The notes beneath the pieces were generated by a model. That model ran no database searches. It saw only the letters and a list, made by a program, of their open reading frames with translations, and had not been told where the DNA came from. Made by a program: the position numbers and the translations under genes. From Parabacteroides sp. PF5-9 (GTDB lineage: Bacteria > Bacteroidota > Bacteroidia > Bacteroidales > Tannerellaceae), in the NCBI RefSeq assembly GCF_029893105.1, contig NZ_JARXWG010000013.1, positions 1 through 64,000 of the forward strand: a stretch of DNA of 64,000 nt, read 5' to 3'. Below, in pieces: positions 1-64,000 of this stretch. Numbering within the stretch: position 1 is the first letter of the stretch; each line of letters opens with the position of its first letter.

Positions 1-22
1 TATTTCTATTCTGACGTATTAA
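1..22 (+). CDS. C-terminal end of a PepSY-like lipoprotein paralog (partial)
   Basis: Only the last six codons (ISILTY) and the stop lie in the window. They match exactly, at the nucleotide level, the end of the gene at 7469-8365, and the identity continues through the shared terminator. I infer that a paralog of that lipoprotein lies just upstream of the window. Confidence 0.6.
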
Positions 23-106
23 TTACTAATCCAAAATTATATATATAAACAAAAAGAAAAAGTGTTGTTTTAAGATGTAAATCTTATTGAAAAAAGTGGT
101 TGGGAA

Positions 107-137
107 GGCTGCTCCGGGAGGAGCGGCCTTTTCTGTT
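107..137 (+). terminator. Intrinsic terminator of the upstream paralog
   Basis: A 9-bp stem (GGCTGCTCC / GGAGCGGCC, one G-T wobble) with the tetraloop GGGA is followed by a T-rich run. It ends just before the 3' end of the minus-strand GH95 gene at 147, so it may also stop transcription coming the other way. Confidence 0.8.
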
Positions 138-146
138 CTAACAATG

Positions 147-2618
147 TTAGAATTGCAATAAGACCTCTTCACCATCCAAAAGGGGGATATGCAGAAATCC
201 ATCTATTACTGGTAATGAAACAGGCTTTTGGTTTTTCCTGACACTGAGATTTTTCGAATGTTCGGGTAGTTTGATATTAAACTGTCCGGGAACGGTCGCT
301 TTGATGGTGGCTTCTTTTAGCTGGCTATTGACCCATCTGGCTGAGACTTCGCCTCCTCCTCGTACTTTCAACCCGTTAAAATGGCCGGAGCCCCAATGAT
401 CGGGCAACGCAGGGAGGAAGTCGATGTACCCATTCTGACTTTGAACCAGCATTTCTGCGATTCCGGCACAGCTGCCGAAGTTTCCGTCAATCTGGAAGGG
501 CGGATGTGCACAAAACAGATTAGGGAAAGTCCCTCCTCCTGTCACATTTGTGGTTCCTTCTTCCACACAGGGTTGAAGTAAATCCTTCAATAGTTTATAG
601 GCATGATTGCCATCTTTCAGGCGAGCCCAGAAATTGATCTTCCAGGCCATCGACCACCCGGTACTTTTATCTCCCCGAGCCATTAACGATTTGCGGGCAG
701 CCTCGGCTAGATTGGGAGTCGACTCCGTAGAAATTTCATCCCCGGGATATAAACCGTATAGATGAGAAACGTGTCGGTGAGTGGGCTCCACCTCTTCAAA
801 GGGTTCCAGCCACTCCATGATACGTCCGTCTTTACCGATGGTGGTAGGCATTAGTTTGGCTTTTTTATTTTCGAGTTCTTCGACGAAAGCAGAGTCAACA
901 CCTAGTATTCCGGCTGCTTCAATGGTATTTGCAAACAGTTCACGTATGATCTGGTTATCCATTGTTGATCCGGCACAGACATGCACTACATTTCCATTAG
1001 CCATACGGAAACCATTTTCCGGTGAAGTCGTAGGGGCGGTTACCAGATAACCGTTGCGCGGATCAGTAACTAACATATCGACAAAGAATAATGCAGCACC
1101 TTTCATCACCGGATAAACCTCTTCCAGATAAGCCTTATTCATGGTGTACAGATAATGTTGATAGAGGTGCTGACAGAGCCATGCGGCAGAGGTATTCGTC
1201 GCTCCCCACGACGGATGTTCACCCGGTGCGGTAAACTCCCAGACATTCCCTAAGATATGTGTGACCCAACCGCGTGCATTATAAAACACTTTAGCTGTCT
1301 GCTCCCCACTTCTGACCTGTTGCTTTGTCCATTCAATCAACGGAAGATGTAGTTCCGATAGATTAGTCACCTCCGCCGGCCATAAATTCATCTGCAGATT
1401 AATATTCAGATGATAATCGCCATTCCACGGCGTATGAATCGTATTACACCATAGCCCTTGCAAGTTAGGCGGCAGTAATCCTTCGCGGGTCGAGGAGATG
1501 AGCAAGTATCTTCCGAATTGAAAATAGAGAGCGGCTAATGCCGGATCGTTTTCATCCTGTTGAACTAATTTTAAGCGTTGGTCTATCGGTAAATCGCTTG
1601 TCGATGAACGTCCCAGATCCAGGCCGACCCGACTAAAATAATTGTTATAAACCGCTATATGTTCTTTTTTTAATGCAGAATATTCCTTTTGTTCGGCTGA
1701 AGCAAGCAGACCAACAATCTGCTCTTTATATCCTTCTTTGTCAAAATAATCTGTAGCCATACTAATCAGGATTACTGCTTCGGATGCATTTGCGACTGTG
1801 AGTGTGGAATCAAGCGGAGTCAATGTCCCGCCTTTGGGTAAGACCACCCGTACTCGTACACCATATTGTGTCCCTTTCATCTCCAGCGTATCGACACCAT
1901 CCGGCAGACGTCCCTTCATAATTAAATCACGCCCTTCAATAGCGAAGGTATAATGTTCCGGACGGTTTAATCCGAGAGTAAACGATAATGCTTTTTCATC
2001 ATCGGCAGTCAGATAGACAACTCCGAGATCACCGGAAAAAGAGGTGAACACTTCACGTTGATACGACGTACTCCCTTTTTTAAAAGAGACGGAAGCGATG
2101 GCTTCATTCAGATGAAGCGTTCGACGATAATCGGTTATAGGTTCTTGCGTATTGTAATGATAATCCAAGAGTAAATGCCCTACTAACTGATAGCTTCCAT
2201 ATGGGGCATTTGCTCCGTCTCCCAACGCACTACCTGCTCCTTTGCAGACAAAGGTCTGATACATGAGGGCTTGCGCTTCATCATTTCTCCCCTCAAAGAG
2301 CAGTTGCCTGATACGTGAGAGGTACCAGTAGGCATACGGATTGTCTGTTTCTTGTTTACTCCCCGACCACATGGAGATCTCATTCAGAAGGATCCGCTCC
2401 TGTTCGACCCCTCCGTCGGGCATTAAACCGACTCGGCCGTTACCCAACGGGAAAGTCTCTTCCCATATCTGTGCCGGTTGGTTGAAATAATATGAGAGGG
2501 TATTCTCTTGTTTAATAATACCGGAATGACAGGAAACGAATAGAGATAACATAAAAAAGATCGGGAAATTATGGAGCCGACGGTAACATAAGTCGCAGAT
2601 TCTATTCATCGGGTTCAC
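147..2618 (-). CDS. GH95-family alpha-L-fucosidase, secreted lipoprotein
   Basis: An 823-residue protein of glycoside hydrolase family 95, whose characterised members are inverting 1,2-alpha-L-fucosidases (some act on related galactosides). The N-terminus has basic residues, a hydrophobic stretch and a Cys near residue 30 (LFVSC), as in exported lipoproteins. The family's catalytic neighbourhoods are recognisable: the Asn-rich NINLQMNLWPAE near residue 405, SPENGF (general acid Glu) near 531, and DGNFG (Asp) near 711. The length fits the family. It lies 23 bp downstream of the ABC exporter gene on the same strand, so co-transcription is possible. Enzyme class is secure; substrate is inferred. 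It could act on host mucin glycans or plant polysaccharides. Confidence 0.9.
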   Translation of the reverse strand: MNPMNRICDLCYRRLHNFPIFFMLSLFVSCHSGIIKQENTLSYYFNQPAQIWEETFPLGNGRVGLMPDGGVEQERILLNEISMWSGSKQETDNPYAYWYLSRIRQLLFEGRNDEAQALMYQTFVCKGAGSALGDGANAPYGSYQLVGHLLLDYHYNTQEPITDYRRTLHLNEAIASVSFKKGSTSYQREVFTSFSGDLGVVYLTADDEKALSFTLGLNRPEHYTFAIEGRDLIMKGRLPDGVDTLEMKGTQYGVRVRVVLPKGGTLTPLDSTLTVANASEAVILISMATDYFDKEGYKEQIVGLLASAEQKEYSALKKEHIAVYNNYFSRVGLDLGRSSTSDLPIDQRLKLVQQDENDPALAALYFQFGRYLLISSTREGLLPPNLQGLWCNTIHTPWNGDYHLNINLQMNLWPAEVTNLSELHLPLIEWTKQQVRSGEQTAKVFYNARGWVTHILGNVWEFTAPGEHPSWGATNTSAAWLCQHLYQHYLYTMNKAYLEEVYPVMKGAALFFVDMLVTDPRNGYLVTAPTTSPENGFRMANGNVVHVCAGSTMDNQIIRELFANTIEAAGILGVDSAFVEELENKKAKLMPTTIGKDGRIMEWLEPFEEVEPTHRHVSHLYGLYPGDEISTESTPNLAEAARKSLMARGDKSTGWSMAWKINFWARLKDGNHAYKLLKDLLQPCVEEGTTNVTGGGTFPNLFCAHPPFQIDGNFGSCAGIAEMLVQSQNGYIDFLPALPDHWGSGHFNGLKVRGGGEVSARWVNSQLKEATIKATVPGQFNIKLPEHSKNLSVRKNQKPVSLPVIDGFLHIPLLDGEEVLLQF

Positions 2619-2641
2619 TTGGAAATGTGTTTAATCGTTTT

Positions 2642-4489
2642 TCAGAAACTTTGCATATCACAAAGACGTTTGTAAAAACCATTTAGTTTCAGTAACTCCT
2701 CGTGCCGTCCGCGTTCGACAATCTCCCCTTCATGCATCACACAGATTTCATCTGCATTTTTAATGGTAGACAACCGATGGGCAATAACAATCGTTGTACG
2801 GTTTTTCATCAGGTTCTCCAACGCATCCTGTACCAGACGTTCCGATTCGGTATCCAAAGCCGATGTGGCTTCGTCCAGAATAAGGATCGGAGGATTTTTC
2901 AATATGGCTCGGGCAATACTGATCCGCTGGCGTTGGCCACCGGAGAGTTTTCCTCCCCGGTCACCAATATTCGTCTGGTAACCCTCTTCCGTAGAGAGGA
3001 TAAAATCATGGGCATTGGCAATACGAGCAGCTTCTTCCACCTGTGCCTGCGTGGCATTATCTACTCCAAAAGCGATATTATTGAAGAAGGTATCATTAAA
3101 AAGAATAGCTTCCTGATTGACATTTCCCATGAGCGAACGCAGGTGATATAAAGTTGCATTTCTTACATCCGTGTCATCGATCGTGATATTTCCTTTTTCC
3201 ACATCATAAAAACGAGGCAGAAGATCAACCAGTGTACTTTTCCCAGAACCCGACTGCCCGACCAAAGCGATTGTCTTCCCTTTCGGAATAGTCAGATTGA
3301 TGCCTTTCAATACCCACTCGTTTTGGTATTTAAACCAGACGTCCTTGTATTCGATCTGTTTGTTTAACTGTATATCTTGAGGCTGCTCCGGATCTGTGAT
3401 ATTACTTTCAGCCATTAATATTTTATCAATCCTTTCCATAGATGCCAATCCTTTCTGAATAGCGTATGTAGCCTTGCTCAGATCTTTTGCCGGATTGATT
3501 ATACTGTAGAAAATGACCAGGTAAAAAATAAACGTAGAAGCATCTATGGCGCTGTTCTCTCCTAAAATCAGGCTACCTCCATACCACAATACAATAGCGA
3601 TTGTCGCTGTTCCTAAAAATTCACTCATCGGATGCGCCATCTGTTGGCGACGATAGATCCGGTTAGTGGTACGGCGAAAGGTATCATTGCTTTTTTCAAA
3701 ACGTTCCTGGATTTTCTTTTCAGCATTAAATGCTTTAATAATTCGTAAGCCACTTAATGTCTCTTCGATCTGACTCATCAGATATCCCCATTGTTCCTGT
3801 CCGACTAACGATTTACGTTTCAATTTTTTCCCTACTGCCCCCATAATATATCCTGCCACCGGAAGAAGGATCAATACAAAAACTGTCAATTGCCAACTGA
3901 TCACTATCATCCCAACCAGATAAATAACAATCAATATCGGATTTTTGAACAACATATCCAGCGAACTCATGATGGAGGTTTCAATCTCATTCACATCTCC
4001 GGAGACCCGTGCGATAATATCTCCTTTCCGTTCCTCGGAGAAGAATCCTAAGGGCAATTGGGTGATCTTTTTATTGATCTGATTACGGATATCCCTGACA
4101 ACACCGGTACGGATAGGAATCATCGTAAAAAAGGCCAGATACATGGAAGCTACTTTCAGGAAAGTCATCGTTACCAGAAAAACCCCCAGAATGATCAAGG
4201 TAAATGAGCCGCCTTCTGTTTCGATCAGATTGCTGACAAAGGCAAAAAAGTTGTTACTCAATATCTCCGGCATCTCCTTCCAGGAATCCCATGAGAAAAC
4301 ATCCAACTGCCAATCGATATACGTATACACGCTCTCATCCGTTTTAAAAAGGATATTCAGGATAGGGATAATCAGGGCAAAGGAGAATAAATTCAATACA
4401 GCAGACAGGATATTGAAGATAACATTCAATACCAGGTATTTTTGATATGGAGGAACAAACCGTTTGAGTATACGAAGAAAATCTTTCAT
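2642..4489 (-). CDS. ABC exporter, MsbA-like fused permease/ATPase
   Basis: A 615-residue half-transporter: about six membrane segments in the first 330 residues, then a nucleotide-binding domain. Visible motifs are Walker A GQSGSGKST near residue 415, signature LSGGQRQR near 516, Walker B ILILDEATSALD near 540, and the His switch IVIAHRLST near 570. Members of this group act as homodimers that flip lipid A, lipids or drugs across the inner membrane. MsbA (lipid A core flippase) is the closest well-known relative by architecture, but substrate cannot be read from sequence. It is upstream of the GH95 gene on the same strand with a 23-bp gap. Confidence 0.88.
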   Translation of the reverse strand: MKDFLRILKRFVPPYQKYLVLNVIFNILSAVLNLFSFALIIPILNILFKTDESVYTYIDWQLDVFSWDSWKEMPEILSNNFFAFVSNLIETEGGSFTLIILGVFLVTMTFLKVASMYLAFFTMIPIRTGVVRDIRNQINKKITQLPLGFFSEERKGDIIARVSGDVNEIETSIMSSLDMLFKNPILIVIYLVGMIVISWQLTVFVLILLPVAGYIMGAVGKKLKRKSLVGQEQWGYLMSQIEETLSGLRIIKAFNAEKKIQERFEKSNDTFRRTTNRIYRRQQMAHPMSEFLGTATIAIVLWYGGSLILGENSAIDASTFIFYLVIFYSIINPAKDLSKATYAIQKGLASMERIDKILMAESNITDPEQPQDIQLNKQIEYKDVWFKYQNEWVLKGINLTIPKGKTIALVGQSGSGKSTLVDLLPRFYDVEKGNITIDDTDVRNATLYHLRSLMGNVNQEAILFNDTFFNNIAFGVDNATQAQVEEAARIANAHDFILSTEEGYQTNIGDRGGKLSGGQRQRISIARAILKNPPILILDEATSALDTESERLVQDALENLMKNRTTIVIAHRLSTIKNADEICVMHEGEIVERGRHEELLKLNGFYKRLCDMQSF

Positions 4490-4631
4490 GTTTCTTATAG
4501 AGGGTTTAATTGGGGGTGCAAGTTAGTAATATCCTGTCGGAAAAGCTCCTTTTTTAGGTATATTAGCATAAATCTGTTTGTGTAGAATAGGGGTTTTTAT
4601 TTGTGTATTTGTCCAATGATAAAACAAAAAG

Positions 4632-5312
4632 ATGCATATACTAAGAAAAATAAGCGGGATAATTTTACTGATACTGCCCCTCTGCCTATCGGCAAAAGAG
4701 CGAAGAACCAGCGACCTTATGCTTACTGCCGGATTGAATAATGCTTCCGGATATGAACTTGAATTATCTACCACTTACTTGTTCAACAATTATTTCGGAG
4801 CAACACTTGGTTTGGGTGGCTATTGTCAGTTCGAACAATCAAGACACTTAGGCGGAACCATTCCGAATGGTGATGAATGGCGTATTTATAGTAATGATGT
4901 CTATGCACAACGCTTATTGCTTCGTCCGGCTCTCCGCCTCCGGATGCCTGTCATAACGGTTTGTGAGGATTGGCATCTCTCTTTGAATTCCGAACCGGGA
5001 CTTTATCTTGTCGGTTTCCCGAATGAAGAATTGGGTGTTGATTATTACAGTAAAAAGGATGATATCAAACTATTCCCTTATCATACCGAAACGGTAAAAA
5101 ACAAAGGCGGTAAGTTCTTCTTCTGGAATGTAAAGAACTTCATCGAACTACATGCCGAGAACCTCCTTATCAGCGCAGGGTATACCATCAGCAACTTTGA
5201 TATTTACAACGGACGAAGAAATATCAAGATTGAAGGCTTCCCTATTAATCAATGGTTCCGAAAGCGAATGATGAGTCACTCCGTTTTTGTATCAATCGGT
5301 TATTGCTTTTAG
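4632..5312 (+). CDS. Putative outer-membrane beta-barrel protein, unknown function
   Basis: A 226-residue protein with an N-terminal signal peptide (hydrophobic stretch at residues 8-20, cleavage probably after LCLSA). The rest alternates polar and aromatic/hydrophobic residues and ends in an aromatic Phe, as in outer-membrane barrels. I do not recognise a family. It stands alone between divergent MsbA-like and convergent SulP genes. The predicted start follows an AT-rich leader. Barrel topology is inferred from the pattern only. Confidence 0.7.
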   Translation: MHILRKISGIILLILPLCLSAKERRTSDLMLTAGLNNASGYELELSTTYLFNNYFGATLGLGGYCQFEQSRHLGGTIPNGDEWRIYSNDVYAQRLLLRPALRLRMPVITVCEDWHLSLNSEPGLYLVGFPNEELGVDYYSKKDDIKLFPYHTETVKNKGGKFFFWNVKNFIELHAENLLISAGYTISNFDIYNGRRNIKIEGFPINQWFRKRMMSHSVFVSIGYCF

Positions 5313-5358
5313 AAACTTTCTGTAACCGATTTCTTCATAAACATTTAAACAAATATTG

Positions 5359-7047
5359 TCAGTTTTTACACTCTTCCGTAAACGCTTCTGCCCGGGTTAT
5401 CGCCTCATGAATATTGCTGCAAATATTTTCCGTACCGATTTTTTGATCAAAACCTGATTTAATCAGTACCTGACGTACTTCGGAATTAACTCCGGAGAGG
5501 ATCATACGGATGTTTTCTGCTTCTGATAAACGCAACAAACTTTCCAGGTTATGTAGTCCCGTAGAATCCATAAACGGCACTTTACGCATACGGATGATAC
5601 GCACCTTTGGCTTATCGCCTATGCTTTTCATTACACCGTCAAATTTATTGGCGACACCAAAAAAGAAAGGACCGTCTATTTCGTATACTTCGACTCTTGC
5701 CGGAAGTTTCAACATCTCTTCTTCATGTTGTATTTCACCGTCATTAGATAAATCGACTACATCCCTGACGACCGAAACACGAGTCGTTTCTGTTACCCGT
5801 CGCATAAAGAGGAACATGGCCATTAACAAACCGATTTCAATCGCAATTGTCAGATCGAAGATCACTGTCAGAAAGAAAGTGGCCAATAGGACATAGACAT
5901 CACTTTTGGGGTTTTTCAGTAGTGAGCGGAACGTTCGCCATTCACTCATATTATAAGACACGATAATCAACACGCCTGCCAAACAAGCCATAGGGATATG
6001 TTTGGTCAAAGGACCGAGGAAAAGCAAGATTAATAAAAGAACAACCGCATGTATAAGGCCTGCCACAGGAGTTCGTCCACCATTGTTAATATTTGTCATT
6101 GTCCGGGCAATTGCTCCGGTCACAGGGATACCTCCGAAGATCGGGACAACAATATTTGCAACCCCCTGTGCAATCAGTTCAGTGTTTGAATTGTGTTTGT
6201 TTCCGATCACCCCGTCTGCGACTGTCGCAGATAGGAGCGATTCAATGGCTCCCAGCATCGCTATTGTAAAAGCTGATGGCAAAAGCAGGTTAATCGTTTC
6301 CATATTGAAAGAGATTGCTTCCGGTTCAGGTAGTGAGGCATTGATCGTAAATCGGTCGCCAATAGTCTCTATCGTCGTAATCCCCAGGTAATTTTTCATA
6401 ACAAATACGATCAGGGTCACAACAATAATCGCGATCAATGAACCGGGAATTTTTTTTGAGAATTTAGGAGATACAACGATAATGCCTATGCTAAGTAGGC
6501 CAATCAGTAGAGACCACCAATTGATCGTTGAGATATGTTGCCCATAAGTGATCCACTTGGAAATGAAATCAGCCGGTACATGTTCTATGGTTAAACCAAA
6601 CAGATCTTTCATTTGCGTGGTGAAAATAGTCAATGCAATACCACTGGTGAAACCAACCACAATCGGATAAGGGATAAATTTGATCACCGTTCCCAACCGA
6701 AGGAGACCTAAAATAACCAACATAATACCGGCCATAACCGTTGCAATAGCCAATCCTTCGATCCCGAAATTCTGGATAATCCCATAAACAATCACGATAA
6801 AGGCGCCTGTCGGACCACCGATCTGTACCGAACTCCCTCCTAAAAAGGAGACAATAAAACCGCCTATAATCGCAGTGATCAACCCTTTCTCAGGACTTAC
6901 TCCTGAGGCAATACCAAAAGCGATCGCCAGTGGCAATGCCACAATTCCCACAATAATTCCCGCCATCAGGTCGGCCATGAATTTCTCCCGGGAATAATTT
7001 TTTAGTGCTGTCAGCAATTTGGGATGAAAATCAAGTTTACTCGTCAT
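5359..7047 (-). CDS. SulP-family inorganic anion transporter with STAS domain
   Basis: A 562-residue inner-membrane protein with a hydrophobic core of ten or more segments (residues about 20-420), typical of SulP/SLC26 carriers, and a cytoplasmic STAS domain from about residue 440 to the end (includes MDSTGLHNLESLL). Family members carry sulfate, bicarbonate or other anions, often with Na+ or H+. The substrate here is not determinable. It is monocistronic, with a TATCTTTG promoter element 31-38 bp upstream of the start, and convergent with the barrel protein gene. Confidence 0.92.
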   Translation of the reverse strand: MTSKLDFHPKLLTALKNYSREKFMADLMAGIIVGIVALPLAIAFGIASGVSPEKGLITAIIGGFIVSFLGGSSVQIGGPTGAFIVIVYGIIQNFGIEGLAIATVMAGIMLVILGLLRLGTVIKFIPYPIVVGFTSGIALTIFTTQMKDLFGLTIEHVPADFISKWITYGQHISTINWWSLLIGLLSIGIIVVSPKFSKKIPGSLIAIIVVTLIVFVMKNYLGITTIETIGDRFTINASLPEPEAISFNMETINLLLPSAFTIAMLGAIESLLSATVADGVIGNKHNSNTELIAQGVANIVVPIFGGIPVTGAIARTMTNINNGGRTPVAGLIHAVVLLLILLFLGPLTKHIPMACLAGVLIIVSYNMSEWRTFRSLLKNPKSDVYVLLATFFLTVIFDLTIAIEIGLLMAMFLFMRRVTETTRVSVVRDVVDLSNDGEIQHEEEMLKLPARVEVYEIDGPFFFGVANKFDGVMKSIGDKPKVRIIRMRKVPFMDSTGLHNLESLLRLSEAENIRMILSGVNSEVRQVLIKSGFDQKIGTENICSNIHEAITRAEAFTEECKN

Positions 7048-7077
7048 ATCTCTAAGACTAAAATATTAATGAATGTG

Positions 7078-7085
7078 CAAAGATA
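7078..7085 (-). promoter_or_regulatory. -7 promoter element of the SulP gene
   Basis: Read on the minus strand it is TATCTTTG, matching the Bacteroidota consensus TAnnTTTG. It lies 31 bp upstream of the SulP start codon. Confidence 0.6.
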
Positions 7086-7399
7086 TGAATAAATACTAAT
7101 ACGTTTTTGTATTCATAGAGATCTAATAGAAAACAGACTTGGGAAGTGCTGAAATCGCTCTCTTTTCCACATGCAGGAGAAACCACTTAGCGATTAAAAC
7201 GAATTACTCCTGTATTCCCTCTTCCTCCCCCCCTCTCATTACTTGAAAATTGTAATCACAACTTGTAAAAGTTAGGATTTACAACTTGAATGAGTTGTAG
7301 ATTCTATTCATTTTCAGGCCGTTTTTGGTAGATTCCGACAAATTACGATTTGTAACCTATTTTTCCTTTTCCAGAATTTCTCACCTCCCATCGCCCCCC
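7086..7399. other. Intergenic region with TTGTAA/ACAACTTG repeats
   Basis: No open gene is supported here. Between 7240 and 7355 the sequence is rich in related short words: ACAACTTG at 7258 and 7281 (23 nt apart), and TTGTAA or TTGTAG at 7250, 7263, 7295 and 7350. They lie 45-160 bp upstream of the promoter of the PepSY-like gene and could be regulator sites. The spacing is irregular, unlike the 22-nt arrays elsewhere. Confidence 0.35.
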
Positions 7400-7407
7400 T
7401 ATATTTG
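7400..7407 (+). promoter_or_regulatory. -7 promoter element of the PepSY-like lipoprotein gene
   Basis: TATATTTG, a perfect TAnnTTTG match, 61 bp upstream of the start codon at 7469. The same eight bases with similar flanks (CCCTATATTTGC) occur at 8840 before the GIN-domain genes. Confidence 0.65.
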
Positions 7408-7468
7408 CATCGTGTTAAGGCACGAATGAGTAAAACAACAACCACTAATTTTTCAAATTTATTACATC

Positions 7469-8365
7469 ATGGCAACTAAGGTATTTTTTAAATTATTCGT
7501 TTTAATTTCTATTACATTATTTATCACTAGCTGTTCTTCTGACGAACATTTCGAAAGCTTACCACTAACCAACCAGACCGCTTCTACCACTCCATCAGCA
7601 ATGACTCCCAACGAGAACGTATTAAGAGCGATGGATATTCAGTTCCCAAATGCTAAAAGCGTAAAATGGACTATCGAAAACGGCTATTACACAGCCAGCT
7701 TCTCTGAGAACGCCTCAGTTGTAAAAGCATGGTTCAGCCAGAAAGGAAACTTGGAATCTGCTCAAACAACTGTTGCTTACCAAACATTGAACCAATCGGT
7801 AAAAAGAACATTAGCCACAAGCGCATATGCGGATTACAGCCTCTTAAACGCCTATATCCTGGAAAGAGCAAACACATCGGATATCTATATGGTGAAAGTA
7901 AGCAACAACTCGGAAGTGTTGAACGTATACCTCTCTTTAGCCGGTGACCTGATCCGCACAAAAAACAGTACAGCCACTGAATCGGAAGCACCTGTTGTAA
8001 TCCCTTCACAAGTAAACCGTACCATTAACGGGATGTTCAATGATTTCCAGGTATTGGATTACTGGGATGATTCATTGAGTGCCAAGGTAGGTGTGATCGA
8101 CAGCAACAATGTTTTCAAACTGATTGCTCTGGATCAGGAGTACAACTGGATCTCTACATTCTGGGTGGTAGAAGAAGAGGTAGTACCTGCTCAGGTGATG
8201 AACAAATTCAAAGCATCTTCTTATGGCCATGCCGCAGTTAGCGACATCCGCGTGATGGATAACGGCCAAGAGGTGTCTTACCTGTTTTATTTCAGCCAGA
8301 ACGACAAAAACAAAATTGCAACGGTGAAAGAAAATGGGGATTGTATTTCTATTCTGACGTATTAA
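7469..8365 (+). CDS. Lipoprotein with two PepSY-like domains
   Basis: A 298-residue exported lipoprotein: signal peptide with lipobox FITSC (Cys at 22), then a Ser/Thr-rich linker. Two similar domains follow, about residues 50-160 and 175-298. The first carries FPNAKSVKWTIENGYYTASF, typical of the PepSY-like (PF11396/DUF2874) proteins common in Bacteroidota. Their role is unclear; binding or inhibition of secreted proteins has been proposed for PepSY relatives. The gene has its own promoter and a strong terminator. The end of a paralog with an identical 3' region lies at the left edge of the window, so this is part of a duplicated gene set. Confidence 0.8.
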   Translation: MATKVFFKLFVLISITLFITSCSSDEHFESLPLTNQTASTTPSAMTPNENVLRAMDIQFPNAKSVKWTIENGYYTASFSENASVVKAWFSQKGNLESAQTTVAYQTLNQSVKRTLATSAYADYSLLNAYILERANTSDIYMVKVSNNSEVLNVYLSLAGDLIRTKNSTATESEAPVVIPSQVNRTINGMFNDFQVLDYWDDSLSAKVGVIDSNNVFKLIALDQEYNWISTFWVVEEEVVPAQVMNKFKASSYGHAAVSDIRVMDNGQEVSYLFYFSQNDKNKIATVKENGDCISILTY

Positions 8366-8481
8366 TTACTAATCCAAAATTATATATATAAACAAAAAGA
8401 AAAAGTGTTGTTTTAAGATGTAAATCTTATTGAAAAAAAGTGGTTGGGAAGGCTGCTCCGGGAGGAGCGGCCTTTTCTGTT
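8344..8481 (+). repeat. Direct repeat, right copy
   Basis: Matches window positions 1-137 with one extra A (run of seven instead of six). It spans the last codons of the PepSY-like gene, its 3' untranslated region and its terminator. Confidence 0.9.
8451..8481 (+). terminator. Intrinsic terminator of the PepSY-like gene
   Basis: Same hairpin as at 107-137: a 9-bp GC-rich stem at 8451-8472, loop GGGA, then a T-rich run. Confidence 0.85.
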
Positions 8482-8596
8482 AGTATATGATACGATCGTC
8501 ATTTCTCGTTTTCAACAATTCTTATTCCCTGCTATTTAAATGGTTTGCATATATAAGTTCAATGACCCGGATGACCTGTTTTTTTGTGCAAATAAA

Positions 8597-8692
8597 TTAA
8601 TCGTCTAACAGCTGTGTCACTTTCGTCTACCAATTGGTGTACTTCCGTCTACCAACTGTGGTTTGATCGTCTACCAACTGTTAGACGATTAA
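8597..8692. repeat. 22-nt periodic intergenic array A
   Basis: GTCTA-starting units begin at 8603, 8625, 8647 and 8669, exactly 22 nt apart. The core of the last three is GTCTACCAA(C/T)TG. The array is bounded by a perfect 15-nt inverted repeat (8597-8611 and 8678-8692, TTAATCGTCTAACAG and its complement). It sits between the terminator of the PepSY-like gene and the promoter of the GIN-domain genes. The rest of the 8482-8934 gap shows no gene. Confidence 0.85.
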
Positions 8693-8839
8693 ATCTTTCA
8701 AAAAAACGGGGAGAGCGATCAGATAAAAGACGTAGGGCTTTCGCAAGAGCGGGTGAAAGGGTTTTAAAAGAGATCTGCCACGAGTGTTAATATTTTGTAA
8801 TTATTAGTACCTTGCGATACAAGGTATTCTGCCCTTCCC

Positions 8840-8847
8840 TATATTTG
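8840..8847 (+). promoter_or_regulatory. -7 promoter element of the GIN-domain operon
   Basis: TATATTTG (TAnnTTTG), 87 bp upstream of the first GIN-domain start codon. No good -33 element is visible at the usual spacing. Confidence 0.6.
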
Positions 8848-8934
8848 CTTCGTATTTCATATCTGAAAAGCAAAAAATAAATCTCTATTTATTGTAACCA
8901 AACAGAAAAGAAGAATCTCTAATAATAAACGAAC

Positions 8935-9732
8935 ATGATGAAAACAAAATTAGTCTTTTTATTAAGTATTCTATTCATACTTCCGGGAAGTATACTTGCA
9001 GCCGATCCACTAAAGGGGAATGGTCATTTAACGACTACAAAAATCGAAATAGGAGACTATAATGACATTCGGATCGACGGTATTATGGATTTTAACTTTG
9101 AACAATCGGATGCTTCTCCAACATTAGAAATAACAATCGACGAGAATCTCCAACAGTATGTACAGACAGAAGTGAAAGATCGGATACTGACAATCGGATT
9201 TAAGAAGGGGATAAAAGTGGATCAGGTGACTAAATTCATCGTGAAAACAAACTCCAAATGGCTAAAAAACGTTCGCGTAACAGGCAACGCTTATTGTATG
9301 GTCAATAGCCGTATTGAGGAGGATGAATTAACGATACGTGCCAATGCAAACAGCTTGGTTCAATTCAAAGAGCCTGTCAAAGTCGGACGGTTGGAGATGA
9401 AAGTAACAGGTAGTGCCAATTTGGTCATCAGCGATTTGCAAACAGAGAACATCAAATGTGATCTGGACGGGTCGGGTTCGATCGCGTTAAAAAAGGGGAA
9501 AGCGAAAGAAGGCAAATACCTGATCACAGGCAGTGGAGATATACATGCCTTTGATTTTGAAGTTACTACGTTAACTTGCAAAATGACCGGAAGTGGTCTG
9601 GCTGAAATTTATGCAACCGAGTCTCTGAAAACGAACGTTATCGGTAATGGGGAAATATGTTATAAAGGAGTTGACCCGGATCATCTAACAATCATCGGAA
9701 AAGGGAAAATAAGTCCGAAACATAAAAAATAA
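8935..9732 (+). CDS. GIN-domain (DUF2807) exported protein 1
   Basis: A 265-residue exported protein: signal peptide (residues 1-22, cleavage likely after ILA) followed by the head-GIN domain (PF10988), predicted to fold as a repetitive beta-solenoid. It opens with GNGHLTTTKIEIGDYNDI, the usual start of the family, and carries recurring turns such as TGSANL, DGSGSI, TGSGDI and TGSGLA. The biochemical role of the family is unknown; the adhesin-like label is only a database name. It is the first of three tandem paralogs (gaps of 10 and 21 bp) with one promoter upstream, so an operon is likely. Confidence 0.82.
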   Translation: MMKTKLVFLLSILFILPGSILAADPLKGNGHLTTTKIEIGDYNDIRIDGIMDFNFEQSDASPTLEITIDENLQQYVQTEVKDRILTIGFKKGIKVDQVTKFIVKTNSKWLKNVRVTGNAYCMVNSRIEEDELTIRANANSLVQFKEPVKVGRLEMKVTGSANLVISDLQTENIKCDLDGSGSIALKKGKAKEGKYLITGSGDIHAFDFEVTTLTCKMTGSGLAEIYATESLKTNVIGNGEICYKGVDPDHLTIIGKGKISPKHKK

Positions 9733-9742
9733 ATAATGACGT

Positions 9743-10513
9743 ATGAAACAGAAAGTGGTTTGGTCTATTGTATTATGCATATGTGTGATTACCTCCGGAT
9801 ATGCAAAAAATAAAGTAAAGGGGAATGGTACGGCAGAGACCCGAGTCATATCGGTCAATGCGTATAACGATCTGCGTTTAGGTCAGAATATCGAGCCGAA
9901 TAACGTCTCTTTTTTAGGGATAAATAAGAAGAAAAATTTTGCATTCAATTATGAACAGACAACTGGTGCATATACGTTGGAAATTACTCTTGATGAAAAT
10001 CTATTCCCCTATTTAGAAATTGATCAAACCGGTCAAACACTATTTATCCGTGGAAAGGATGATACGAAAATTAATCCGACGATTTTTGTGGTTAATGGTC
10101 AATCACAGGAACTGAACAATGTGAGTATCAGCGGATGTGTTGATTTTATCGCTGAACGCGCTTTGACAACTCATAATATCAGCTTCCATGTATCGGGCGT
10201 AGGGGATATCCGGATAGCCCAATTAGTCAGTGAAAATATCGATTGTGAGGTTTCCGGTGTCGGGAGCGTTTACCTGACCGGTCAGGCCGCCAATGGTTCT
10301 TTCGAAGTCTCCGGAGTTGGTAAGATATATGCGTATGACTGTTTCGTGAAAAACTTGAATTGTGAAGTGTCGGGAGTCGGTAGTATACAAGCGAACGCCA
10401 CGGATAAACTGACGGCGTATGCATCAGGTGTCGGCAACATCTATTACCGGGGTAATGCAACCGTCGACACCCATACTTCGGGGATTGGAAAAATCAGAAA
10501 AAATGACAAATAA
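9743..10513 (+). CDS. GIN-domain (DUF2807) exported protein 2
   Basis: A 256-residue paralog of its neighbours. Signal peptide at residues 1-21 (ends SGYA), then a GIN domain starting at KGNGTAETRVISVNAYNDL. Its solenoid turns are dominated by one variant, VSGVG (for example VSGVGDI, VSGVGSV, VSGVGKI), unlike the TGSG and AGSG turns of the two neighbours. It starts 10 bp after gene 1. Function unknown. Confidence 0.82.
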   Translation: MKQKVVWSIVLCICVITSGYAKNKVKGNGTAETRVISVNAYNDLRLGQNIEPNNVSFLGINKKKNFAFNYEQTTGAYTLEITLDENLFPYLEIDQTGQTLFIRGKDDTKINPTIFVVNGQSQELNNVSISGCVDFIAERALTTHNISFHVSGVGDIRIAQLVSENIDCEVSGVGSVYLTGQAANGSFEVSGVGKIYAYDCFVKNLNCEVSGVGSIQANATDKLTAYASGVGNIYYRGNATVDTHTSGIGKIRKNDK

Positions 10514-10534
10514 TTATTTTTAATACAACAAATT

Positions 10535-11338
10535 ATGAAAACGAAAATCACTTTATCCCTTTTTACTTTCTGGTTGATCATAGGAAGCGGATGTATCCCG
10601 TTCAAACCGATCAAAGGCGACGGTAACCTGGTTACTCATCAAATTTCGATTGACGATTATAATAAAATCGGAGCCTTCAGCAGTTCGATGAAGATTAACT
10701 ATGTCAGATCGGATGAAGCTCCTTTTCTGGAAGTCACCACCGATCAGAATATTTATGAAAAATATGATTTTATCATTGAACATGATAATCAGTTAAGTAT
10801 CAAACCTAAAAAAGAATATCGGCAGAACAACTTTCGGCCGACGGAATTTAATGTCACGACCAATTCGCGTCAGCTGATCGAGATTATTATTGCCGGAAGC
10901 ATTGAGTTTGTGACAAACAGTTCGCTATCGGGAGACGGACTCAAATTTGAAGTTGCAGGAAGCGGTTCTATATATTTTAACGACACAGTCATAGGCGACA
11001 AGGTAAAAATGAATATTGCCGGTAATGGGGAAATTCATGCTGTTCATCTGGTTAGTCGGGAGTTTCATAGCGAAATTGCAGGATCAGGTAAGTTGAATTT
11101 AGCGGGTCAGGCTGATCGTGCATCCTATAACATAGCGGGAAGTGGTGAGGTTAGAGGATTTGATTTCATTACCAACGACATTAAGGGTGAGATCGCTGGT
11201 AGTGGGGATCTTGAAATATATGCAAACAATAGCATCAAAGTGGATATTGCCGGCAGTGGAGAAATTAAATACAAAGGGGATCCTGAAGAGCCTTCAATAA
11301 AAGTCGCCGGATCAGGTTCAGTCACAAAAGTAGAGTAG
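10535..11338 (+). CDS. GIN-domain (DUF2807) lipoprotein 3
   Basis: A 267-residue third paralog. Unlike the first two it has a lipobox-like IIGSGC (Cys at 20), so it is probably membrane-anchored. The domain starts at KGDGNLVTHQISIDDYNKI. Its turns are of the type IAGSG or VAGSG, repeated about eight times (AGSIEF, AGSGSI, AGNGEI, AGSGKL, AGSGEV, AGSGDL). It ends 9 bp before the convergent epimerase gene. Function unknown. Confidence 0.82.
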   Translation: MKTKITLSLFTFWLIIGSGCIPFKPIKGDGNLVTHQISIDDYNKIGAFSSSMKINYVRSDEAPFLEVTTDQNIYEKYDFIIEHDNQLSIKPKKEYRQNNFRPTEFNVTTNSRQLIEIIIAGSIEFVTNSSLSGDGLKFEVAGSGSIYFNDTVIGDKVKMNIAGNGEIHAVHLVSREFHSEIAGSGKLNLAGQADRASYNIAGSGEVRGFDFITNDIKGEIAGSGDLEIYANNSIKVDIAGSGEIKYKGDPEEPSIKVAGSGSVTKVE

Positions 11339-11347
11339 GTTGCAAAT

Positions 11348-12364
11348 CTACAGCCATCCTTTCCGACGATACCATTCGATACTTTCCTGTAATCCTTTCT
11401 CTAAATTATAGATAGGTGTAAAATTCAGATCATCCTGAAGCGGCGTAATATCACAGATCCAGTTGCGCTGTTTCAGGATAAGATATTTATCGGTATTTAG
11501 TGTCATGCTTTTCCCAAGTAATCGCCCTATGCCTTCCGAACAAAAACAGACCGGCTTGACAAGCCATGCGGGAATACGGGCACGAAACACCCATTTTTTT
11601 CCCAGCATGTTTTTGATCAGTTGCGCAAACGTTGTATCGGTATACACATCACCGTCTGCCACAAAATACGCCTTGTTCAAAATATGCTCACGCTCTAAAC
11701 ATTGAAAAGCCAGATTTGCCAGGTCTTTTACATAGATAAAGGTTAATTGCTGGGGAGTATAACCAACCGCAAAATCAAATCCCGATTGAATGCTTTTAAT
11801 CTCCATAAAATAATCTTTATCCCCCGGGCCATAAATACCGGTAGGTCGCAGAATCACATAAGGGAAATCTATCTGAGAACGAACATATTCTTCGGCAAGC
11901 GCTTTGCTCTTTCCATAGGCTGTATTCGGTGTTTGGGGATCATTCGCTCTAATGGGGGTAAACCCTTTTTCATCTCCCGGCCCAAAACTGCTCAGACTAC
12001 TCATCAGAAGAAATTTCGTAGGTTTACAGTCGGCCAACGATAAGGCAGTCAGTAATGTGCGCGTATGTTCTGCATTTACTTTAAAAAAATCGGCCTTATG
12101 TAGTGTTTTAGTCAGGCCGGCATTATGAATCACATAATCCCATATTCCGTTTTCCTGTACAAATAATTTGAGTTGATTGGTCAGTTTCTCGACATCCTGA
12201 TAAGCTAAATTGATAAAACGTAAACGTTCATCTTTTAACCGCTCTTTATTACTTGTCAATCTGACTCCTGCCCATACTTCATATCCACGCCGGAGTGCCT
12301 CTTCGACTAAAAAACCGCCTACAAAACCACTGGCACCTGTAATCAGTATCTTTTTTTTATCCAT
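11348..12364 (-). CDS. NAD-dependent epimerase/dehydratase (extended SDR)
   Basis: A 338-residue extended short-chain dehydrogenase: N-terminal GASGFVGG nucleotide-binding motif (residues 9-16), catalytic YGKSK (Tyr-x3-Lys, about residues 149-153), and SSLSSFG upstream of it for the catalytic Ser. Such enzymes act on nucleotide sugars, steroids or flavonoid-like ketones; the substrate here is not evident. Its start overlaps the stop of the metal ABC ATPase gene by 8 bp, so the two are translationally coupled, although a functional link to metal transport is not obvious. Confidence 0.85.
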   Translation of the reverse strand: MDKKKILITGASGFVGGFLVEEALRRGYEVWAGVRLTSNKERLKDERLRFINLAYQDVEKLTNQLKLFVQENGIWDYVIHNAGLTKTLHKADFFKVNAEHTRTLLTALSLADCKPTKFLLMSSLSSFGPGDEKGFTPIRANDPQTPNTAYGKSKALAEEYVRSQIDFPYVILRPTGIYGPGDKDYFMEIKSIQSGFDFAVGYTPQQLTFIYVKDLANLAFQCLEREHILNKAYFVADGDVYTDTTFAQLIKNMLGKKWVFRARIPAWLVKPVCFCSEGIGRLLGKSMTLNTDKYLILKQRNWICDITPLQDDLNFTPIYNLEKGLQESIEWYRRKGWL

Positions 12365-13118
12365 GTTTATGCGATTTTAATACCCGGTGAGGAATTTCTC
12401 CATGCCCTATCAATTCAATCGGACAGGCATATACATCTCCCAACCAATCTTCCGATATCTCTGTTCCCGCGTGATAATGCAATGTCTCATTGACACACGC
12501 GATATTTTTTACAATAGACAAGACGGTTCCGATATCATGCGAGACCAACACAATTGCACTCTCCTTATTTATCTCTTCCAATAAGTGATAGAACTGTGAT
12601 TCGAACCGTTTATCGACATATGAACTGGGTTCATCTAAAACCAATACACTGGGACGGGATACGATTGATCTTCCTAAGAGGACGCGTTGCAACTGTCCTC
12701 CTGACAGTTCACCGATGGCTCTTCCTTTTAGTTCCTCTAACCCCATTTGGCCTATCACCTCATCAATACGTTCCCGTTGGCGCTTATTAAACCCTCTAAA
12801 CAATGATTTTTCAGAGGAAAGGCCGGAAGCAATCACTTCCCAAACGGAGATCGGGAACTTCTTATCGATGATATTCATCTGAGGGAGATATCCTATCCGT
12901 AATGAAGAGACACGTTCTTCATTTTGAAAAAAGCAGACTTCCCCTTTCTTTGGAGTTAATAAACCCAGAATCACTTTTAAAAGCGTTGTTTTTCCTCCTC
13001 CATTGGGTCCTATAATCCCTAAAAAATCATTCGCATAAATGGTCAATGAGACGTCATGCAATACGGTCTTTTCCTCATATCCGGCTGAGATATCCTGCAA
13101 CTCAATTAACTTCTTCAT
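12357..13118 (-). CDS. Metal ABC transporter ATP-binding protein (ZnuC/MntB-like)
   Basis: A 253-residue ATPase with Walker A GPNGGGKTT (about residues 37-45), signature LSGGQLQR, Walker B VLVLDEPSSYVD and switch His in LVSHD. Its similarity to zinc/manganese ATPases and its 17-bp overlap with the downstream end of the metal-binding protein gene indicate an importer for Zn2+, Mn2+ or Fe2+. No integral-membrane permease is encoded in the window: the position where it would be expected is occupied by the SDR gene. Confidence 0.85.
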   Translation of the reverse strand: MKKLIELQDISAGYEEKTVLHDVSLTIYANDFLGIIGPNGGGKTTLLKVILGLLTPKKGEVCFFQNEERVSSLRIGYLPQMNIIDKKFPISVWEVIASGLSSEKSLFRGFNKRQRERIDEVIGQMGLEELKGRAIGELSGGQLQRVLLGRSIVSRPSVLVLDEPSSYVDKRFESQFYHLLEEINKESAIVLVSHDIGTVLSIVKNIACVNETLHYHAGTEISEDWLGDVYACPIELIGHGEIPHRVLKSHKHG

Positions 13119-13959
13119 CGGCTAAGGCTTTTGCGATATGAATCATCTCTTGAGACCAGTCGTAGTTTAACGGGTTGATAGTCACCAGTCGGCAACCAGT
13201 CTCCTGCGCGATCAATTCACCGTTTTTACGGTCAAACTCTTGTTGTACAAACACCACCCGTACATTGTGGTTCTTTGCCGTATCCACTAACTCTTTCAAC
13301 TGGACAGGAGAAGGTTCTTTTCCATCCATCTCTATACACAGCTGCGTCAGATTATATTCTCCTGCCAAGTAGGTCAGCGCAGGATGGTAGATAATAAAAG
13401 TTCTGCTTAATAGCGGTTTCAACAAGGCATCAACCTCTTTTTGTGTCTCTTCAATCTCTTTTATCAATTGTGTATAGTTTGCTTGATAAACGGATTTATT
13501 CTCCGGATCCAAAACGATAAATGCATTCAGCATATTTAAAATAATCTTTTTGGCTCCATTAAAAGAGGTCCAGAGATGAGGGTCTACCGCTCCATGATAG
13601 TGATCTCCATGTTCCCAATGATTCGTAATCAACTCCATCCCCTCCGAAAGATCAACGATTTTTAGCTGTTGGTTATTCTGTGCGATATGTTCCATCCAGG
13701 CAAGTTCAAATCCAATATATCCGATTCGGAAATAAGCTTCACTTTTCCCGATTTCAACCATCTGTTGTGGAGTCGGATCATACGTTTCAGGACTTTGTCC
13801 GGTTGGAACAACACAGTTGATCTGAAACCGATCGCCTGCAATCTTCTCTGCAAAATAGCGTTGAGGTTCAATAGTTACTGAGATAACCCGCTTATCCACC
13901 TCCTTTGTCTTGCATGAAAACAAGCAAATAAGAGTTAAAAAAACAACAATCTTTTTCAT
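13102..13959 (-). CDS. Metal ABC transporter substrate-binding lipoprotein (ZnuA/TroA family)
   Basis: A 285-residue cluster-9 binding protein with lipobox LICLFSC. Likely metal-site regions are VVPTGQSPETYDPTPQQM, VDPHLWTS (His), YHPAL (His) and a late Asp/Glu region. It lacks the His-rich loop of many zinc-specific ZnuA proteins, although a short HWEHGDHYH segment near residue 113 may serve. I start at the second Met (MKKIVVF), which gives a standard lipoprotein signal; an in-frame ATG 12 bp upstream (13971) is the alternative. It is the first gene of a three-gene overlapping operon. Confidence 0.85.
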   Translation of the reverse strand: MKKIVVFLTLICLFSCKTKEVDKRVISVTIEPQRYFAEKIAGDRFQINCVVPTGQSPETYDPTPQQMVEIGKSEAYFRIGYIGFELAWMEHIAQNNQQLKIVDLSEGMELITNHWEHGDHYHGAVDPHLWTSFNGAKKIILNMLNAFIVLDPENKSVYQANYTQLIKEIEETQKEVDALLKPLLSRTFIIYHPALTYLAGEYNLTQLCIEMDGKEPSPVQLKELVDTAKNHNVRVVFVQQEFDRKNGELIAQETGCRLVTINPLNYDWSQEMIHIAKALADEEVN

Positions 13960-14091
13960 GCCGTATATCATTTGGTGTAATCAAGGTCACAAAGTAAAAA
14001 CAAAAAAACCATATCCGTATTAAAAGCGACTGCCCGAGTTTATCTTAATCTGAAAAAAATAAACGAATCATCTCTTTCTTAATTTACGTAT

Positions 14092-16536
14092 TTAAATGAA
14101 TAAACTCATATTCGATTTCTCAGCACGTTCCAGATAGGTGGCTACTCCGCCTAATTGAACATTATCCAACAACTCTTCTTGTTTCACTCCCATAACATCC
14201 ATCGACATCGTACAGGCAATCATCTCTACTCCCGAATCGACGGCTTGCTGTATCAGCGCCTCCAAACTGTCGATATTCTTCTTTTTCATGATAAAGCGCA
14301 TCATCCGGCTACCCATTCCTCCCATATTCATTTTGGAAAGCGATAGTTTGGTGCTGTTCGAAGGGAGCATCATTCCGAACATTTTGCCGAAAAGATCTTT
14401 CTTTACTGAACGTTTCTCTCTCTTTTTAATCACATTTAATCCCCAGAATGTAAAGAATAAACTGACTTTTTTTCCGGTAGCGGCAATCCCGTTGGCAATC
14501 ACAAAAGAGGCTAATGCTTTGTCGAGGTCGTCACTAAAGACGATCATCGTTTTATTTCCTCCCATAGAAACGGCAGGAACAGTTTGTGTTTCGCGCACTT
14601 TTTCTACAGTGACAGCGACGGTTCCCGCCTCGGTTTTCCGTCCCACGAACCGTGCTCCGGTAATATTGCACCAGCTTTCGGCATCCTGGCTGAAGGCCAT
14701 ATCTGTCGATTTTACCTCCAATCGTTCGCCAGTATTCAATCGATCATAATGCTTTTTTAGTTGAATAATCGGCCCCGGGCAGGCTAAGCCGCAAGCATCT
14801 ACTCTGATTGTTTTTGTATCGCCGGCGTTCCGGGTTATTTCATTTTGATTTTCATCGAGATTATCCGATTCGTGATAGTAGGATTGTTCACACATGACCG
14901 ATGAATAGGTTTTGAACCCTCCCGAAAGGTTGTATACATTCGTAAAGCCTTTCTGTGTCAGTATCCTGTATGCCAGATAACCACGCAGGCCGATGGCGCA
15001 ATACAGGATTATCCTTTTATCAGTAGGTATTTCGTCTAATCGACTTCGTAAATCGTCTACAGGGATATTTACTGCTCCGTCTATCCGGTTTAGATTGTAT
15101 TCGTGTATGGTGCGAACATCTAAAAGGAAGTCTTTTTTAGGATCGATCGTTGCGATATCCCGCCAATGCAGGGGTTTCATCTTCCCTTTGATGATATTCT
15201 CTGCTACGAATCCGGCGATATTCACAGGGTCCTTAGCCGATGAAAAAGGAGGGGCATAGGCTTGTTCTAATTCGGTCAGGTCGTAGATAGTGCCTTTTCT
15301 CTGTATGACCTGAGCCATCATTTCGATGCGTTTGTCTACTCCATCGAAACCGACCACTTGTATTCCGTATAATTCTCCCGTTTCGGGGGCGAAAACGATT
15401 TTAATTGAAAGGGGTAAAGCCCCTGGGTAGTAGCCGGCATGCGAAGAACTGTGGGTGTACGACGAAAGATAATCCACGTTCAGCCGCTTCAAGACTTTGG
15501 CAGAAACACCCGCAGCCGCAACTGTTAAATCGAATACCTTGGCTATGGATGTTCCGATAGTTCCTTTATAGAGATGTTTATTCCCTTCCAGAATATTGTC
15601 GGCAACTATCCGGGCTTGCTTGTTTGCAGGGCCTGCCAATGGAATCAGTGCAGGTAGATTGGTGACCGGATTGGTGACCTCAACGGCATCTCCTACAGCG
15701 TATATATGCGCATCCGATGTTTGCATATGTTCATCTACCCAGATGCCTCCCAGTGTGCCTATCTTCAAACCTGCCGATTCGGCCAACTGCTTTTCGGGTC
15801 GAACGCCGACACTGCTTATAACCATATCGGATGTGATCTGTTTGCCACCGTCGAGTAAGACACTCAAGTGCTCGCCGGCAGTTTCAAATCCGATAACTCT
15901 TTCTTTTAACCAGAGGTTGATTTTTTTCTCCTTCAGGTGTTGATGTACCATAGCGGCCATAGAAAAATCGAGCGGTGCCATCACCTGGTCGCTCATCTCA
16001 ACGATATCGACTTCCAGACCCGCTTCGTGTAGGTTTTCCGCCATTTCCAAGCCGATGAATCCACCACCCATTACCACAGCCCGTTTGGGTTTGTGTTGTT
16101 CGATATAGGTTTTGATGGCATCGGTGTCGGGCACACTTCTCAATGTGAATATTTGGGGGTGATCGATACCCGGAAGCGGCAGTTTAACGGGGTCTGCTCC
16201 GGTGGAAATAATGAGTTTGTCGTAAGATTCGGTGTACGTTTCTCCTGTTTGCAATTTCTTTATCTGTATGGTTTTATCTTCAGGAGAAATAGAGACAACT
16301 TCCGATTGCAACCGGATATCAATGTTGAAACGGTTAATGAATCCTTCTGCCGTTTGAACAAACAGTCGATCCCGCTCTGCAATCGTTCCTCCAATGTAAT
16401 AAGGTAGTCCGCAATTGGCATACGACACATATTCTCCTCGCTCAAACAGGATGATTTCAGCATTTTCATCCATTCGACGAAGACGGGCGGCTGCGGTTGC
16501 TCCTCCCGCCACTCCTCCGATAATCAATACTTTCAT
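14092..16536 (-). CDS. CoA-disulfide reductase / rhodanese / TusA / DsrE fusion protein
   Basis: An 814-residue cytoplasmic fusion. Residues 1-445 form a pyridine nucleotide-disulfide reductase of the CoADR/NADH oxidase type, with FAD motif GGVAGGATAAAR and active-site Cys in YANCGLPYYIGG (residue 43). A rhodanese domain follows (Cys in YCAIGLRG near 513), then a TusA/SirA domain (CGLACPGP near 585) and a C-terminal DsrE-like domain (MIACTMSMD near 775). Each module handles persulfide sulfur, which suggests sulfane-sulfur relay or polysulfide reduction. This order is known in Bacteroidota and Firmicutes. A MarR-type gene lies directly upstream on the same strand. Confidence 0.9.
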   Translation of the reverse strand: MKVLIIGGVAGGATAAARLRRMDENAEIILFERGEYVSYANCGLPYYIGGTIAERDRLFVQTAEGFINRFNIDIRLQSEVVSISPEDKTIQIKKLQTGETYTESYDKLIISTGADPVKLPLPGIDHPQIFTLRSVPDTDAIKTYIEQHKPKRAVVMGGGFIGLEMAENLHEAGLEVDIVEMSDQVMAPLDFSMAAMVHQHLKEKKINLWLKERVIGFETAGEHLSVLLDGGKQITSDMVISSVGVRPEKQLAESAGLKIGTLGGIWVDEHMQTSDAHIYAVGDAVEVTNPVTNLPALIPLAGPANKQARIVADNILEGNKHLYKGTIGTSIAKVFDLTVAAAGVSAKVLKRLNVDYLSSYTHSSSHAGYYPGALPLSIKIVFAPETGELYGIQVVGFDGVDKRIEMMAQVIQRKGTIYDLTELEQAYAPPFSSAKDPVNIAGFVAENIIKGKMKPLHWRDIATIDPKKDFLLDVRTIHEYNLNRIDGAVNIPVDDLRSRLDEIPTDKRIILYCAIGLRGYLAYRILTQKGFTNVYNLSGGFKTYSSVMCEQSYYHESDNLDENQNEITRNAGDTKTIRVDACGLACPGPIIQLKKHYDRLNTGERLEVKSTDMAFSQDAESWCNITGARFVGRKTEAGTVAVTVEKVRETQTVPAVSMGGNKTMIVFSDDLDKALASFVIANGIAATGKKVSLFFTFWGLNVIKKREKRSVKKDLFGKMFGMMLPSNSTKLSLSKMNMGGMGSRMMRFIMKKKNIDSLEALIQQAVDSGVEMIACTMSMDVMGVKQEELLDNVQLGGVATYLERAEKSNMSLFI

Positions 16537-16583
16537 ATATAAACTGTATTTAATGTAAATAATGTTTAGTAGAAACTAAGTGA

Positions 16584-16610
16584 GTAAAAAAAAGCGATTA
16601 CTCGCTTTTT
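16584..16610 (-). terminator. Terminator enclosing the stop codon of the MarR gene
   Basis: On the minus strand the sequence reads AAAGCGA-GTAA-TCGCTTT followed by further Ts. The TAA stop of the MarR gene is in the loop. This should end the MarR transcript before the CoADR fusion gene, so that gene would need its own promoter. Confidence 0.7.
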
Positions 16611-16954
16611 ATCAGTTTCGACAATACATCATCTAAATGTATTGGCTGTTTTTTCATGATCCGTACCACTTTTTCACCCTCTTTCGAAAGAGAAAAGATC
16701 ATCTTCCGCTTATCTTCTAAGCCTATTTCACGAATGATCCACCCTTTTTCTTCTACCGACATAATGATTTTTGATACACGCGAGTTGGAAAGACCTATAA
16801 ATTCCGCGATTTCGTAAGCAGAATGAGGTTTTCCATCTTTCATACAACACAGCAACATTGCTTCGTTTATCGTCATATCGAACTTTTTAACAAACTCTTT
16901 TTCAAACGAATATAGTGCTTTGTAAATATCTTTTATCTGACAAATAGATTCCAT
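16598..16954 (-). CDS. MarR-family transcriptional regulator
   Basis: A 118-residue winged-helix protein with a MarR-like core: helix-turn-helix around AYEIAEFIGLSNSRVSKIIM and the wing EKGWIIREIGLEDKRKMIFSLS. It is shorter than the usual 140-150 residues because the N-terminal dimerisation helix is brief. It contains Cys (CCMKD, near residue 31) that could sense thiol or persulfide stress. It precedes the persulfide-handling fusion gene on the same strand and is the natural candidate to regulate it; the target is inferred. Confidence 0.8.
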   Translation of the reverse strand: MESICQIKDIYKALYSFEKEFVKKFDMTINEAMLLCCMKDGKPHSAYEIAEFIGLSNSRVSKIIMSVEEKGWIIREIGLEDKRKMIFSLSKEGEKVVRIMKKQPIHLDDVLSKLIKSE

Positions 16955-17049
16955 TATGTATATTTTCTATTATGAAATATTTTACAAAGGAAATAATTGC
17001 TTCTGAGATATACAACTCTAAGCTGTTAAAGTTAAAAAAATAGAGTGAT

Positions 17050-17074
17050 GGGGATTGATTTGCAAATCATCCCC
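17050..17074 (-). terminator. Terminator of the 17111-17881 lipoprotein gene
   Basis: Complementary arms GGGGATTGATTTG and CAAATCATCCCC (one bulged T, almost no loop). On the minus strand a run of seven T follows about nine bases later. Located between the lipoprotein gene and the MarR gene. Confidence 0.55.
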
Positions 17075-17110
17075 AAATTAGAAAATACGTTAATCTGTGC
17101 CTTGATTTTA

Positions 17111-17881
17111 TTATTTGCTATCCGGCAAATTCTTGAACCATAATCTGTGTGTTTCTGTCAGTGCATTTCCACGATCTGTCAGATCCCAGACCCGATCATT
17201 GATATATGTGCATTGATCAAAATAGGTCATCCTATTGATATTTGTTTCTTCAAACTCCTCCATATTTACTTTTTTGTTTTTTACCATATCGCAAATCTCA
17301 AGTAACAAAGAAGAATTTGTAATAACAGCCCATTCCATTTCATCTTTATTAGAAGGAGCCGGTTTTGTCTCATGGCAACAATACATGTTCAGTATTACCC
17401 TCAGCTTCTCTTTCTTAGGAACTGTAACCGTTGCCTTTTTGATTAACAATCCATTTTGCCGATCGTTATTCTTTGATTTCAGAATCATGCCTGCCGGAAA
17501 GGTGAGTTCTATATCTTTATCTGTTATATTTTCAAGCGGAAGTAAAACCGTAACCGCATATCCACTGCCAACACTCACATCGTAATCAACCGAATAACTC
17601 CACAAGGCTCTTAGTGCCGACGGTTGATTTGCATTAAAAGAAGCATCAAAGTAGTCATCAAAGGCTCCTTTTATTTTATCTGTAGCAACAATGCCATCAG
17701 GTAATTCATACTTTTTCCCTGTTAATGGACCTTCTGTTGCTCCTAATCCTGATATTTTTCCGGGTATGTCTACTTTTATCGTGTCATCAGTATCAGTATC
17801 ATCACCATCCGAACAAGCCGGTACCAGTAAAATCGAGCATGCAAAGAATAAACTTAAAATCCAATTGATCTTATTTTTCAT
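17111..17881 (-). CDS. Exported lipoprotein, unknown function
   Basis: A 256-residue lipoprotein: signal peptide with lipobox LLVPAC (Cys at 23) followed by an acidic linker (DGDDTDTDD), as in surface lipoproteins of Bacteroidota. The mature part contains a vicinal Cys pair (MYCCHETKPAP near residue 170) in a predicted beta-rich region and a C-terminal helical part. I recognise no family. It has its own terminator and stands between the cupin and MarR genes, with no evident link to either. Confidence 0.7.
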   Translation of the reverse strand: MKNKINWILSLFFACSILLVPACSDGDDTDTDDTIKVDIPGKISGLGATEGPLTGKKYELPDGIVATDKIKGAFDDYFDASFNANQPSALRALWSYSVDYDVSVGSGYAVTVLLPLENITDKDIELTFPAGMILKSKNNDRQNGLLIKKATVTVPKKEKLRVILNMYCCHETKPAPSNKDEMEWAVITNSSLLLEICDMVKNKKVNMEEFEETNINRMTYFDQCTYINDRVWDLTDRGNALTETHRLWFKNLPDSK

Positions 17882-17933
17882 TTCGTATCTGTTTTAAAAT
17901 TAGTAAAGTAAGCCATTTAATAGAAGTAAACGT

Positions 17934-18260
17934 TTATCCCTTAATCATTGTGAGCAGCATCTTAAATGGCTGCAGGGCAAAGAGTGCGTGCGGTATATTA
18001 GCCGGCATGATAACGGTTTGTCCGGTAGTTAGTAGTAAGGGATTGCCGTTTATCGTGATTTCTGCTTCTCCATCCAATATTTCTACTACCGCATCAAACG
18101 GAGCTGTGTGCTCGCTTAGTCCCTGCCCCTTATCGAAAGAAAAAAGGGTAATGTTTCCTGCATCGCTTTTTAAGACTTGTTTGCTGATTATACCACCCGC
18201 GGAGTAGTCAACCATTTCCGTCATATTCAGAATGGCTCCTTTCTCAAATAATTCGCTCAT
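17934..18260 (-). CDS. Small cupin-domain protein
   Basis: A 108-residue single-domain cupin: motif 1 region GQGLSEHTAPFDAVVEILDGEAEI and motif 2 region TGQTVIMPANIPHALFAL. Similar small cupins occur next to hcp genes in anaerobes. One metal-ligand His is in SEHTAPF and another in NIPHALF; the second His of motif 1 is replaced. The enzymatic role is unknown. It follows hcp on the same strand but a terminator lies between them (18304-18342), so expression from its own promoter or read-through is expected. Confidence 0.8.
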   Translation of the reverse strand: MSELFEKGAILNMTEMVDYSAGGIISKQVLKSDAGNITLFSFDKGQGLSEHTAPFDAVVEILDGEAEITINGNPLLLTTGQTVIMPANIPHALFALQPFKMLLTMIKG

Positions 18261-18303
18261 AATTACATGTGTTTATTGTTAACTTTAATATTTGTTTCTT
18301 GAA

Positions 18304-18342
18304 GAAAAACCCTCCAAAAGGGAACCTTCAGGAGGATTTTTC
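18304..18342 (-). terminator. Intrinsic terminator of hcp
   Basis: On the minus strand the 12-nt arms GAAAAATCCTCC and GGAGGGTTTTTC pair (one G-T wobble) around a 15-nt loop, ending in a T-run. Located 27 bp after the hcp stop codon. Confidence 0.75.
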
Positions 18343-18368
18343 AATCATAAAGTAATTGGCCTCAAAGA

Positions 18369-20006
18369 CTATCCTAAAAACATCTTCATATCTTCATCTA
18401 CTGTTGTAATTCCACCGATACCGAAATTATCGATCAGTACCTTAGCCACATTCGGTGAAAGGAATGCAGGCAGTGTAGGCCCTAAGTGGATATTCTTTAC
18501 TCCTAAAGCAAGTAATGCCAGAAGGACGATTACCGCTTTCTGTTCGTACCAGGCAATATTATAAGCGATAGGCAATTCATTCACATCATTCAGTTCGAAC
18601 ACTTCTTTCAGTTTCAGGGCAATCAATGCCAATGAGTAGCTGTCGTTACATTGTCCGGCATCCAATACACGGGGGATACCGCCAATATCGCCCAATGGCA
18701 GTTTGTTGTAACGGTATTTAGCACAGCCTGCGGTAAGGATAACCGTGTCTTTCGGAAGTTTTCCGGCAAACTCGGTATAATAATCACGGCTTTTCATGCG
18801 TCCGTCGCAACCGGCCATCACGAAGAACTTACGGATAGCCCCTGATTTTACGGCGTCGACAACTTTGTCGGCAAGGGCAAATACCTGTTCGTGAGCAAAT
18901 CCTCCGATGATTTCTCCTGTCTCGATTTCAGTAGGTGCTTTGCATTGTTTGGCATGTTCAATGAGTTTTGAGAAGTCTTTCGGCTGTCCGTTTTTGCGAT
19001 CTTCAATATGTGTAAAGCCACTGAAGCCGGAAGCACCCGTAGTATAAACGCGGTCGGCATAAGTTGAAGTAGAACGTGGCGGTACGATACAGTTTGTCGT
19101 AAACAGGATCACCCCATTGAATGATTCGAAATCTTCATTCTGACGCCACCAGGCGCTACCGTAGTTGCCGGCAAAGTGACTGTATTTCTTGAATGCCGGA
19201 TAGTAATGGGCCGGAAGCATCTCGCTATGCGTGTAAACGTCTACACCTGTTCCTGCGGTCTGTTCCAATAAGTCTTGCATATCGCGTAGATCGTGGCCGG
19301 ATATTAAGATGGCCGGATTATTACGTACACCGATATTCACTTTGGTAATTTCCGGATTGCCGTAAGTCGACGTATTGGCTTTATCAAGCAGTGCCATTGT
19401 TTTTACACCATATTCACCACATTTAAGTACCAAAGCTGTCAACTCATCAGCCGATAACTCTTGAGTGGTGGCAACTAAGGCTTCTTGCATAAAAACATGA
19501 ATATTTTCATCATCAAAACCTAAATTAACAGCGTGTTCTGCATAGGCAGCCATCCCTTTTAATCCGTATGTCAGCAATTCACGCAAAGAGCGTACATCTT
19601 CATTTTCTGTTTTAAGGACGCCGACGGTAGCGGCTTTCGTTTCCATTTCTTCCAAACTGTTTCCTTTCCAGGTTGTACAATCGCAGTCTGTAGTAACGTT
19701 TCCAGCCTCTGTCGCAAGTTTGTCGCGTAAAGCAATTGCTTCGTGAATACGTTTCACAAAACGCTCTTTGTCGAAATTAGCATTCGTGATCGTCATAAAC
19801 AATGATTCCATCACAAAGTGGTTGGTTTGGGCAGACACCTCAACCCCTTTTTTACGCAGCTCCACCGTATAGTGAGAAATCCCTTTTAACAGGAATATCA
19901 ATAAATCCTGTAGATTAGCCACATCGGAAGTCTTTCCGCATACTCCTTTTATCGTACAGCCTTTGTTCATGGCTGTTTCCTGACACTGATAGCAAAACAT
20001 GTTCAT
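18369..20006 (-). CDS. hcp: Hybrid-cluster protein Hcp (hydroxylamine / nitric oxide reductase)
   Basis: A 545-residue Hcp. The N-terminal Cys motif [19 protein letters not shown] binds the first iron-sulfur cluster, and later Cys/Glu/His residues (for example [43 protein letters not shown]) bind the 4Fe-2S-2O hybrid cluster. Hcp reduces NO to N2O or hydroxylamine to ammonia and protects against nitrosative stress. It is the second gene of an operon with the dicluster ferredoxin-like protein (20-bp gap), which may supply electrons, and both are divergent from a Crp/Fnr regulator. Confidence 0.95.
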
Positions 20007-20026
20007 TTTTTTTGATTTTAATTGGT

Positions 20027-20890
20027 TTATATCCAGTTTTCTTCTATTATCTCTCCTTGTATTCCTATGACAACCTTTTTAACAGGAACTTTGTTTGATG
20101 CCTGCTCCAAAGCCATTTTTACCAGTTGTAATAATCCTCCGCAACAGGGAACTTCCATGATGACCACTGTTAAGGTATTAATCTGTGCTCTGTCTATCAT
20201 CTCGGCAATCTTCGATACGTACACTTCTTTGTTGCTGTCGAGTTTCGGACAGGCAATAGCCAATGTCCGGTTACGCATAAAGCGATCATGGAAACCACCG
20301 TAGGCATAAGCTGTACAGTCGGCAGCCAACACCACGTCGGCGCCCTGAAAGAATCCCGACTGCGGATTCAATAGGTGAAGCTGCACCGGCCATTGGCGCA
20401 ACTGCGAAGGGCTATTGGTGGTTGGTATTGCCGTATTTACCGGAGCAAATGACATCTCCCGACTTCCCGGGCATGCAGCGAAAGGTTGTCCGCAATTAGA
20501 GGATTGTTTATGATTATTTTCCATGTCTATATCTATTGCTATATTATGTTCTTTTAGATAGCGAAGGCCTTGAGCCAACAGTTCTGTTTCATTATGATCT
20601 TTCAGATGAGTGAGGTGAGCCCGGATTGTTTTTTCTCCTTTTGGGACCAATCTTTCCATAACTGCAATCTCATCATAAGGCTCTGCTTCGCGTTCTTCAA
20701 AGTCTATCGCTCCCACGGGGCAGTCTCCGATACAAGCGCCCAAGCCGTCGCAATACAGGTCGCTAATCATTCGCGCTTTACCGTCAATCAGTTGCAATGC
20801 GCCTTCGTGACAGCCATTGACGCAGATTCCACAACCATTACACAAGTCTTCATTTATCTTTATTATAGTTCTTTTCATCATTTTCTTCAA
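20027..20890 (-). CDS. Dicluster 4Fe-4S ferredoxin-like protein, Hcp partner
   Basis: A 287-residue protein with two 4Fe-4S motifs in the first 65 residues: [11 protein letters not shown] then [12 protein letters not shown]. An N-terminal Met cluster allows starts at 20890, 20881 or 20878; the closeness of the promoter element (20902-20909) favours the later ones. The C-terminal part has further Cys ([19 protein letters not shown] near residue 245) and no recognised fold. Homologues are found next to hcp, so it is probably the electron donor or a maturation factor. It is the first gene of the hcp operon. Confidence 0.85.
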
Positions 20891-20901
20891 TTATACTTTT
20901 G

Positions 20902-20909
20902 CAAACATA
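20902..20909 (-). promoter_or_regulatory. -7 promoter element of the ferredoxin-hcp operon
   Basis: TATGTTTG on the minus strand (TAnnTTTG). Its inferred start point lies about 40 bp from the centre of the palindrome at 20930-20947. Confidence 0.6.
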
Positions 20910-20929
20910 CAGTGATACGAGAAGATAAA

Positions 20930-20947
20930 CCGTAACATTCGTTACGG
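20930..20947. promoter_or_regulatory. Crp/Fnr-type operator palindrome
   Basis: CCGTAACATTCGTTACGG: perfect 7-bp arms with a 4-nt spacer. It lies midway between the two divergent promoter elements, near -40 of both, the usual class II activator position for Crp/Fnr proteins. The neighbouring regulator is the natural ligand; this is inference. Confidence 0.65.
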
Positions 20948-20966
20948 GTGTAAAACTTATTCTGTG

Positions 20967-20974
20967 TAACTTTG
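20967..20974 (+). promoter_or_regulatory. -7 promoter element of the Crp/Fnr regulator gene
   Basis: TAACTTTG, matching TAnnTTTG, 15 bp upstream of the start codon at 20989. Confidence 0.6.
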
Positions 20975-20988
20975 CAAAAAATAGATGT

Positions 20989-21651
20989 ATGAATCAGGAC
21001 TTACTGTTTTTCTGTTCTATATGCCGGGATAAATCCCCTGAAGAGATTGATCAAATAAGATGTACAATCGACCATACGGTAAAAAACTATAAAAGGGGAG
21101 AATTGATTGCTTCACAGGGCGATCGTATATCAAGTCTTTACATGTTGACGAAAGGCAAAGTGAAAACGGAAATTATTTCCAAATCAGGACTTACTGTTTC
21201 CGTAGAAGAGATAACGGCTCCTTATCCGTTGGCTGCCGCTTTTCTTTTTGCAGACAACAATCGCTTTCCGGTAGAGGTTACCGCGATGGAGGAGTGTAAA
21301 GTGATACTCATCAGTAAATCATCGATCGAAAAACAGATGGCAAAATGTCCCGGATTCCTTCGGGGATTTATGGCTTTTATAGCCAACCGGGTACAGTTTC
21401 TTTCGGAAAGACTGAAAATATTTTCACAGAAAGGGATTAAGGCTAAAATTGCCTATTATATCCTGCAACACGACCAGAATGGGACATTTGAACTGGGACG
21501 GAGTATTGTATCACTTGCCGAATATTTTGGCGTAGAACGTCCTTCGCTCTCAAGAGCCATATCCGAGATGGCACATGATGGGATTATTGAGTTTGAAGCA
21601 GGGAAAGGGAAAATACTAAAATACAATGCGTTGAAAGAGTTGTTGGGATAA
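20989..21651 (+). CDS. Crp/Fnr-family regulator, probable HcpR-type
   Basis: A 220-residue regulator: N-terminal cyclic-nucleotide-binding-like beta-roll (residues about 15-120), dimerisation helix, and C-terminal winged helix (SLAEYFGVERPSLSRAISEMAHDGII). Cys residues at 9, 12 and 24 are present but not in the Fnr iron-sulfur pattern. HcpR proteins of anaerobes activate hcp in response to NO. Assignment rests on the divergent position next to hcp and on the shared palindrome between the promoters. Confidence 0.85.
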   Translation: MNQDLLFFCSICRDKSPEEIDQIRCTIDHTVKNYKRGELIASQGDRISSLYMLTKGKVKTEIISKSGLTVSVEEITAPYPLAAAFLFADNNRFPVEVTAMEECKVILISKSSIEKQMAKCPGFLRGFMAFIANRVQFLSERLKIFSQKGIKAKIAYYILQHDQNGTFELGRSIVSLAEYFGVERPSLSRAISEMAHDGIIEFEAGKGKILKYNALKELLG

Positions 21652-21766
21652 TTCATTCTAATTTTCACCAATCACTGACAACGTTCATAGCTTGTAATAA
21701 GGTTTCTTATTTCACTTTAATCTTATTTCTTTGCTTGTAAAAAGTATGATTCAGTATTGTTTTTAT

Positions 21767-21774
21767 TAGCTTTG
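21767..21774 (+). promoter_or_regulatory. -7 promoter element of the ferredoxin-nitroreductase gene
   Basis: TAGCTTTG (TAnnTTTG), 46 bp upstream of the start at 21821. Confidence 0.55.
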
Positions 21775-21820
21775 TCAGCACTTTATTTAATCGTTGTTTG
21801 ATTATATTAAATAGTTAGTT

Positions 21821-22684
21821 ATGAGCCTTTCAATTCATATTGATATAGAAACCTGCACCCGTTGCAGAAAGTGTGTACGGATCTGTCCGGCGGAGATATT
21901 TATTCAAGAAACGCCGAAAAGTGATGTCGAAACACAGCATATTTCCTCCTGTATCCACTGTGGACATTGTGTGGGTGTTTGTCCTACTTCTTCAATAGTT
22001 CATTCGGATTTCCCTGCTGAAAAAATACATCCTATTCATCCGGAGAAATTTCCGACCTCGGAACAACTCCTATTATTGATCAAATCGCGACGGTCGAACC
22101 GAGCTTTTTCTGCAAAACCTGTTCCAGCAGAGAAATTGGATCTGATTCTGGAAGCTGCTCATCGCGCGCCAACGGGAACAAATGCACAAAATGTCTCTTT
22201 CACTTTGGTGACTGATCCCGAAAAGATTCAGCAAGTAATCGGGTTTACAATCGACATATTTATGGAACTGGGTAAAAAATTATCCAATCCGTTCCTGAAG
22301 CCCATTTTAAAGTTGATCGTACCGGATGCCTATGCCTATTTACCCCATCTCGAAGCACTCAGGCGAAAATATGAAATGGGGCAAGATCCAATTCTCCGTA
22401 AAGCAACTGCTTTATTATTGATTCATACCCCTAAGAAAAGTCAATTAGGCTGTCAAGATGCTAACCTGGCTTATCAGAACGGTTCGCTTATGGCAGAAAG
22501 TCTGGGGATAAGTCAGTTTTATACCGGTTTCCTCTGTATTGCCATGCAACAAGATAAAAAGAACCGAATTCCGAACTTTCTGGGAATCGAAGGTAAAGTA
22601 CATGCCGGGATGGGGCTTGGTGTTCCAAGTATCCATTTTGAAAATTATATTGACCGGAAAGAGATCGATGTCCGGAAGCTTTAA
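21821..22684 (+). CDS. Nitroreductase-family protein with N-terminal 2x[4Fe-4S] ferredoxin domain
   Basis: A 287-residue fusion. Residues 1-65 carry two cluster motifs, CTRCRKCVRICP and CIHCGHCVGVCP. From about residue 80 on it is an FMN-dependent nitroreductase-fold domain (SRRSNRAF, the FMN-contacting start; HRAPTGTNAQN). Such fusions are common in anaerobes and may reduce nitro compounds or quinones with ferredoxin electrons; the physiological substrate is unknown. It lies just after the Hcp regulator and has its own promoter element. Confidence 0.9.
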   Translation: MSLSIHIDIETCTRCRKCVRICPAEIFIQETPKSDVETQHISSCIHCGHCVGVCPTSSIVHSDFPAEKIHPIHPEKFPTSEQLLLLIKSRRSNRAFSAKPVPAEKLDLILEAAHRAPTGTNAQNVSFTLVTDPEKIQQVIGFTIDIFMELGKKLSNPFLKPILKLIVPDAYAYLPHLEALRRKYEMGQDPILRKATALLLIHTPKKSQLGCQDANLAYQNGSLMAESLGISQFYTGFLCIAMQQDKKNRIPNFLGIEGKVHAGMGLGVPSIHFENYIDRKEIDVRKL

Positions 22685-22705
22685 AAGAGCGCAAGTAAGT
22701 TTTAT

Positions 22706-22713
22706 TATCTTTG
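22706..22713 (+). promoter_or_regulatory. -7 promoter element of the sigma-54 activator gene
   Basis: TATCTTTG (TAnnTTTG), 50 bp upstream of the start at 22764, in the short gap after the nitroreductase gene. Confidence 0.55.
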
Positions 22714-22763
22714 TTGAGTCACTTTTTCGGAATATGGGTCATAAGACTCTAAACAGGTAACTT

Positions 22764-24086
22764 ATGAAAAATAAAATACTCCTTGTCGAAGATGATGTTT
22801 CATACGGAACAATGCTGAAAAACTGGATCGTGAAGAACGGCTATGACGCATTACTCGTACATTCCGTCAAACAGGCCAAAGAGGCGATCAATAAAAATGA
22901 AATACAGCTTATCTTGACCGATCTGCGTTTGCCTGATGGCGACGGTATCATGTTGCTCACCTGGGTCAAGGAACAAAAAAAAGTACCTGTTGTTATTATC
23001 ATGACCAGCTATGGCGAAATACAAAGTGCCGTTTCAGCGATGAAGATCGGTGCTTCCGATTTTCTGGAGAAACCAATTAATCCGGTTGTTTTAAAACAGA
23101 AAATCGAGCAGGCTTTCCAACAAGAAGCCAAACCCTTATCGACAGTCAGATATGAAGCCAACAACTCGCATACTTATCTACAAGGTAAGAGCAAGGCTTT
23201 TCTGCAGATGTATGAACATATCGAAGTGGTTGCACCCACCCGTATGTCGGTATTGATTACCGGTGAGAGTGGTACAGGGAAGGAATATGCCGCCCGAATG
23301 ATTCATGAGATGAGTAAACGAAAGCATGCCCCTTTCATTGCAGTAGACTGCGGTATCTTGTCTCGCGAACTTGCTCCCAGTGAGTTGTTCGGACATTTGA
23401 AAGGCTCTTTTACATCGGCTATTGCAGATAAGAAAGGGGTCTTCGAACAGGCTGACGGAGGCACTGTCTTTCTGGATGAAGTAGAGAATCTGCCGTATGA
23501 TGTGCAGGTACAACTATTGAGGGCTTTACAGGAATTGCGTGTTCGTCCAGTCGGATCGGCAACAGATATAAAAGTAGATATTCGTATTATTGTTGCAACA
23601 AATGAAAATCTGGAATCTTCCATAGCTGAAGGGCGTTTCAGGGAAGATTTGTATCACCGCTTGAATGAATTTTCCATTCATGTGCCACCGTTGCGTGAGC
23701 GTCCTGAGGATATTCCACTTTATGCCATGCACTTTTTACAGGAAGCAAATATCGAGTTGGAGAAGCAATTAACGGGTATATCGGAAGAAGCTATGCAATT
23801 GTTAATGGGTTATCATTGGGGCGGCAACTTACGTGAACTGAGAAACGTCGTTAGAAGATCAGCTTTGTTTACCCAAACGCATGAAATCGAACAACAGAAC
23901 TTACCTGATTTTCTCTCTTTGCGACAACCTGATCCTGCCTTATCTCTAAAACCCGAGAATGAAAAAGAACAGATCATCACTGCCTTAAGAGTGGCAAAGG
24001 GAAATAAGGCAGCAGCAGCCCGTTTATTGAAAATCAGCCGAAGGAGCCTATATAATAAAATGGAGCAGTACGGGCTGGATCTATAA
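22764..24086 (+). CDS. Sigma-54-dependent response regulator (NtrC family)
   Basis: A 440-residue activator with a receiver domain (phospho-acceptor Asp in LILTDLRLPDGDG, residue about 53), an AAA+ domain with Walker A GESGTGKE near 168 and Walker B GGTVFLDE near 237, and a C-terminal Fis-type helix-turn-helix (NKAAAARLLKISRRSLYNKM). The sigma-54 contact loop, normally GAFTGA, reads GSFTSA (about residues 214-219). No kinase gene is adjacent; the nearest hybrid kinase in the window is at 44865-47246. A matching -24/-12 promoter exists at 47400. Confidence 0.92.
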   Translation: MKNKILLVEDDVSYGTMLKNWIVKNGYDALLVHSVKQAKEAINKNEIQLILTDLRLPDGDGIMLLTWVKEQKKVPVVIIMTSYGEIQSAVSAMKIGASDFLEKPINPVVLKQKIEQAFQQEAKPLSTVRYEANNSHTYLQGKSKAFLQMYEHIEVVAPTRMSVLITGESGTGKEYAARMIHEMSKRKHAPFIAVDCGILSRELAPSELFGHLKGSFTSAIADKKGVFEQADGGTVFLDEVENLPYDVQVQLLRALQELRVRPVGSATDIKVDIRIIVATNENLESSIAEGRFREDLYHRLNEFSIHVPPLRERPEDIPLYAMHFLQEANIELEKQLTGISEEAMQLLMGYHWGGNLRELRNVVRRSALFTQTHEIEQQNLPDFLSLRQPDPALSLKPENEKEQIITALRVAKGNKAAAARLLKISRRSLYNKMEQYGLDL

Positions 24087-24096
24087 TGTATCTGTT

Positions 24097-24684
24097 TTAT
24101 TTAGTGCGTAGATACTCCTCACAATAACTCCTCAATTCTGCAAAGAACGGTTTAAATAGTTCATTGAATAATTCTTCTTCATGGCTTTTGAGATACTCGA
24201 TGGCGAGGGGGACGGAGATGTCTATACGATGAACGCTTACCATAATCTGGAGAGAGCCAAGGATTCCGTCTGTTGTTGCGTATTTCGAGAGTCTGTTGGT
24301 CAGGATAAAATGCCACATAAACCGTTTAATACGACCGGGCAGATAGCGGTAGTTGCGGATCATAGTCCAATAAAACTGTCTGGCAAAACGCTTTAACGGG
24401 ATATCTGAGAACTCATTGAAATGTGCAGCCAACAGATAATCGGAGTAGATGTCGAGTACGACTCCCGAATAACGTCCGAAGTGGGGGCGCAAGGCTTGGA
24501 TCGTCTCTTTTATCCGGGGATGATTATCGGTAAAGTGATCGATGGCCCGGTGAAGTAGTATGCCTTCAGCAATTGGGGACGGGTAATTCTTATAGGAACT
24601 TCCTTTTACGGCATCCCCGATAAAATTACCCAATTGTCTCCTCTTATCAGACCCCGAGAGGAATATGTGTGCGAGATAGTTCAA
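24097..24684 (-). CDS. Acyl carrier protein phosphodiesterase (AcpH/DUF479 family)
   Basis: A 195-residue protein of the AcpH family, whose E. coli member removes phosphopantetheine from ACP. The conserved start NYLAHIFLSG, the QLGNFIGDAVKG segment and the DHFTDNHPRI region are recognisable. I choose a TTG start at 24684 because it yields the family's usual N-terminus and length (E. coli AcpH is 193 residues). A GTG at 24744 would add 20 unrelated residues. The gene is convergent with the sigma-54 activator, with a 10-bp gap. Confidence 0.8.
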   Translation of the reverse strand: MNYLAHIFLSGSDKRRQLGNFIGDAVKGSSYKNYPSPIAEGILLHRAIDHFTDNHPRIKETIQALRPHFGRYSGVVLDIYSDYLLAAHFNEFSDIPLKRFARQFYWTMIRNYRYLPGRIKRFMWHFILTNRLSKYATTDGILGSLQIMVSVHRIDISVPLAIEYLKSHEEELFNELFKPFFAELRSYCEEYLRTK

Positions 24685-24752
24685 ATTTGATTGCTTAAAA
24701 TAGTGCGCAATGTACAACAAATCGTCGAAATATTTCTCTTGCACTTTATCGA

Positions 24753-24795
24753 GGGTGCCTTGAAAAAGTCATGTAAGAACTTTTTCAAGGCACCC
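24753..24795. terminator. Perfect 17-bp inverted repeat, probable terminator
   Basis: Arms at 24753-24769 and 24779-24795 (GGGTGCCTTGAAAAAGT and complement) with a 9-nt loop. Located between the 3' end of the DUF1593 gene at 24853 and the AcpH gene. Neither side has a classic long T-run, although the plus-strand side is followed by TTTATAATTA. Confidence 0.6.
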
Positions 24796-24852
24796 TTTAT
24801 AATTATCTATTATAAGCAATGAGACAGTAATTCTTAAACAGTATATTCCCCC

Positions 24853-26385
24853 TTATGATACGGTAATAATATATTGTGCAAAACGAGTCATTGGGCGAGT
24901 AGCGTCATCACGTACTTCGAGATTGATGGCGAATTTGTCACCTGCTTTTGCATCGGCGGGAATTGTAAAATTAGTGCTCCAGCCGCTCTCGGACGAGACA
25001 ACGAGACCTTCCGCTTTGCCCTCCTTGTAGGTGCAAGCGGCGGCAGGAACCCACCACTTTGGGGTAAGTATGTCGCCATCAGGATCTTTTGCACTGCCGG
25101 AAAGAGTAATTGTCTGACCAGGGGTGGCTGTAAAGTCCAACTTATCGGCTGTCACGATCGGAGCATGGTTGCAGTCCTGCGGTTCACAGATAGCCCAGTC
25201 AGCACGTGCCGCCAGTTCTTCCCACATAAGGATAGTGTAATAGTTGTTGCGGTTAGAAACTTCCGGACGCAGACCGATATTGATGAAAGAAGCAGCACCG
25301 AATTGGCAGAATGCCCAATCGAACGGCATATAGTCTGCACGCGGATACGTCTTGAGGTTTTCCGGTCCCCAGCCCAATTCAGCTGATTTAGCCCAATCCA
25401 TATAAGTGATAAGACCATAGTTGTAGATAATCGGTTCGCCATAGAGGGCACGACCTTCACCCATTAGCCATATTTCTCCGGTCAGTTTACCGTGATTATA
25501 TTTGTAGGCATCCAGGATAAAATCGGTATGAAGATAGGGCTGAAGCTCGTCGGCGGCACGTCTGGGATTGTTGTAGCTCGCCGAGAAGAAAGAACCGTAA
25601 CTGAAGAAGCCCATTCCGTAGCCACCATTCTGCAAGCCGGGGAACATTTCGTCGATTTTACTGTCGGCACGGCAATTGTCTTCGCCGCTTCCACCGATGC
25701 GCACCTTGGCAGTCACTTTTGCAAGAACACTTTCCCACTGCGGCGTACCGTGATACTTTTCATAGATCGAATACAATGCGCGAACCGTGGTGTTGATTCC
25801 ACCCCAATGCTGGATGTACAACGGACGCATATCATTGTCCATTATGCAGTCCACAATAAAGTTAGAGCCTTCGGTCTCGAAACGGTAATCGCCTTCGAAT
25901 TCGATATTGCCGACCTTGGTGATGCTCCTGATGTATTCAGGCGTCGGGTAGTTCGGATTGTTCTTACTCAACAGTTGATAGTCTGACTCATAAAAATCCA
26001 TTATCCGATCCAGCCAGGTCGGGTCAATCGGACGGTACTCCGTAAGATCGGCCGGTGCTTTTACACGATGCTCACAATGCTGGGCATTGCATCTGAAATT
26101 CGGTGTGATCTGACCGAGTGTATGCTTTCCGCCATCGCCCGTAAAATGGTACATACCTGCCGACCAGACAATACCTGCCAGGTCATAATGGTCGGCATAC
26201 ATCAGGCTCAAAAGGATGCCATTCATATCATCCACCTCCAAGTCGGTGGTGATCAGGATTCTTGCTTGTTGACTCTTGTCAACTTTTACAGCGAGGTCTT
26301 CCGGCGCAAAGGATTGCTGTTGCCCTTTACAAGCAACTGGCAATAGCGCCATGAGGATTGATATGGATAGTGATAATATCTTCAT
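24853..26385 (-). CDS. DUF1593 nucleoside-hydrolase-like lipoprotein 1
   Basis: A 510-residue exported lipoprotein (lipobox LLPVAC, Cys at 19). The N-terminal domain has the nucleoside-hydrolase-like metal motif ITTDLEVDDMNG near residue 46; the C-terminal 90 residues form a beta-rich module (DPDGDILTPKWW; FTIPADAKAGDKF). This matches DUF1593/Sde182-type proteins of polysaccharide degraders, which are probable glycoside-cleaving enzymes of unproven specificity. It is the last gene of the minus-strand carbohydrate locus and the most divergent of three paralogs. Confidence 0.85.
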   Translation of the reverse strand: MKILSLSISILMALLPVACKGQQQSFAPEDLAVKVDKSQQARILITTDLEVDDMNGILLSLMYADHYDLAGIVWSAGMYHFTGDGGKHTLGQITPNFRCNAQHCEHRVKAPADLTEYRPIDPTWLDRIMDFYESDYQLLSKNNPNYPTPEYIRSITKVGNIEFEGDYRFETEGSNFIVDCIMDNDMRPLYIQHWGGINTTVRALYSIYEKYHGTPQWESVLAKVTAKVRIGGSGEDNCRADSKIDEMFPGLQNGGYGMGFFSYGSFFSASYNNPRRAADELQPYLHTDFILDAYKYNHGKLTGEIWLMGEGRALYGEPIIYNYGLITYMDWAKSAELGWGPENLKTYPRADYMPFDWAFCQFGAASFINIGLRPEVSNRNNYYTILMWEELAARADWAICEPQDCNHAPIVTADKLDFTATPGQTITLSGSAKDPDGDILTPKWWVPAAACTYKEGKAEGLVVSSESGWSTNFTIPADAKAGDKFAINLEVRDDATRPMTRFAQYIITVS

Positions 26386-26420
26386 GTTTAATTGAGATTA
26401 AAAATTAGTTTATATGTAGT

Positions 26421-27959
26421 TTACACCACAGTAATAATAAGCCTGTGATATCTTGTTAAAGCCGGAGTTCCGCTGTCCTGTGCTTCGAGGATGAGGTGAA
26501 TAGTCTCACCCGGTTTTGCGTTGGCAGGAACAGTGAAAGTGGTTGTCGCTGTAGACGGACTATCGACTGTTACATCACCTTCGTATGTGCCTACCTTGAA
26601 CTGCCACCAATTCAGTGATACTCTATCACCGTCAGGGTCTTTTACCGAACCTTTGATGTTCACCTTCTCACCCGGAGCAGCCGAAATGCTTAACGGTGCT
26701 TTAATTTGTGGATGATGATTAGCGTCAGCGTAAGTAGAAGCGACTGTCCATTGGAAACGTGCGGCCATTTCGTTCTGTACGGCAGAGGTGAAAGTGTTAG
26801 GCATCGCCGGATCGGCCTGTCGACGGTTCGAGAAGTCGGATACCGCAGGCGAATTAGCTCTCTTGCGACCACTCCATCCACCGTACGACTGATCTTCGTG
26901 CGCACGCAGTCCATTGTCAATAAAGTTCAGGAACGTATGTGTATCACCTTCGGAGATAAACTCGCCTTTCGGACGAGGAGCCGTCCATACATTGTATCCC
27001 ATCTCACGGAGCTCTTCGCTTGTATAACCGGAGAGGTGGAAATAGTCGAACATATCGCCTTCCACCATCGTTTTGCCATCGCCCCACACACGGTACATCG
27101 CACCCATCGGACCTTTGTCAAGGATATTAGCCTTTATCCATTCCGCCTCGTAGTAATGTTTGATATCAGGATCCGCGCCATTCTGAGCGTTGTAACCCAA
27201 TGCCACACCCCCCATGTTAGTGGTAAGATGTTCGATGTCGGGCCAGTTAGGACGTACATAATTAGCGTTGGTATTGTCTTGGTCGCCACTGAGACAGATG
27301 ATGATCTTCTTTGACACCTTTTCATAGATAGATGCCCATTCAGGAGTACCTTTGTAGGTGTCTTCGATGCTCTTCAGCGCTCTTGCCAGCGTGCTGCCAC
27401 CACCCCACACCATCACATATACAGGGGCCGGTTTGTCGTCCAGTATCACTTCCTTTATAAGGTCGGAACCTTCTGTGTCTTTTGTATAGTCGCCGTCAAA
27501 CTCAACATTACCCCATTTCACTTTCGACATCAGATACTCAGGCGTAGGGTAGGCAGGATTGTGTATTTTTAGGTTAGGATAAGATGCCGCGTAAGCTTCG
27601 ACAGCGTCGTGAATGAAACGCTCGTCCTTAGCCCAACGATAAGATTCCATCGGACCGTAGTTCATACCCGGACGGCTGTACTCACGATTTTCGAAATAAG
27701 CCAATGTCCCTTTGCCGTCGCCCTTCCAATGGAATTGGCTACTGGCATAGATCAGTCCTTCGATCTGCATATCCGTAGCGTGAAGCAGGAAACGCAAGAG
27801 TGAGTTGAGGTCATCCAACTCAGGATCGCACGTTAGTATAACGCGTGGTTTCTCGACTATCTGTTCAGGGGCTGTCGAACAGCTTGTGATAGAATATATC
27901 AAAGTAAGTCCCACTATCGCGATACAAACCTTATCAAATAATTGTCTACTTTGTTTCAT
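26421..27959 (-). CDS. DUF1593 nucleoside-hydrolase-like lipoprotein 2
   Basis: A 512-residue lipoprotein (YSITSC, Cys at 27). The domain order is the same as its paralogs: metal motif LTCDPELDDLNSL near residue 43 and a C-terminal beta-sandwich (DPDGDRVSLNWW). It is much closer to the copy at 29428-30972 than to the one at 24853. A TAGCTTTG promoter element about 145 bp upstream may give it its own start. Probable extracellular or surface glycosidase acting on the glycan imported by this locus. Confidence 0.85.
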   Translation of the reverse strand: MKQSRQLFDKVCIAIVGLTLIYSITSCSTAPEQIVEKPRVILTCDPELDDLNSLLRFLLHATDMQIEGLIYASSQFHWKGDGKGTLAYFENREYSRPGMNYGPMESYRWAKDERFIHDAVEAYAASYPNLKIHNPAYPTPEYLMSKVKWGNVEFDGDYTKDTEGSDLIKEVILDDKPAPVYVMVWGGGSTLARALKSIEDTYKGTPEWASIYEKVSKKIIICLSGDQDNTNANYVRPNWPDIEHLTTNMGGVALGYNAQNGADPDIKHYYEAEWIKANILDKGPMGAMYRVWGDGKTMVEGDMFDYFHLSGYTSEELREMGYNVWTAPRPKGEFISEGDTHTFLNFIDNGLRAHEDQSYGGWSGRKRANSPAVSDFSNRRQADPAMPNTFTSAVQNEMAARFQWTVASTYADANHHPQIKAPLSISAAPGEKVNIKGSVKDPDGDRVSLNWWQFKVGTYEGDVTVDSPSTATTTFTVPANAKPGETIHLILEAQDSGTPALTRYHRLIITVV

Positions 27960-28103
27960 ACGTCATTATTTTATTTTTTATATTTCGGTCGTATGGAACT
28001 CACTAATAATGTCATCGCCTTTGGCGAAACAGTTTTAATGGCTCGTTTCATATTATATAGTCTTAAGATATCATTTAGTTCAGTTAGAGATATAAGGGAA
28101 TGA

Positions 28104-28111
28104 CAAAGCTA
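28104..28111 (-). promoter_or_regulatory. Possible -7 promoter element for DUF1593 genes 2 and 1
   Basis: TAGCTTTG on the minus strand, about 145 bp upstream of the start at 27959, in a 231-bp gap with no gene. It may be an internal promoter of the locus. Confidence 0.4.
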
Positions 28112-28190
28112 TAAATATAGTTTATCACTCCCTAATAAAACCCAATCTAGTAATCTAATGCTAATAGATCAATGAGGCTAAACGTTCTCA

Positions 28191-29393
<1,203 letters not shown>

Positions 29394-29427
29394 TTACTCT
29401 GTCAAAAGCTCCCTCTGCTCAATCGTT

Positions 29428-30972
29428 TTACACCACAGTGATTATAACCCGGTGATATCTTGTTAATGCCGGCGAGCCGTTATCTTGCGCTTCAAGGATC
29501 AGGTGAATAGTTTCTCCGGATTTGGCCTCGTTAGGAACGACTAATGAAGTTGAAGCAGATGATGTATTCTCGATCTGTATATCTCCATCATAGGTTCCTA
29601 CCTTGAATGGCCACCATTTAATGGCCACCGTATCTTTATCCGGATCGGTAACAGTTGCTTTGATATTCACTTTCTCACCTGGTTTTGCCGAAAGGCTCAG
29701 AGGCGCTGTAATCACCGGATGATGATTTGCTCCTTCATAATTAGGTGTCACCGACCATCTGAAACGGGCCGCAAGTTCATTCTGTGCAGCCGGCAGGAAA
29801 TTGTCAGGCATGGCCTCGTCGCGACCTCTGCGTCCGAATCCGAACTCTCCGGCAGGCGGCGCTCCTCTTTTGCGTCCACTCCAACCTCCATAATTTTGGT
29901 CTTCATGTGCGCGTAATCCATTATCTAATAGATTCAGGAAAGTATGCGTGTCACCTTCGGCCAGCCATGAATTCTTTTTATGAGGCGGGGTCCAAACGAT
30001 ATACCCCATTGCTTTCAGTTCATCGACAGTATAACCGGAGAGGTGGAAATAGTCGAAAATATCTCCTTCAACCATCTGCTTACCGTCTCCCCATACCCTG
30101 AACATTGCTCCCATAGGGCCTTTGCTGAGGATATTCTCTTCTACCCACTCGGGCTCGTAATAATAAGCATACTCCGGCTTAACGCTGGCCTGAACGTTGT
30201 AAGCCAGTCCGACACCGGCTCCACCGGATTGAAGAACCGCGATATCCGGCCAATTGGGTTTCATGTAATTCGCATAAGTATCGTCCTGATCACCAGACAG
30301 GCTTAATATGACTTTGTCAGAAATCTTTTTCTTTAAGGCCGGCCATCCGGGTGTGTTTTCGTTATTGTCCTGGATTACTTTCAATGCTCTGGCTATTGTG
30401 CTTCCACCGCCCCAGGCTGTAATAAATAACGGGCCGGGAACATCATCCAGTATTACCGATTTGATCAGTTCCGATCCCGGGGTATCTTTTGAAATATCAC
30501 CGTCAAACTCAACATTCCCATAACGGATTTTAGATTTCAGGTATTCCGGAGTCGGATAATCCGGATGATGTACTTTCAGGTTGGGATAAACTTGCTCGTA
30601 AGCTTCCACCGCCTCGTGAATGAACCGTTCGTCTTTCGCCCAGCGATACGATTCCATTGGACCCATATTCAATCCGTGACGGGTATATTCCCTGCCGTCG
30701 ACAAACCATTTCGTTCCCTTACCGTCGCCCGACCAGTGATATTGGCTACTCGCATAAATAAGCCCTTCTATCCTGAAATCAGTCGCATGTAATAAAAAGC
30801 GGATAAGGGAATTAAGATCATCCAGTTCGGGATCACATGTAATGATGATACGAGGTTTTTCCGGTTTCGGAGCCGTCTCTTGCGAACAACTCGTGAAGGA
30901 GAATACCATTGCAAGCCCTGCTATCATCAAGCTAAGTTTTCCAATTAGATTTCTTTTCATTTCTATATTCAT
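29428..30972 (-). CDS. DUF1593 nucleoside-hydrolase-like lipoprotein 3
   Basis: A 514-residue lipoprotein (lipobox FSFTSC, Cys at 29). Metal motif ITCDPELDDLNSL near residue 45; C-terminal beta module with DPDKDTVAIKWW. It is strongly similar to the copy at 26421 at both protein and DNA level, including the last codons, which points to recent duplication within the locus. The start could also be the Met at residue 5. It is probably co-transcribed with the flanking esterase genes. Confidence 0.85.
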   Translation of the reverse strand: MNIEMKRNLIGKLSLMIAGLAMVFSFTSCSQETAPKPEKPRIIITCDPELDDLNSLIRFLLHATDFRIEGLIYASSQYHWSGDGKGTKWFVDGREYTRHGLNMGPMESYRWAKDERFIHEAVEAYEQVYPNLKVHHPDYPTPEYLKSKIRYGNVEFDGDISKDTPGSELIKSVILDDVPGPLFITAWGGGSTIARALKVIQDNNENTPGWPALKKKISDKVILSLSGDQDDTYANYMKPNWPDIAVLQSGGAGVGLAYNVQASVKPEYAYYYEPEWVEENILSKGPMGAMFRVWGDGKQMVEGDIFDYFHLSGYTVDELKAMGYIVWTPPHKKNSWLAEGDTHTFLNLLDNGLRAHEDQNYGGWSGRKRGAPPAGEFGFGRRGRDEAMPDNFLPAAQNELAARFRWSVTPNYEGANHHPVITAPLSLSAKPGEKVNIKATVTDPDKDTVAIKWWPFKVGTYDGDIQIENTSSASTSLVVPNEAKSGETIHLILEAQDNGSPALTRYHRVIITVV

Positions 30973-31018
30973 TTGTTATTGAGAATTAATTGTTAGCCAG
31001 ACGAAGCCTGGCACTCTT

Positions 31019-32173
31019 TTACTTAAAGAGCATTGGTGCAAACTCCGAAAGATACAACCGCCAGTTGTTCCAGGTATGCCCGCCTTCGCTTTCGCGATAG
31101 ATATACTTAAATCCTATCTCGTCATACAATTTTATCAGATCAAGAACGCTCTGGTACAGGAAGTCGGTTGTTCCGCAAGCAATCCAATACAATTTTGGGT
31201 TAGCTGCCTGAAGCGCTTTCAATTGAGCAATATGATTGTCTTTGTTATATTCGCCCATGGTCGACATCAGCCCCATACTCATAACACCAATATAGTTGAA
31301 GGTGTTAGGATAAGCGTTGGATGTCATTTGCGTTTGGTATCCGCCCATCGACAGACCGGACAGCGCACGGTTCTCTTTATTTGCTTTCACGCGATAATTG
31401 GCTTCAATGAAAGGAATAATATCTTTCACTATACCATCAGGAACACTACTGCCCACCATAGCGCCGGCTTGTGCCATAGCGCCGGCATCTTGTGCCAGGC
31501 GAATAGACAAAGGCGTTTCGCCCGGAGCGGATGTAGCGCTTGCGTTACCGTTAGGGATAACAACGATCATCGGAACAGCCTTGCCTTGTGCGATAAGATT
31601 GTCAAGGATATAGTTTGTACGGCCGCGGCTAACCCATGCTTCTTCGTCGCCACCGGCGCCGTGCAGCAGATAAAGTACGGGATAAGATTCGTTCGAAGTA
31701 TCATAACCCGGAGGAGTGTACACCATCATACGGCGAGTCTTGCCAAGTGTCGGCGAAGGATACCATACAGCGGATAGCTTTCCGTGAGGAACATCTTTCA
31801 CATCGATCACTTCAGTGATACCACCCGGTATCATCAAACGGCTTTCGATGTGTGAACCGTCACGAACAACAATATTGTTGCTTGGGTCGGTAGCCTTAAC
31901 ACCATCCACACTAAAAGTGTATGTATACATATCCGGTGTGATAGGAGTTGTTCTGTACTCGAATACGCCTTCGGCGTTCTTTGTCATTTCCTTGCGTGCG
32001 TCCGGAAAGGTACCGTTCACAATCACCGATGTAGCGTTCGGCGCACGTAGGCGGAATACCACTGAGTTGTCGTTCATAACCTCCGGCGATATAATGTGCG
32101 GAACTTGTTGTTGCTGACCGACAGCCTGTGTCAGGGTGAGGGTGAAGAATAATAGAATAAATAAGATAGACAT
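31019..32173 (-). CDS. CE1-like esterase with N-terminal E-set domain, copy 2
   Basis: A 384-residue paralog of the esterase at 28191: signal peptide (cleavage near VGQ), Ig-like N-terminal domain, then an alpha/beta hydrolase with Ser in GLSMGGYQ, an Asp candidate in GTTDFL and His in GGHTW. The middle region carries an insertion rich in Ala/Gly (DAGAMAQAGAMVG) that copy 1 lacks. Ten base pairs upstream lies the degraded end of a third esterase, so this locus once had at least three copies. Confidence 0.87.
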   Translation of the reverse strand: MSILFILLFFTLTLTQAVGQQQQVPHIISPEVMNDNSVVFRLRAPNATSVIVNGTFPDARKEMTKNAEGVFEYRTTPITPDMYTYTFSVDGVKATDPSNNIVVRDGSHIESRLMIPGGITEVIDVKDVPHGKLSAVWYPSPTLGKTRRMMVYTPPGYDTSNESYPVLYLLHGAGGDEEAWVSRGRTNYILDNLIAQGKAVPMIVVIPNGNASATSAPGETPLSIRLAQDAGAMAQAGAMVGSSVPDGIVKDIIPFIEANYRVKANKENRALSGLSMGGYQTQMTSNAYPNTFNYIGVMSMGLMSTMGEYNKDNHIAQLKALQAANPKLYWIACGTTDFLYQSVLDLIKLYDEIGFKYIYRESEGGHTWNNWRLYLSEFAPMLFK

Positions 32174-32183
32174 AATTGTTTTA

Positions 32184-32262
32184 TTATTTGAATAAACGAG
32201 GAGCGAAATTTTTCAAGTCTTTACGCCATACATTCCATGAATGGCCGCCCACCATTTCGCTT
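32184..32262 (-). pseudogene. C-terminal relic of a third esterase gene
   Basis: Reading the minus strand in one frame gives SEMVGGHSWNVWRKDL followed by KNFAPRLFK and a stop. This aligns with the C-termini of both neighbouring esterases (GGHTWNNWR...[16 protein letters not shown]...LAPQLFK), catalytic His included. Only about 26 codons remain; upstream the similarity ends about 15 bp before repeat array B begins. No start codon or promoter is attached. Confidence 0.8.
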
Positions 32263-32277
32263 AATCTGTTTAAAAAA

Positions 32278-32369
32278 AATCGTTTGACGATTGTGAGACA
32301 ATCGTTTGACAACTATCAAATGATTATTCTATAACTATCAAACGATCATTCCACAATTGTCAAACGATT
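32278..32369. repeat. 22-nt periodic intergenic array B
   Basis: CGTTTGAC begins at 32281 and 32303; in the opposite orientation AACTATCA begins at 32311 and 32333 and AATTGTCA at 32355. All steps are 22 nt. Outer arms 32278-32294 and 32353-32369 are inverted repeats of 17 nt with one mismatch. It lies between susD (3' end) and the esterase relic. Confidence 0.85.
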
Positions 32370-32396
32370 ATATCATGCAGTTTTTACCAGAAAATC

Positions 32397-32412
32397 CTCC
32401 GGTATCCCGGAG
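32397..32412 (-). terminator. Possible terminator after susD
   Basis: CTCCGG-GATA-CCGGAG hairpin on the minus strand followed by GATTTT. Located 54-69 bp after the susD stop codon; it may attenuate read-through into the esterase and DUF1593 genes. Confidence 0.45.
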
Positions 32413-32465
32413 AATTCTTCCTGATAATTTTCAATGAATTAATCATTCATAATTCATTAAAATGT

Positions 32466-34067
32466 TTACCACCCTGAATTCTGATTCAGAGCAGAATTGG
32501 CAGTTACTTCATCAGCCGGGAAAGGCAGAAATTTATACTTCTCCAACCAGCCGTTGCCGGGGCCGTCCATTTCTCTTACATCCCAGTTGGTCGTTCCGTC
32601 CACATATCCATAGAAGCTATACCACTTCTTTCCTTTATTCTGAAGAGCTGTAGCAGCATCACCCCAACGGACCAGGTCGAAATAGCGTTCGCCTTCGAAG
32701 AACATTTCGGCTCTCTTCTCTTCTTTAAGCGTTTGCAAATCGTAAGACCCAAGAGTCGGTACTCCGGCACGTGTGCGTATCTTATTGATAGCCTCCAAAC
32801 CTGTTCCGTCGTTGTCATTGTTGGCCACTATCTGCGCTTCAGCATATAGTAATAAGACTTCGCCATATCTGAGCCACGCCTCATTGGCTTTGCTTCTGGC
32901 TTGCATAGACCAGGTATATTGAGTTGTAAAAAGATCTTCTTTTCTTGCGGCCTTAACCAAACGAAAATAACCTTGATTGTTCTGAACGGGAGGAGCCCAT
33001 ACACCGGTGGATCCCATAGCCAGGATATCTTCATAATCCGCCACATAAGCTTTCCATCTGGGAGATTTTCCTCCGTCATGTTTCAGTAGGAACTTGGCAT
33101 AGTCAGCAGTTACGGCACCGAATCCCCAGGTTGCCGGAACCAAACCAGCTCCATCCGAATCTACATTATCGGCTCTCCAACCCAGATAAGCCTGTCTGCT
33201 ATCACCTTGGTCGGTATAGTTTGTTGCATTATCCGCAGCGTTGAACTCCCATAGATACTCCGGACCGAAATCTGCTCCCGGGCGATGAAGCACCTCCATA
33301 TTCACCAAATCGTAGAGATTGGAGGAGATGATTTGTTTTAATGTCGCTGCAGCTTCACTATATTTTCCCTGCCATATCTGCGCCTTACCGAGAAGTGCTT
33401 TGGCAGCTTCAGCCGTCAGACGTCCGCCAATTGCTCCCTGTCCCATCTGACCTGATTTCGAAGGAAGCACACTGATCGCTTCGTTCAGATCCTGTTCGAT
33501 CAGTTGCCAGGTCTCTTCAACAGGCGTATTAGGCGTGTTACTTGCTTCACCCGAGGCCAGTATCTTGTCTACTTTCACCGGATTGCCCCAGAGTCTTACC
33601 AGATCCATATGGCAAAATGCCCTGACCGCTTTTGCTTCGGCAATAACCCTCGCTTTGACATCCGTATCCGCTTCTACTTTATGGATAAGAAGGTTACACC
33701 AGTATATAATCATATAGTAGTTCTGGTAAAGAGATTTAAGCGTTGTATTGGTGGTAACAATATTGTAGTTGCTGAACTGCTGCATATTATCAGCATCGGT
33801 AAAAGCACTTCCGGCGAAACAGTCGTCGGACAATCCGTTGATCGGAATATACCAGTTTGTAGCATTCCGCACTCCGGAATAGACAGTCTTGTATATAGAA
33901 GCCATCGCCGAGGTAACATCTGCATCATCGGCATTGGCATAAAATTCCTCCAGTTCCATAACTCCCTTTTGCGGGATCTCAAAATCGTCCTGGCAGGAGA
34001 ACTGTACGGCTACCAGCAGCAAAAGAGATACTGTTATTTTTATGAATCGTATGTTTTTCATATTCAA
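32466..34067 (-). CDS. SusD/RagB-family glycan-binding lipoprotein
   Basis: A 533-residue outer-surface lipoprotein (lipobox VQFSC, Cys at 25) with the SusD layout: N-terminal tetratricopeptide-like helices (AKAVRAFCHMDLVRLWG), a middle region binding glycan, and a conserved C-terminus (RAEMFFEGERYFDLVRWGDA). It captures oligosaccharide at the cell surface as lid of the SusC transporter. It is immediately downstream of susC (14-bp gap). The start may be the second Met (34061). Confidence 0.93.
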   Translation of the reverse strand: MNMKNIRFIKITVSLLLLVAVQFSCQDDFEIPQKGVMELEEFYANADDADVTSAMASIYKTVYSGVRNATNWYIPINGLSDDCFAGSAFTDADNMQQFSNYNIVTTNTTLKSLYQNYYMIIYWCNLLIHKVEADTDVKARVIAEAKAVRAFCHMDLVRLWGNPVKVDKILASGEASNTPNTPVEETWQLIEQDLNEAISVLPSKSGQMGQGAIGGRLTAEAAKALLGKAQIWQGKYSEAAATLKQIISSNLYDLVNMEVLHRPGADFGPEYLWEFNAADNATNYTDQGDSRQAYLGWRADNVDSDGAGLVPATWGFGAVTADYAKFLLKHDGGKSPRWKAYVADYEDILAMGSTGVWAPPVQNNQGYFRLVKAARKEDLFTTQYTWSMQARSKANEAWLRYGEVLLLYAEAQIVANNDNDGTGLEAINKIRTRAGVPTLGSYDLQTLKEEKRAEMFFEGERYFDLVRWGDAATALQNKGKKWYSFYGYVDGTTNWDVREMDGPGNGWLEKYKFLPFPADEVTANSALNQNSGW

Positions 34068-34081
34068 TAATTTTTTATGCG

Positions 34082-37000
34082 TTAAAATGATAGATTAAGA
34101 CCAAATGCAACATTCTTCGATGTCGGGAAAGACATTCTGTCGATACCTATACCTGAGGTCGAGCTTGAACGTGTTTCCGGATCAATACCTTTGTAACTGG
34201 TAAAGGTGAAGAAATTGTCTAATGAGACATATGCTCTTAAAGCAGCCAATCCAAGCTTTTTCAAATACGTTTGCGGGATCGTATACCCCAATTGTATCTG
34301 TCTGATCTTAAAGTAAGATGCATCGAAAAGCATCGCGTCGGAACCCCAATATTTGGTGTCTGCAACATTCGGTTTAGGAACAGAAGCGTTCGTATTGCTT
34401 GGCGTCCACCGGTCGGTATAGAGGTAGCTGAGACGGTTGACAACAGGCAAGTCCGTACGATAATAAGCCTGGAATATTTTTCCGCCCTGCGAACCAGAAC
34501 CGAATATGGTAAAGTCGAATCCTTTGTAGGCCATATTGATGGTAATACCATACGTGAAATCCGGAATACCCGAACCGGTATAAGCTCTATCATCATCCGT
34601 TACATCGGCATATGTACCTACTGATCCGTCTGCTTTCTTATACATCGTAGATCCTGTTTCCTTATCGATGTGATCCACCTGATAAGTTCTGAAATACCAT
34701 ACCGGATAACCTTCTTCGAAGTATGTAATCGTACCGAAGCTCTGCAGGTTGGCTCCATTCAGACGTTCGGTCGATGGGCCTTTGATCACTTTATTATCGA
34801 CAGTTGCCAGATTAGCGCTGATGCTGTAGCTGAAATCTTTGATCTGATCTTTCCAGGAGAGTTCGAACTCATGTCCCATGTTGCGGACATTCCCTGCATT
34901 CACATACATCGAAGAGGCTCCTGTTGTCATGGCGGGAGTCGTAGTGGTTAAAAGTCCGTTGGTCTCTTTATGATAGAAGTCATAGGTAAATGAGAGACGG
35001 CTTCTGAGGAAGCGGGCATCCAATCCCACGTCATACTGTTCGGACTCTTCCCATTTCAATTTCGGATTGGGCAGTCTGTTAGAAGGAGCAACACCTATAG
35101 TCGAACCTGATGTATTGGTGAAGTCATAGGTGTACGAGCTACCAACGGTAGTGGCATATTCGTAATTATTCAAAATATTGACATTCCCGTTCTTACCCCA
35201 GGATGCTCTGAGTTTAAGTGAAGAGAGTGCGTCCTGGTTGACTTCTTTCATGAAACTTTCATTACTGATCGTCCAACCGGCAGATACCGACGGGAAGTAA
35301 CCCCAGCGTGAATCTTTGGATAACTTAGAAGCGTCGAAAGCATCGGCACGGAAATTGGCCTGAAGATTGTAACGATTGTCGTAACTCCAACTCAACCGGC
35401 CGAAATACGCCATATTTACGCGATCATTCGGAGCACCGGTTACGCGGTCATTTGCTGAAGTAGAAGAGTAATCTACATAACGGTAGTTGTCAGCTTCGTT
35501 CGTCAGTAAGTCGGTAGAGACATTCAGGTAGTTGGTTTTATTCTTCTGATAAGACATACCGGCCATAGCCGTAAAGCTGTTTTTTCCCAGACTGAATGAA
35601 TAATTGGCAAAATTCTCCCATTGATAGAACAGAGAGTTGCTTGACCGGGCTTCGAGCGTACCGTTATTTTGTTCGTTGGTCGAAAGGACATAATACGGAC
35701 TCACATAGGTAGAAGTATTGCCATACGAATATCTGTATCCGAAACGGGAAGTAACGACAAGACCTTTAATCGGAGTTATATCTGCATAGAAGGTACCATT
35801 CGTATTAATCCCGTCTGATTTTGTATCTCTGGTATCGCGCATTTGCATAGGGTGCCATATTTGCGAGGTCGCATAAGGAGAAGTACCGTAAATATTACCG
35901 TCGTTATCCTTTAAGAATGGTTTGCCCTGTGAATGAGGAGTCGCGATATGCGTAGGAAGATTATCCATTTCATAGGTATAAGGCGTAATCGGATCATATA
36001 AGATCGCAGAAGCAATCATCCCGTATACTTCCGAGTTCTCCCTGACACTTTTTGATTTGTATCTTTCAATGGAGTTTGTCATTCCGACTTTAAGCCATGG
36101 TTTAATTTTATAATCGGCATTTACCTGTGCCGTGGTACGGTTGTAAGTGTCTTTATCTCCGATAACTACTCCGTTGTTATTGATAGAGGATAATGCGATA
36201 TATAAACTTCCTTTATCATTGCCACCTTCGAATCCGACTGTATTCCGGACTAACGAACCGGTATCGAATACATAATCCGACCAGCGGGTATTTGCTCTTG
36301 TTCCGTTTTTATATGTATACCAGTAATCATCAATCGATGTCTGGCTGGCAAATCCGCCCTCAACCATATATTCGGACCATTGGCTGGCATTCATCACATC
36401 CGGGATGTTTCCTACTTTAGACGAACTGTATTGCATGTTGTAGAAAACTCTTCCCCGGCTATTATTAGCACCTGTTTTGGTGGTGATAAGTACTACCCCA
36501 TTCCCTGCCTGTGCTCCGTAAATAGCTGCAGAGGCAGCATCTTTCAATACCTCCAGTGACTCTACATTCTCCGGATCCAGGTAATTGATATCCGAAACAG
36601 TCAAACCGTCTACAATATAGAGTGGTTCCGACGTATCATTAGAAGAATAACCACGGATGCGGATAGAGGTACCGGCTCCGGGAGCTCCGGAGGTCTGGAG
36701 GATATTGACACCGGCGGTTTTACCCTGAAGTGCATGTCCTACGGTAGAAACCGAGCGGTTCTCCAGGTCGGCTGCTTTCACTTGTGATACGGCTCCGGTG
36801 ACATCACTTTTTCGTTGTACACCGTATCCGATCACGATCACTTCGTCCAAAGCCTGGTTGTCTTCTTTTAAAGTAATGTTTATTACACTGGAAACAGCCC
36901 TTTGCTCCTGGCTGATATACCCAATATAAGAGTATACGATCGTTGCTCCTCGTGAAACCGATAAGGAATACTTTCCGTCGATATCACTCATTACACCATT

Positions 37001-37171
37001 CGTTGTCCCTTTTTCAATCACATTCACACCAATCATCGGTTCATTCATTTCATCGACAATTGTACCGGACACATTGATCCTTTCCTGAGCGAATGTGAGA
37101 GGAATGGCCAGCCAAAACAGCAAGATGAATGCTATCAGGCCCCTTTGTTTGATTTGTGTCATTCTTTTCAT
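34082..37171 (-). CDS. SusC/RagA-family TonB-dependent outer-membrane transporter
   Basis: A 1029-residue transporter: signal peptide (ends TFAQE), carboxypeptidase-like regulatory domain (INVSGTIVDEMNEPMIGVNV, residues about 32-115), plug domain with VIGYGVQRKSDVTGAV near 115 and a 22-stranded barrel ending in GLNLSF. Length is typical. With SusD it imports an oligosaccharide into the periplasm using TonB energy. It is not preceded by an ECF sigma or hybrid two-component gene; local control more likely comes from the DeoR-type regulator at 44065. Confidence 0.95.
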   Translation of the reverse strand: MKRMTQIKQRGLIAFILLFWLAIPLTFAQERINVSGTIVDEMNEPMIGVNVIEKGTTNGVMSDIDGKYSLSVSRGATIVYSYIGYISQEQRAVSSVINITLKEDNQALDEVIVIGYGVQRKSDVTGAVSQVKAADLENRSVSTVGHALQGKTAGVNILQTSGAPGAGTSIRIRGYSSNDTSEPLYIVDGLTVSDINYLDPENVESLEVLKDAASAAIYGAQAGNGVVLITTKTGANNSRGRVFYNMQYSSSKVGNIPDVMNASQWSEYMVEGGFASQTSIDDYWYTYKNGTRANTRWSDYVFDTGSLVRNTVGFEGGNDKGSLYIALSSINNNGVVIGDKDTYNRTTAQVNADYKIKPWLKVGMTNSIERYKSKSVRENSEVYGMIASAILYDPITPYTYEMDNLPTHIATPHSQGKPFLKDNDGNIYGTSPYATSQIWHPMQMRDTRDTKSDGINTNGTFYADITPIKGLVVTSRFGYRYSYGNTSTYVSPYYVLSTNEQNNGTLEARSSNSLFYQWENFANYSFSLGKNSFTAMAGMSYQKNKTNYLNVSTDLLTNEADNYRYVDYSSTSANDRVTGAPNDRVNMAYFGRLSWSYDNRYNLQANFRADAFDASKLSKDSRWGYFPSVSAGWTISNESFMKEVNQDALSSLKLRASWGKNGNVNILNNYEYATTVGSSYTYDFTNTSGSTIGVAPSNRLPNPKLKWEESEQYDVGLDARFLRSRLSFTYDFYHKETNGLLTTTTPAMTTGASSMYVNAGNVRNMGHEFELSWKDQIKDFSYSISANLATVDNKVIKGPSTERLNGANLQSFGTITYFEEGYPVWYFRTYQVDHIDKETGSTMYKKADGSVGTYADVTDDDRAYTGSGIPDFTYGITINMAYKGFDFTIFGSGSQGGKIFQAYYRTDLPVVNRLSYLYTDRWTPSNTNASVPKPNVADTKYWGSDAMLFDASYFKIRQIQLGYTIPQTYLKKLGLAALRAYVSLDNFFTFTSYKGIDPETRSSSTSGIGIDRMSFPTSKNVAFGLNLSF

Positions 37172-37368
37172 TAAATATATTCTTTGAGGTTAATAAATTT
37201 TGATATAAAATCTCTGTTATTGTTTCGCTTAAAGCATAGTCTGATGCGTTCTTGTAATGGGAAGGGATCCTGTGGGGAGTCCCTTCCTGCTACAAAAACC
37301 AAGACAGCAACCTTAAATCTGAAGAACTAATAAGAACGCCTAAACAATCTTGCCTTAAAGGCTTTTTG
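37172..37368 (-). promoter_or_regulatory. susC leader with stem-loop
   Basis: A 197-bp gap between the symporter gene and susC. It contains an 8-bp inverted repeat (GGAAGGGA at 37260-37267, TCCCTTCC at 37280-37287) and a smaller GCCTTAAAGGC palindrome near 37351. No TAnnTTTG element is visible on the minus strand. It may hold a processing or attenuation site that sets susC expression apart from the catabolic genes upstream. Confidence 0.35.
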
Positions 37369-38385
37369 TTAGTTGGAGAGAGTGATACAAACTAATCCGG
37401 CAATAAACAACAGGAACATCGCCGCAATCAGTTTGTTTGTACCTTTCGGAGCATCTTTAAATTCTTTCCATACAAAGACACCCCATATCATGGCGACAAC
37501 CGGAGCCGCATTACTTAGTGCATACGAGATAGCCGGATTGGCAGCGCCGGCGCCCATAAAGCTGATCGCCATACCACTCATCCAGATGAATCCTCCCAAT
37601 ACGCCGATCAGGTGTGTACGCATATCGCCGGCGAAATAATCTTTCATCGTGACTTTTTCTCCCTCTACAGGATATTTCATGGCAAACGTGTTGAAGATAG
37701 GTGTAGTGATCAGGATACCTACGGCAAAGAAAAAGACTCCCGTATAAGGGCTCAGTGTACCTGTTCCGCCTGCCAGGTATTGAGGAGCGATTGATTTAAC
37801 AACTAATCCGTAAAAGAACATGATCGCCAGCCCGGCTATAATAGCCAGTATGATCCCTTTTTTAGGAGTTGAGGCTTTGCTGGCCGACATTTTACCGTAT
37901 ATCTTACCACAGATGATGATTGCAACAATGATAATAGCAACACCGATCCAAAGTAATAACGAGTTGCCCGGATAGGCTTGCCCTGCCAGAGTGATCAACA
38001 GATAGTTGAATATAATACCACCGATCCATGCCAGACCGCCACCGATAGGGAATCCGATCGACATACCTGCGACTGCTATGGCGGCTGTCAGGAATATGTT
38101 ACCGAAATTCCAAACGATCCCGCCTAAGAGGGCATACCGGATACTCGACCAGTCCATCACAGCCAGGTCATCAAAGAACGTTTGTCCCTGATTTCCCAGA
38201 CTGCCTAATGTTACCGCTGCTAAAAGCGCTGTAAAAAAGAGACCTATGGTCAGGTCCCAGTAGAACAGTGCGAAATTCCACTTTTTGGTTGCAACCATTT
38301 TCTGCGTATTCGCCCATGATCCCCAGCAAATACAGCAATAAACGCAGCAAAGAAGTGCTAAAATGTAATTATTGACTAATATCAT
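37369..38385 (-). CDS. RhaT-family sugar/proton symporter
   Basis: A 338-residue inner-membrane protein with about ten hydrophobic segments, similar throughout to L-rhamnose/H+ symporters (CCICWGSWANTQKM near the start; FPIGGGLAWIGGIIFN in the middle). In Bacteroidota, members of this family import various monosaccharides, so the substrate need not be rhamnose. It lies 18 bp downstream of the isomerase gene and should carry into the cytoplasm the sugar released by the enzymes of this locus. Confidence 0.87.
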   Translation of the reverse strand: MILVNNYILALLCCVYCCICWGSWANTQKMVATKKWNFALFYWDLTIGLFFTALLAAVTLGSLGNQGQTFFDDLAVMDWSSIRYALLGGIVWNFGNIFLTAAIAVAGMSIGFPIGGGLAWIGGIIFNYLLITLAGQAYPGNSLLLWIGVAIIIVAIIICGKIYGKMSASKASTPKKGIILAIIAGLAIMFFYGLVVKSIAPQYLAGGTGTLSPYTGVFFFAVGILITTPIFNTFAMKYPVEGEKVTMKDYFAGDMRTHLIGVLGGFIWMSGMAISFMGAGAANPAISYALSNAAPVVAMIWGVFVWKEFKDAPKGTNKLIAAMFLLFIAGLVCITLSN

Positions 38386-38403
38386 AATCGTGTGGATTGA
38401 GTG

Positions 38404-39828
38404 TTAACTGTGAACATATAGATCCCATCCGAGATAGTTTTCGATCGCTTCCTGAAGGATATCGCGTACGCCTGTTCTCACCACTGCCACATGATGTTCG
38501 AAACCGTTTTTACAGATGTACTTCATTAAGCCTTGCAGGTTGTCTACTTTAGTTACCGCTATACAGCCGTCCATGTTGTATGGCTCGTCTGTGATCGTTC
38601 CTTCGCCCAGATATGATTTAATGATGCCTTTGGGATCATCGGTGGAGATCCGGAAGTATGTAAATTCACCTTTTGTGACCTTACCGTAAACGGCGCCGAA
38701 GGTATTGATCTTACCTAATGTACGACCGAGTACACCAAGAGGACCTAACTTAAGATCGTTGTTGACGAATGATTTCGGGAAGTTACCGCAGTGCGTACAA
38801 ACGCATTTGTTACGGTCTTCAGCGAAGTTGTTGTTCCAGTCTACCAACGCTGAAGGTTGATTAGACGCAAGTGTTAATGCATACATGGCAACAGCTCCGG
38901 CGAGATCCATTTCGCAAGCGGCAGGAAGAAGTTTCTCGCCCAACATGCTCATAACGACACAAGTCGCACAACCGAAGTTCTTTTCTAACGAATCCCAGCA
39001 CTGAATAGCTACTGCATCGACATCGGCCTCTTCGATCCAGGCGTCGACCGCCAAACCAAACTTAGCCACAAGTGGTAATTTATTGTCGTAATCGGCAGGA
39101 ACAGTCGCGTAGGCTCTGATCTCGTCCATCTTCTTCAGTAAGGCAGGAGCGTTATCTTCGATAGCGCGGGCTGCTTCAATGATCTCGGACAAGTCGACAG
39201 GAACGACGGTCATACCCGATGCCTGAAGTATCTTTTCGCTTGCGCGAACGGTATTGAAGCCTAAAGGACGAGCGCCGATAGCGCCGATTCGTGAGCCACG
39301 GATACCGTTAACAACGCGGCAAATGCCCGCGAACTTGTTGATGTCCTTAGCCAATAGATCAGAATAAATAGAATATGTATGTAATGTCGTATCGGTAAAA
39401 GGTATACCATATTGATACAAGTTATTGCATACGGATATCTTTCCGCAGAATGCATCACGACGACTGTCAAGGTCGACTTTATCATTCTCATCATCGCAAG
39501 CCTGTACTAAGATAGGCACATTCAGGTTTGCCACACTGATCGCGTTGATGATGCCGATCTCGAAACCGAAGTTTGGCAACGAAATGATGATACCATCTAT
39601 ACATTCTCTGTTTTCTTTGAAAAGAGCGGCGCATTTTAAACCGTCTTCACGTGTCTCTATACTACTACTTCCCGTAGGTGTTGCATCCTCCGGAAGAATT
39701 ACATAATCATACCCTTCATCAGTGAGTGTTTTTAATAATTGCTTACGAACATCTCTTGCTAACTCTGAATTGAAATAGGCGCGTGTTCCTATGATCACGC
39801 CAAAACACATTTTGTTCTTGTTCTTCAT
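38404..39828 (-). CDS. L-fucose/L-arabinose isomerase-family protein
   Basis: A 474-residue member of the FucI/AraA isomerase fold, which interconverts aldoses and ketoses with a divalent metal. The likely metal-ligand area is ACEMDLAGAVAMYAL near residue 300 (Glu/Asp), followed by a Cys/His cluster KCVCTHCGNFP near 345 that is not usual for FucI. It is shorter than true FucI (about 590 residues), so it is a relative with another aldose as substrate. Gene order indicates it makes the ketose for the downstream kinase. Confidence 0.83.
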   Translation of the reverse strand: MKNKNKMCFGVIIGTRAYFNSELARDVRKQLLKTLTDEGYDYVILPEDATPTGSSSIETREDGLKCAALFKENRECIDGIIISLPNFGFEIGIINAISVANLNVPILVQACDDENDKVDLDSRRDAFCGKISVCNNLYQYGIPFTDTTLHTYSIYSDLLAKDINKFAGICRVVNGIRGSRIGAIGARPLGFNTVRASEKILQASGMTVVPVDLSEIIEAARAIEDNAPALLKKMDEIRAYATVPADYDNKLPLVAKFGLAVDAWIEEADVDAVAIQCWDSLEKNFGCATCVVMSMLGEKLLPAACEMDLAGAVAMYALTLASNQPSALVDWNNNFAEDRNKCVCTHCGNFPKSFVNNDLKLGPLGVLGRTLGKINTFGAVYGKVTKGEFTYFRISTDDPKGIIKSYLGEGTITDEPYNMDGCIAVTKVDNLQGLMKYICKNGFEHHVAVVRTGVRDILQEAIENYLGWDLYVHS

Positions 39829-39897
39829 GCTATTGAGTATTAAAATTGTTTCGAATTATGAATTATGAATTGTGAATCATAATTAGCAATTCATCAT

Positions 39898-41382
39898 TTA
39901 TTTAATTAGTTGTTTTACCGTTTTTTGCCACTCTTTATAGAGTAATTCCATTTTCCCTTCTTCGGTAGCCGGAAGCATCCGGTTATCTCCGCTTCGTAGA
40001 GCGGTGATATCCTGAAAACAGTTCCAGACTTTACGTGCTAATCCGTTCATGACTACTGCTCCCAGTGCTGATGCTTCTTCTATGTCTAAACAATTGATGG
40101 GTACTCCGAGTAGGTCTGCCTGGAACTGCATCAGAAATTTATTTTTAGTAGGGCCACCGTCTGCGCGCAACTCTTTCAGGGTAATACCGGCCTGTTGGGT
40201 CATGGCGCTTACAAGATCTTTTACCTGATAGGCTATGGATTCGAGGGCTGCCCGCGCAATATGTGCTTTCGATGTTCCCAGTGTCATGCCGAATATGGCA
40301 GCTTTGACTTCCGAATGCCACCACGGGGCACCCAAACCGGTAAACGCGGGTACAAAATAGACACCGCCGTTATTTTCTATTGAAGTGGCCAATATTTCGG
40401 CTTCTCCCGGATGTGTGATCATATCCAGCTGCTTCTCCAGCCAGTTAATTGTGGCTCCCGTGCAATGGATGTTTCCTTCAAAAGCGTAATATACTTTACC
40501 CAGGGCAGAGAAGCCGATGGAAGTAACCAATCCCTGGGGAGCTGTGGCAGCTTGTTCTCCAATATTCACCATAACGGATGATCCTGTGCCGTAAGTGGCT
40601 TTTCCTAATCCTTCTTCAAAACACATCTGCCCGGCTAAGGCGCCGTGAGAGTCGCCTAATACGCCGGCGATTTGAATAGGAGTATCAAATAACCCATTCA
40701 CAGTTGTTTCTCCGAAAACAGAATCACAAGGAAGAACCTGAGCCATCATACTGCGTGGAATGGTGAATAGATCCAGTAATTCGTTGTCCCAATCCAACGT
40801 ATGGATATTGAAGAGCAAAGTCCTTGATGCGTTTGTATAGTCGGTTGCATGTATTTTGCCTTCTGTTAGTTTCCAGATCAGCCAGGTATCGATTGTGCCC
40901 ATCAACAGATCTCCTTTTTCTGCCGATTCACGTGCTCCCTCGACATGGTCAAGTATCCATTTTACACCACTGGCCGAGAAATACGGATCGATCAATAAAC
41001 CGCTCTTTTGCTGAACCATCGGGGTATGCTCATTGTCTCTTAACTCTTTACAAATGGCAGCGCCTCTTGCACATTGCCATACGACGGCATTACACACAGG
41101 CGTTCCGGTATTTTTATTCCATACAACTACAGTCTCGCGCTGATTGGTAATGGCCAAAGAATAAGTGATGTTTCCATTTGCTTCCTCCTTTTCCATCAAA
41201 TGACCGATAGCGCTTAAAACATTCCGGAAAATCTCTTCCGCATCATGCTCTACCCACCCGGCTTTGGGGTAATATTGCTGATGACTGATGTTAACCCTGC
41301 GTAGCAATTCGCATTTTTCGGAAAAGAGCATCGCTTTTGTGGCTGAAGTACTCTGGTCGATTGCTATTATACGGTGTTCCAT
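39898..41382 (-). CDS. FGGY-family carbohydrate kinase, glycerol-kinase-like
   Basis: A 494-residue kinase of the FGGY family closest in pattern to glycerol kinase: IAIDQSTSATKAMLF (phosphate 1), ITNQRETVVVWNKNTG, GTIDTWLIWKLT, YGTGSSVMVNIG (adenosine region). I start at MEHRIIAID (41382); the upstream ATG at 41403 adds seven residues. In this context a short ketose is a likelier substrate than glycerol. It is flanked by the isomerase gene (69 bp) and the transketolase genes (28 bp). Confidence 0.85.
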   Translation of the reverse strand: MEHRIIAIDQSTSATKAMLFSEKCELLRRVNISHQQYYPKAGWVEHDAEEIFRNVLSAIGHLMEKEEANGNITYSLAITNQRETVVVWNKNTGTPVCNAVVWQCARGAAICKELRDNEHTPMVQQKSGLLIDPYFSASGVKWILDHVEGARESAEKGDLLMGTIDTWLIWKLTEGKIHATDYTNASRTLLFNIHTLDWDNELLDLFTIPRSMMAQVLPCDSVFGETTVNGLFDTPIQIAGVLGDSHGALAGQMCFEEGLGKATYGTGSSVMVNIGEQAATAPQGLVTSIGFSALGKVYYAFEGNIHCTGATINWLEKQLDMITHPGEAEILATSIENNGGVYFVPAFTGLGAPWWHSEVKAAIFGMTLGTSKAHIARAALESIAYQVKDLVSAMTQQAGITLKELRADGGPTKNKFLMQFQADLLGVPINCLDIEEASALGAVVMNGLARKVWNCFQDITALRSGDNRMLPATEEGKMELLYKEWQKTVKQLIK

Positions 41383-41410
41383 GTGTATAGATTTAATGAT
41401 CAATATGCTT

Positions 41411-42334
41411 TTATTTAATAAAATCCAGTGCTGCTTTTAGAATGCCTGCCGTGTCTAATCCGTAATGGGCGAATATTTCGGTAGCATCTCCATGAATAAC
41501 ATTCTCATCCGGTATCCCTATTATTTTGACCGGAACCGGTGTCTCTGACAATGTCTCCGTAACTAAAGCTCCTAATCCGCCAAAACGGCTATGCTCTTCT
41601 ACGGTGATGATTCGCCCTGTTTCCTTCGCTGCTTTCAAAATAGCTTCTTTATCATAAGGCTTAATGGAAGCCATATCAAGTACACGTGTTTTTATTCCTT
41701 TCTCATGCAGTGCAAGACCTGCAAGATACGCATAGTAAACAGTTTCACCGGTGCCGATAATTGTTAAATCGTTTCCGTCCAACAGTAGATTGGCTTTTCC
41801 CAGTGTAAAATCGAAATCCTCATTTGTATATACATCCGGAACCGGAGCACGACCGACACGCACGTAGACTGGTTCCGGATAGTCTACCAAAAGTTTGACC
41901 AGTTTTTTCGTCTGGCGGGCATCACTTGGAAATACAATATTCATTCCCGGGAAAGTACGCAACACGGCAATATCATGTAGACTGTGATGCGTGGTTCCCA
42001 AGGCTCCATAGGCCACTCCTCCACTGACACCCAATATTTTAACGTTATTCTGACTATACGCGACATCCACTTTTATCTGCTCCAGACTACGTGCAACATA
42101 GAAGCAGGCGGGACCGCAAACAAACACTTTCTTGCCACTGTGAGCCAGTCCGGCAGAAATTCCTACGGCATTCTGTTCGGCAATTCCACATTCGACAAAT
42201 TGTTCCGGCAGTTCGTTGGCAAAATCATTCAATGTCACCGAACCGCGGGCATCGGTAGTCACTGCTATTATATCCTTATCGGTACGAGCAAGTGAGAGTA
42301 ATGTATCAGTAAAGCTCTTTCTGCAAGCAATCAT
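41411..42334 (-). CDS. Transketolase, C-terminal (pyrimidine-binding) subunit
   Basis: A 307-residue protein corresponding to the C-terminal half of transketolase: pyrimidine-binding domain with the conserved Glu in VECGIAEQNAVGISAGLA near residue 53, and the C-terminal domain (VEEHSRFGGLGALVTE). It overlaps the N-terminal subunit gene by 29 bp, so the two are made together as a heteromeric enzyme. Split transketolases of this type act on pentose-phosphate intermediates or, in the D-apiose pathway, on apulose 4-phosphate. Confidence 0.9.
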   Translation of the reverse strand: MIACRKSFTDTLLSLARTDKDIIAVTTDARGSVTLNDFANELPEQFVECGIAEQNAVGISAGLAHSGKKVFVCGPACFYVARSLEQIKVDVAYSQNNVKILGVSGGVAYGALGTTHHSLHDIAVLRTFPGMNIVFPSDARQTKKLVKLLVDYPEPVYVRVGRAPVPDVYTNEDFDFTLGKANLLLDGNDLTIIGTGETVYYAYLAGLALHEKGIKTRVLDMASIKPYDKEAILKAAKETGRIITVEEHSRFGGLGALVTETLSETPVPVKIIGIPDENVIHGDATEIFAHYGLDTAGILKAALDFIK

Positions 42335-43172
42335 ATTTCATTTGTTTTTCTAAATTCTCAATTCTGTCTGAAATCTCTTGGATAGCTTGTTCGTATTGTT
42401 TGGAGCACGGAACCCCATGATGCCAGGCAAGCTCTCCTTCCATAAAAGAGACCCCTCTTCCCTTTGTGGTATGGGAAATTAATAGGTGAGGGCGGCGATT
42501 GTTATAGTCGATCGTATTGAATGTGTTGACTATCTCTCCGATCTGATCTCCGTTCATCTCTTTGACATCCCATCCCATAGCTGTCCAACGTTGATGCAGA
42601 TCTTCTAAAGCCATCACTTCCTCGGTGGTTCCACTGATCTGTAAACCGTTACGATCGATAATAGCTACCAGATTATCCAATTTGTACTGATTGGCTGCCA
42701 TTGCTGCTTCATAAATAGATCCTTCTCCTTGTTCGCCATCACCCATTAAGACAAATGTGTTGTAATTTGAACGATTCATTTTCGCCGCAAGAGCCGTACC
42801 TACACCGATCGATAGCCCATGTCCCAATGCGCCTGTATTGACTTCGATACCGGCTATTTTGTTCGTTGGATGACCGGCAAGGGGTGAACCAAATTCACCC
42901 AATGTGTTTGTGATATCCGGTGAAAGGAATCCTTTTGATTCTAATGTGACATACAACGCTTCGGCGCAATGGCCTTTGCTCAAGATGAAACGATCCCGTT
43001 CGGGGTCTTTCGGACAGGCAGGATCCACATCCATAATGTCGTAATACAACACAGTCAGTACATTCAGACAAGACAGATCTCCTCCGGTGTGAGCGGCTTG
43101 TGCTTTATATATAATCTCCATTAACCTTTTTCGGTTTCTTTCTGATTGAAGTTCTAATTCTTTTACTTTCAT
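42306..43172 (-). CDS. Transketolase, N-terminal (diphosphate-binding) subunit
   Basis: A 288-residue thiamine-diphosphate-binding half: SKGHCAEALY, GALGHGLSIGVG, and the GDGEQGEGSIYEAAMAAN to IIDRNG motif for Mg2+ and diphosphate. I start at MKVKELELQ (43172), which fits the family; an upstream in-frame start at 43199 is unlikely. It is the first gene of the minus-strand catabolic operon, divergent from ribB, and transcribed from the regulator-rich gap 43173-43445. Confidence 0.9.
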   Translation of the reverse strand: MKVKELELQSERNRKRLMEIIYKAQAAHTGGDLSCLNVLTVLYYDIMDVDPACPKDPERDRFILSKGHCAEALYVTLESKGFLSPDITNTLGEFGSPLAGHPTNKIAGIEVNTGALGHGLSIGVGTALAAKMNRSNYNTFVLMGDGEQGEGSIYEAAMAANQYKLDNLVAIIDRNGLQISGTTEEVMALEDLHQRWTAMGWDVKEMNGDQIGEIVNTFNTIDYNNRRPHLLISHTTKGRGVSFMEGELAWHHGVPCSKQYEQAIQEISDRIENLEKQMKYDCLQKELY

Positions 43173-43324
43173 ACCTTTTTGGCTATTATTCCAAGGCAAA
43201 AGAAAATATTTTCATTCTAAAAACAAGACAAAACGCAAATAATCATAAATATTTTAACAATAATTACATCTAAATCGAAAATAAAAACAGATTTTAGCAA
43301 GTGAAACAAAAACACAGAAGCAAA

Positions 43325-43356
43325 TCGAAAGCAAATTTGCTTATTTTTGCTTTCGA
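43325..43356. promoter_or_regulatory. Inverted repeat in the divergent control region
   Basis: Perfect 11-bp arms TCGAAAGCAAA (43325-43335) and TTTGCTTTCGA (43346-43356), with the palindrome GCAAATTTGC overlapping the left arm. TCGAAA or TTTCG words recur nearby (43274, 43395). Probable binding site for the DeoR-type regulator at 44065; inferred from position. Confidence 0.5.
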
Positions 43357-43413
43357 TAGTGGGTGTAATCTTCCAAAAAAGCATTTTTTATTTTCGTTTC
43401 TTTTAGAATTGAC

Positions 43414-43421
43414 TAAATTTG
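43414..43421 (+). promoter_or_regulatory. -7 promoter element of ribB-deoR
   Basis: TAAATTTG (TAnnTTTG), 24 bp upstream of the ribB ATG at 43446. It overlaps a possible TTG codon at 43419, which excludes that upstream start. Confidence 0.65.
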
Positions 43422-43445
43422 CACCATTATTTAAACAGATACGGC

Positions 43446-44060
43446 ATGCTCAATACGGTAGAAGAAGGGATAGCAGTTATTCAACAAGGTCAGGTGTTGA
43501 TTGTTGTGGATGATGAGAATCGGGAAAATGAAGGGGATTTCATTGTTTCTGGTGAACATATCACCCCTGAGATAGTTAATTTTATGATTACATACGGGAG
43601 AGGTTTACTCTGTGTTCCGTTACCTCGCGCACGCTGCAAGGCATTGGAATTATATCCCATGACACAGGAAAATACATCTTTATTAGGTACTCCCTTTACC
43701 ATGTCTGTCGATTTACAAGGTTATGGTTGTACCACAGGAGTGTCGACATACGACCGTTCTGCGACTATACGCGCGTTGGTTTGCGGAGAGATCGCACCTT
43801 CGGAATTGGCTCGTCCAGGACATATTTTCCCACTTTATGGGCAAGACAACGGCGTGTTGGCTCGTGACGGACATACCGAGGCATTGCTCGATCTGACCAG
43901 ATTAGCCGGTTTAAAGCCGGGAGGCGCACTAATTGAAATATTGAACGAAGACGGAACAATGGCTCGTCTGCCTCAGCTACTTGAAATTGCCAAAAGATTT
44001 CAACTTAAAATTGTATCTATTAAAGATATTCAGGAATATCGTAAACGAAATAACATTTAG
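43446..44060 (+). CDS. ribB: 3,4-dihydroxy-2-butanone 4-phosphate synthase
   Basis: A 204-residue monofunctional DHBP synthase that converts ribulose 5-phosphate to 3,4-dihydroxy-2-butanone 4-phosphate and formate for riboflavin. Catalytic elements are intact: [12 protein letters not shown] (acidic metal site, near residue 22), [20 protein letters not shown] and GHTEA. Many Bacteroidota carry a fused ribBA; here the GTP cyclohydrolase half is absent. It is followed after 4 bp by a DeoR-type regulator gene and is divergent from a sugar operon, an unusual setting for a riboflavin gene. Confidence 0.92.
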
Positions 44061-44064
44061 GCCA

Positions 44065-44850
44065 ATGGCGCTCAATCGAAGAAGAATAAAAATATTGGAT
44101 TTAATTCGTGAAGACGGACATGCTAAAGTACATGAACTGAGCAAAATATTCAAAGTAACGGATGTTACAATCCGTCAGGATCTTGAGATCTTGGAGAATT
44201 TAGGATATGTACAAAGAGAACACGGAGGAGCATTTTTAAAAGATATCGGTTCTCTGGTGAAATCCGGTCAAGTATTGAATCAAACACATATCGAAGAGAA
44301 AAGAGAAATTGCCCAGAAAGCAGTTTCTTTTATTCATGAAGGCGACAGTCTTATTCTTGACTCAGGATCCACAACGACTGAAATTGCTAAATTATTGATT
44401 AATTTCAAGGAACTGACAGTTATCACTAACGCACTTAATATTGCCTTAATTTTAGGGGAAAACCATGGCATCAACTTAATCGTTACCGGCGGTGAATTTA
44501 AACCTCCCACACTTTCTCTGACGGGAAAAATGGCCGCTGATTCGTTCAAGGATATTCATGTCAATAAACTTTTTTTAGCTACTGCCGGGATCTCTTCGGA
44601 TATGCGCTTAACCTATCCCAGTTTAAGTGATTTAATGGTCAAATCGGCGATGATAAAGTCGGCTGACAAGGTTTTTTTAGTGGCCGACTCCTCCAAAATA
44701 GGCATTAGTGCATTTGCTAACCTTGGCTTTATATCCCTTGTTCATACAGTGATTACCGATAGTAAAATATCTGAAGAAAATTTAAAGAAGATGCAGGAAC
44801 AAAATGTCGACGTATACCACTCTGAGATGTTGTACGGACAGGAGGTATAA
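44065..44850 (+). CDS. DeoR/GlpR-family transcriptional regulator
   Basis: A 261-residue repressor: N-terminal winged helix (ILDLIREDGHAKVHELSKIF, VTIRQDLEILENLG) and a C-terminal sugar-phosphate-sensing domain (LDSGSTTTEIAKLL, TGGEF, FLVADSSKIG). DeoR-family effectors are typically phosphorylated sugars. I start at MALNRRRIKILD, 4 bp after ribB; an open frame extends back into ribB but lacks support. It probably controls the divergent carbohydrate operon and perhaps ribB. Confidence 0.9.
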   Translation: MALNRRRIKILDLIREDGHAKVHELSKIFKVTDVTIRQDLEILENLGYVQREHGGAFLKDIGSLVKSGQVLNQTHIEEKREIAQKAVSFIHEGDSLILDSGSTTTEIAKLLINFKELTVITNALNIALILGENHGINLIVTGGEFKPPTLSLTGKMAADSFKDIHVNKLFLATAGISSDMRLTYPSLSDLMVKSAMIKSADKVFLVADSSKIGISAFANLGFISLVHTVITDSKISEENLKKMQEQNVDVYHSEMLYGQEV

Positions 44851-44864
44851 ATGTAAACGACCGA

Positions 44865-47246
44865 TTACGGCAAATATTTCTCCTGCACTTCACCAAGAAA
44901 CGCTTCCGTCAGATCGATCAGCCGGGTGATTTTCTCTTTCCATAAATAGTCTGTTGTTATATCACCGGGGCGTCGTATATCTATCTCCCAAAGAATGGTT
45001 ATAATCTCTTTATCTGCTTCAAGCAGTAAAAACATCGGCGTCATTTTGTGACACACATAGTGTACTGTATCAAAGTCGTCCGCTTCGATACCTTCTTTTA
45101 ATAACACCAGATGGTTAATGGCTGTATACAGGAATTGCTCGATCACCTCGATCATTTCGTCGGAAGTTTCGTCAAACAAACTTTCGGTTTCGAACTTTTC
45201 TTCTACATCTCCTCCGATCAACAACCGGAGATTTTTTAAGGTCACCGGTTTTTCCAGGAAACCGGTAAATCCTTCAATACAGGCTCTGTCGGTATGGTAG
45301 TCCATCCGTCCACTGGCAAGAATAACCGGTTTTTCAGGATCCCTTTCTCGTATTTGGGTAAGCACATCCTTTCCGGAGAAATAGCCCATCTCCATATCGG
45401 TCAGTATGGTGTCAAAATCAGCCAAGTGGGTGAGTGCTTTTTCAAATTCCGCCCAGATCTGACAGGTGACTACGTGGTGCCCCAGCTGTTCGCACAACTG
45501 ACGCATCATCGTCAGGCTTGGCCCGTCATCATCAATGATCAACAAATTGCCGGCAACCGATTCAGTGACTATCTGCTCCCCCTTTTTTACGTTCAGATGA
45601 ACAGTCACCCGGGTACCGTTACCTTCCGACGAATGATGGTATAACTCCCCTTCAAAAAGATCGACCAACCCTTTCACCACATACAGACCGAATCCGCTAC
45701 CTTCTGCCAAGGCACTGTTTTCATCTACCCGTGTAAAAGGGAGATAGATCTTTTCCTGTTTATCGATAGGAATACCTACGCCGGTATCTGTTATTACAAC
45801 CGTCAACACCTCTTCGTGATAATTTATTACAAAGAATATACTCCCTTCCTGCGTATATTTAATCGCATTAGAGAGGATATTTGTGATGATCTGCCGGATT
45901 CTTAAAGGATCGGAATAGAGTATTAACTCCGGATTAAAATTGGCATCATAAGTGAATGATAGTTTTTTTGTCTCTGCCAGCGGAGCAAACATATCATACA
46001 GTTCATCACATAATTCCAATAGAGAGAAATTTTTACAGACCAATTGCAAAGTCCCTTGTTCCAGGCGGGAAAAATCCAATAAGTTATTCAATAGTGCTAA
46101 AATATGTTTGCCAGAGTTCCGCATTGAAACAATCTCTTTGGCGCTTAGTTGCTGTTTTTGCCGGCTCAGTTCGAGATAACCCAATATAGAGTTCAAAGGT
46201 GTTTTAACATCATGAGCGACCGACAAAAGCAGTTGATGCCGGCTTTCCATAAGCTGCCGTGTCCGTTTGTTCGCCTCCTCCAACGCTATTCTGGCTTTAT
46301 ACCCCTTATTGACATCATGGATAATAAAGATGATGAACAGCAAAATTACCAACAACACAAAACCTCCACCAATCAACATTCTGATATTATTCTGTTTGGA
46401 GACTGTCTCTTCAGCTTCTATCTCGTCCAGACGAGAGTTAACAATCTGGCTATACAGCTGGATGAGCAAGTCGGATAGTTTGGAAGAAATATCCTGATCG
46501 GCCAGAATAAGCGAGCCGACCTGTCGTTCGAGCCGACTAATGTGCCTGGAATAATCTTCACGCGCTTCTTCAATCGCACGTTGTATCGGAAGCGTGTCGG
46601 TCTCCGTAATTTTTATCACATTGGTGGTGGTCTGTGCCACAGTGACAATCGTATCTTCCTTGGCTTGAGGGGAAAAAACATTGGAGAGTCGTTGCATAAA
46701 ACTCTTTTTCGGAGCAGCCTGGACAAGAGTGTCCGAATAGGTAGTGACTATAGATGTGTCGGTATACATCTCTATCCGCTCGAGCGGCCGTTGAGCCTGT
46801 AACCGCAGCGAAAGCGAATCCAAAAGCGTCTGGTTATTGAACTGGAGGTTAAGCGCTGTCATCGACCGCCCCTTTTCCTTGAGCAGTACACTGATTTCAG
46901 ACAAGATGGAATCACCGATAAAGAGTGCCTCTCCGGCTTTGATCGAGTCGATTTTTGATTCGATCTCCCCTACTTGCCGACGAAAGTTACGCAGATGCCT
47001 GTTGCGTTTTGTGCCTACATATAAACTGGCCTCTCCCTGTGCCTGATTGATCGCATGAATTAATTTATTGATTTCACCCAACTCCCGATTATATTCCTCC
47101 ACAGTTATTCGTTTAGTACCGATATGTCGACTCGAAGAATAAAAGTAGAAGAAAACTGTTCCACATATAATGGCTACAAGCGCATATATAAGGAATACAT
47201 TCAGCCGGATATTTGACTCTATACTCTTCTTCATGTTATGATACAA
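44865..47246 (-). CDS. Hybrid sensor histidine kinase with receiver and HPt-like end
   Basis: A 793-residue inner-membrane kinase: TM1 near residues 16-36, a periplasmic helical sensor to about 290, TM2 near 295-315, HisKA with SVAHDVKTPLNSILGY (His near 345), HATPase (NILSNAIKYT, DTGVGIP, GSGFGLYV), receiver (ILTDMEMG, Asp near 614), and a C-terminal helical stretch with VCHKMTPM (His near 732) resembling an HPt domain. Such a His-Asp-His relay needs a separate response regulator; none is adjacent. Confidence 0.9.
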   Translation of the reverse strand: MYHNMKKSIESNIRLNVFLIYALVAIICGTVFFYFYSSSRHIGTKRITVEEYNRELGEINKLIHAINQAQGEASLYVGTKRNRHLRNFRRQVGEIESKIDSIKAGEALFIGDSILSEISVLLKEKGRSMTALNLQFNNQTLLDSLSLRLQAQRPLERIEMYTDTSIVTTYSDTLVQAAPKKSFMQRLSNVFSPQAKEDTIVTVAQTTTNVIKITETDTLPIQRAIEEAREDYSRHISRLERQVGSLILADQDISSKLSDLLIQLYSQIVNSRLDEIEAEETVSKQNNIRMLIGGGFVLLVILLFIIFIIHDVNKGYKARIALEEANKRTRQLMESRHQLLLSVAHDVKTPLNSILGYLELSRQKQQLSAKEIVSMRNSGKHILALLNNLLDFSRLEQGTLQLVCKNFSLLELCDELYDMFAPLAETKKLSFTYDANFNPELILYSDPLRIRQIITNILSNAIKYTQEGSIFFVINYHEEVLTVVITDTGVGIPIDKQEKIYLPFTRVDENSALAEGSGFGLYVVKGLVDLFEGELYHHSSEGNGTRVTVHLNVKKGEQIVTESVAGNLLIIDDDGPSLTMMRQLCEQLGHHVVTCQIWAEFEKALTHLADFDTILTDMEMGYFSGKDVLTQIRERDPEKPVILASGRMDYHTDRACIEGFTGFLEKPVTLKNLRLLIGGDVEEKFETESLFDETSDEMIEVIEQFLYTAINHLVLLKEGIEADDFDTVHYVCHKMTPMFLLLEADKEIITILWEIDIRRPGDITTDYLWKEKITRLIDLTEAFLGEVQEKYLP

Positions 47247-47282
47247 AGTAACAATAAAGTATGTAGTATTCCAATAGCACTA

Positions 47283-47304
47283 TTTTACACATTGAAGTGT
47301 AAAA
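47283..47304. promoter_or_regulatory. Inverted repeat TTTTACAC-N6-GTGTAAAA
   Basis: Perfect 8-bp arms with a 6-nt spacer, followed by TATACACTTATACACATTC with related ACAC words. It is in the gap between the hybrid kinase and the small secreted protein, about 110-130 bp upstream of the -24/-12 promoter, the usual distance for a sigma-54 enhancer site. Confidence 0.5.
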
Positions 47305-47399
47305 TGATTATACACTTATACACATTCAAGATCTGTCGTTGATTCGCCTTTAAAACATATTTCACTATTAATAAGCAGTTTACGCGATATCTATTTTTT

Positions 47400-47415
47400 T
47401 GGCACGCCACTTGCA
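47400..47415 (+). promoter_or_regulatory. Sigma-54 (-24/-12) promoter
   Basis: TGGCACGCCACTTGCA matches the sigma-54 consensus TGGCACG-N4-TTGC(A/T) at every defined base, with GG and GC 12 nt apart. Transcription should start near 47426, giving a leader of about 48 nt to the ATG at 47474. Confidence 0.85.
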
Positions 47416-47473
47416 ACTTCAATAAATGTAGTCATACAACATATATGTAAAAAACAATTTAAAACTAAAAACG

Positions 47474-47782
47474 ATGAAAAAGGTATTAGTAGCAGTTGCA
47501 TTAATGATGAGTGTAGGTTCGGTTTTCAGTGTACAATCTTCTGCGGTTGAGTCGGCAGCTTCTGTTGTAATGACAGAACAGGATGATACATACAAAACAG
47601 TAACTCTGGATCAGTTGAGCGCACCTGTACAAGAAGCGATCAAAGGATACGAAGAAGCTTACACCGTAAAAAGTTTAGGTTATAACGAAGAAAACAAACA
47701 GACACAGGTTACGCTTACGGCAAAAGATGAGAGCGGTGACAAGGTGGTGATCCTGGATAGCGAAGGAAAAGAAATTCAATAA
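47474..47782 (+). CDS. Small secreted PepSY-like protein under sigma-54 control
   Basis: A 102-residue protein: signal peptide (residues 1-25) then about 65 residues with YKTVTLDQLSAPVQEAIKGY and KQTQVTLTAKDESGDKVVILDSEGKEI, the alpha-beta pattern of small PepSY-like periplasmic proteins. It is divergent from the hybrid kinase and preceded by a perfect sigma-54 promoter; a strong terminator follows. Its function is unknown; induction by a signal relayed through the kinase is inferred. Confidence 0.8.
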   Translation: MKKVLVAVALMMSVGSVFSVQSSAVESAASVVMTEQDDTYKTVTLDQLSAPVQEAIKGYEEAYTVKSLGYNEENKQTQVTLTAKDESGDKVVILDSEGKEIQ

Positions 47783-47851
47783 CTTCCCTTTTTGTTTCAA
47801 ATCAAAGCCTTAACCAAAGGATTGTACATTAAACATGTTCAAGTTGAAAAG

Positions 47852-47875
47852 GGCATCCGGCGGGATGCCTTTTTT
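47852..47875 (+). terminator. Intrinsic terminator of the small secreted protein gene
   Basis: GGCATCC-GGCG-GGATGCC followed by six T. Located 70 bp after the stop codon. Confidence 0.9.
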
Positions 47876-47906
47876 GCAATATCCCAACTGTTTTTTTGTG
47901 ACACCT

Positions 47907-48010
47907 ACCTCCGTTTTTTGTTAGAGGTACCTCTAAATGAATTTACACCTACCTCTAAACAGATTTAGACGTACCTCTAAATTATTTTAGACGTACCTCT
48001 AACAGAAAAG
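47907..48010. repeat. 22-nt periodic intergenic array C
   Basis: ACCTC(T/C) begins at 47907, 47929, 47951, 47973 and 47995, exactly 22 nt apart. Unit pattern ACCTCTAAA...TTTAGACGT. Arms 47912-47930 (GTTTTTTGTTAGAGGTAC) and 47993-48010 (GTACCTCTAACAGAAAAG) are inverted repeats. It lies between the terminator at 47852 and the 3' end of purN. Confidence 0.88.
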
Positions 48011-48051
48011 TGTTCATTTTGATTCTAAATGTTGATCCAGAGGATGCAACT

Positions 48052-48621
48052 TTATTCTGCAAGTAATTTTTCGATCACCTGTGGGAAATGGGCATATTCC
48101 AGTTTGTGTACTTTCGCTGCAACATCGTCGGGGGTATCCGATTGGAGAACGGGGCAGGAAGCCTGAAAGATAATCTGCCCTTCGTCATACTGTTCATTCA
48201 CATAATGAATGGTAATGCCCGATTCATCTTCTCCGGCACCAACCACCGCTTCATGTACATGCATACCAAACATCCCTTTCCCGCCATATTTCGGAAGAAG
48301 TGCCGGATGGATATTGATTATCTTATGGGGGAACGCTTTTAATATCGGCTCGGAGATTTTATTCATAAAACCTGCCAGAACAATAAAGTCGATTTCATAT
48401 GCGGCCAGTTTAGAAAGGATTGGTTCGCCGGATAAAAATTCTTCGCGGGAAAAGGTGAAAGAAGGAACTCCCAATGCATTCACACGGGCATGAACACCCA
48501 CGTTTTTGTTGTTGGATAACACAAGTGCAACTTTAATGTCTTTATTATTAATAAAATAACGGGTAATATTTTCGGCATTCGTCCCTGAACCGGAGGCAAA
48601 AATGGCTATATTTTTCATCAT
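48052..48621 (-). CDS. purN: Phosphoribosylglycinamide formyltransferase
   Basis: A 189-residue PurN, which adds the C8 formyl group in purine synthesis using 10-formyl-tetrahydrofolate. Motifs: ASGSGTNAENI near residue 10 (phosphate site), LAGFMNKI, INIHPALLPKYGG (catalytic His) and HYVNEQYDEGQII (Asp). Length is normal. The gene stands alone, divergent from acpP across a 154-bp gap with a long inverted repeat. Confidence 0.93.
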   Translation of the reverse strand: MMKNIAIFASGSGTNAENITRYFINNKDIKVALVLSNNKNVGVHARVNALGVPSFTFSREEFLSGEPILSKLAAYEIDFIVLAGFMNKISEPILKAFPHKIINIHPALLPKYGGKGMFGMHVHEAVVGAGEDESGITIHYVNEQYDEGQIIFQASCPVLQSDTPDDVAAKVHKLEYAHFPQVIEKLLAE

Positions 48622-48630
48622 TGATTGGCG

Positions 48631-48679
48631 CTAAAAATGCACATAAAAAGAAAAAATGTGCACTTTTGTGCATTTTTAG
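48631..48679. promoter_or_regulatory. Inverted repeat between purN and acpP
   Basis: Perfect 13-bp arms CTAAAAATGCACA (48631-48643) and TGTGCATTTTTAG (48667-48679), with an extra TGTGCAC word inside. It ends 6 bp before the TATATTTG promoter element of acpP and starts 10 bp from the purN start codon. Possible operator for both genes. Confidence 0.55.
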
Positions 48680-48684
48680 GTGAT

Positions 48685-48692
48685 TATATTTG
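48685..48692 (+). promoter_or_regulatory. -7 promoter element of acpP-fabF-rnc
   Basis: TATATTTG (TAnnTTTG), 83 bp upstream of the acpP start codon. Confidence 0.6.
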
Positions 48693-48775
48693 CTTTGTTA
48701 CACAAAAAATATCTTTCTTTGCACTGCAAATTTAAAAAGTATATTTTGTAATTATTAATTTAAATTGAAAAAGTT

Positions 48776-49012
48776 ATGTCTGAAGTTGCATCAAGAGTAA
48801 AAGCTATCATCGTTGACAAGTTAAGTGTTGAAGAAACAGAAGTAACAAACGAAGCAAGCTTTACAAACGATTTAGGAGCAGACTCTCTTGACACAGTAGA
48901 ATTGATTATGGAATTCGAAAAAGAATTCGGAATCTCTATTCCTGACGATCAAGCAGAAAAAATTACAACAGTAGGCGACGCTATCGCTTATATCGAAGCT
49001 AACGCGAAGTAA
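48776..49012 (+). CDS. acpP: Acyl carrier protein
   Basis: A 78-residue ACP with the phosphopantetheine-accepting Ser in [13 protein letters not shown] (near residue 38) and the usual acidic helices. It carries growing acyl chains in type II fatty acid synthesis. It is the first gene of acpP-fabF-rnc, 20 bp before fabF. The AcpH-like phosphodiesterase at 24097 could act on its holo form. Confidence 0.97.
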
Positions 49013-49032
49013 TTCCCCTTTTTATTTAACGT

Positions 49033-50289
49033 ATGGAATTAAAAAGAGTCGTAGTAACAGGTCTTGGTGCTATTACTCCAATTGGTAACACCCTCGCAGA
49101 AACCTGGGAGGGTCTTATTAATGGGAGAAGTGGAGCAGGACCTATTACTCAGTTTGACGCTTCCAAGTTTAAAACACAATTCGCCTGTGAGGTCAAAGGT
49201 TTCGATCCGTTGGAACTGATGGATCGTAAAGAGGCGCGTAAGTGTGACCGTTATACCCTTCTGGCCTTAAAAGCTGCCCAGGATGCCGTGAATGATTCGG
49301 CACTTGATCTGGACAAGGAGAACCTTGATCGGATCGGTGTGATTTTTGCAGCAGGTATCGGAGGTATAAAAACTTTTGAAGACGAAGTGATGGGTTATGA
49401 TCCGGAGCGAGGACCGCGTTTCAATCCTTTCTTTATCCCTAAAATGATTGCCGATATTGCTGCCGGACAGATTTCCATGAAATATGGATTCAGAGGGCCG
49501 AATTTTGCGACCGTATCGGCATGTGCATCATCGACGAATGCGATTGGGGATGCTTTCAACTATATTCGTTTAGGTAAGGCAAATGTAATTGTCTCCGGCG
49601 GTGCGGAAGCGGCAGTAGCCAAAGCGGGCATCGGAGGATTCAATGCGATGAATGCCCTTTCTACCCGGAATGATTCACCGGAAACTGCTTCCCGTCCGTT
49701 CAGCGCCAGCCGCGATGGATTTGTACTGGGAGAAGGTGCCGGTTGCTTGGTTCTGGAAGAGATGGAACATGCTTTAGCCAGAGGTGCTAAAATCTACTGC
49801 GAAATTGTTGGAACAGGGATGTCGGCCGATGCATATCACCTGACCGCTTCTCATCCGGAAGGATTAGGCGCCAAGCTGGTGATGAAAAATGCGTTGGAAG
49901 ATGCCGAAATGAAACCTGAAGAGATCGATTATATCAATGTGCATGGAACATCTACTCCGGTAGGTGATATCTCAGAATCAAAAGCTATTCTGGATGTTTT
50001 CGGTGCACATGCATACAACTTGAACATTAGTTCAACCAAATCGATGACCGGCCATTTGTTGGGTGCGGCAGGTGCAGTTGAAACAATTGCCTGTATCATG
50101 GCGGTATGCGAAGGAGTTATTCCTCCCACAATCAACCACGAGGAGGGAGATAACGATCCGGATATCGACTACAAACTGAACTTCACGTTCAATAAAGCAC
50201 AAAAAAGAGCAATCAATGCGGCGCTGTCAAATACGTTTGGATTTGGCGGACATAATGCCAGTGTCATTGTCAAAAAGTTTGTGAAATAA
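49033..50289 (+). CDS. fabF: Beta-ketoacyl-ACP synthase II
   Basis: A 418-residue condensing enzyme with the Cys-His-His triad: SACASSTNAIG (Cys near 163), NVHGTSTPVGD and STKSMTGHLLGAAG. It elongates acyl-ACP with malonyl-ACP. Length and context (between acpP and rnc) are standard for Bacteroidota. Confidence 0.96.
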   Translation: MELKRVVVTGLGAITPIGNTLAETWEGLINGRSGAGPITQFDASKFKTQFACEVKGFDPLELMDRKEARKCDRYTLLALKAAQDAVNDSALDLDKENLDRIGVIFAAGIGGIKTFEDEVMGYDPERGPRFNPFFIPKMIADIAAGQISMKYGFRGPNFATVSACASSTNAIGDAFNYIRLGKANVIVSGGAEAAVAKAGIGGFNAMNALSTRNDSPETASRPFSASRDGFVLGEGAGCLVLEEMEHALARGAKIYCEIVGTGMSADAYHLTASHPEGLGAKLVMKNALEDAEMKPEEIDYINVHGTSTPVGDISESKAILDVFGAHAYNLNISSTKSMTGHLLGAAGAVETIACIMAVCEGVIPPTINHEEGDNDPDIDYKLNFTFNKAQKRAINAALSNTFGFGGHNASVIVKKFVK

Positions 50290-50290
50290 C

Positions 50291-51136
50291 GTGTTGAAGG
50301 GATTAAATAAGAAAATAAGGCTCCTTAAAAACAGAGGTAAGGAGCCTTATTTGTCTATTTACAAGATGATCGGGTTTTACCCCGATAATGTCCAATTGTA
50401 TGAACAGGCCTTTCTACACAAGTCCTCTTCGGTTGAAGCCGGTGATGGCCGATGGCTCAATAACGAACGATTGGAATTTTTAGGCGATGCTGTATTGGAT
50501 GCGGTTATCGCCGATATTCTTTATAAACACTTTCCCAAAAAGAGAGAGGGATTCCTGACCAATACACGATCAAAGATCGTTCAGCGGGAGACATTAAACC
50601 GGGTCGCCGTGGAGTTGGGCATCGATAAAATGATGGTCTATTCGGCTAAAGTCAACAGCCACAACAACCATATGTACGGCAATGCGCTTGAAGCATTGAT
50701 TGGTGCTATTTATCTGGATCAGGGATATCGGAAATGCTCGACGTTTATCCGGGAAGTCCTGATCAAAAAACACATCAACCTGGATCATATCGCCCGAAAA
50801 GAGGTGAATTTCAAATCGAGTTTAATTGAGTGGAGCCAGAAAAACAAATTAGAAATCTCTTTTGATCTGATCGAATCCTTTATGGATAACGAAGGTAATC
50901 CGGTTTTCCAGACAGCTATTTGCCTGGGAGAAATGCAGATCGGTATCGGTATCGGTTACTCCAAAAAAGAATCTCAACAACATGCGGCTAAAATGGCAGT
51001 CAAAAAACTGCGCACAGACAAAGAGTTCCAAAAAGTCATCTCTGAAATGAAGAAAAACAATACGGGTGAACTGACTGAAGAGAAAGAATTCGAAGAACTG
51101 CCGGATGAAAACGAAACGAATGAGAATAATGATTAA
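50291..51136 (+). CDS. rnc: Ribonuclease III
   Basis: A 281-residue double-strand-specific endoribonuclease: signature NERLEFLGDAVLDAV (near residues 58-72) with catalytic Glu/Asp, then a double-stranded RNA-binding domain (residues about 170-245) and an acidic tail. It starts with GTG one base after the fabF stop. The N-terminal extension (KIRLLKNRGKEPYLSIYKMIGFYP) agrees, from memory, with other Bacteroidales RNase III proteins, so this start is credible. A perfect 15-bp hairpin lies inside codons 8-21. The stop abuts that of the convergent pfkA gene. Confidence 0.94.
   Translation: MLKGLNKKIRLLKNRGKEPYLSIYKMIGFYPDNVQLYEQAFLHKSSSVEAGDGRWLNNERLEFLGDAVLDAVIADILYKHFPKKREGFLTNTRSKIVQRETLNRVAVELGIDKMMVYSAKVNSHNNHMYGNALEALIGAIYLDQGYRKCSTFIREVLIKKHINLDHIARKEVNFKSSLIEWSQKNKLEISFDLIESFMDNEGNPVFQTAICLGEMQIGIGIGYSKKESQQHAAKMAVKKLRTDKEFQKVISEMKKNNTGELTEEKEFEELPDENETNENND
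50313..50352 (+). promoter_or_regulatory. Perfect 15-bp hairpin in the 5' coding part of rnc
   Basis: Arms 50313-50327 (AAATAAGGCTCCTTA) and 50338-50352 are exact complements with a 10-nt loop. It lies 23 nt after the rnc start codon, within the reading frame. Possible self-cleavage site for RNase III. Confidence 0.7.
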
Positions 51137-52150
51137 TCATTTACCAAACGAGATTCCCATGCGTTTCCCTTGTTTAATCAGATCGTGATCCGAAGTAACA
51201 AGTTTTAGTTTGCCTGCCACCTCCTCCAATGGAATGGAATCGACAGTACCATCTTTGATACAGACCATTTTTCCGAATTGTTTATTGGCTATCAGTTCCG
51301 TGGCATGTCCACCCAGGCGTGTAGCCAGATTGCGGTCGTAAGGCGACGGATTTCCTCCACGTTGGGTATAGCCTAAAACGGTTTCACGGGTTTCAATACC
51401 TGTACCATCTTCAATGGCTTTCCCGATATAAGCCGCCGGCCGTTTCTTCTCCGGAGTGGATAACCCTTCTGCGACAACGACAATAGAATAAGGTTTGCCT
51501 CTGTGCGCACGGTCCATAATCGTGTGATTGACCGCTTCCATAGTATACCCCAATTCGGGTAAAAGAATGACATCGGCTCCTCCGGCCATCCCGGCATATA
51601 AAGCAAGCCATCCGGCATGATGCCCCATTACTTCCACCACCATCACACGGCGATGCGAACTGGCTGTCGAATGGAGACGGTCGATCGCCTCTGTTGCGAT
51701 ATTAACTGCCGTATCAAAACCAAAGGTAATCTCCGTCCCCCAGATATCATTATCAATTGTTTTAGGGACTCCTATGATATTTAATCCGATCTGTGAAAGC
51801 ATATTGGCTGTCTTCTGCGTGCCATTCCCTCCGATACAAACCACACAGTCTAAACCTAATTCTTCATAATGCTGTTTAATGATAGAAGGTTGACCGCTTT
51901 CTTCGGAGGCCAATAATTTACGGAAAGATTTTTCACGGGATGTTCCCAGGATGGTTCCACCCAGATTGAGAATACCCGAAAGACTACGTTCATCAAGTTG
52001 CTGAGTCTCCTTTTTGAGTATCCCGGAAAAACCGTTATGGATACCAATAACCTCCATGCCATAATGCATGATGGCTGTTTTGCCGACACCACGAATGGTG
52101 GCGTTAATTCCGGGACAATCGCCACCTGATGAGAGTATGCCTATCTTCAT
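51137..52150 (-). CDS. pfkA: 6-phosphofructokinase
   Basis: A 337-residue PfkA-fold kinase: GGDCPGINATIRG at the N-terminus, IGGNGTQKTA in place of the usual GGDGS, and VPKTIDNDIWGTE in place of PGTIDND. The Lys in PKTIDND is typical of pyrophosphate-using or mixed-substrate enzymes, while the Gly of GGNG is retained as in ATP-dependent ones, so the phosphoryl donor is uncertain. It has its own promoter element (52173-52180) divergent from the GH3-like gene. Confidence 0.9.
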   Translation of the reverse strand: MKIGILSSGGDCPGINATIRGVGKTAIMHYGMEVIGIHNGFSGILKKETQQLDERSLSGILNLGGTILGTSREKSFRKLLASEESGQPSIIKQHYEELGLDCVVCIGGNGTQKTANMLSQIGLNIIGVPKTIDNDIWGTEITFGFDTAVNIATEAIDRLHSTASSHRRVMVVEVMGHHAGWLALYAGMAGGADVILLPELGYTMEAVNHTIMDRAHRGKPYSIVVVAEGLSTPEKKRPAAYIGKAIEDGTGIETRETVLGYTQRGGNPSPYDRNLATRLGGHATELIANKQFGKMVCIKDGTVDSIPLEEVAGKLKLVTSDHDLIKQGKRMGISFGK

Positions 52151-52172
52151 AAGAAATAAATTATATGATTAG

Positions 52173-52180
52173 CAAAGATA
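52173..52180 (-). promoter_or_regulatory. -7 promoter element of pfkA
   Basis: TATCTTTG on the minus strand (TAnnTTTG), 23 bp upstream of the pfkA start codon. Confidence 0.65.
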
Positions 52181-52199
52181 TAAATAAAAAGAGAATGCC

Positions 52200-52207
52200 T
52201 AACTTTG
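52200..52207 (+). promoter_or_regulatory. -7 promoter element of the GH3-like gene
   Basis: TAACTTTG (TAnnTTTG), 23 bp upstream of the ATG at 52231. It lies inside a longer open frame from 52165 and so argues for the later start. Confidence 0.65.
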
Positions 52208-52230
52208 CACTTCATACAAATAAAAGGAGC

Positions 52231-53748
52231 ATGGATATTTTAACAAAGACTGTTTCACCTTTTTTCCGTCATCGGCAAAGAAAGATCGAACTGTATGCCA
52301 CAGAGACGGATCGTATTCAGGCAAGACAGTTGCAAACATTGCTCCACAAAGCCCGCAACACGCAATGGGGGTTAAAATATGATTATAAAAATATTCGGAA
52401 TTATACTGATTTCCGTGAACGGGTGCCTCTGCAAACCTATGAAGATCTAAAACCTTATATCACCCGTATGATCAATGGGGAAAAGAATGTGCTTTGGCCG
52501 TCGGTTGTCCGGTGGTATGCCAGAAGTAGCGGCACGACCAATGATAAAAGCAAATTTATCCCTGTCACGGATGAGATTTTATGGCGATGCCATTACAAAG
52601 GAGGTGTAGACTGTGTTGCCCTCTATCTGCAAAACAATCCCTCCAGTCGCTTTTTTTCGAAAAAAGGATTGATCTTAGGAGGGAGTCATAGCCCCTCGCC
52701 TTTAAACAAACAGGCGCATCAAGGGGATCTTTCAGCCGTATTATTACAAAATCTGAATCCGTTGGTCAATATCATCCGGGTTCCTCCCAAACGGATCATC
52801 CTGATGGATGAATGGGAGAGTAAGATTCAAGCGATCGTTAAAAGCACAATAAACAAGGATGTGAACAGTCTTTCCGGTGTGCCTTCATGGATGCTTGTCC
52901 TGATCAAAGCAGTCTTGGAGAAAGCCGGGAAACAGTATCTGACAGAGGTTTGGCCGAATATGGAAGTCTTTTTCCATGGTGGGATCAGTTTCGAACCCTA
53001 TCGCGACCAATATAAGGCATTGATTCCTTCCGATAAGATGCATTATGTGGAGACGTATAATGCGTCGGAAGGTTTTTTCGGTATACAGAACGATTTTACC
53101 GATCAAAGCCTGTTGATGATGCAGGACTATGGTACTTTTTACGAATTTATTCCTTTGAATGAGATCAATGATGCGCATCCGACAATTCTTCCATTAGAAG
53201 CGGTAGAGACCGACAAGAATTATGCGATGGTCATTTCCACCTTAGGCGGATTATGGCGCTATCAGATAGGCGATACGGTTCGTTTTACTTCTCTTTTTCC
53301 GCATAAATATGTTATTTCCGGCCGGACCAAACATTATATCAATGCTTTCGGTGAGGAATTGATGGTCGATAACGCCGATAAAGCAATTGCGATGACCAGT
53401 AGAATGACAGGCGCCAAGGTCAAGGAATATACTGCTGCTCCGCTGTTCATGCTGGATAAAGCTAAAGGTTGCCATCAATGGTTTATCGAATTTCTGAAAA
53501 TGCCTCCTTCTTTAAATGAATTTGCTACGCTTTTAGATCAAACACTGCAAAGTCTGAATTCGGATTATGAGGCCAAACGGTATAAAGAGATTTCCCTCCA
53601 GCCACTGGAAATTGTAGTCGCACGTGAAGGCGCCTTTTATGACTGGCTGAAACAAAAAGGGAAACTGGGAGGGCAACATAAAATCCCCCGGTTAAGCAAC
53701 GACCGCACACATATTGAGGAGTTATTGGCCATGAATCTATTTCAATAA
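52231..53748 (+). CDS. GH3 auxin-responsive-promoter family protein (acyl-adenylate fold)
   Basis: A 505-residue bacterial homologue of plant GH3 enzymes, which adenylate carboxylates and join them to amino acids. Recognisable parts: RSSGTTNDKSKFIPVT (ATP-binding, near residue 95), the YNASEGFFGIQ region and a C-terminal QKGKLGGQHKIPRL. The bacterial substrate is unknown. I start at MDILTKTVSPFF (52231) because a promoter element and an AAAAGGAGC stretch precede it. It is convergent with the Sua5 gene (14 bp). Confidence 0.85.
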   Translation: MDILTKTVSPFFRHRQRKIELYATETDRIQARQLQTLLHKARNTQWGLKYDYKNIRNYTDFRERVPLQTYEDLKPYITRMINGEKNVLWPSVVRWYARSSGTTNDKSKFIPVTDEILWRCHYKGGVDCVALYLQNNPSSRFFSKKGLILGGSHSPSPLNKQAHQGDLSAVLLQNLNPLVNIIRVPPKRIILMDEWESKIQAIVKSTINKDVNSLSGVPSWMLVLIKAVLEKAGKQYLTEVWPNMEVFFHGGISFEPYRDQYKALIPSDKMHYVETYNASEGFFGIQNDFTDQSLLMMQDYGTFYEFIPLNEINDAHPTILPLEAVETDKNYAMVISTLGGLWRYQIGDTVRFTSLFPHKYVISGRTKHYINAFGEELMVDNADKAIAMTSRMTGAKVKEYTAAPLFMLDKAKGCHQWFIEFLKMPPSLNEFATLLDQTLQSLNSDYEAKRYKEISLQPLEIVVAREGAFYDWLKQKGKLGGQHKIPRLSNDRTHIEELLAMNLFQ

Positions 53749-53762
53749 TTTCGCCTCTGCTT

Positions 53763-54371
53763 TTAATAGATCAACTCACCCTTTCCTTGTCGGGTTACTT
53801 CAAATTCATCCGTTGTCAGATCCACAATAGTAGACGCCTCTATCCCTCCGTAACCGCCATCGATCACTATATCTGCCAAGTCTTGATATTTCTCATAGAT
53901 CAGTTCGGGATCTGTAGAGTATTCTATAATATCGTCGTCGTTATGGATAGACATGGTCATGACCGGATTACCCAAATTATGCACTAATTCACGGATAATG
54001 GCATTATCGGGAATACGGATACCTACTTCTTTTTTGTTTTTATAGATTTTAGGCAATTCATTGCTGGTAGGTAAAATAAAAGTAAAAGGACCCGGCAAAT
54101 TCTTTTTCATCAGTTTGAATGCCGTATTACTCACTTTGGCATATTGGCTGATATCCGACAGGTCGTAACAAATAATAGACAGATTACTCTTTTGCGGATT
54201 AACCCCTTTGATCTGGCAAATCTTTTCCACGGCACGTACATTCATTGCATCACATCCGATGGCATAGACCGTATCGGTGGGATAGATGACCAGACCGCCT
54301 TCGCGCAAGGCATCAACAACTCTGTTTATTTCTTTCGGATGTGGATTTTCAGGATAGATCTTAATCAGCAT
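53763..54371 (-). CDS. L-threonylcarbamoyladenylate synthase (Sua5/YrdC/YciO family)
   Basis: A 202-residue single-domain protein with the YrdC fold: VIYPTDTVYAIGCDA near residue 33 and LPGPFTFILP near 98 (nucleotide and threonine binding). It makes threonylcarbamoyl-AMP for the t6A37 modification of tRNA. It lacks the C-terminal Sua5 domain. YciO-like paralogs of uncertain role look similar, so the symbol is left open. Confidence 0.87.
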   Translation of the reverse strand: MLIKIYPENPHPKEINRVVDALREGGLVIYPTDTVYAIGCDAMNVRAVEKICQIKGVNPQKSNLSIICYDLSDISQYAKVSNTAFKLMKKNLPGPFTFILPTSNELPKIYKNKKEVGIRIPDNAIIRELVHNLGNPVMTMSIHNDDDIIEYSTDPELIYEKYQDLADIVIDGGYGGIEASTIVDLTTDEFEVTRQGKGELIY

Positions 54372-54390
54372 ACTTTTTCAATTGAAAATT

Positions 54391-54441
54391 GTTAATGGAC
54401 AATTGACAATGATAATACAATTTTGTCAATTGTCCATTAAC
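54391..54441. repeat. Perfect 18-bp inverted repeat upstream of the Sua5-like gene
   Basis: Arms 54391-54408 (GTTAATGGACAATTGACA) and 54424-54441 are exact complements with a 15-nt loop. It lies between the fabI 3' end and the Sua5-like start. The right arm runs into AACAGAAAG, a tail also found after arrays C and D. No T-run follows on the minus strand, so terminator function is uncertain. Confidence 0.65.
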
Positions 54442-54461
54442 AGAAAGAGATAAATAAACGT

Positions 54462-55319
54462 TTATCCGTAGATAATCTTACCGTTCTCGTCGCAGAATTC
54501 TTCCAGACCTTTACTATACTGATTCATTGCACGCAAACTCATCCCCATACTGGAGAACCCTCCGTCGTGATATAAATTCTGCATGGTCACTTTCCGGGTC
54601 AGATCCGAAAACATGGTAATACAATAATCGGCACATTCGCCGGCTGAAGCATTTCCCAACGGGCTCATCTTATTCGAAAAGTCCATTAAATGATCCATAC
54701 CTTTTACCCCACTACCGGCAGTCGTAATTGTCGGAGATTGCGAGATGGTATTGATCCGGACATTTTTTTCGCGACCGTAAATATAACCGAAGCTACGGGC
54801 GATAGACTCTAACAGACTCTTTGCATCGGCCATATCGTTGTAGCCGAAAAACGTCCGTTGTGCAGCCACATAACTCAACGCAATCACTGAACCATATTCA
54901 GCTATCGCATCTTGTTTTTTGGCGACCTGCAGCATTTTATGGAATGAAACGGCCGAAATATCCAATGTTTTTTCCAACATCCCGTAATCCAGATCATCGT
55001 ATGTCCGTTTCTTCCGGACATTCGGACTCATCCCGATGGAATGCAATACGAAATCTATTTTTCCACCCAAGACCTCCACCGAACGGCTGAAGACGGTTTC
55101 CAGATCCTCGACACTAGTCGCATCTGCTGGAATAACCTCTGCGTTAAGTTTTTGGGATAACGCATCTACTTCTCCCATGCGAACGGCTATTGGTGTATTA
55201 CTCAATGTGATTGTTGCCCCTTCTTCGACAGCTCTTTCTGCCACTTTCCAGGCAATAGACATATCATTCAGTGCTCCGAAGATAATGCCGCGTTTGCCTT
55301 TCAATAAATTATGACTCAT
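54462..55319 (-). CDS. fabI: Enoyl-ACP reductase (NADH)
   Basis: A 285-residue FabI-type SDR: FGALNDMSIAWKVAE (cofactor loop), HSIGMSPN, and the catalytic YNDMADAK (Tyr-x6-Lys pattern near residues 159-166). It performs the last reduction in fatty acid elongation. It is slightly longer than E. coli FabI (262 residues), with a C-terminal extension. It has a TACTTTTG promoter element just upstream. Confidence 0.93.
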   Translation of the reverse strand: MSHNLLKGKRGIIFGALNDMSIAWKVAERAVEEGATITLSNTPIAVRMGEVDALSQKLNAEVIPADATSVEDLETVFSRSVEVLGGKIDFVLHSIGMSPNVRKKRTYDDLDYGMLEKTLDISAVSFHKMLQVAKKQDAIAEYGSVIALSYVAAQRTFFGYNDMADAKSLLESIARSFGYIYGREKNVRINTISQSPTITTAGSGVKGMDHLMDFSNKMSPLGNASAGECADYCITMFSDLTRKVTMQNLYHDGGFSSMGMSLRAMNQYSKGLEEFCDENGKIIYG

Positions 55320-55342
55320 ACCTAAACTGATTTAATTCAGCA

Positions 55343-55350
55343 CAAAAGTA
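55343..55350 (-). promoter_or_regulatory. -7 promoter element of fabI
   Basis: TACTTTTG on the minus strand (TAnnTTTG), 24 bp upstream of the fabI start codon. Confidence 0.6.
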
Positions 55351-55377
55351 TGCATTATGTGCAAGATATGCAATTGA

Positions 55378-56451
55378 TTATAGAAAGAGATCACATCCGT
55401 TCGTGGGAAGCGTCTCCGAAAAAGGGGGATAAGCAATCCCTTTTTCAGTAATAATCGCTGTAATCAGCTGATGAGGAGTCACATCGAAAGCCGGATTAAA
55501 CACTGATACATCACGGGGAGCCATACGTTTTTCATACCACATTGTTGTGACTTCATCCGGATGGCGTTCTTCTATCTCTATCGATTCCCCATCCGGACAA
55601 TTATGGTCGATGGTCGAGGTAGGGCCTAATACATAAAAAGGGATACCGTAATGGCGTGCCAGAATAGCCACTCCCGAAGTGCCGATTTTATTCGCTGTAT
55701 CCCCATTTGCAGCAATACGGTCGCACCCAACCAGAACAGCCTGTACCCAACCTTTTTGCATCACACTTGAGGCCATATTATCACAGATAAGTGTCGTAGA
55801 TACACCGGCTTTCATCAATTCGTATGCTGTTAATCTTGCCCCCTGTAATAACGGACGTGTTTCATCTGCAAAAACATGAAATCCATAGTTCTGCTCTTCC
55901 CCCAGATAGATCGGTGCCAATGCTGTTCCATAGGCAGAGACGGCAAGATGCCCTGCATTACAATGTGTCAACAAGCCCATTCCCGGACGTAATAATGACA
56001 ATCCGAACTCACCGATTTTCCGACAGGCCACTACATCCTCTTCCCGGATCAACTCCGCCTCTGTGATCAGTCTGTTTTGAATCTGCTCTATCGGCAAATC
56101 TGCATGATTCAAGACGATCTGTTCCATCCGGTTTAATGCAGCCATCAAATTGACGGCTGTAGGGCGCGAACTGGCCAGATAAGTTTTTAATTGACCGAAT
56201 TGTTCTAAAAAAAGTTCAAAAGAGGAGGTCTTTATCTGTTTGCAACAAACAGCCAAACCGTAAGCAGCAGCAATCCCTATAGCCGGCGCACCCCGCACTT
56301 TCAAATGATAAATAGCCTCCCAAATCTCTTCGGCGGAAGAGAGTGTGAGATAGATTTCCTTTTCGGGCAAGCGAGTCTGATCTAAAATAATCACTTGCTC
56401 GCCTTTTTCATTCAATCGGACTGTACGCAATCCGGCAAGGATATGTGTCAT
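55378..56451 (-). CDS. mtnA: S-methyl-5-thioribose-1-phosphate isomerase
   Basis: A 357-residue member of the MtnA/eIF2B-like isomerases: KVRGAPAIGIAAAYG near residue 50, catalytic Cys in LTHCNAGHLA near 164 and Asp in GCDRIAANGDTANKIGT near 243. It isomerises methylthioribose-1-phosphate to the ribulose form in methionine salvage; other salvage genes are not in the window. Related enzymes also accept 5-deoxyribose-1-phosphate. It follows mgtE (49-bp gap) and may share its transcript. Confidence 0.9.
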   Translation of the reverse strand: MTHILAGLRTVRLNEKGEQVIILDQTRLPEKEIYLTLSSAEEIWEAIYHLKVRGAPAIGIAAAYGLAVCCKQIKTSSFELFLEQFGQLKTYLASSRPTAVNLMAALNRMEQIVLNHADLPIEQIQNRLITEAELIREEDVVACRKIGEFGLSLLRPGMGLLTHCNAGHLAVSAYGTALAPIYLGEEQNYGFHVFADETRPLLQGARLTAYELMKAGVSTTLICDNMASSVMQKGWVQAVLVGCDRIAANGDTANKIGTSGVAILARHYGIPFYVLGPTSTIDHNCPDGESIEIEERHPDEVTTMWYEKRMAPRDVSVFNPAFDVTPHQLITAIITEKGIAYPPFSETLPTNGCDLFL

Positions 56452-56500
56452 GTCAATTCTTTCGTTGATAAGTTGTTGTATACTATTCTATTTATCGCAT

Positions 56501-57841
56501 TTAAAGCCCGAAATACCATGTCGCAATAGAGAAATAAATCATGACTCCGCAAATATCGGCAATCGAGGTGATCAAAGGAGCACTGGCCGTTGCCGGGTCG
56601 GCTTTGAACTTCGTAAAAACAAAAGGTAATAACATCCCTAACAGGCTTCCGACAATCACCGTAATCACCATGGTAAGAGCCACGACAACCACCACTTCCG
56701 GAGCACGAAAACCGGCTATAAGCGAAACTCCGACTGCCATTGTTGCTCCTAATAAGAAAGAGACCAACAACTCTTTTCCTAACAATCTGATCCAATCTTT
56801 GGTTTCAACATCTCCCGTTGCCAGCGCCCGAATCATCAGTGTAGCCGACTGAGACCCTGCATTCCCTCCACTGCCGATCAGTAGCGGTAGGAAAAAGACC
56901 AGTGAAACAACCGCTCCAATCACTGCTTCGAAACTGGCAATTGCTGCACCTGAAAAGACATTCATAAAAACCAATACAGTAAGCCACAATACACGCTTTT
57001 TATACAAAAAACCAACACGGGCTTTCAACGGATTGATCACGCCCTCCTGAAGCGAACCGAATTTATGGAAATCTTCCGTATTTTCTTCTTCCACCACATC
57101 GATGACATCATCTATCGTCACAATGCCTACCAATACCCCATTGGTATCTATAACAGGAAGTGCCACACGGTCATAATCTTTAAATACTTTGACGGCGACC
57201 TCCTGATCATCATACGCCTTTAAAGCGACGAACCGATTATCGACCAATTCTGAGATCCGTTGATCGGGTGAAGCCAGGATCAACTCTTTCATCCGCAGAT
57301 CATCGATCAACTTCCAGTTTTCATCAACGACATAAATCACATTGAGTGTTTCCGAATCGCGCCCGTAAATCCGGATATGATCCAACGCCTGTGCCACGGT
57401 GAAATAAGGTTTGACTGCTACATATTCAGGAGTCATCAACCGTCCGATACTATCTTCGGGATAACCGAGCAAACGACGTGTAATCTCCCGCTCTTCTTCC
57501 GACATAATCTGCATCAACCGTTGGCTGACTTTGCCGGGCAACTCTTCAAAGAAGGCGGTACGATCATCCGGATCAAGATCATTCAACAGATCAGCAATCT
57601 GATTGCTATTGGCTGCAAGTCCTTTGATCACATCCTCCTGCTCATCATGCAATAGGTGCTGAAAAACCTCTTTAGCCTGCTCGCGCGACAAAAGACGAAA
57701 AAGGATAATCTGATCTGTTTTGGATAGTTCACCGATTGTTTCGGCGATCTGATGTGGGTTAAGGTCGTTTAGTGCTTGTTTAAGTATTTTCCATTTTTTT
57801 GCTTCTATAAGAAGCTGAAATTCCATTTTGAATTCGTTCAT
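56501..57841 (-). CDS. mgtE: Magnesium transporter MgtE
   Basis: A 446-residue Mg2+ channel: N-terminal superhelical domain (residues 1-130, AETIGELSKTDQIILFRLL), two CBS domains (about 131-255) and five membrane segments from about 285 (GSGGNAGSQSATLMIRAL is the pore signature). The cytosolic domains close the channel at high Mg2+. The mRNA leader carries a strong Shine-Dalgarno and two competing hairpins (57849-57900), unusual for this phylum. Confidence 0.95.
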   Translation of the reverse strand: MNEFKMEFQLLIEAKKWKILKQALNDLNPHQIAETIGELSKTDQIILFRLLSREQAKEVFQHLLHDEQEDVIKGLAANSNQIADLLNDLDPDDRTAFFEELPGKVSQRLMQIMSEEEREITRRLLGYPEDSIGRLMTPEYVAVKPYFTVAQALDHIRIYGRDSETLNVIYVVDENWKLIDDLRMKELILASPDQRISELVDNRFVALKAYDDQEVAVKVFKDYDRVALPVIDTNGVLVGIVTIDDVIDVVEEENTEDFHKFGSLQEGVINPLKARVGFLYKKRVLWLTVLVFMNVFSGAAIASFEAVIGAVVSLVFFLPLLIGSGGNAGSQSATLMIRALATGDVETKDWIRLLGKELLVSFLLGATMAVGVSLIAGFRAPEVVVVVALTMVITVIVGSLLGMLLPFVFTKFKADPATASAPLITSIADICGVMIYFSIATWYFGL

Positions 57842-57848
57842 GCGTTTT

Positions 57849-57904
57849 CCTCCTTACAAATTTAACTCTGTAAGGAGAGCGTGCAGTACCCCTTACAGAG
57901 AGTT
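57849..57904 (-). promoter_or_regulatory. Putative riboswitch-like leader of mgtE
   Basis: In the mgtE mRNA, segment B (CUCCUUACAGAG, 57877-57866) can pair with upstream segment A (CUCUGUAAGGGG, 57900-57889; 12 bp, one G-U) or, through CUCCUUAC, with downstream segment C (GUAAGGAG, 57857-57850; 8 bp). Segment C contains the Shine-Dalgarno AAGGAGG, seven bases before the AUG. A-B frees it and B-C hides it. Confidence 0.7.
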
Positions 57905-58011
57905 AATACTCCTGTTTTCTCTGTTTACTACAACTCGGTACGTCGTCCATAATGAAATTGTATAAATGAATAATTGAGTCTAATCAGCAGACTCTGTTCT
58001 AAAATCCGCGG

Positions 58012-58019
58012 CAAAGGTA
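58012..58019 (-). promoter_or_regulatory. -7 promoter element of mgtE
   Basis: TACCTTTG on the minus strand (TAnnTTTG). It gives a leader of about 165 nt containing the putative switch. The remaining sequence of the 57842-58314 gap outside the leader and array D shows no gene. Confidence 0.55.
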
Positions 58020-58130
58020 TCATTTTTTATTGAACCTGTGTGGAATGGGAGATAAATTAACAGGGTGCATCGAAAGAAAAACTTAAACGACCCAGCGGTT
58101 TAGATGAGGTATCTGAAAGACTATTTTGTC

Positions 58131-58240
58131 AGACGTACCTCCGTTTTTTGTTAGAGGTACGTCTAAAACAATTTAGAGGTACGTCTAAATTCATTTAGAG
58201 GTAGGTGTAAAACATTTTAGAGGTACCTCTAACAGAAAAG
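58131..58240. repeat. 22-nt periodic intergenic array D
   Basis: TTAGAGG begins at 58151, 58173, 58195 and 58217, exactly 22 nt apart; ACCTCC at 58137 is the head. It shares its head (ACCTCCGTTTTTTGTTAGAGGTAC) and its tail (ACCTCTAACAGAAAAGT) with array C, but the inner units are in the opposite orientation. Located between the DUF3137 gene 3' end and the mgtE promoter. Confidence 0.88.
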
Positions 58241-58314
58241 TCATCATCACGTATCATTTTATTCGTTCCGATAGGGCAAAAAACTGATTCCAATGGAGGC
58301 GGTAGATATACCTT

Positions 58315-59226
58315 TTAGTTCTTTGTCCAGATCCGCGTGTTCAGATTTAACTCATCGATGATAGCGATTAGTGAAGTGATCATCATATAGTCTCTGTATA
58401 TGACCTCCCGATCATTGATCTTCGTCCATAAACCGGCCTCAAAATGATTGGTTTCATTATGGATTGCAATCATGATATTCGAACGGCAAAAGCTGAATAT
58501 GACTCCTTCGTCAAACCGCTTGTCGAGTTCCACGATGCGTTCCATCATGGAAGGAGTTAATAGATAACGGGCTTCGACCTGATCGTCCGAAAAGACATCG
58601 AACCGTTTCTCGAACTCTCCATTTTCCAACTTGACACGGTTCTGTTTTAATCTTAAGAATGAGTTGCGTAAAACAACGGTCTCTCCTTTAAAATCTTTAT
58701 GGAAATCGGCGATAAACATAAACCCTTTAAAGAGCGTGACCCAACGGGTTTGTCCCTTACTGCCGGTATGCTTCTCTTCGGCATGGACTTCAGAAAAGCG
58801 GAATCTGGTCTTGTCCATCACTCCGGAAATCAGGTCTTCGCTATGATAGCGATCGGGATGAACAAAAAGTTGACTTTGATTAAATACGTTCTCTGTTATA
58901 CCTGATGCCGGATGATACCGTCCATTTTTTACCACATTTTTTACAATCTGAGCGACGATTTGTTTTTTATACTGTTCAAGCAATGGACCCGACCGGGACA
59001 TATTAACGGTACTGATTAGGATGACAGCCACGAAAAATCCGATACCGAAGACAAACTCCGAAGATTCATATTGGCTGACCATAGCGACGATGACAATGAT
59101 GATGATCAGTCCGATAATGATTTTTTTGAAAGCCTCTTTTCGAAGTTTTTGTCGTTGTGATTCGAGTTGTTCCAGTATGGGACTCAACTCATCCATCAGT
59201 TTTTCAAACGATAAATTGGAGTGCAT
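58315..59226 (-). CDS. DUF3137-family membrane protein
   Basis: A 303-residue protein: N-terminal coiled-coil-like helix, two adjacent membrane segments (residues about 35-75: KIIIGLIIIIVIVAMV and FVFGIGFFVAVILIS), then a cytoplasmic beta-rich domain of DUF3137. DUF3137 genes are often neighbours of lemA, as here, with the PagL-like gene between them. Function unknown. Confidence 0.82.
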   Translation of the reverse strand: MHSNLSFEKLMDELSPILEQLESQRQKLRKEAFKKIIIGLIIIIVIVAMVSQYESSEFVFGIGFFVAVILISTVNMSRSGPLLEQYKKQIVAQIVKNVVKNGRYHPASGITENVFNQSQLFVHPDRYHSEDLISGVMDKTRFRFSEVHAEEKHTGSKGQTRWVTLFKGFMFIADFHKDFKGETVVLRNSFLRLKQNRVKLENGEFEKRFDVFSDDQVEARYLLTPSMMERIVELDKRFDEGVIFSFCRSNIMIAIHNETNHFEAGLWTKINDREVIYRDYMMITSLIAIIDELNLNTRIWTKN

Positions 59227-59322
59227 GACGATCGGTTTATTTTGTAGGACTTATCTTACCCACATTATACGAGGCGTAAAAATAACGCATTTGCTGCATT
59301 GCAACAAATGATAATCAAAGGA

Positions 59323-60549
59323 TCAACGATGGAAGAATGGATATTTGTTATTGAAACGGAAACCAAGACCCAGCATCAGGAAATTGGGGTCATGAAAGTC
59401 GTGAAGGCTGTACCCGATATGCAGAAATGAATTCCGGGTCAGTTCAACCTTCAGAGCCAATATCTGGTAAAATGCTTTCAAATCACCTCCGCCATGGAGG
59501 ATGTTGGCTCCAAAACCTATTCCGACACTAAAATAGGGCATCACATATTCTGCTCTTCCCGAAACGCCTAAAGCCAGTTGTTTGTTGAATGACGGTCTGG
59601 AAAAGGTTGGCTCTGTCCCCGAGATATGCTCGTTGGCATACACATTGGCACTACCGTCGTAAAAGCCATCCAAAGCAACGCCAACACGTACTCTGTAGTC
59701 AAGGTTGTACATGGGGCCAAAGCTAAATCCTGCCACTGCATACGCATCCGGCGAGGCTATCTGTCGGTCTTCGACAGTCACCCCTTTTCGACGCCATGCG
59801 CCAAACAGGACTAAGTCATAACTGATATGACGCGGGAATTCAGGAATAGGCTGTAATTGTATTTTTCTGGCGAGCGACTCATGCTCCCGGTTGAACTTGT
59901 AGACCAATCCGACTTTCAGTCCGATCGTGTTTAATCCGGAATTCGGGAATTTGGTATTGCCATTGGAGAAATGAGTTAGAGAGATTCCGGATGTCAGATC
60001 GAATCGTTCTGAAAGTATCCAGTTGAGATACATATTAAGGTTGATATAAGCGTTCACCCTTGACCCGATCACCAGATTGTAATAATTCGATGCATAGTGA
60101 TAAGGGTGCCACCCTGACGACAAACCGAAGTTCCATTCATAATTCAGCGAAACGTTGGATGCAAGCCGACCTAATCGGGCTCCTTGGAAAAGATAAAAAG
60201 CGGTAGGATTTCCAATCTCTTTCCGGTTGCCAAACGTATACCAAGCGAGTGCGGCTCCCTGATAGACTCCTCCGTAGATCCGGTCGACATATGAATGGGG
60301 TTCAAACTCAAAAGCGTATTGTAAATGGGGAGAGAAAGAGCCTCTGATGGGTTGTTGTAACTCATTCTCTCTTTTAAGAAAAGATTTGGTCGGGAAAATA
60401 TAACCCGGCCGAGCCTCTACCGCTATACGGTGCAGAAGATGAGGTCGCTGAGGTTCGGACTCCTGTTCCTGTGCTTTTACATTAAGGGAAGAGAGGAGCA
60501 TTACTCCTAAGAAAATCAACATCAACCATATCCGTATATTACCACTCAT
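59323..60549 (-). CDS. PagL-like lipid A deacylase (acyloxyacyl hydrolase family)
   Basis: A 408-residue outer-membrane barrel: signal peptide ending VKAQE, amphipathic strands, and the PagL-like active region LTHFSNGNTKFPNSGLN near residue 190 (His-x-Ser-Asn motif). PagL removes the 3-O acyl chain of lipid A. It is more than twice the length of PagL from Pseudomonas (about 150 mature residues), with a second barrel-like part. It lies between lemA and the DUF3137 gene on the same strand. Confidence 0.8.
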   Translation of the reverse strand: MSGNIRIWLMLIFLGVMLLSSLNVKAQEQESEPQRPHLLHRIAVEARPGYIFPTKSFLKRENELQQPIRGSFSPHLQYAFEFEPHSYVDRIYGGVYQGAALAWYTFGNRKEIGNPTAFYLFQGARLGRLASNVSLNYEWNFGLSSGWHPYHYASNYYNLVIGSRVNAYINLNMYLNWILSERFDLTSGISLTHFSNGNTKFPNSGLNTIGLKVGLVYKFNREHESLARKIQLQPIPEFPRHISYDLVLFGAWRRKGVTVEDRQIASPDAYAVAGFSFGPMYNLDYRVRVGVALDGFYDGSANVYANEHISGTEPTFSRPSFNKQLALGVSGRAEYVMPYFSVGIGFGANILHGGGDLKAFYQILALKVELTRNSFLHIGYSLHDFHDPNFLMLGLGFRFNNKYPFFHR

Positions 60550-60565
60550 AAAGACATCATCAGTT

Positions 60566-61126
60566 TTACAGATTCTTGATATCCGGAACTTGTTTTTCTT
60601 GTTCTGGAATCCGAAAGAGTGTTCTACATTGAAAACCGAAAAGAGTGGCTACCAGGTTTGTGGGAAAACATTGTACGCTGGTGTTGTAGTCGGTCACCGA
60701 GGCATTATATGTACGCCGCGCCGCAGCCAATTGCTCTTCCGTCTCATTCAACGCGCGTTGCAGTTGCATAAAGTTATCCGACGCTTTTAACGCCGGATAA
60801 CTTTCAGCTATAACTTGCAGGTTGTGGCTGGCATGACTGAATACGGTATCGAAAGCCTCTTTTTCTGAGTCTGTCAACGTATTATAGTCCATTGATCGCA
60901 ATCGGGAAATCTCGGCAAAGAGTTCTTTCTCATGCGCTGCATATTGTTTAACCGTTGCCACTAAATTAGGGATAAGGTCGAACCGCTTTTTCAACATCAC
61001 ATCAATCGTACTGAATGCATTGGCCACTTCATTTCTTTTCCGAACCAATGTATTATAAACAATTATGCCAAAGATAAAAAGGATACCTGACAGGATCAAT
61101 AATTTGGTGTATAAAGCCATTTCCAT
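60566..61126 (-). CDS. LemA-family protein
   Basis: A 186-residue protein with one N-terminal membrane segment (LYTKLLILSGILFIFGIIVY) and the helical LemA domain (RNEVANAFSTIDVMLKKRFDLIPNLV, LKASDNFMQLQRALNETE, YNTSVQCFPTNLVATLFGF). I start at MEMALYTK (61126); an open frame runs back to 61183 but overlaps the end of the preceding gene. LemA function is unsettled; it is common beside DUF3137 and peptidase genes. Confidence 0.88.
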   Translation of the reverse strand: MEMALYTKLLILSGILFIFGIIVYNTLVRKRNEVANAFSTIDVMLKKRFDLIPNLVATVKQYAAHEKELFAEISRLRSMDYNTLTDSEKEAFDTVFSHASHNLQVIAESYPALKASDNFMQLQRALNETEEQLAAARRTYNASVTDYNTSVQCFPTNLVATLFGFQCRTLFRIPEQEKQVPDIKNL

Positions 61127-61155
61127 ATGCATTATGCGATCATTTCCGATAGATA

Positions 61156-63324
61156 TTACTCCATGACGATGTATGTGGGCCATGATACCCGGTTGGGCAG
61201 ATCAAACTCCTCGTCGTAAGGTTCTACTCCCGGATCGTTATTATAGGAGGATACTCGTTTTACTCCGTCTGCCGTACTACCGCCTATACCGTTGATCACG
61301 TTTTGTATATTACCGGGACCGGCGAATCGTGTGATACACATCTTTTCAATCTTGACACGGGGTGTATTAGGCACCTCAAACCCATTTTTCTTATTCACAT
61401 GGCCGTCGGTTCCGGTGAAAACCGCGTAAGAACCCAGACCAATGCTGTAATGTTCCTTGACACTGTTTGCAACTTTGAATGCCGCATAACCGTCTATCCG
61501 GCTACCCTGGCTACTCCAGCTTGTTTGAGTCGGCGGATCATACGGTGGTTCATTTTGGAAGAAGTAAGTACTGCCACGTTCGCCCAGCCATAACACTTCG
61601 TATTCCTGATAGTGTTCGGCAAACAGAGCGTAGAGCGTCACATCATTGCCGGTAACGATCAGTCCGTTTTTACATCTGTCTCTCAGCCATCGCGCCGGCC
61701 CACCGGGTTGAGTACCGTGATCGGCACGCCACAACCAGAAATGGTCGCCTACCACATTATTGCTGTTTATCTGCATAGAAGCGTGTATCTGTATGTTTTT
61801 GGATTGTACACCACCTACTCTGCAGGTAATGTCTGTCAATAATATAGGATTTGCGGAATGGTTGGTATCTACACCTTCTTCACCGATACGGATCTGATAG
61901 GTGGTACTGTTGAAAGAATCCATAAGGAGTCCGGCAACAATAATCCCATCTTTATCGTCCACATAGATACAACCCCAGTTGTTGTTTTCTGTCGGTTCGA
62001 GAGTCACCGAGGCTATACCGGCACCGAGAAGTATCGCATTTTTACGGTTGACTTGAATAGGCGCATTCAACGCGTAGTGACCGGGAGTGAAAAATACATT
62101 TTTGCCTGACTTGAGCGCAGCGTTGATTTCAACGTCGGTGTCACCTTCTTTGGCCACATACCAGTGAGTAAATAGATCTTGCACTTCACCCTCTCCCATA
62201 TTTGAGGTCGACCAGGAAGTGCCTATTCTATCTTTTTGCCATGCGGGAACAAATACTTTGTATTCGCCGTCATCATCGATAAAAAGAAAAGGTTTTTCTC
62301 TGATAATCGGAGTGGTAGCCACAGGCGAGTTCGCTTCATTCGCATTGGGCGCATTCACACAACCTTGCCAAACCATATTATACGAACCGCCCATGGGCTC
62401 GGAGCCTGAAGGGAATATGGTATTTCTGGTGTACCATTGTTGCTGCCCTCCCCAGTTGGGTCTGGATGAGAATGTATAGTGGCTGTCGGCAATAAAGCCA
62501 CCACTTCCCCAGAAGTTTGAAGTACCAACATCGGATATATATTTCGAGGTATTTTCAATCAGCATTCTTCTCGCACTGGTCGATTGCGACACTGTCCATG
62601 CAAAATCTCTCATCACGGTCACGTTTTCCATAGAACGCCAGAATGTACAGGTTGCATTTGCTCCGCCGGAAAGGTGAGGCCTGGTAAAAACAGAACCTAA
62701 TTTAACATCCGAAGGCAATTTACCCAGTCCACCCACATGGGAGTAACATCCCAATTCGATGGAGTTTGCTTCCGGTGATGAAGCTGAACCTGAACCTCCC
62801 GGATCATACGTTTGTCCATCAATATTTGGTTTGAAATAGTAAGCTTGACGTTTTGTCGACCACTCACCGTTTTCCCGTCCACCACCAGTGGTAAGGAAAT
62901 GAGTATTCATTTCTGTTCGTGCCGTTTCTGCTGTCTCATATTTTCGGTCGTAGAAATACATATTGTCGCCAAAAATCTGATTTTCCAATGAAAGGATGAT
63001 CGTTGTCGAACCACGGGTAATCTTATAATAGTTTTCGTACTTATCGGTATTCGGATTCGGATCGGTAAATGTCGTTTCAGACGTTGAACCGACTGGTATA
63101 AACTCGGTAGCCAGACGACTACCACCTCTTGTGATCAGATAATCACCCGAAGAGCCAAATGGAGCCCATGATAGTGTTAAAGAATGATTCCCTTTGCTGT
63201 AGACTATGTGATTATCGGCCGAAGCGGCCTGGTTCTTCTCCTTGGGTGCGTATAATACCACAAAACTGCATAATCCCAACAGAAATACAAATGCTGTAAG
63301 AACTGCGATTAACTTTTTAGACAT
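61156..63324 (-). CDS. Secreted right-handed beta-helix protein, unknown enzyme class
   Basis: A 722-residue exported protein: signal anchor (MSKKLIAVLTAFVFLLGLCSF), a fibronectin-like N-terminal domain (HSLTLSWAPFGSSGDYLI), and a long Gly/Ser/Asn-rich part with pectate-lyase-like helix features (INAALKSGKNVFFTPGHYAL, KNAILLGAGIASVTLEP). Similar proteins are annotated as beta-helix or GH55-like in Actinobacteria; I cannot assign a reaction. The start at 63324 gives a clean signal; an ATG at 63369 adds 15 residues. It lies 29 bp upstream of lemA. Confidence 0.78.
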   Translation of the reverse strand: MSKKLIAVLTAFVFLLGLCSFVVLYAPKEKNQAASADNHIVYSKGNHSLTLSWAPFGSSGDYLITRGGSRLATEFIPVGSTSETTFTDPNPNTDKYENYYKITRGSTTIILSLENQIFGDNMYFYDRKYETAETARTEMNTHFLTTGGGRENGEWSTKRQAYYFKPNIDGQTYDPGGSGSASSPEANSIELGCYSHVGGLGKLPSDVKLGSVFTRPHLSGGANATCTFWRSMENVTVMRDFAWTVSQSTSARRMLIENTSKYISDVGTSNFWGSGGFIADSHYTFSSRPNWGGQQQWYTRNTIFPSGSEPMGGSYNMVWQGCVNAPNANEANSPVATTPIIREKPFLFIDDDGEYKVFVPAWQKDRIGTSWSTSNMGEGEVQDLFTHWYVAKEGDTDVEINAALKSGKNVFFTPGHYALNAPIQVNRKNAILLGAGIASVTLEPTENNNWGCIYVDDKDGIIVAGLLMDSFNSTTYQIRIGEEGVDTNHSANPILLTDITCRVGGVQSKNIQIHASMQINSNNVVGDHFWLWRADHGTQPGGPARWLRDRCKNGLIVTGNDVTLYALFAEHYQEYEVLWLGERGSTYFFQNEPPYDPPTQTSWSSQGSRIDGYAAFKVANSVKEHYSIGLGSYAVFTGTDGHVNKKNGFEVPNTPRVKIEKMCITRFAGPGNIQNVINGIGGSTADGVKRVSSYNNDPGVEPYDEEFDLPNRVSWPTYIVME

Positions 63325-63691
63325 AAGAGTTTTTTTTAGTTTTTCATTTTTCGATATGTTACAAGTCACAATAAGATCAAAATAGTGTGATAAAACAGTA
63401 GCAATTGTTCATTATATCTTCAAAAAGGGGGTCTCAAGAAATCAGAAAAGAATAGTTGAATAAGTTATAAATTGTATGTAAGGGTAGGCCGGAGGGCTTT
63501 AATGTGGATCACTTTTTCGGAGTAATTGCTTACAATTCGTAACTATATCAAAGATCTTTTTGACTTTTTAGACGTTTTCTTTAATTGGGAGACAAACTTA
63601 GATAAAATATACGATTTACAAGCGTGTCTTATAAAAAGAACTGTATAAACTGTGTCAAAAATATAAAAAAACGATGCCGGTTAAATGAAAA
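63325..63691. other. Intergenic region with a probable minus-strand promoter
   Basis: No gene is supported in these 367 bp. The minus strand has TAAGTTTG at 63593-63600 (TAnnTTTG) with a TTG about 18 nt further upstream, an acceptable promoter for the beta-helix gene with a leader of about 260 nt. No strong hairpin is visible. Confidence 0.45.
63593..63600 (-). promoter_or_regulatory. -7 promoter element of the beta-helix gene
   Basis: TAAGTTTG on the minus strand (TAnnTTTG), with a TTG at about the -33 position. Confidence 0.5.
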
Positions 63692-64000
63692 TTAATGTGT
63701 CGCTTTATACCAAGCCGTTTCATCTTTGGTCACTGTTCTTGTATTTATACTTGGATCAGATATTGTTATTCCGGAGTAACTTTTAATCGCTGTCGGAATC
63801 CCTTTGCTCGCTGAATAAAAAGTAGGCGTATGCATCCTATATGCAGTAGGGATAACCCGCTCCAGCTGGTTTTCGAAGGTGGTTAATAACGTTTGATCGG
63901 AACAAAGTTTAGCCACATAGTCGCCATAATCGAAAAAGATAACAGGCCAGTAGCCGTCTAATACTTGTATTTCACCTATCAAAGAGGTGTCAAATGTAAA
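63692..64000 (-). CDS. C-terminus of a probable clostripain (C11)-family peptidase (partial)
   Basis: The last 102 codons of a longer gene that continues beyond the window; the frame is open to the edge. The end (SYSGITISDPS ... ETAWYKATH) resembles the C-termini of clostripain-type secreted cysteine peptidases of Bacteroidota, which end in an SGI..Y..TAWYKAT pattern. The catalytic His/Cys would lie outside the window, so this rests on the tail only. Confidence 0.5.
   Translation of the reverse strand, partial: FTFDTSLIGEIQVLDGYWPVIFFDYGDYVAKLCSDQTLLTTFENQLERVIPTAYRMHTPTFYSASKGIPTAIKSYSGITISDPSINTRTVTKDETAWYKATH

Follow-up and report, generated by a model that had tools for sequence, protein, structure and literature searches.

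How is translation of the magnesium transporter gene mgtE controlled in Parabacteroides sp. PF5-9, where a single strand of the mRNA leader can pair with either of two others, and one of the resulting hairpins hides the ribosome-binding site? The gene lies in a stretch of 64,000 nucleotides that was analysed as a whole and is called the window here. Its product scores 413 bits against TIGR00400 (cut-off 233), contains MgtE_N, CBS and MgtE domains, and has MgtE 2yvx as its nearest solved chain. The Shine-Dalgarno sequence of mgtE is unusual for the phylum. Ribosomes of Bacteroidota seldom use such sequences, and of the 45 window ORFs that do not overlap and reach 200 aa, only mgtE has a 6-nt match ahead of it. 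The features of the locus are collected in the table.

Features of the mgtE leader and gene in the window
Feature	Coordinates	Strand	Basis or remark
Putative promoter -7 box TACCTTTG	58012..58019	-	read from sequence
Upstream ORF (uORF) MDDVPSCSKQRKQEY with stop TAA (57905-57903)	57903..57950	-	across 61 leaders the start, an acidic codon 3, Pro at codon 5 and the position of the stop are conserved
Z, GUACC in uORF codons 4-5, partner of Y	57937..57941	-	own pairing beats permuted; 5 bp only in window
A, anti-sequestor strand CUCUGUAAGGGG	57889..57900	-	sequence, alignment, covariation
Y, GGUAC, 3′ end of A and A-B loop	57886..57890	-	Z:Y pairing tests
B, strand common to both helices, CUCCUUACAGAG	57866..57877	-	alignment, covariation
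C, GUAAGGAGG, mgtE Shine-Dalgarno	57849..57857	-	7 nt 5′ of AUG
mgtE, magnesium transporter, 446 aa	56501..57841	-	ATG at 57841; TIGR00400 equivalog

The -7 consensus of Bacteroidota promoters is TAnnTTTG, and boxes like the putative one of the window were seen by eye 5′ of the uORF in many leaders of relatives. Between the putative promoter and the uORF a hairpin, GAGTCT-loop-AGACTC (57994-57976), is predicted in the window leader; no counterpart was seen in the relatives' leaders inspected.

In the window, A:B consists of 12 bp with one G-U pair, and B:C of 8 bp, with flanking pairs that lengthen the helix. Because B is common to both, the two helices are mutually exclusive. Folding of the B-C region was better than that of all 200 dinucleotide shuffles (z -4.7). 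For the A-B-C region z was -2.3, with 3 of 200 dinucleotide shuffles equally good, and for the entire window leader -2.9, with 1 of 200 as good. Among 24 aligned leaders A:B was 92% paired, with double-sided changes at 7 of 11 pairs, and B:C 98% paired, with double-sided changes at 4 of 8; none of 500 shuffles matched the paired cells and covariation score of A:B and B:C. The helices were also examined in a permutation test in which the windows were placed by position only and own partners were compared with permuted ones. With 43 leaders z was -11.0 for A:B and -9.8 for B:C, and in neither case did any of 20000 permutations do better than the own partners; the strictest set, of 13 leaders, still gave 0 of 20000 for both helices, and the controls ranged from z -1.7 to +0.1. 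A simple ungapped search found at least 3 nt of B common to A:B and B:C in 51 of 61 leaders, and no shared B in the other 10 (L041, L048, L053, L129, L137, L138, L142, L144, L146, L150). The original prediction, made from the letters of this DNA, had placed the three segments and their exclusion, had pointed to a strong Shine-Dalgarno sequence of a kind rare in these bacteria, and had proposed covariation in relatives as its own test. The segments and the Shine-Dalgarno are as it described them, its claim of rarity agrees with the ORF count above, and both helices turn out to be kept in relatives through compensatory changes.

The window uORF, of 15 codons, lies directly 5′ of A, and its stop is 2 bases ahead of A. 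An ORF ending just before or inside A was present in all 61 complete leaders assembled; in a subset of 33, 19 had the stop ahead of A and 14 had it at A or inside it. These uORFs have 10-21 codons and begin M-[D/E/K/N]-[D/E]-x-P. Codon 2 is D in 47, K in 8, E in 4 and N in 2; codon 3 is acidic throughout (E 39, D 22); codon 4 is G in 34, D in 17, V in 8, and I and T in 1 each; codon 5 is Pro in all except one, which has S; and codon 6 is Y in 44. In pairwise comparisons of 43 non-redundant leaders, differences at the first, second and third codon positions were 0.087, 0.157 and 0.465 for codons 2-5, and 0.556, 0.496 and 0.489 for codons 6-9. Judged by these differences, codons 2-5 vary in a coding manner and later codons do not. 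At least 10 codons were open in frame 0 in 61 of 61 leaders and in the other frames in 38 and 17, a count that is partly by construction, as each uORF was chosen as the ORF opening at the ATG of the model start; the even length of the uORFs is not.

The remainder of the peptide is different in character. From codon 7 onward acidic residues make up 4% and basic ones 21%. The stretch GUAUUAA occurs in 15 of 43 leaders, where the frame makes it either KY or EY with the stop, or part of VLTSL-like ends. By this comparison of sequences the tail is not kept as peptide, and the start is the conserved part. Reading of the tail in differing frames favours an event at the N terminus over a C-terminal arrest peptide, which was ruled out on this ground. 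Codon 2 is GAC in 46 of the 47 uORFs with Asp, and codon 6 is TAT in all 44 with Tyr. These near-invariant third bases point to some nucleotide-level constraint as well, and count against a purely peptide-level reading.

In a third predicted helix, uORF codons 2-6 pair with the loop 3′ of A. In a first test of Z:Y the own pairing came to -9.93 kcal/mol against -8.13 for permuted partners (0 of 20000; controls z -2.3, +0.1 and -1.8). The permutation test gave z -5.6 and 0 of 20000 with 43 leaders and 5 of 20000 with 24; with the strictest 13 the figure was 1189 of 20000, and significance was lost. Leaders with a weak Z:Y include L011, L040, L129, L130, L133 and L142. Y touches A only at its edge, and Z:Y may form a pseudoknot with A:B.

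To establish how widely the leader occurs, MgtE loci and whole genomes were searched. All 10 MgtE genes at least 50% identical to that of the window, among 36 genomes of the family (its own included), have the uORF and A-B-C; the leaders of some family members are identical to Tannerellaceae/Parabacteroides records (L034, L045, L052). Within L032-L056 of the genome scan, 22 of 24 Bacteroidota loci have the leader, the exceptions being L042 and L056; L035 is cut by a contig end and shows A-C only. A second, distant MgtE type (27-30% identity) appears to be without it: model R2, built from 52 leaders, gave no match at E ≤ 0.01 among 36 control loci (21 of this second type, 15 others) in a scan that left out L065, L069 and L071-L111, and its weak match to L056 had E 0.44. 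Across the order, model R1 (24 leaders) detected the leader at E ≤ 0.01 in 34 of 393 genomes, from 26 of 207 genera. R2, at E ≤ 0.05, did so in 40 of 393 genomes, from 29 of 207 genera; the match in one of these genomes, G176 (L152), was judged false. The weak model match L145 was likewise judged false on reading. A scan of the class gave 4 of 395 genomes at E ≤ 0.01; three belong to this order, and the fourth (G486, E 0.004) does not. A pattern of promoter plus uORF matched 25 of 364 genomes of the order, 17 of which were already known leaders, and 10 of 365 of the class; the matches L156/L197 and L182/L196 are coding sequence, and the remaining ones looked like coding noise. By these scans the leader is almost confined to one order of Bacteroidota.

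The genes that follow the leader belong to several families. The first 30 loci read comprised 19 leaders ahead of mgtE and 11 ahead of corA. In the full set of 61, from which the cut L035, the false L145 and L152, the duplicates L034, L036, L038, L045, L051 and L052, and L113, L116, L117 and L122 (the same leaders as L001, L037, L004 and L048) were left out, the gene is mgtE in 41, corA in 15, an operon of MgtE_N/CBS and Nramp genes in 4, and an mgtA-type ATPase in 1. All 15 CorA proteins are above the Pfam CorA cut-off, and the ATPase (L147/L194) scores 1222 bits against 611 for TIGR01524, a Mg2+ P-type ATPase. In the two-gene operons (PRC-barrel/MgtE_N/CBS and Nramp) both proteins were checked in L192, L193 and L195, and the first gene only in L149; these operons are reminiscent of the MgtE-fragment/Nramp pairs that the M-box precedes in other bacteria. 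The Nramp protein of L192 best matches 7qia (E 1.6e-115; the next match has 1.8e-24), which is EleNRMT, an uncoupled Mg2+ transporter (PMC8806188). The two proteins have the stretches NDAGG and TTIAPW in common, in agreement with DxxG-TxxA, the signature by which that paper characterises magnesium-type Nramps (PMC8806188). An outgroup pair from Acidobacterium, an Nramp with an MgtE-like or fragment partner, was reported probably to carry mainly manganese (PMC4072509), so it is the residue signature, together with the match to EleNRMT, that assigns our Nramps to Mg2+. Going by family, the genes behind the leader import Mg2+ and are of four unrelated importer types. No leader was found on the corA gene of the window genome itself. 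In L010 (G029:C69:59296-60619) mgtE matches in two overlapping pieces with an internal stop, a broken gene or an assembly error, and the leader is intact.

We asked by folding what a ribosome on the uORF would do to the helices, with an assumed ribosome footprint. In nascent RNA, before C is made, the mean predicted probability of A:B was 0.81 when the leader carried no ribosome, 0.91 when one sat on the first codons and 0.02 when one stood at the uORF stop. These means cover the 33 of 43 leaders in which a B is shared; the window leader gave 0.90, 0.90 and 0.08. These values suggest that completed uORF translation removes the anti-sequestor and that aborted translation leaves it. As the search for the B of B:C began 8 nt 3′ of the uORF stop, the finding that B is clear of a terminating ribosome is partly built in. 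In the finished leader at equilibrium B:C was favoured in every state (0.87 with no ribosome, 0.71 with an N-terminal ribosome, 0.91 with a stop ribosome; 43 leaders), and the Shine-Dalgarno was unpaired at only 0.12, 0.21 and 0.08, respectively. The corresponding values for the window were 0.09, 0.07 and 0.06, the N-terminal ribosome giving no opening. Equilibrium folding was therefore rejected as proof of switching, and the ON state has to be fixed while the RNA is transcribed, through co-transcriptional trapping, or be aided by further factors.

The presence of a conserved uORF ending on A in 61 of 61 leaders makes a translating ribosome the likely sensor. We consider it probable that the leader is a translational attenuator run by its leader peptide, with low Mg2+ sensed through faltering ribosomes. 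Given sufficient Mg2+, a ribosome would finish the uORF and at its stop would cover most of A, leaving B free; with A masked, B would pair with C, hiding the Shine-Dalgarno and turning transporter synthesis off. When Mg2+ is low, ribosomes would be destabilised or paused at the early acidic and Pro codons and would never reach A, which would then pair with B once B is made, so that C stays open and the transporter is produced. Z:Y would be an extra helix that competes with A:B when the start of the uORF carries no ribosome. Translation of the uORF, ribosome drop-off on it, the response to Mg2+ and the direction of regulation are all steps that we infer from this anatomy.

A similar arrangement is described for enteric leaders. 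In Salmonella, translation of mgtB depends on D2 and E5 of mgtQ, with stems 1:2 and 3:4 set against 2:3, and stems 1:2 and 2:3 excluding each other (PMC8092293). Like the leaders described here, mgtQ is a short ORF with early acidic codons (2 and 5) and an early proline (Pro4, within stem 1), a Mg2+ importer has its ribosome-binding site hidden by the last stem, and control is at translation (PMC8092293). A:B and B:C correspond to mgtQ stems 2:3 and 3:4, and Z:Y may correspond to stem 1:2. The two differ in that mgtQ has 8 codons and a strong Shine-Dalgarno of its own and lies inside an operon of enterics, between mgtC and mgtB (PMC8092293), whereas the present uORF has 10-21 codons and lies in the 5′ leader of mgtE, corA, an Nramp operon or mgtA; the mgtC-mgtB position was encountered at none of the loci read. 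On E. coli MgtL, ribosomes dissociate at EPDP when Mg2+ is low (PMC11282234). Like the peptides here, that of mgtL (E. coli/Salmonella mgtA) begins with acidic residues and Pro, two alternative RNA structures are involved, and efficient uORF translation turns the importer off, as we propose here (PMC11282234, PMC11552253). It acts through Rho-dependent transcription termination, whereas the anatomy of our leader suggests the Shine-Dalgarno as target. The corL uORF precedes enteric corA, and its translation opposes corA expression, as it would here; it differs in being Rho-dependent, with a UUG start and fewer Pro and acidic residues (PMC11552253). What mgtL and mgtQ combine was found together in the present leaders, namely an early acidic/Pro uORF, alternative structures that a ribosome could steer (by prediction and covariation) and a Mg2+ importer downstream (by family). 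No homology of the leader to Salmonella mgtQ or E. coli mgtL was found.

The uORF attenuator could be real and yet have a cue other than Mg2+ acting through early destabilisation of ribosomes, such as charged tRNA, ATP, the level of a translation factor or another metal. Salmonella mgtM and mgtP are leader ORFs that answer to ATP and charged tRNA-Pro (PMC8092293), and the Acidobacterium pair, reported to carry mainly manganese (PMC4072509), would suit another metal. We regard such a cue as unlikely, as the leader is common to four Mg2+ importer families, EleNRMT, a Mg2+ transporter, is the nearest match of the Nramp protein examined, and a single Pro codon followed by a variable remainder does not suggest an amino-acid attenuator.

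Direct binding of Mg2+ or another ligand by the RNA of Z, A, Y, B and C, perhaps as an A:B/Z:Y pseudoknot, with the ORF incidental, would account for three covarying helices and for the nucleotide-level constraint on codons 2 and 6. The gene classes also match those of the M-box (ykoK), which precedes mgtE, corA, mgtA and MgtE-fragment/Nramp operons and differs in being a large aptamer without a uORF (PMC4072509). The three-base periodicity of codons 2-5, a frame 0 open in 61 of 61 leaders and a stop on A would not be expected of an aptamer, and the alignment is without a large conserved unpaired core; a ligand-binding riboswitch is thus rather improbable. The leader was correctly said at the outset to be unlike the M-box: no Rfam family reached its gathering score in the window, 13 leader loci gave only a tRNA, and the M-box and other Rfam families were ruled out accordingly. 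A permissive scan of the leader returned six sub-threshold matches, the best being MIR6019 (24 bits against 100); uup RNA matched with 16 bits against 36.8 at 57850-57877, on the other strand. A search for phage relatives gave no match. The mgtE motif of Thioalkalivibrio and the corA motif of Gammaproteobacteria are likewise structured leaders before mgtE or corA; they are riboswitch candidates and differ in being reported by their authors from those groups only (PMC11109978, PMC6429828). Of the suggestion that the leader is a new compact switch sensed by Mg2+ or a protein, a conserved translational switch before a Mg2+ transporter survives; sensing by the RNA itself does not fare well, given the uORF in 61 of 61 leaders. 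The uORF, the Z:Y helix and the module's extension to genes of the corA, Nramp and mgtA kinds had been overlooked.

A fixed hairpin that tunes translation without sensing, B:C holding expression low and A merely overlapping, would agree with a Shine-Dalgarno mostly paired in all states at equilibrium, but is very improbable, as it needs less than two exclusive helices with double-sided changes, a conserved peptide start and four importer families.

No leader peptide of Bacteroidota that responds to Mg2+ is known to us. Literature searches, with subscription papers and preprints outside their scope, returned neither such a peptide in this phylum nor a description of this element. Attenuation of Mg2+ transport by a uORF is known from enterics; as far as searched, the element, the phylum and the reach over four importer families are new. 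Extending the peptide-run attenuator to the order as a whole, we see an even chance that Bacteroidales have a Mg2+ regulon element of their own, one mobile leader with ribosome instability on an early acidic/Pro peptide as its sensor. It would have arisen independently of the enteric leaders and spread to four importer classes, its first codons serving both as destabilising peptide and as a strand of the RNA switch, and it would hold the place that the M-box has in Bacillus. If confirmed, this would mean that Mg2+ sensing through ribosome stability has evolved more than once and is no enteric peculiarity, and that a single leader sequence predicts the Mg2+ regulon across Bacteroidales. The leader also offers a compact system for studying how ribosomes that rarely use a Shine-Dalgarno are gated by one.

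Elsewhere in the window a near-palindromic repeat, TTAGANGTACNTCTAA, is clustered at 58151-58237 and 47921-48002, with a spacing of 22 or 44 bp. It has 322 exact sites in the 3.69-Mb genome, against 0 matches for the reversed control pattern, and resembles a family of abundant intergenic repeats or of binding sites.
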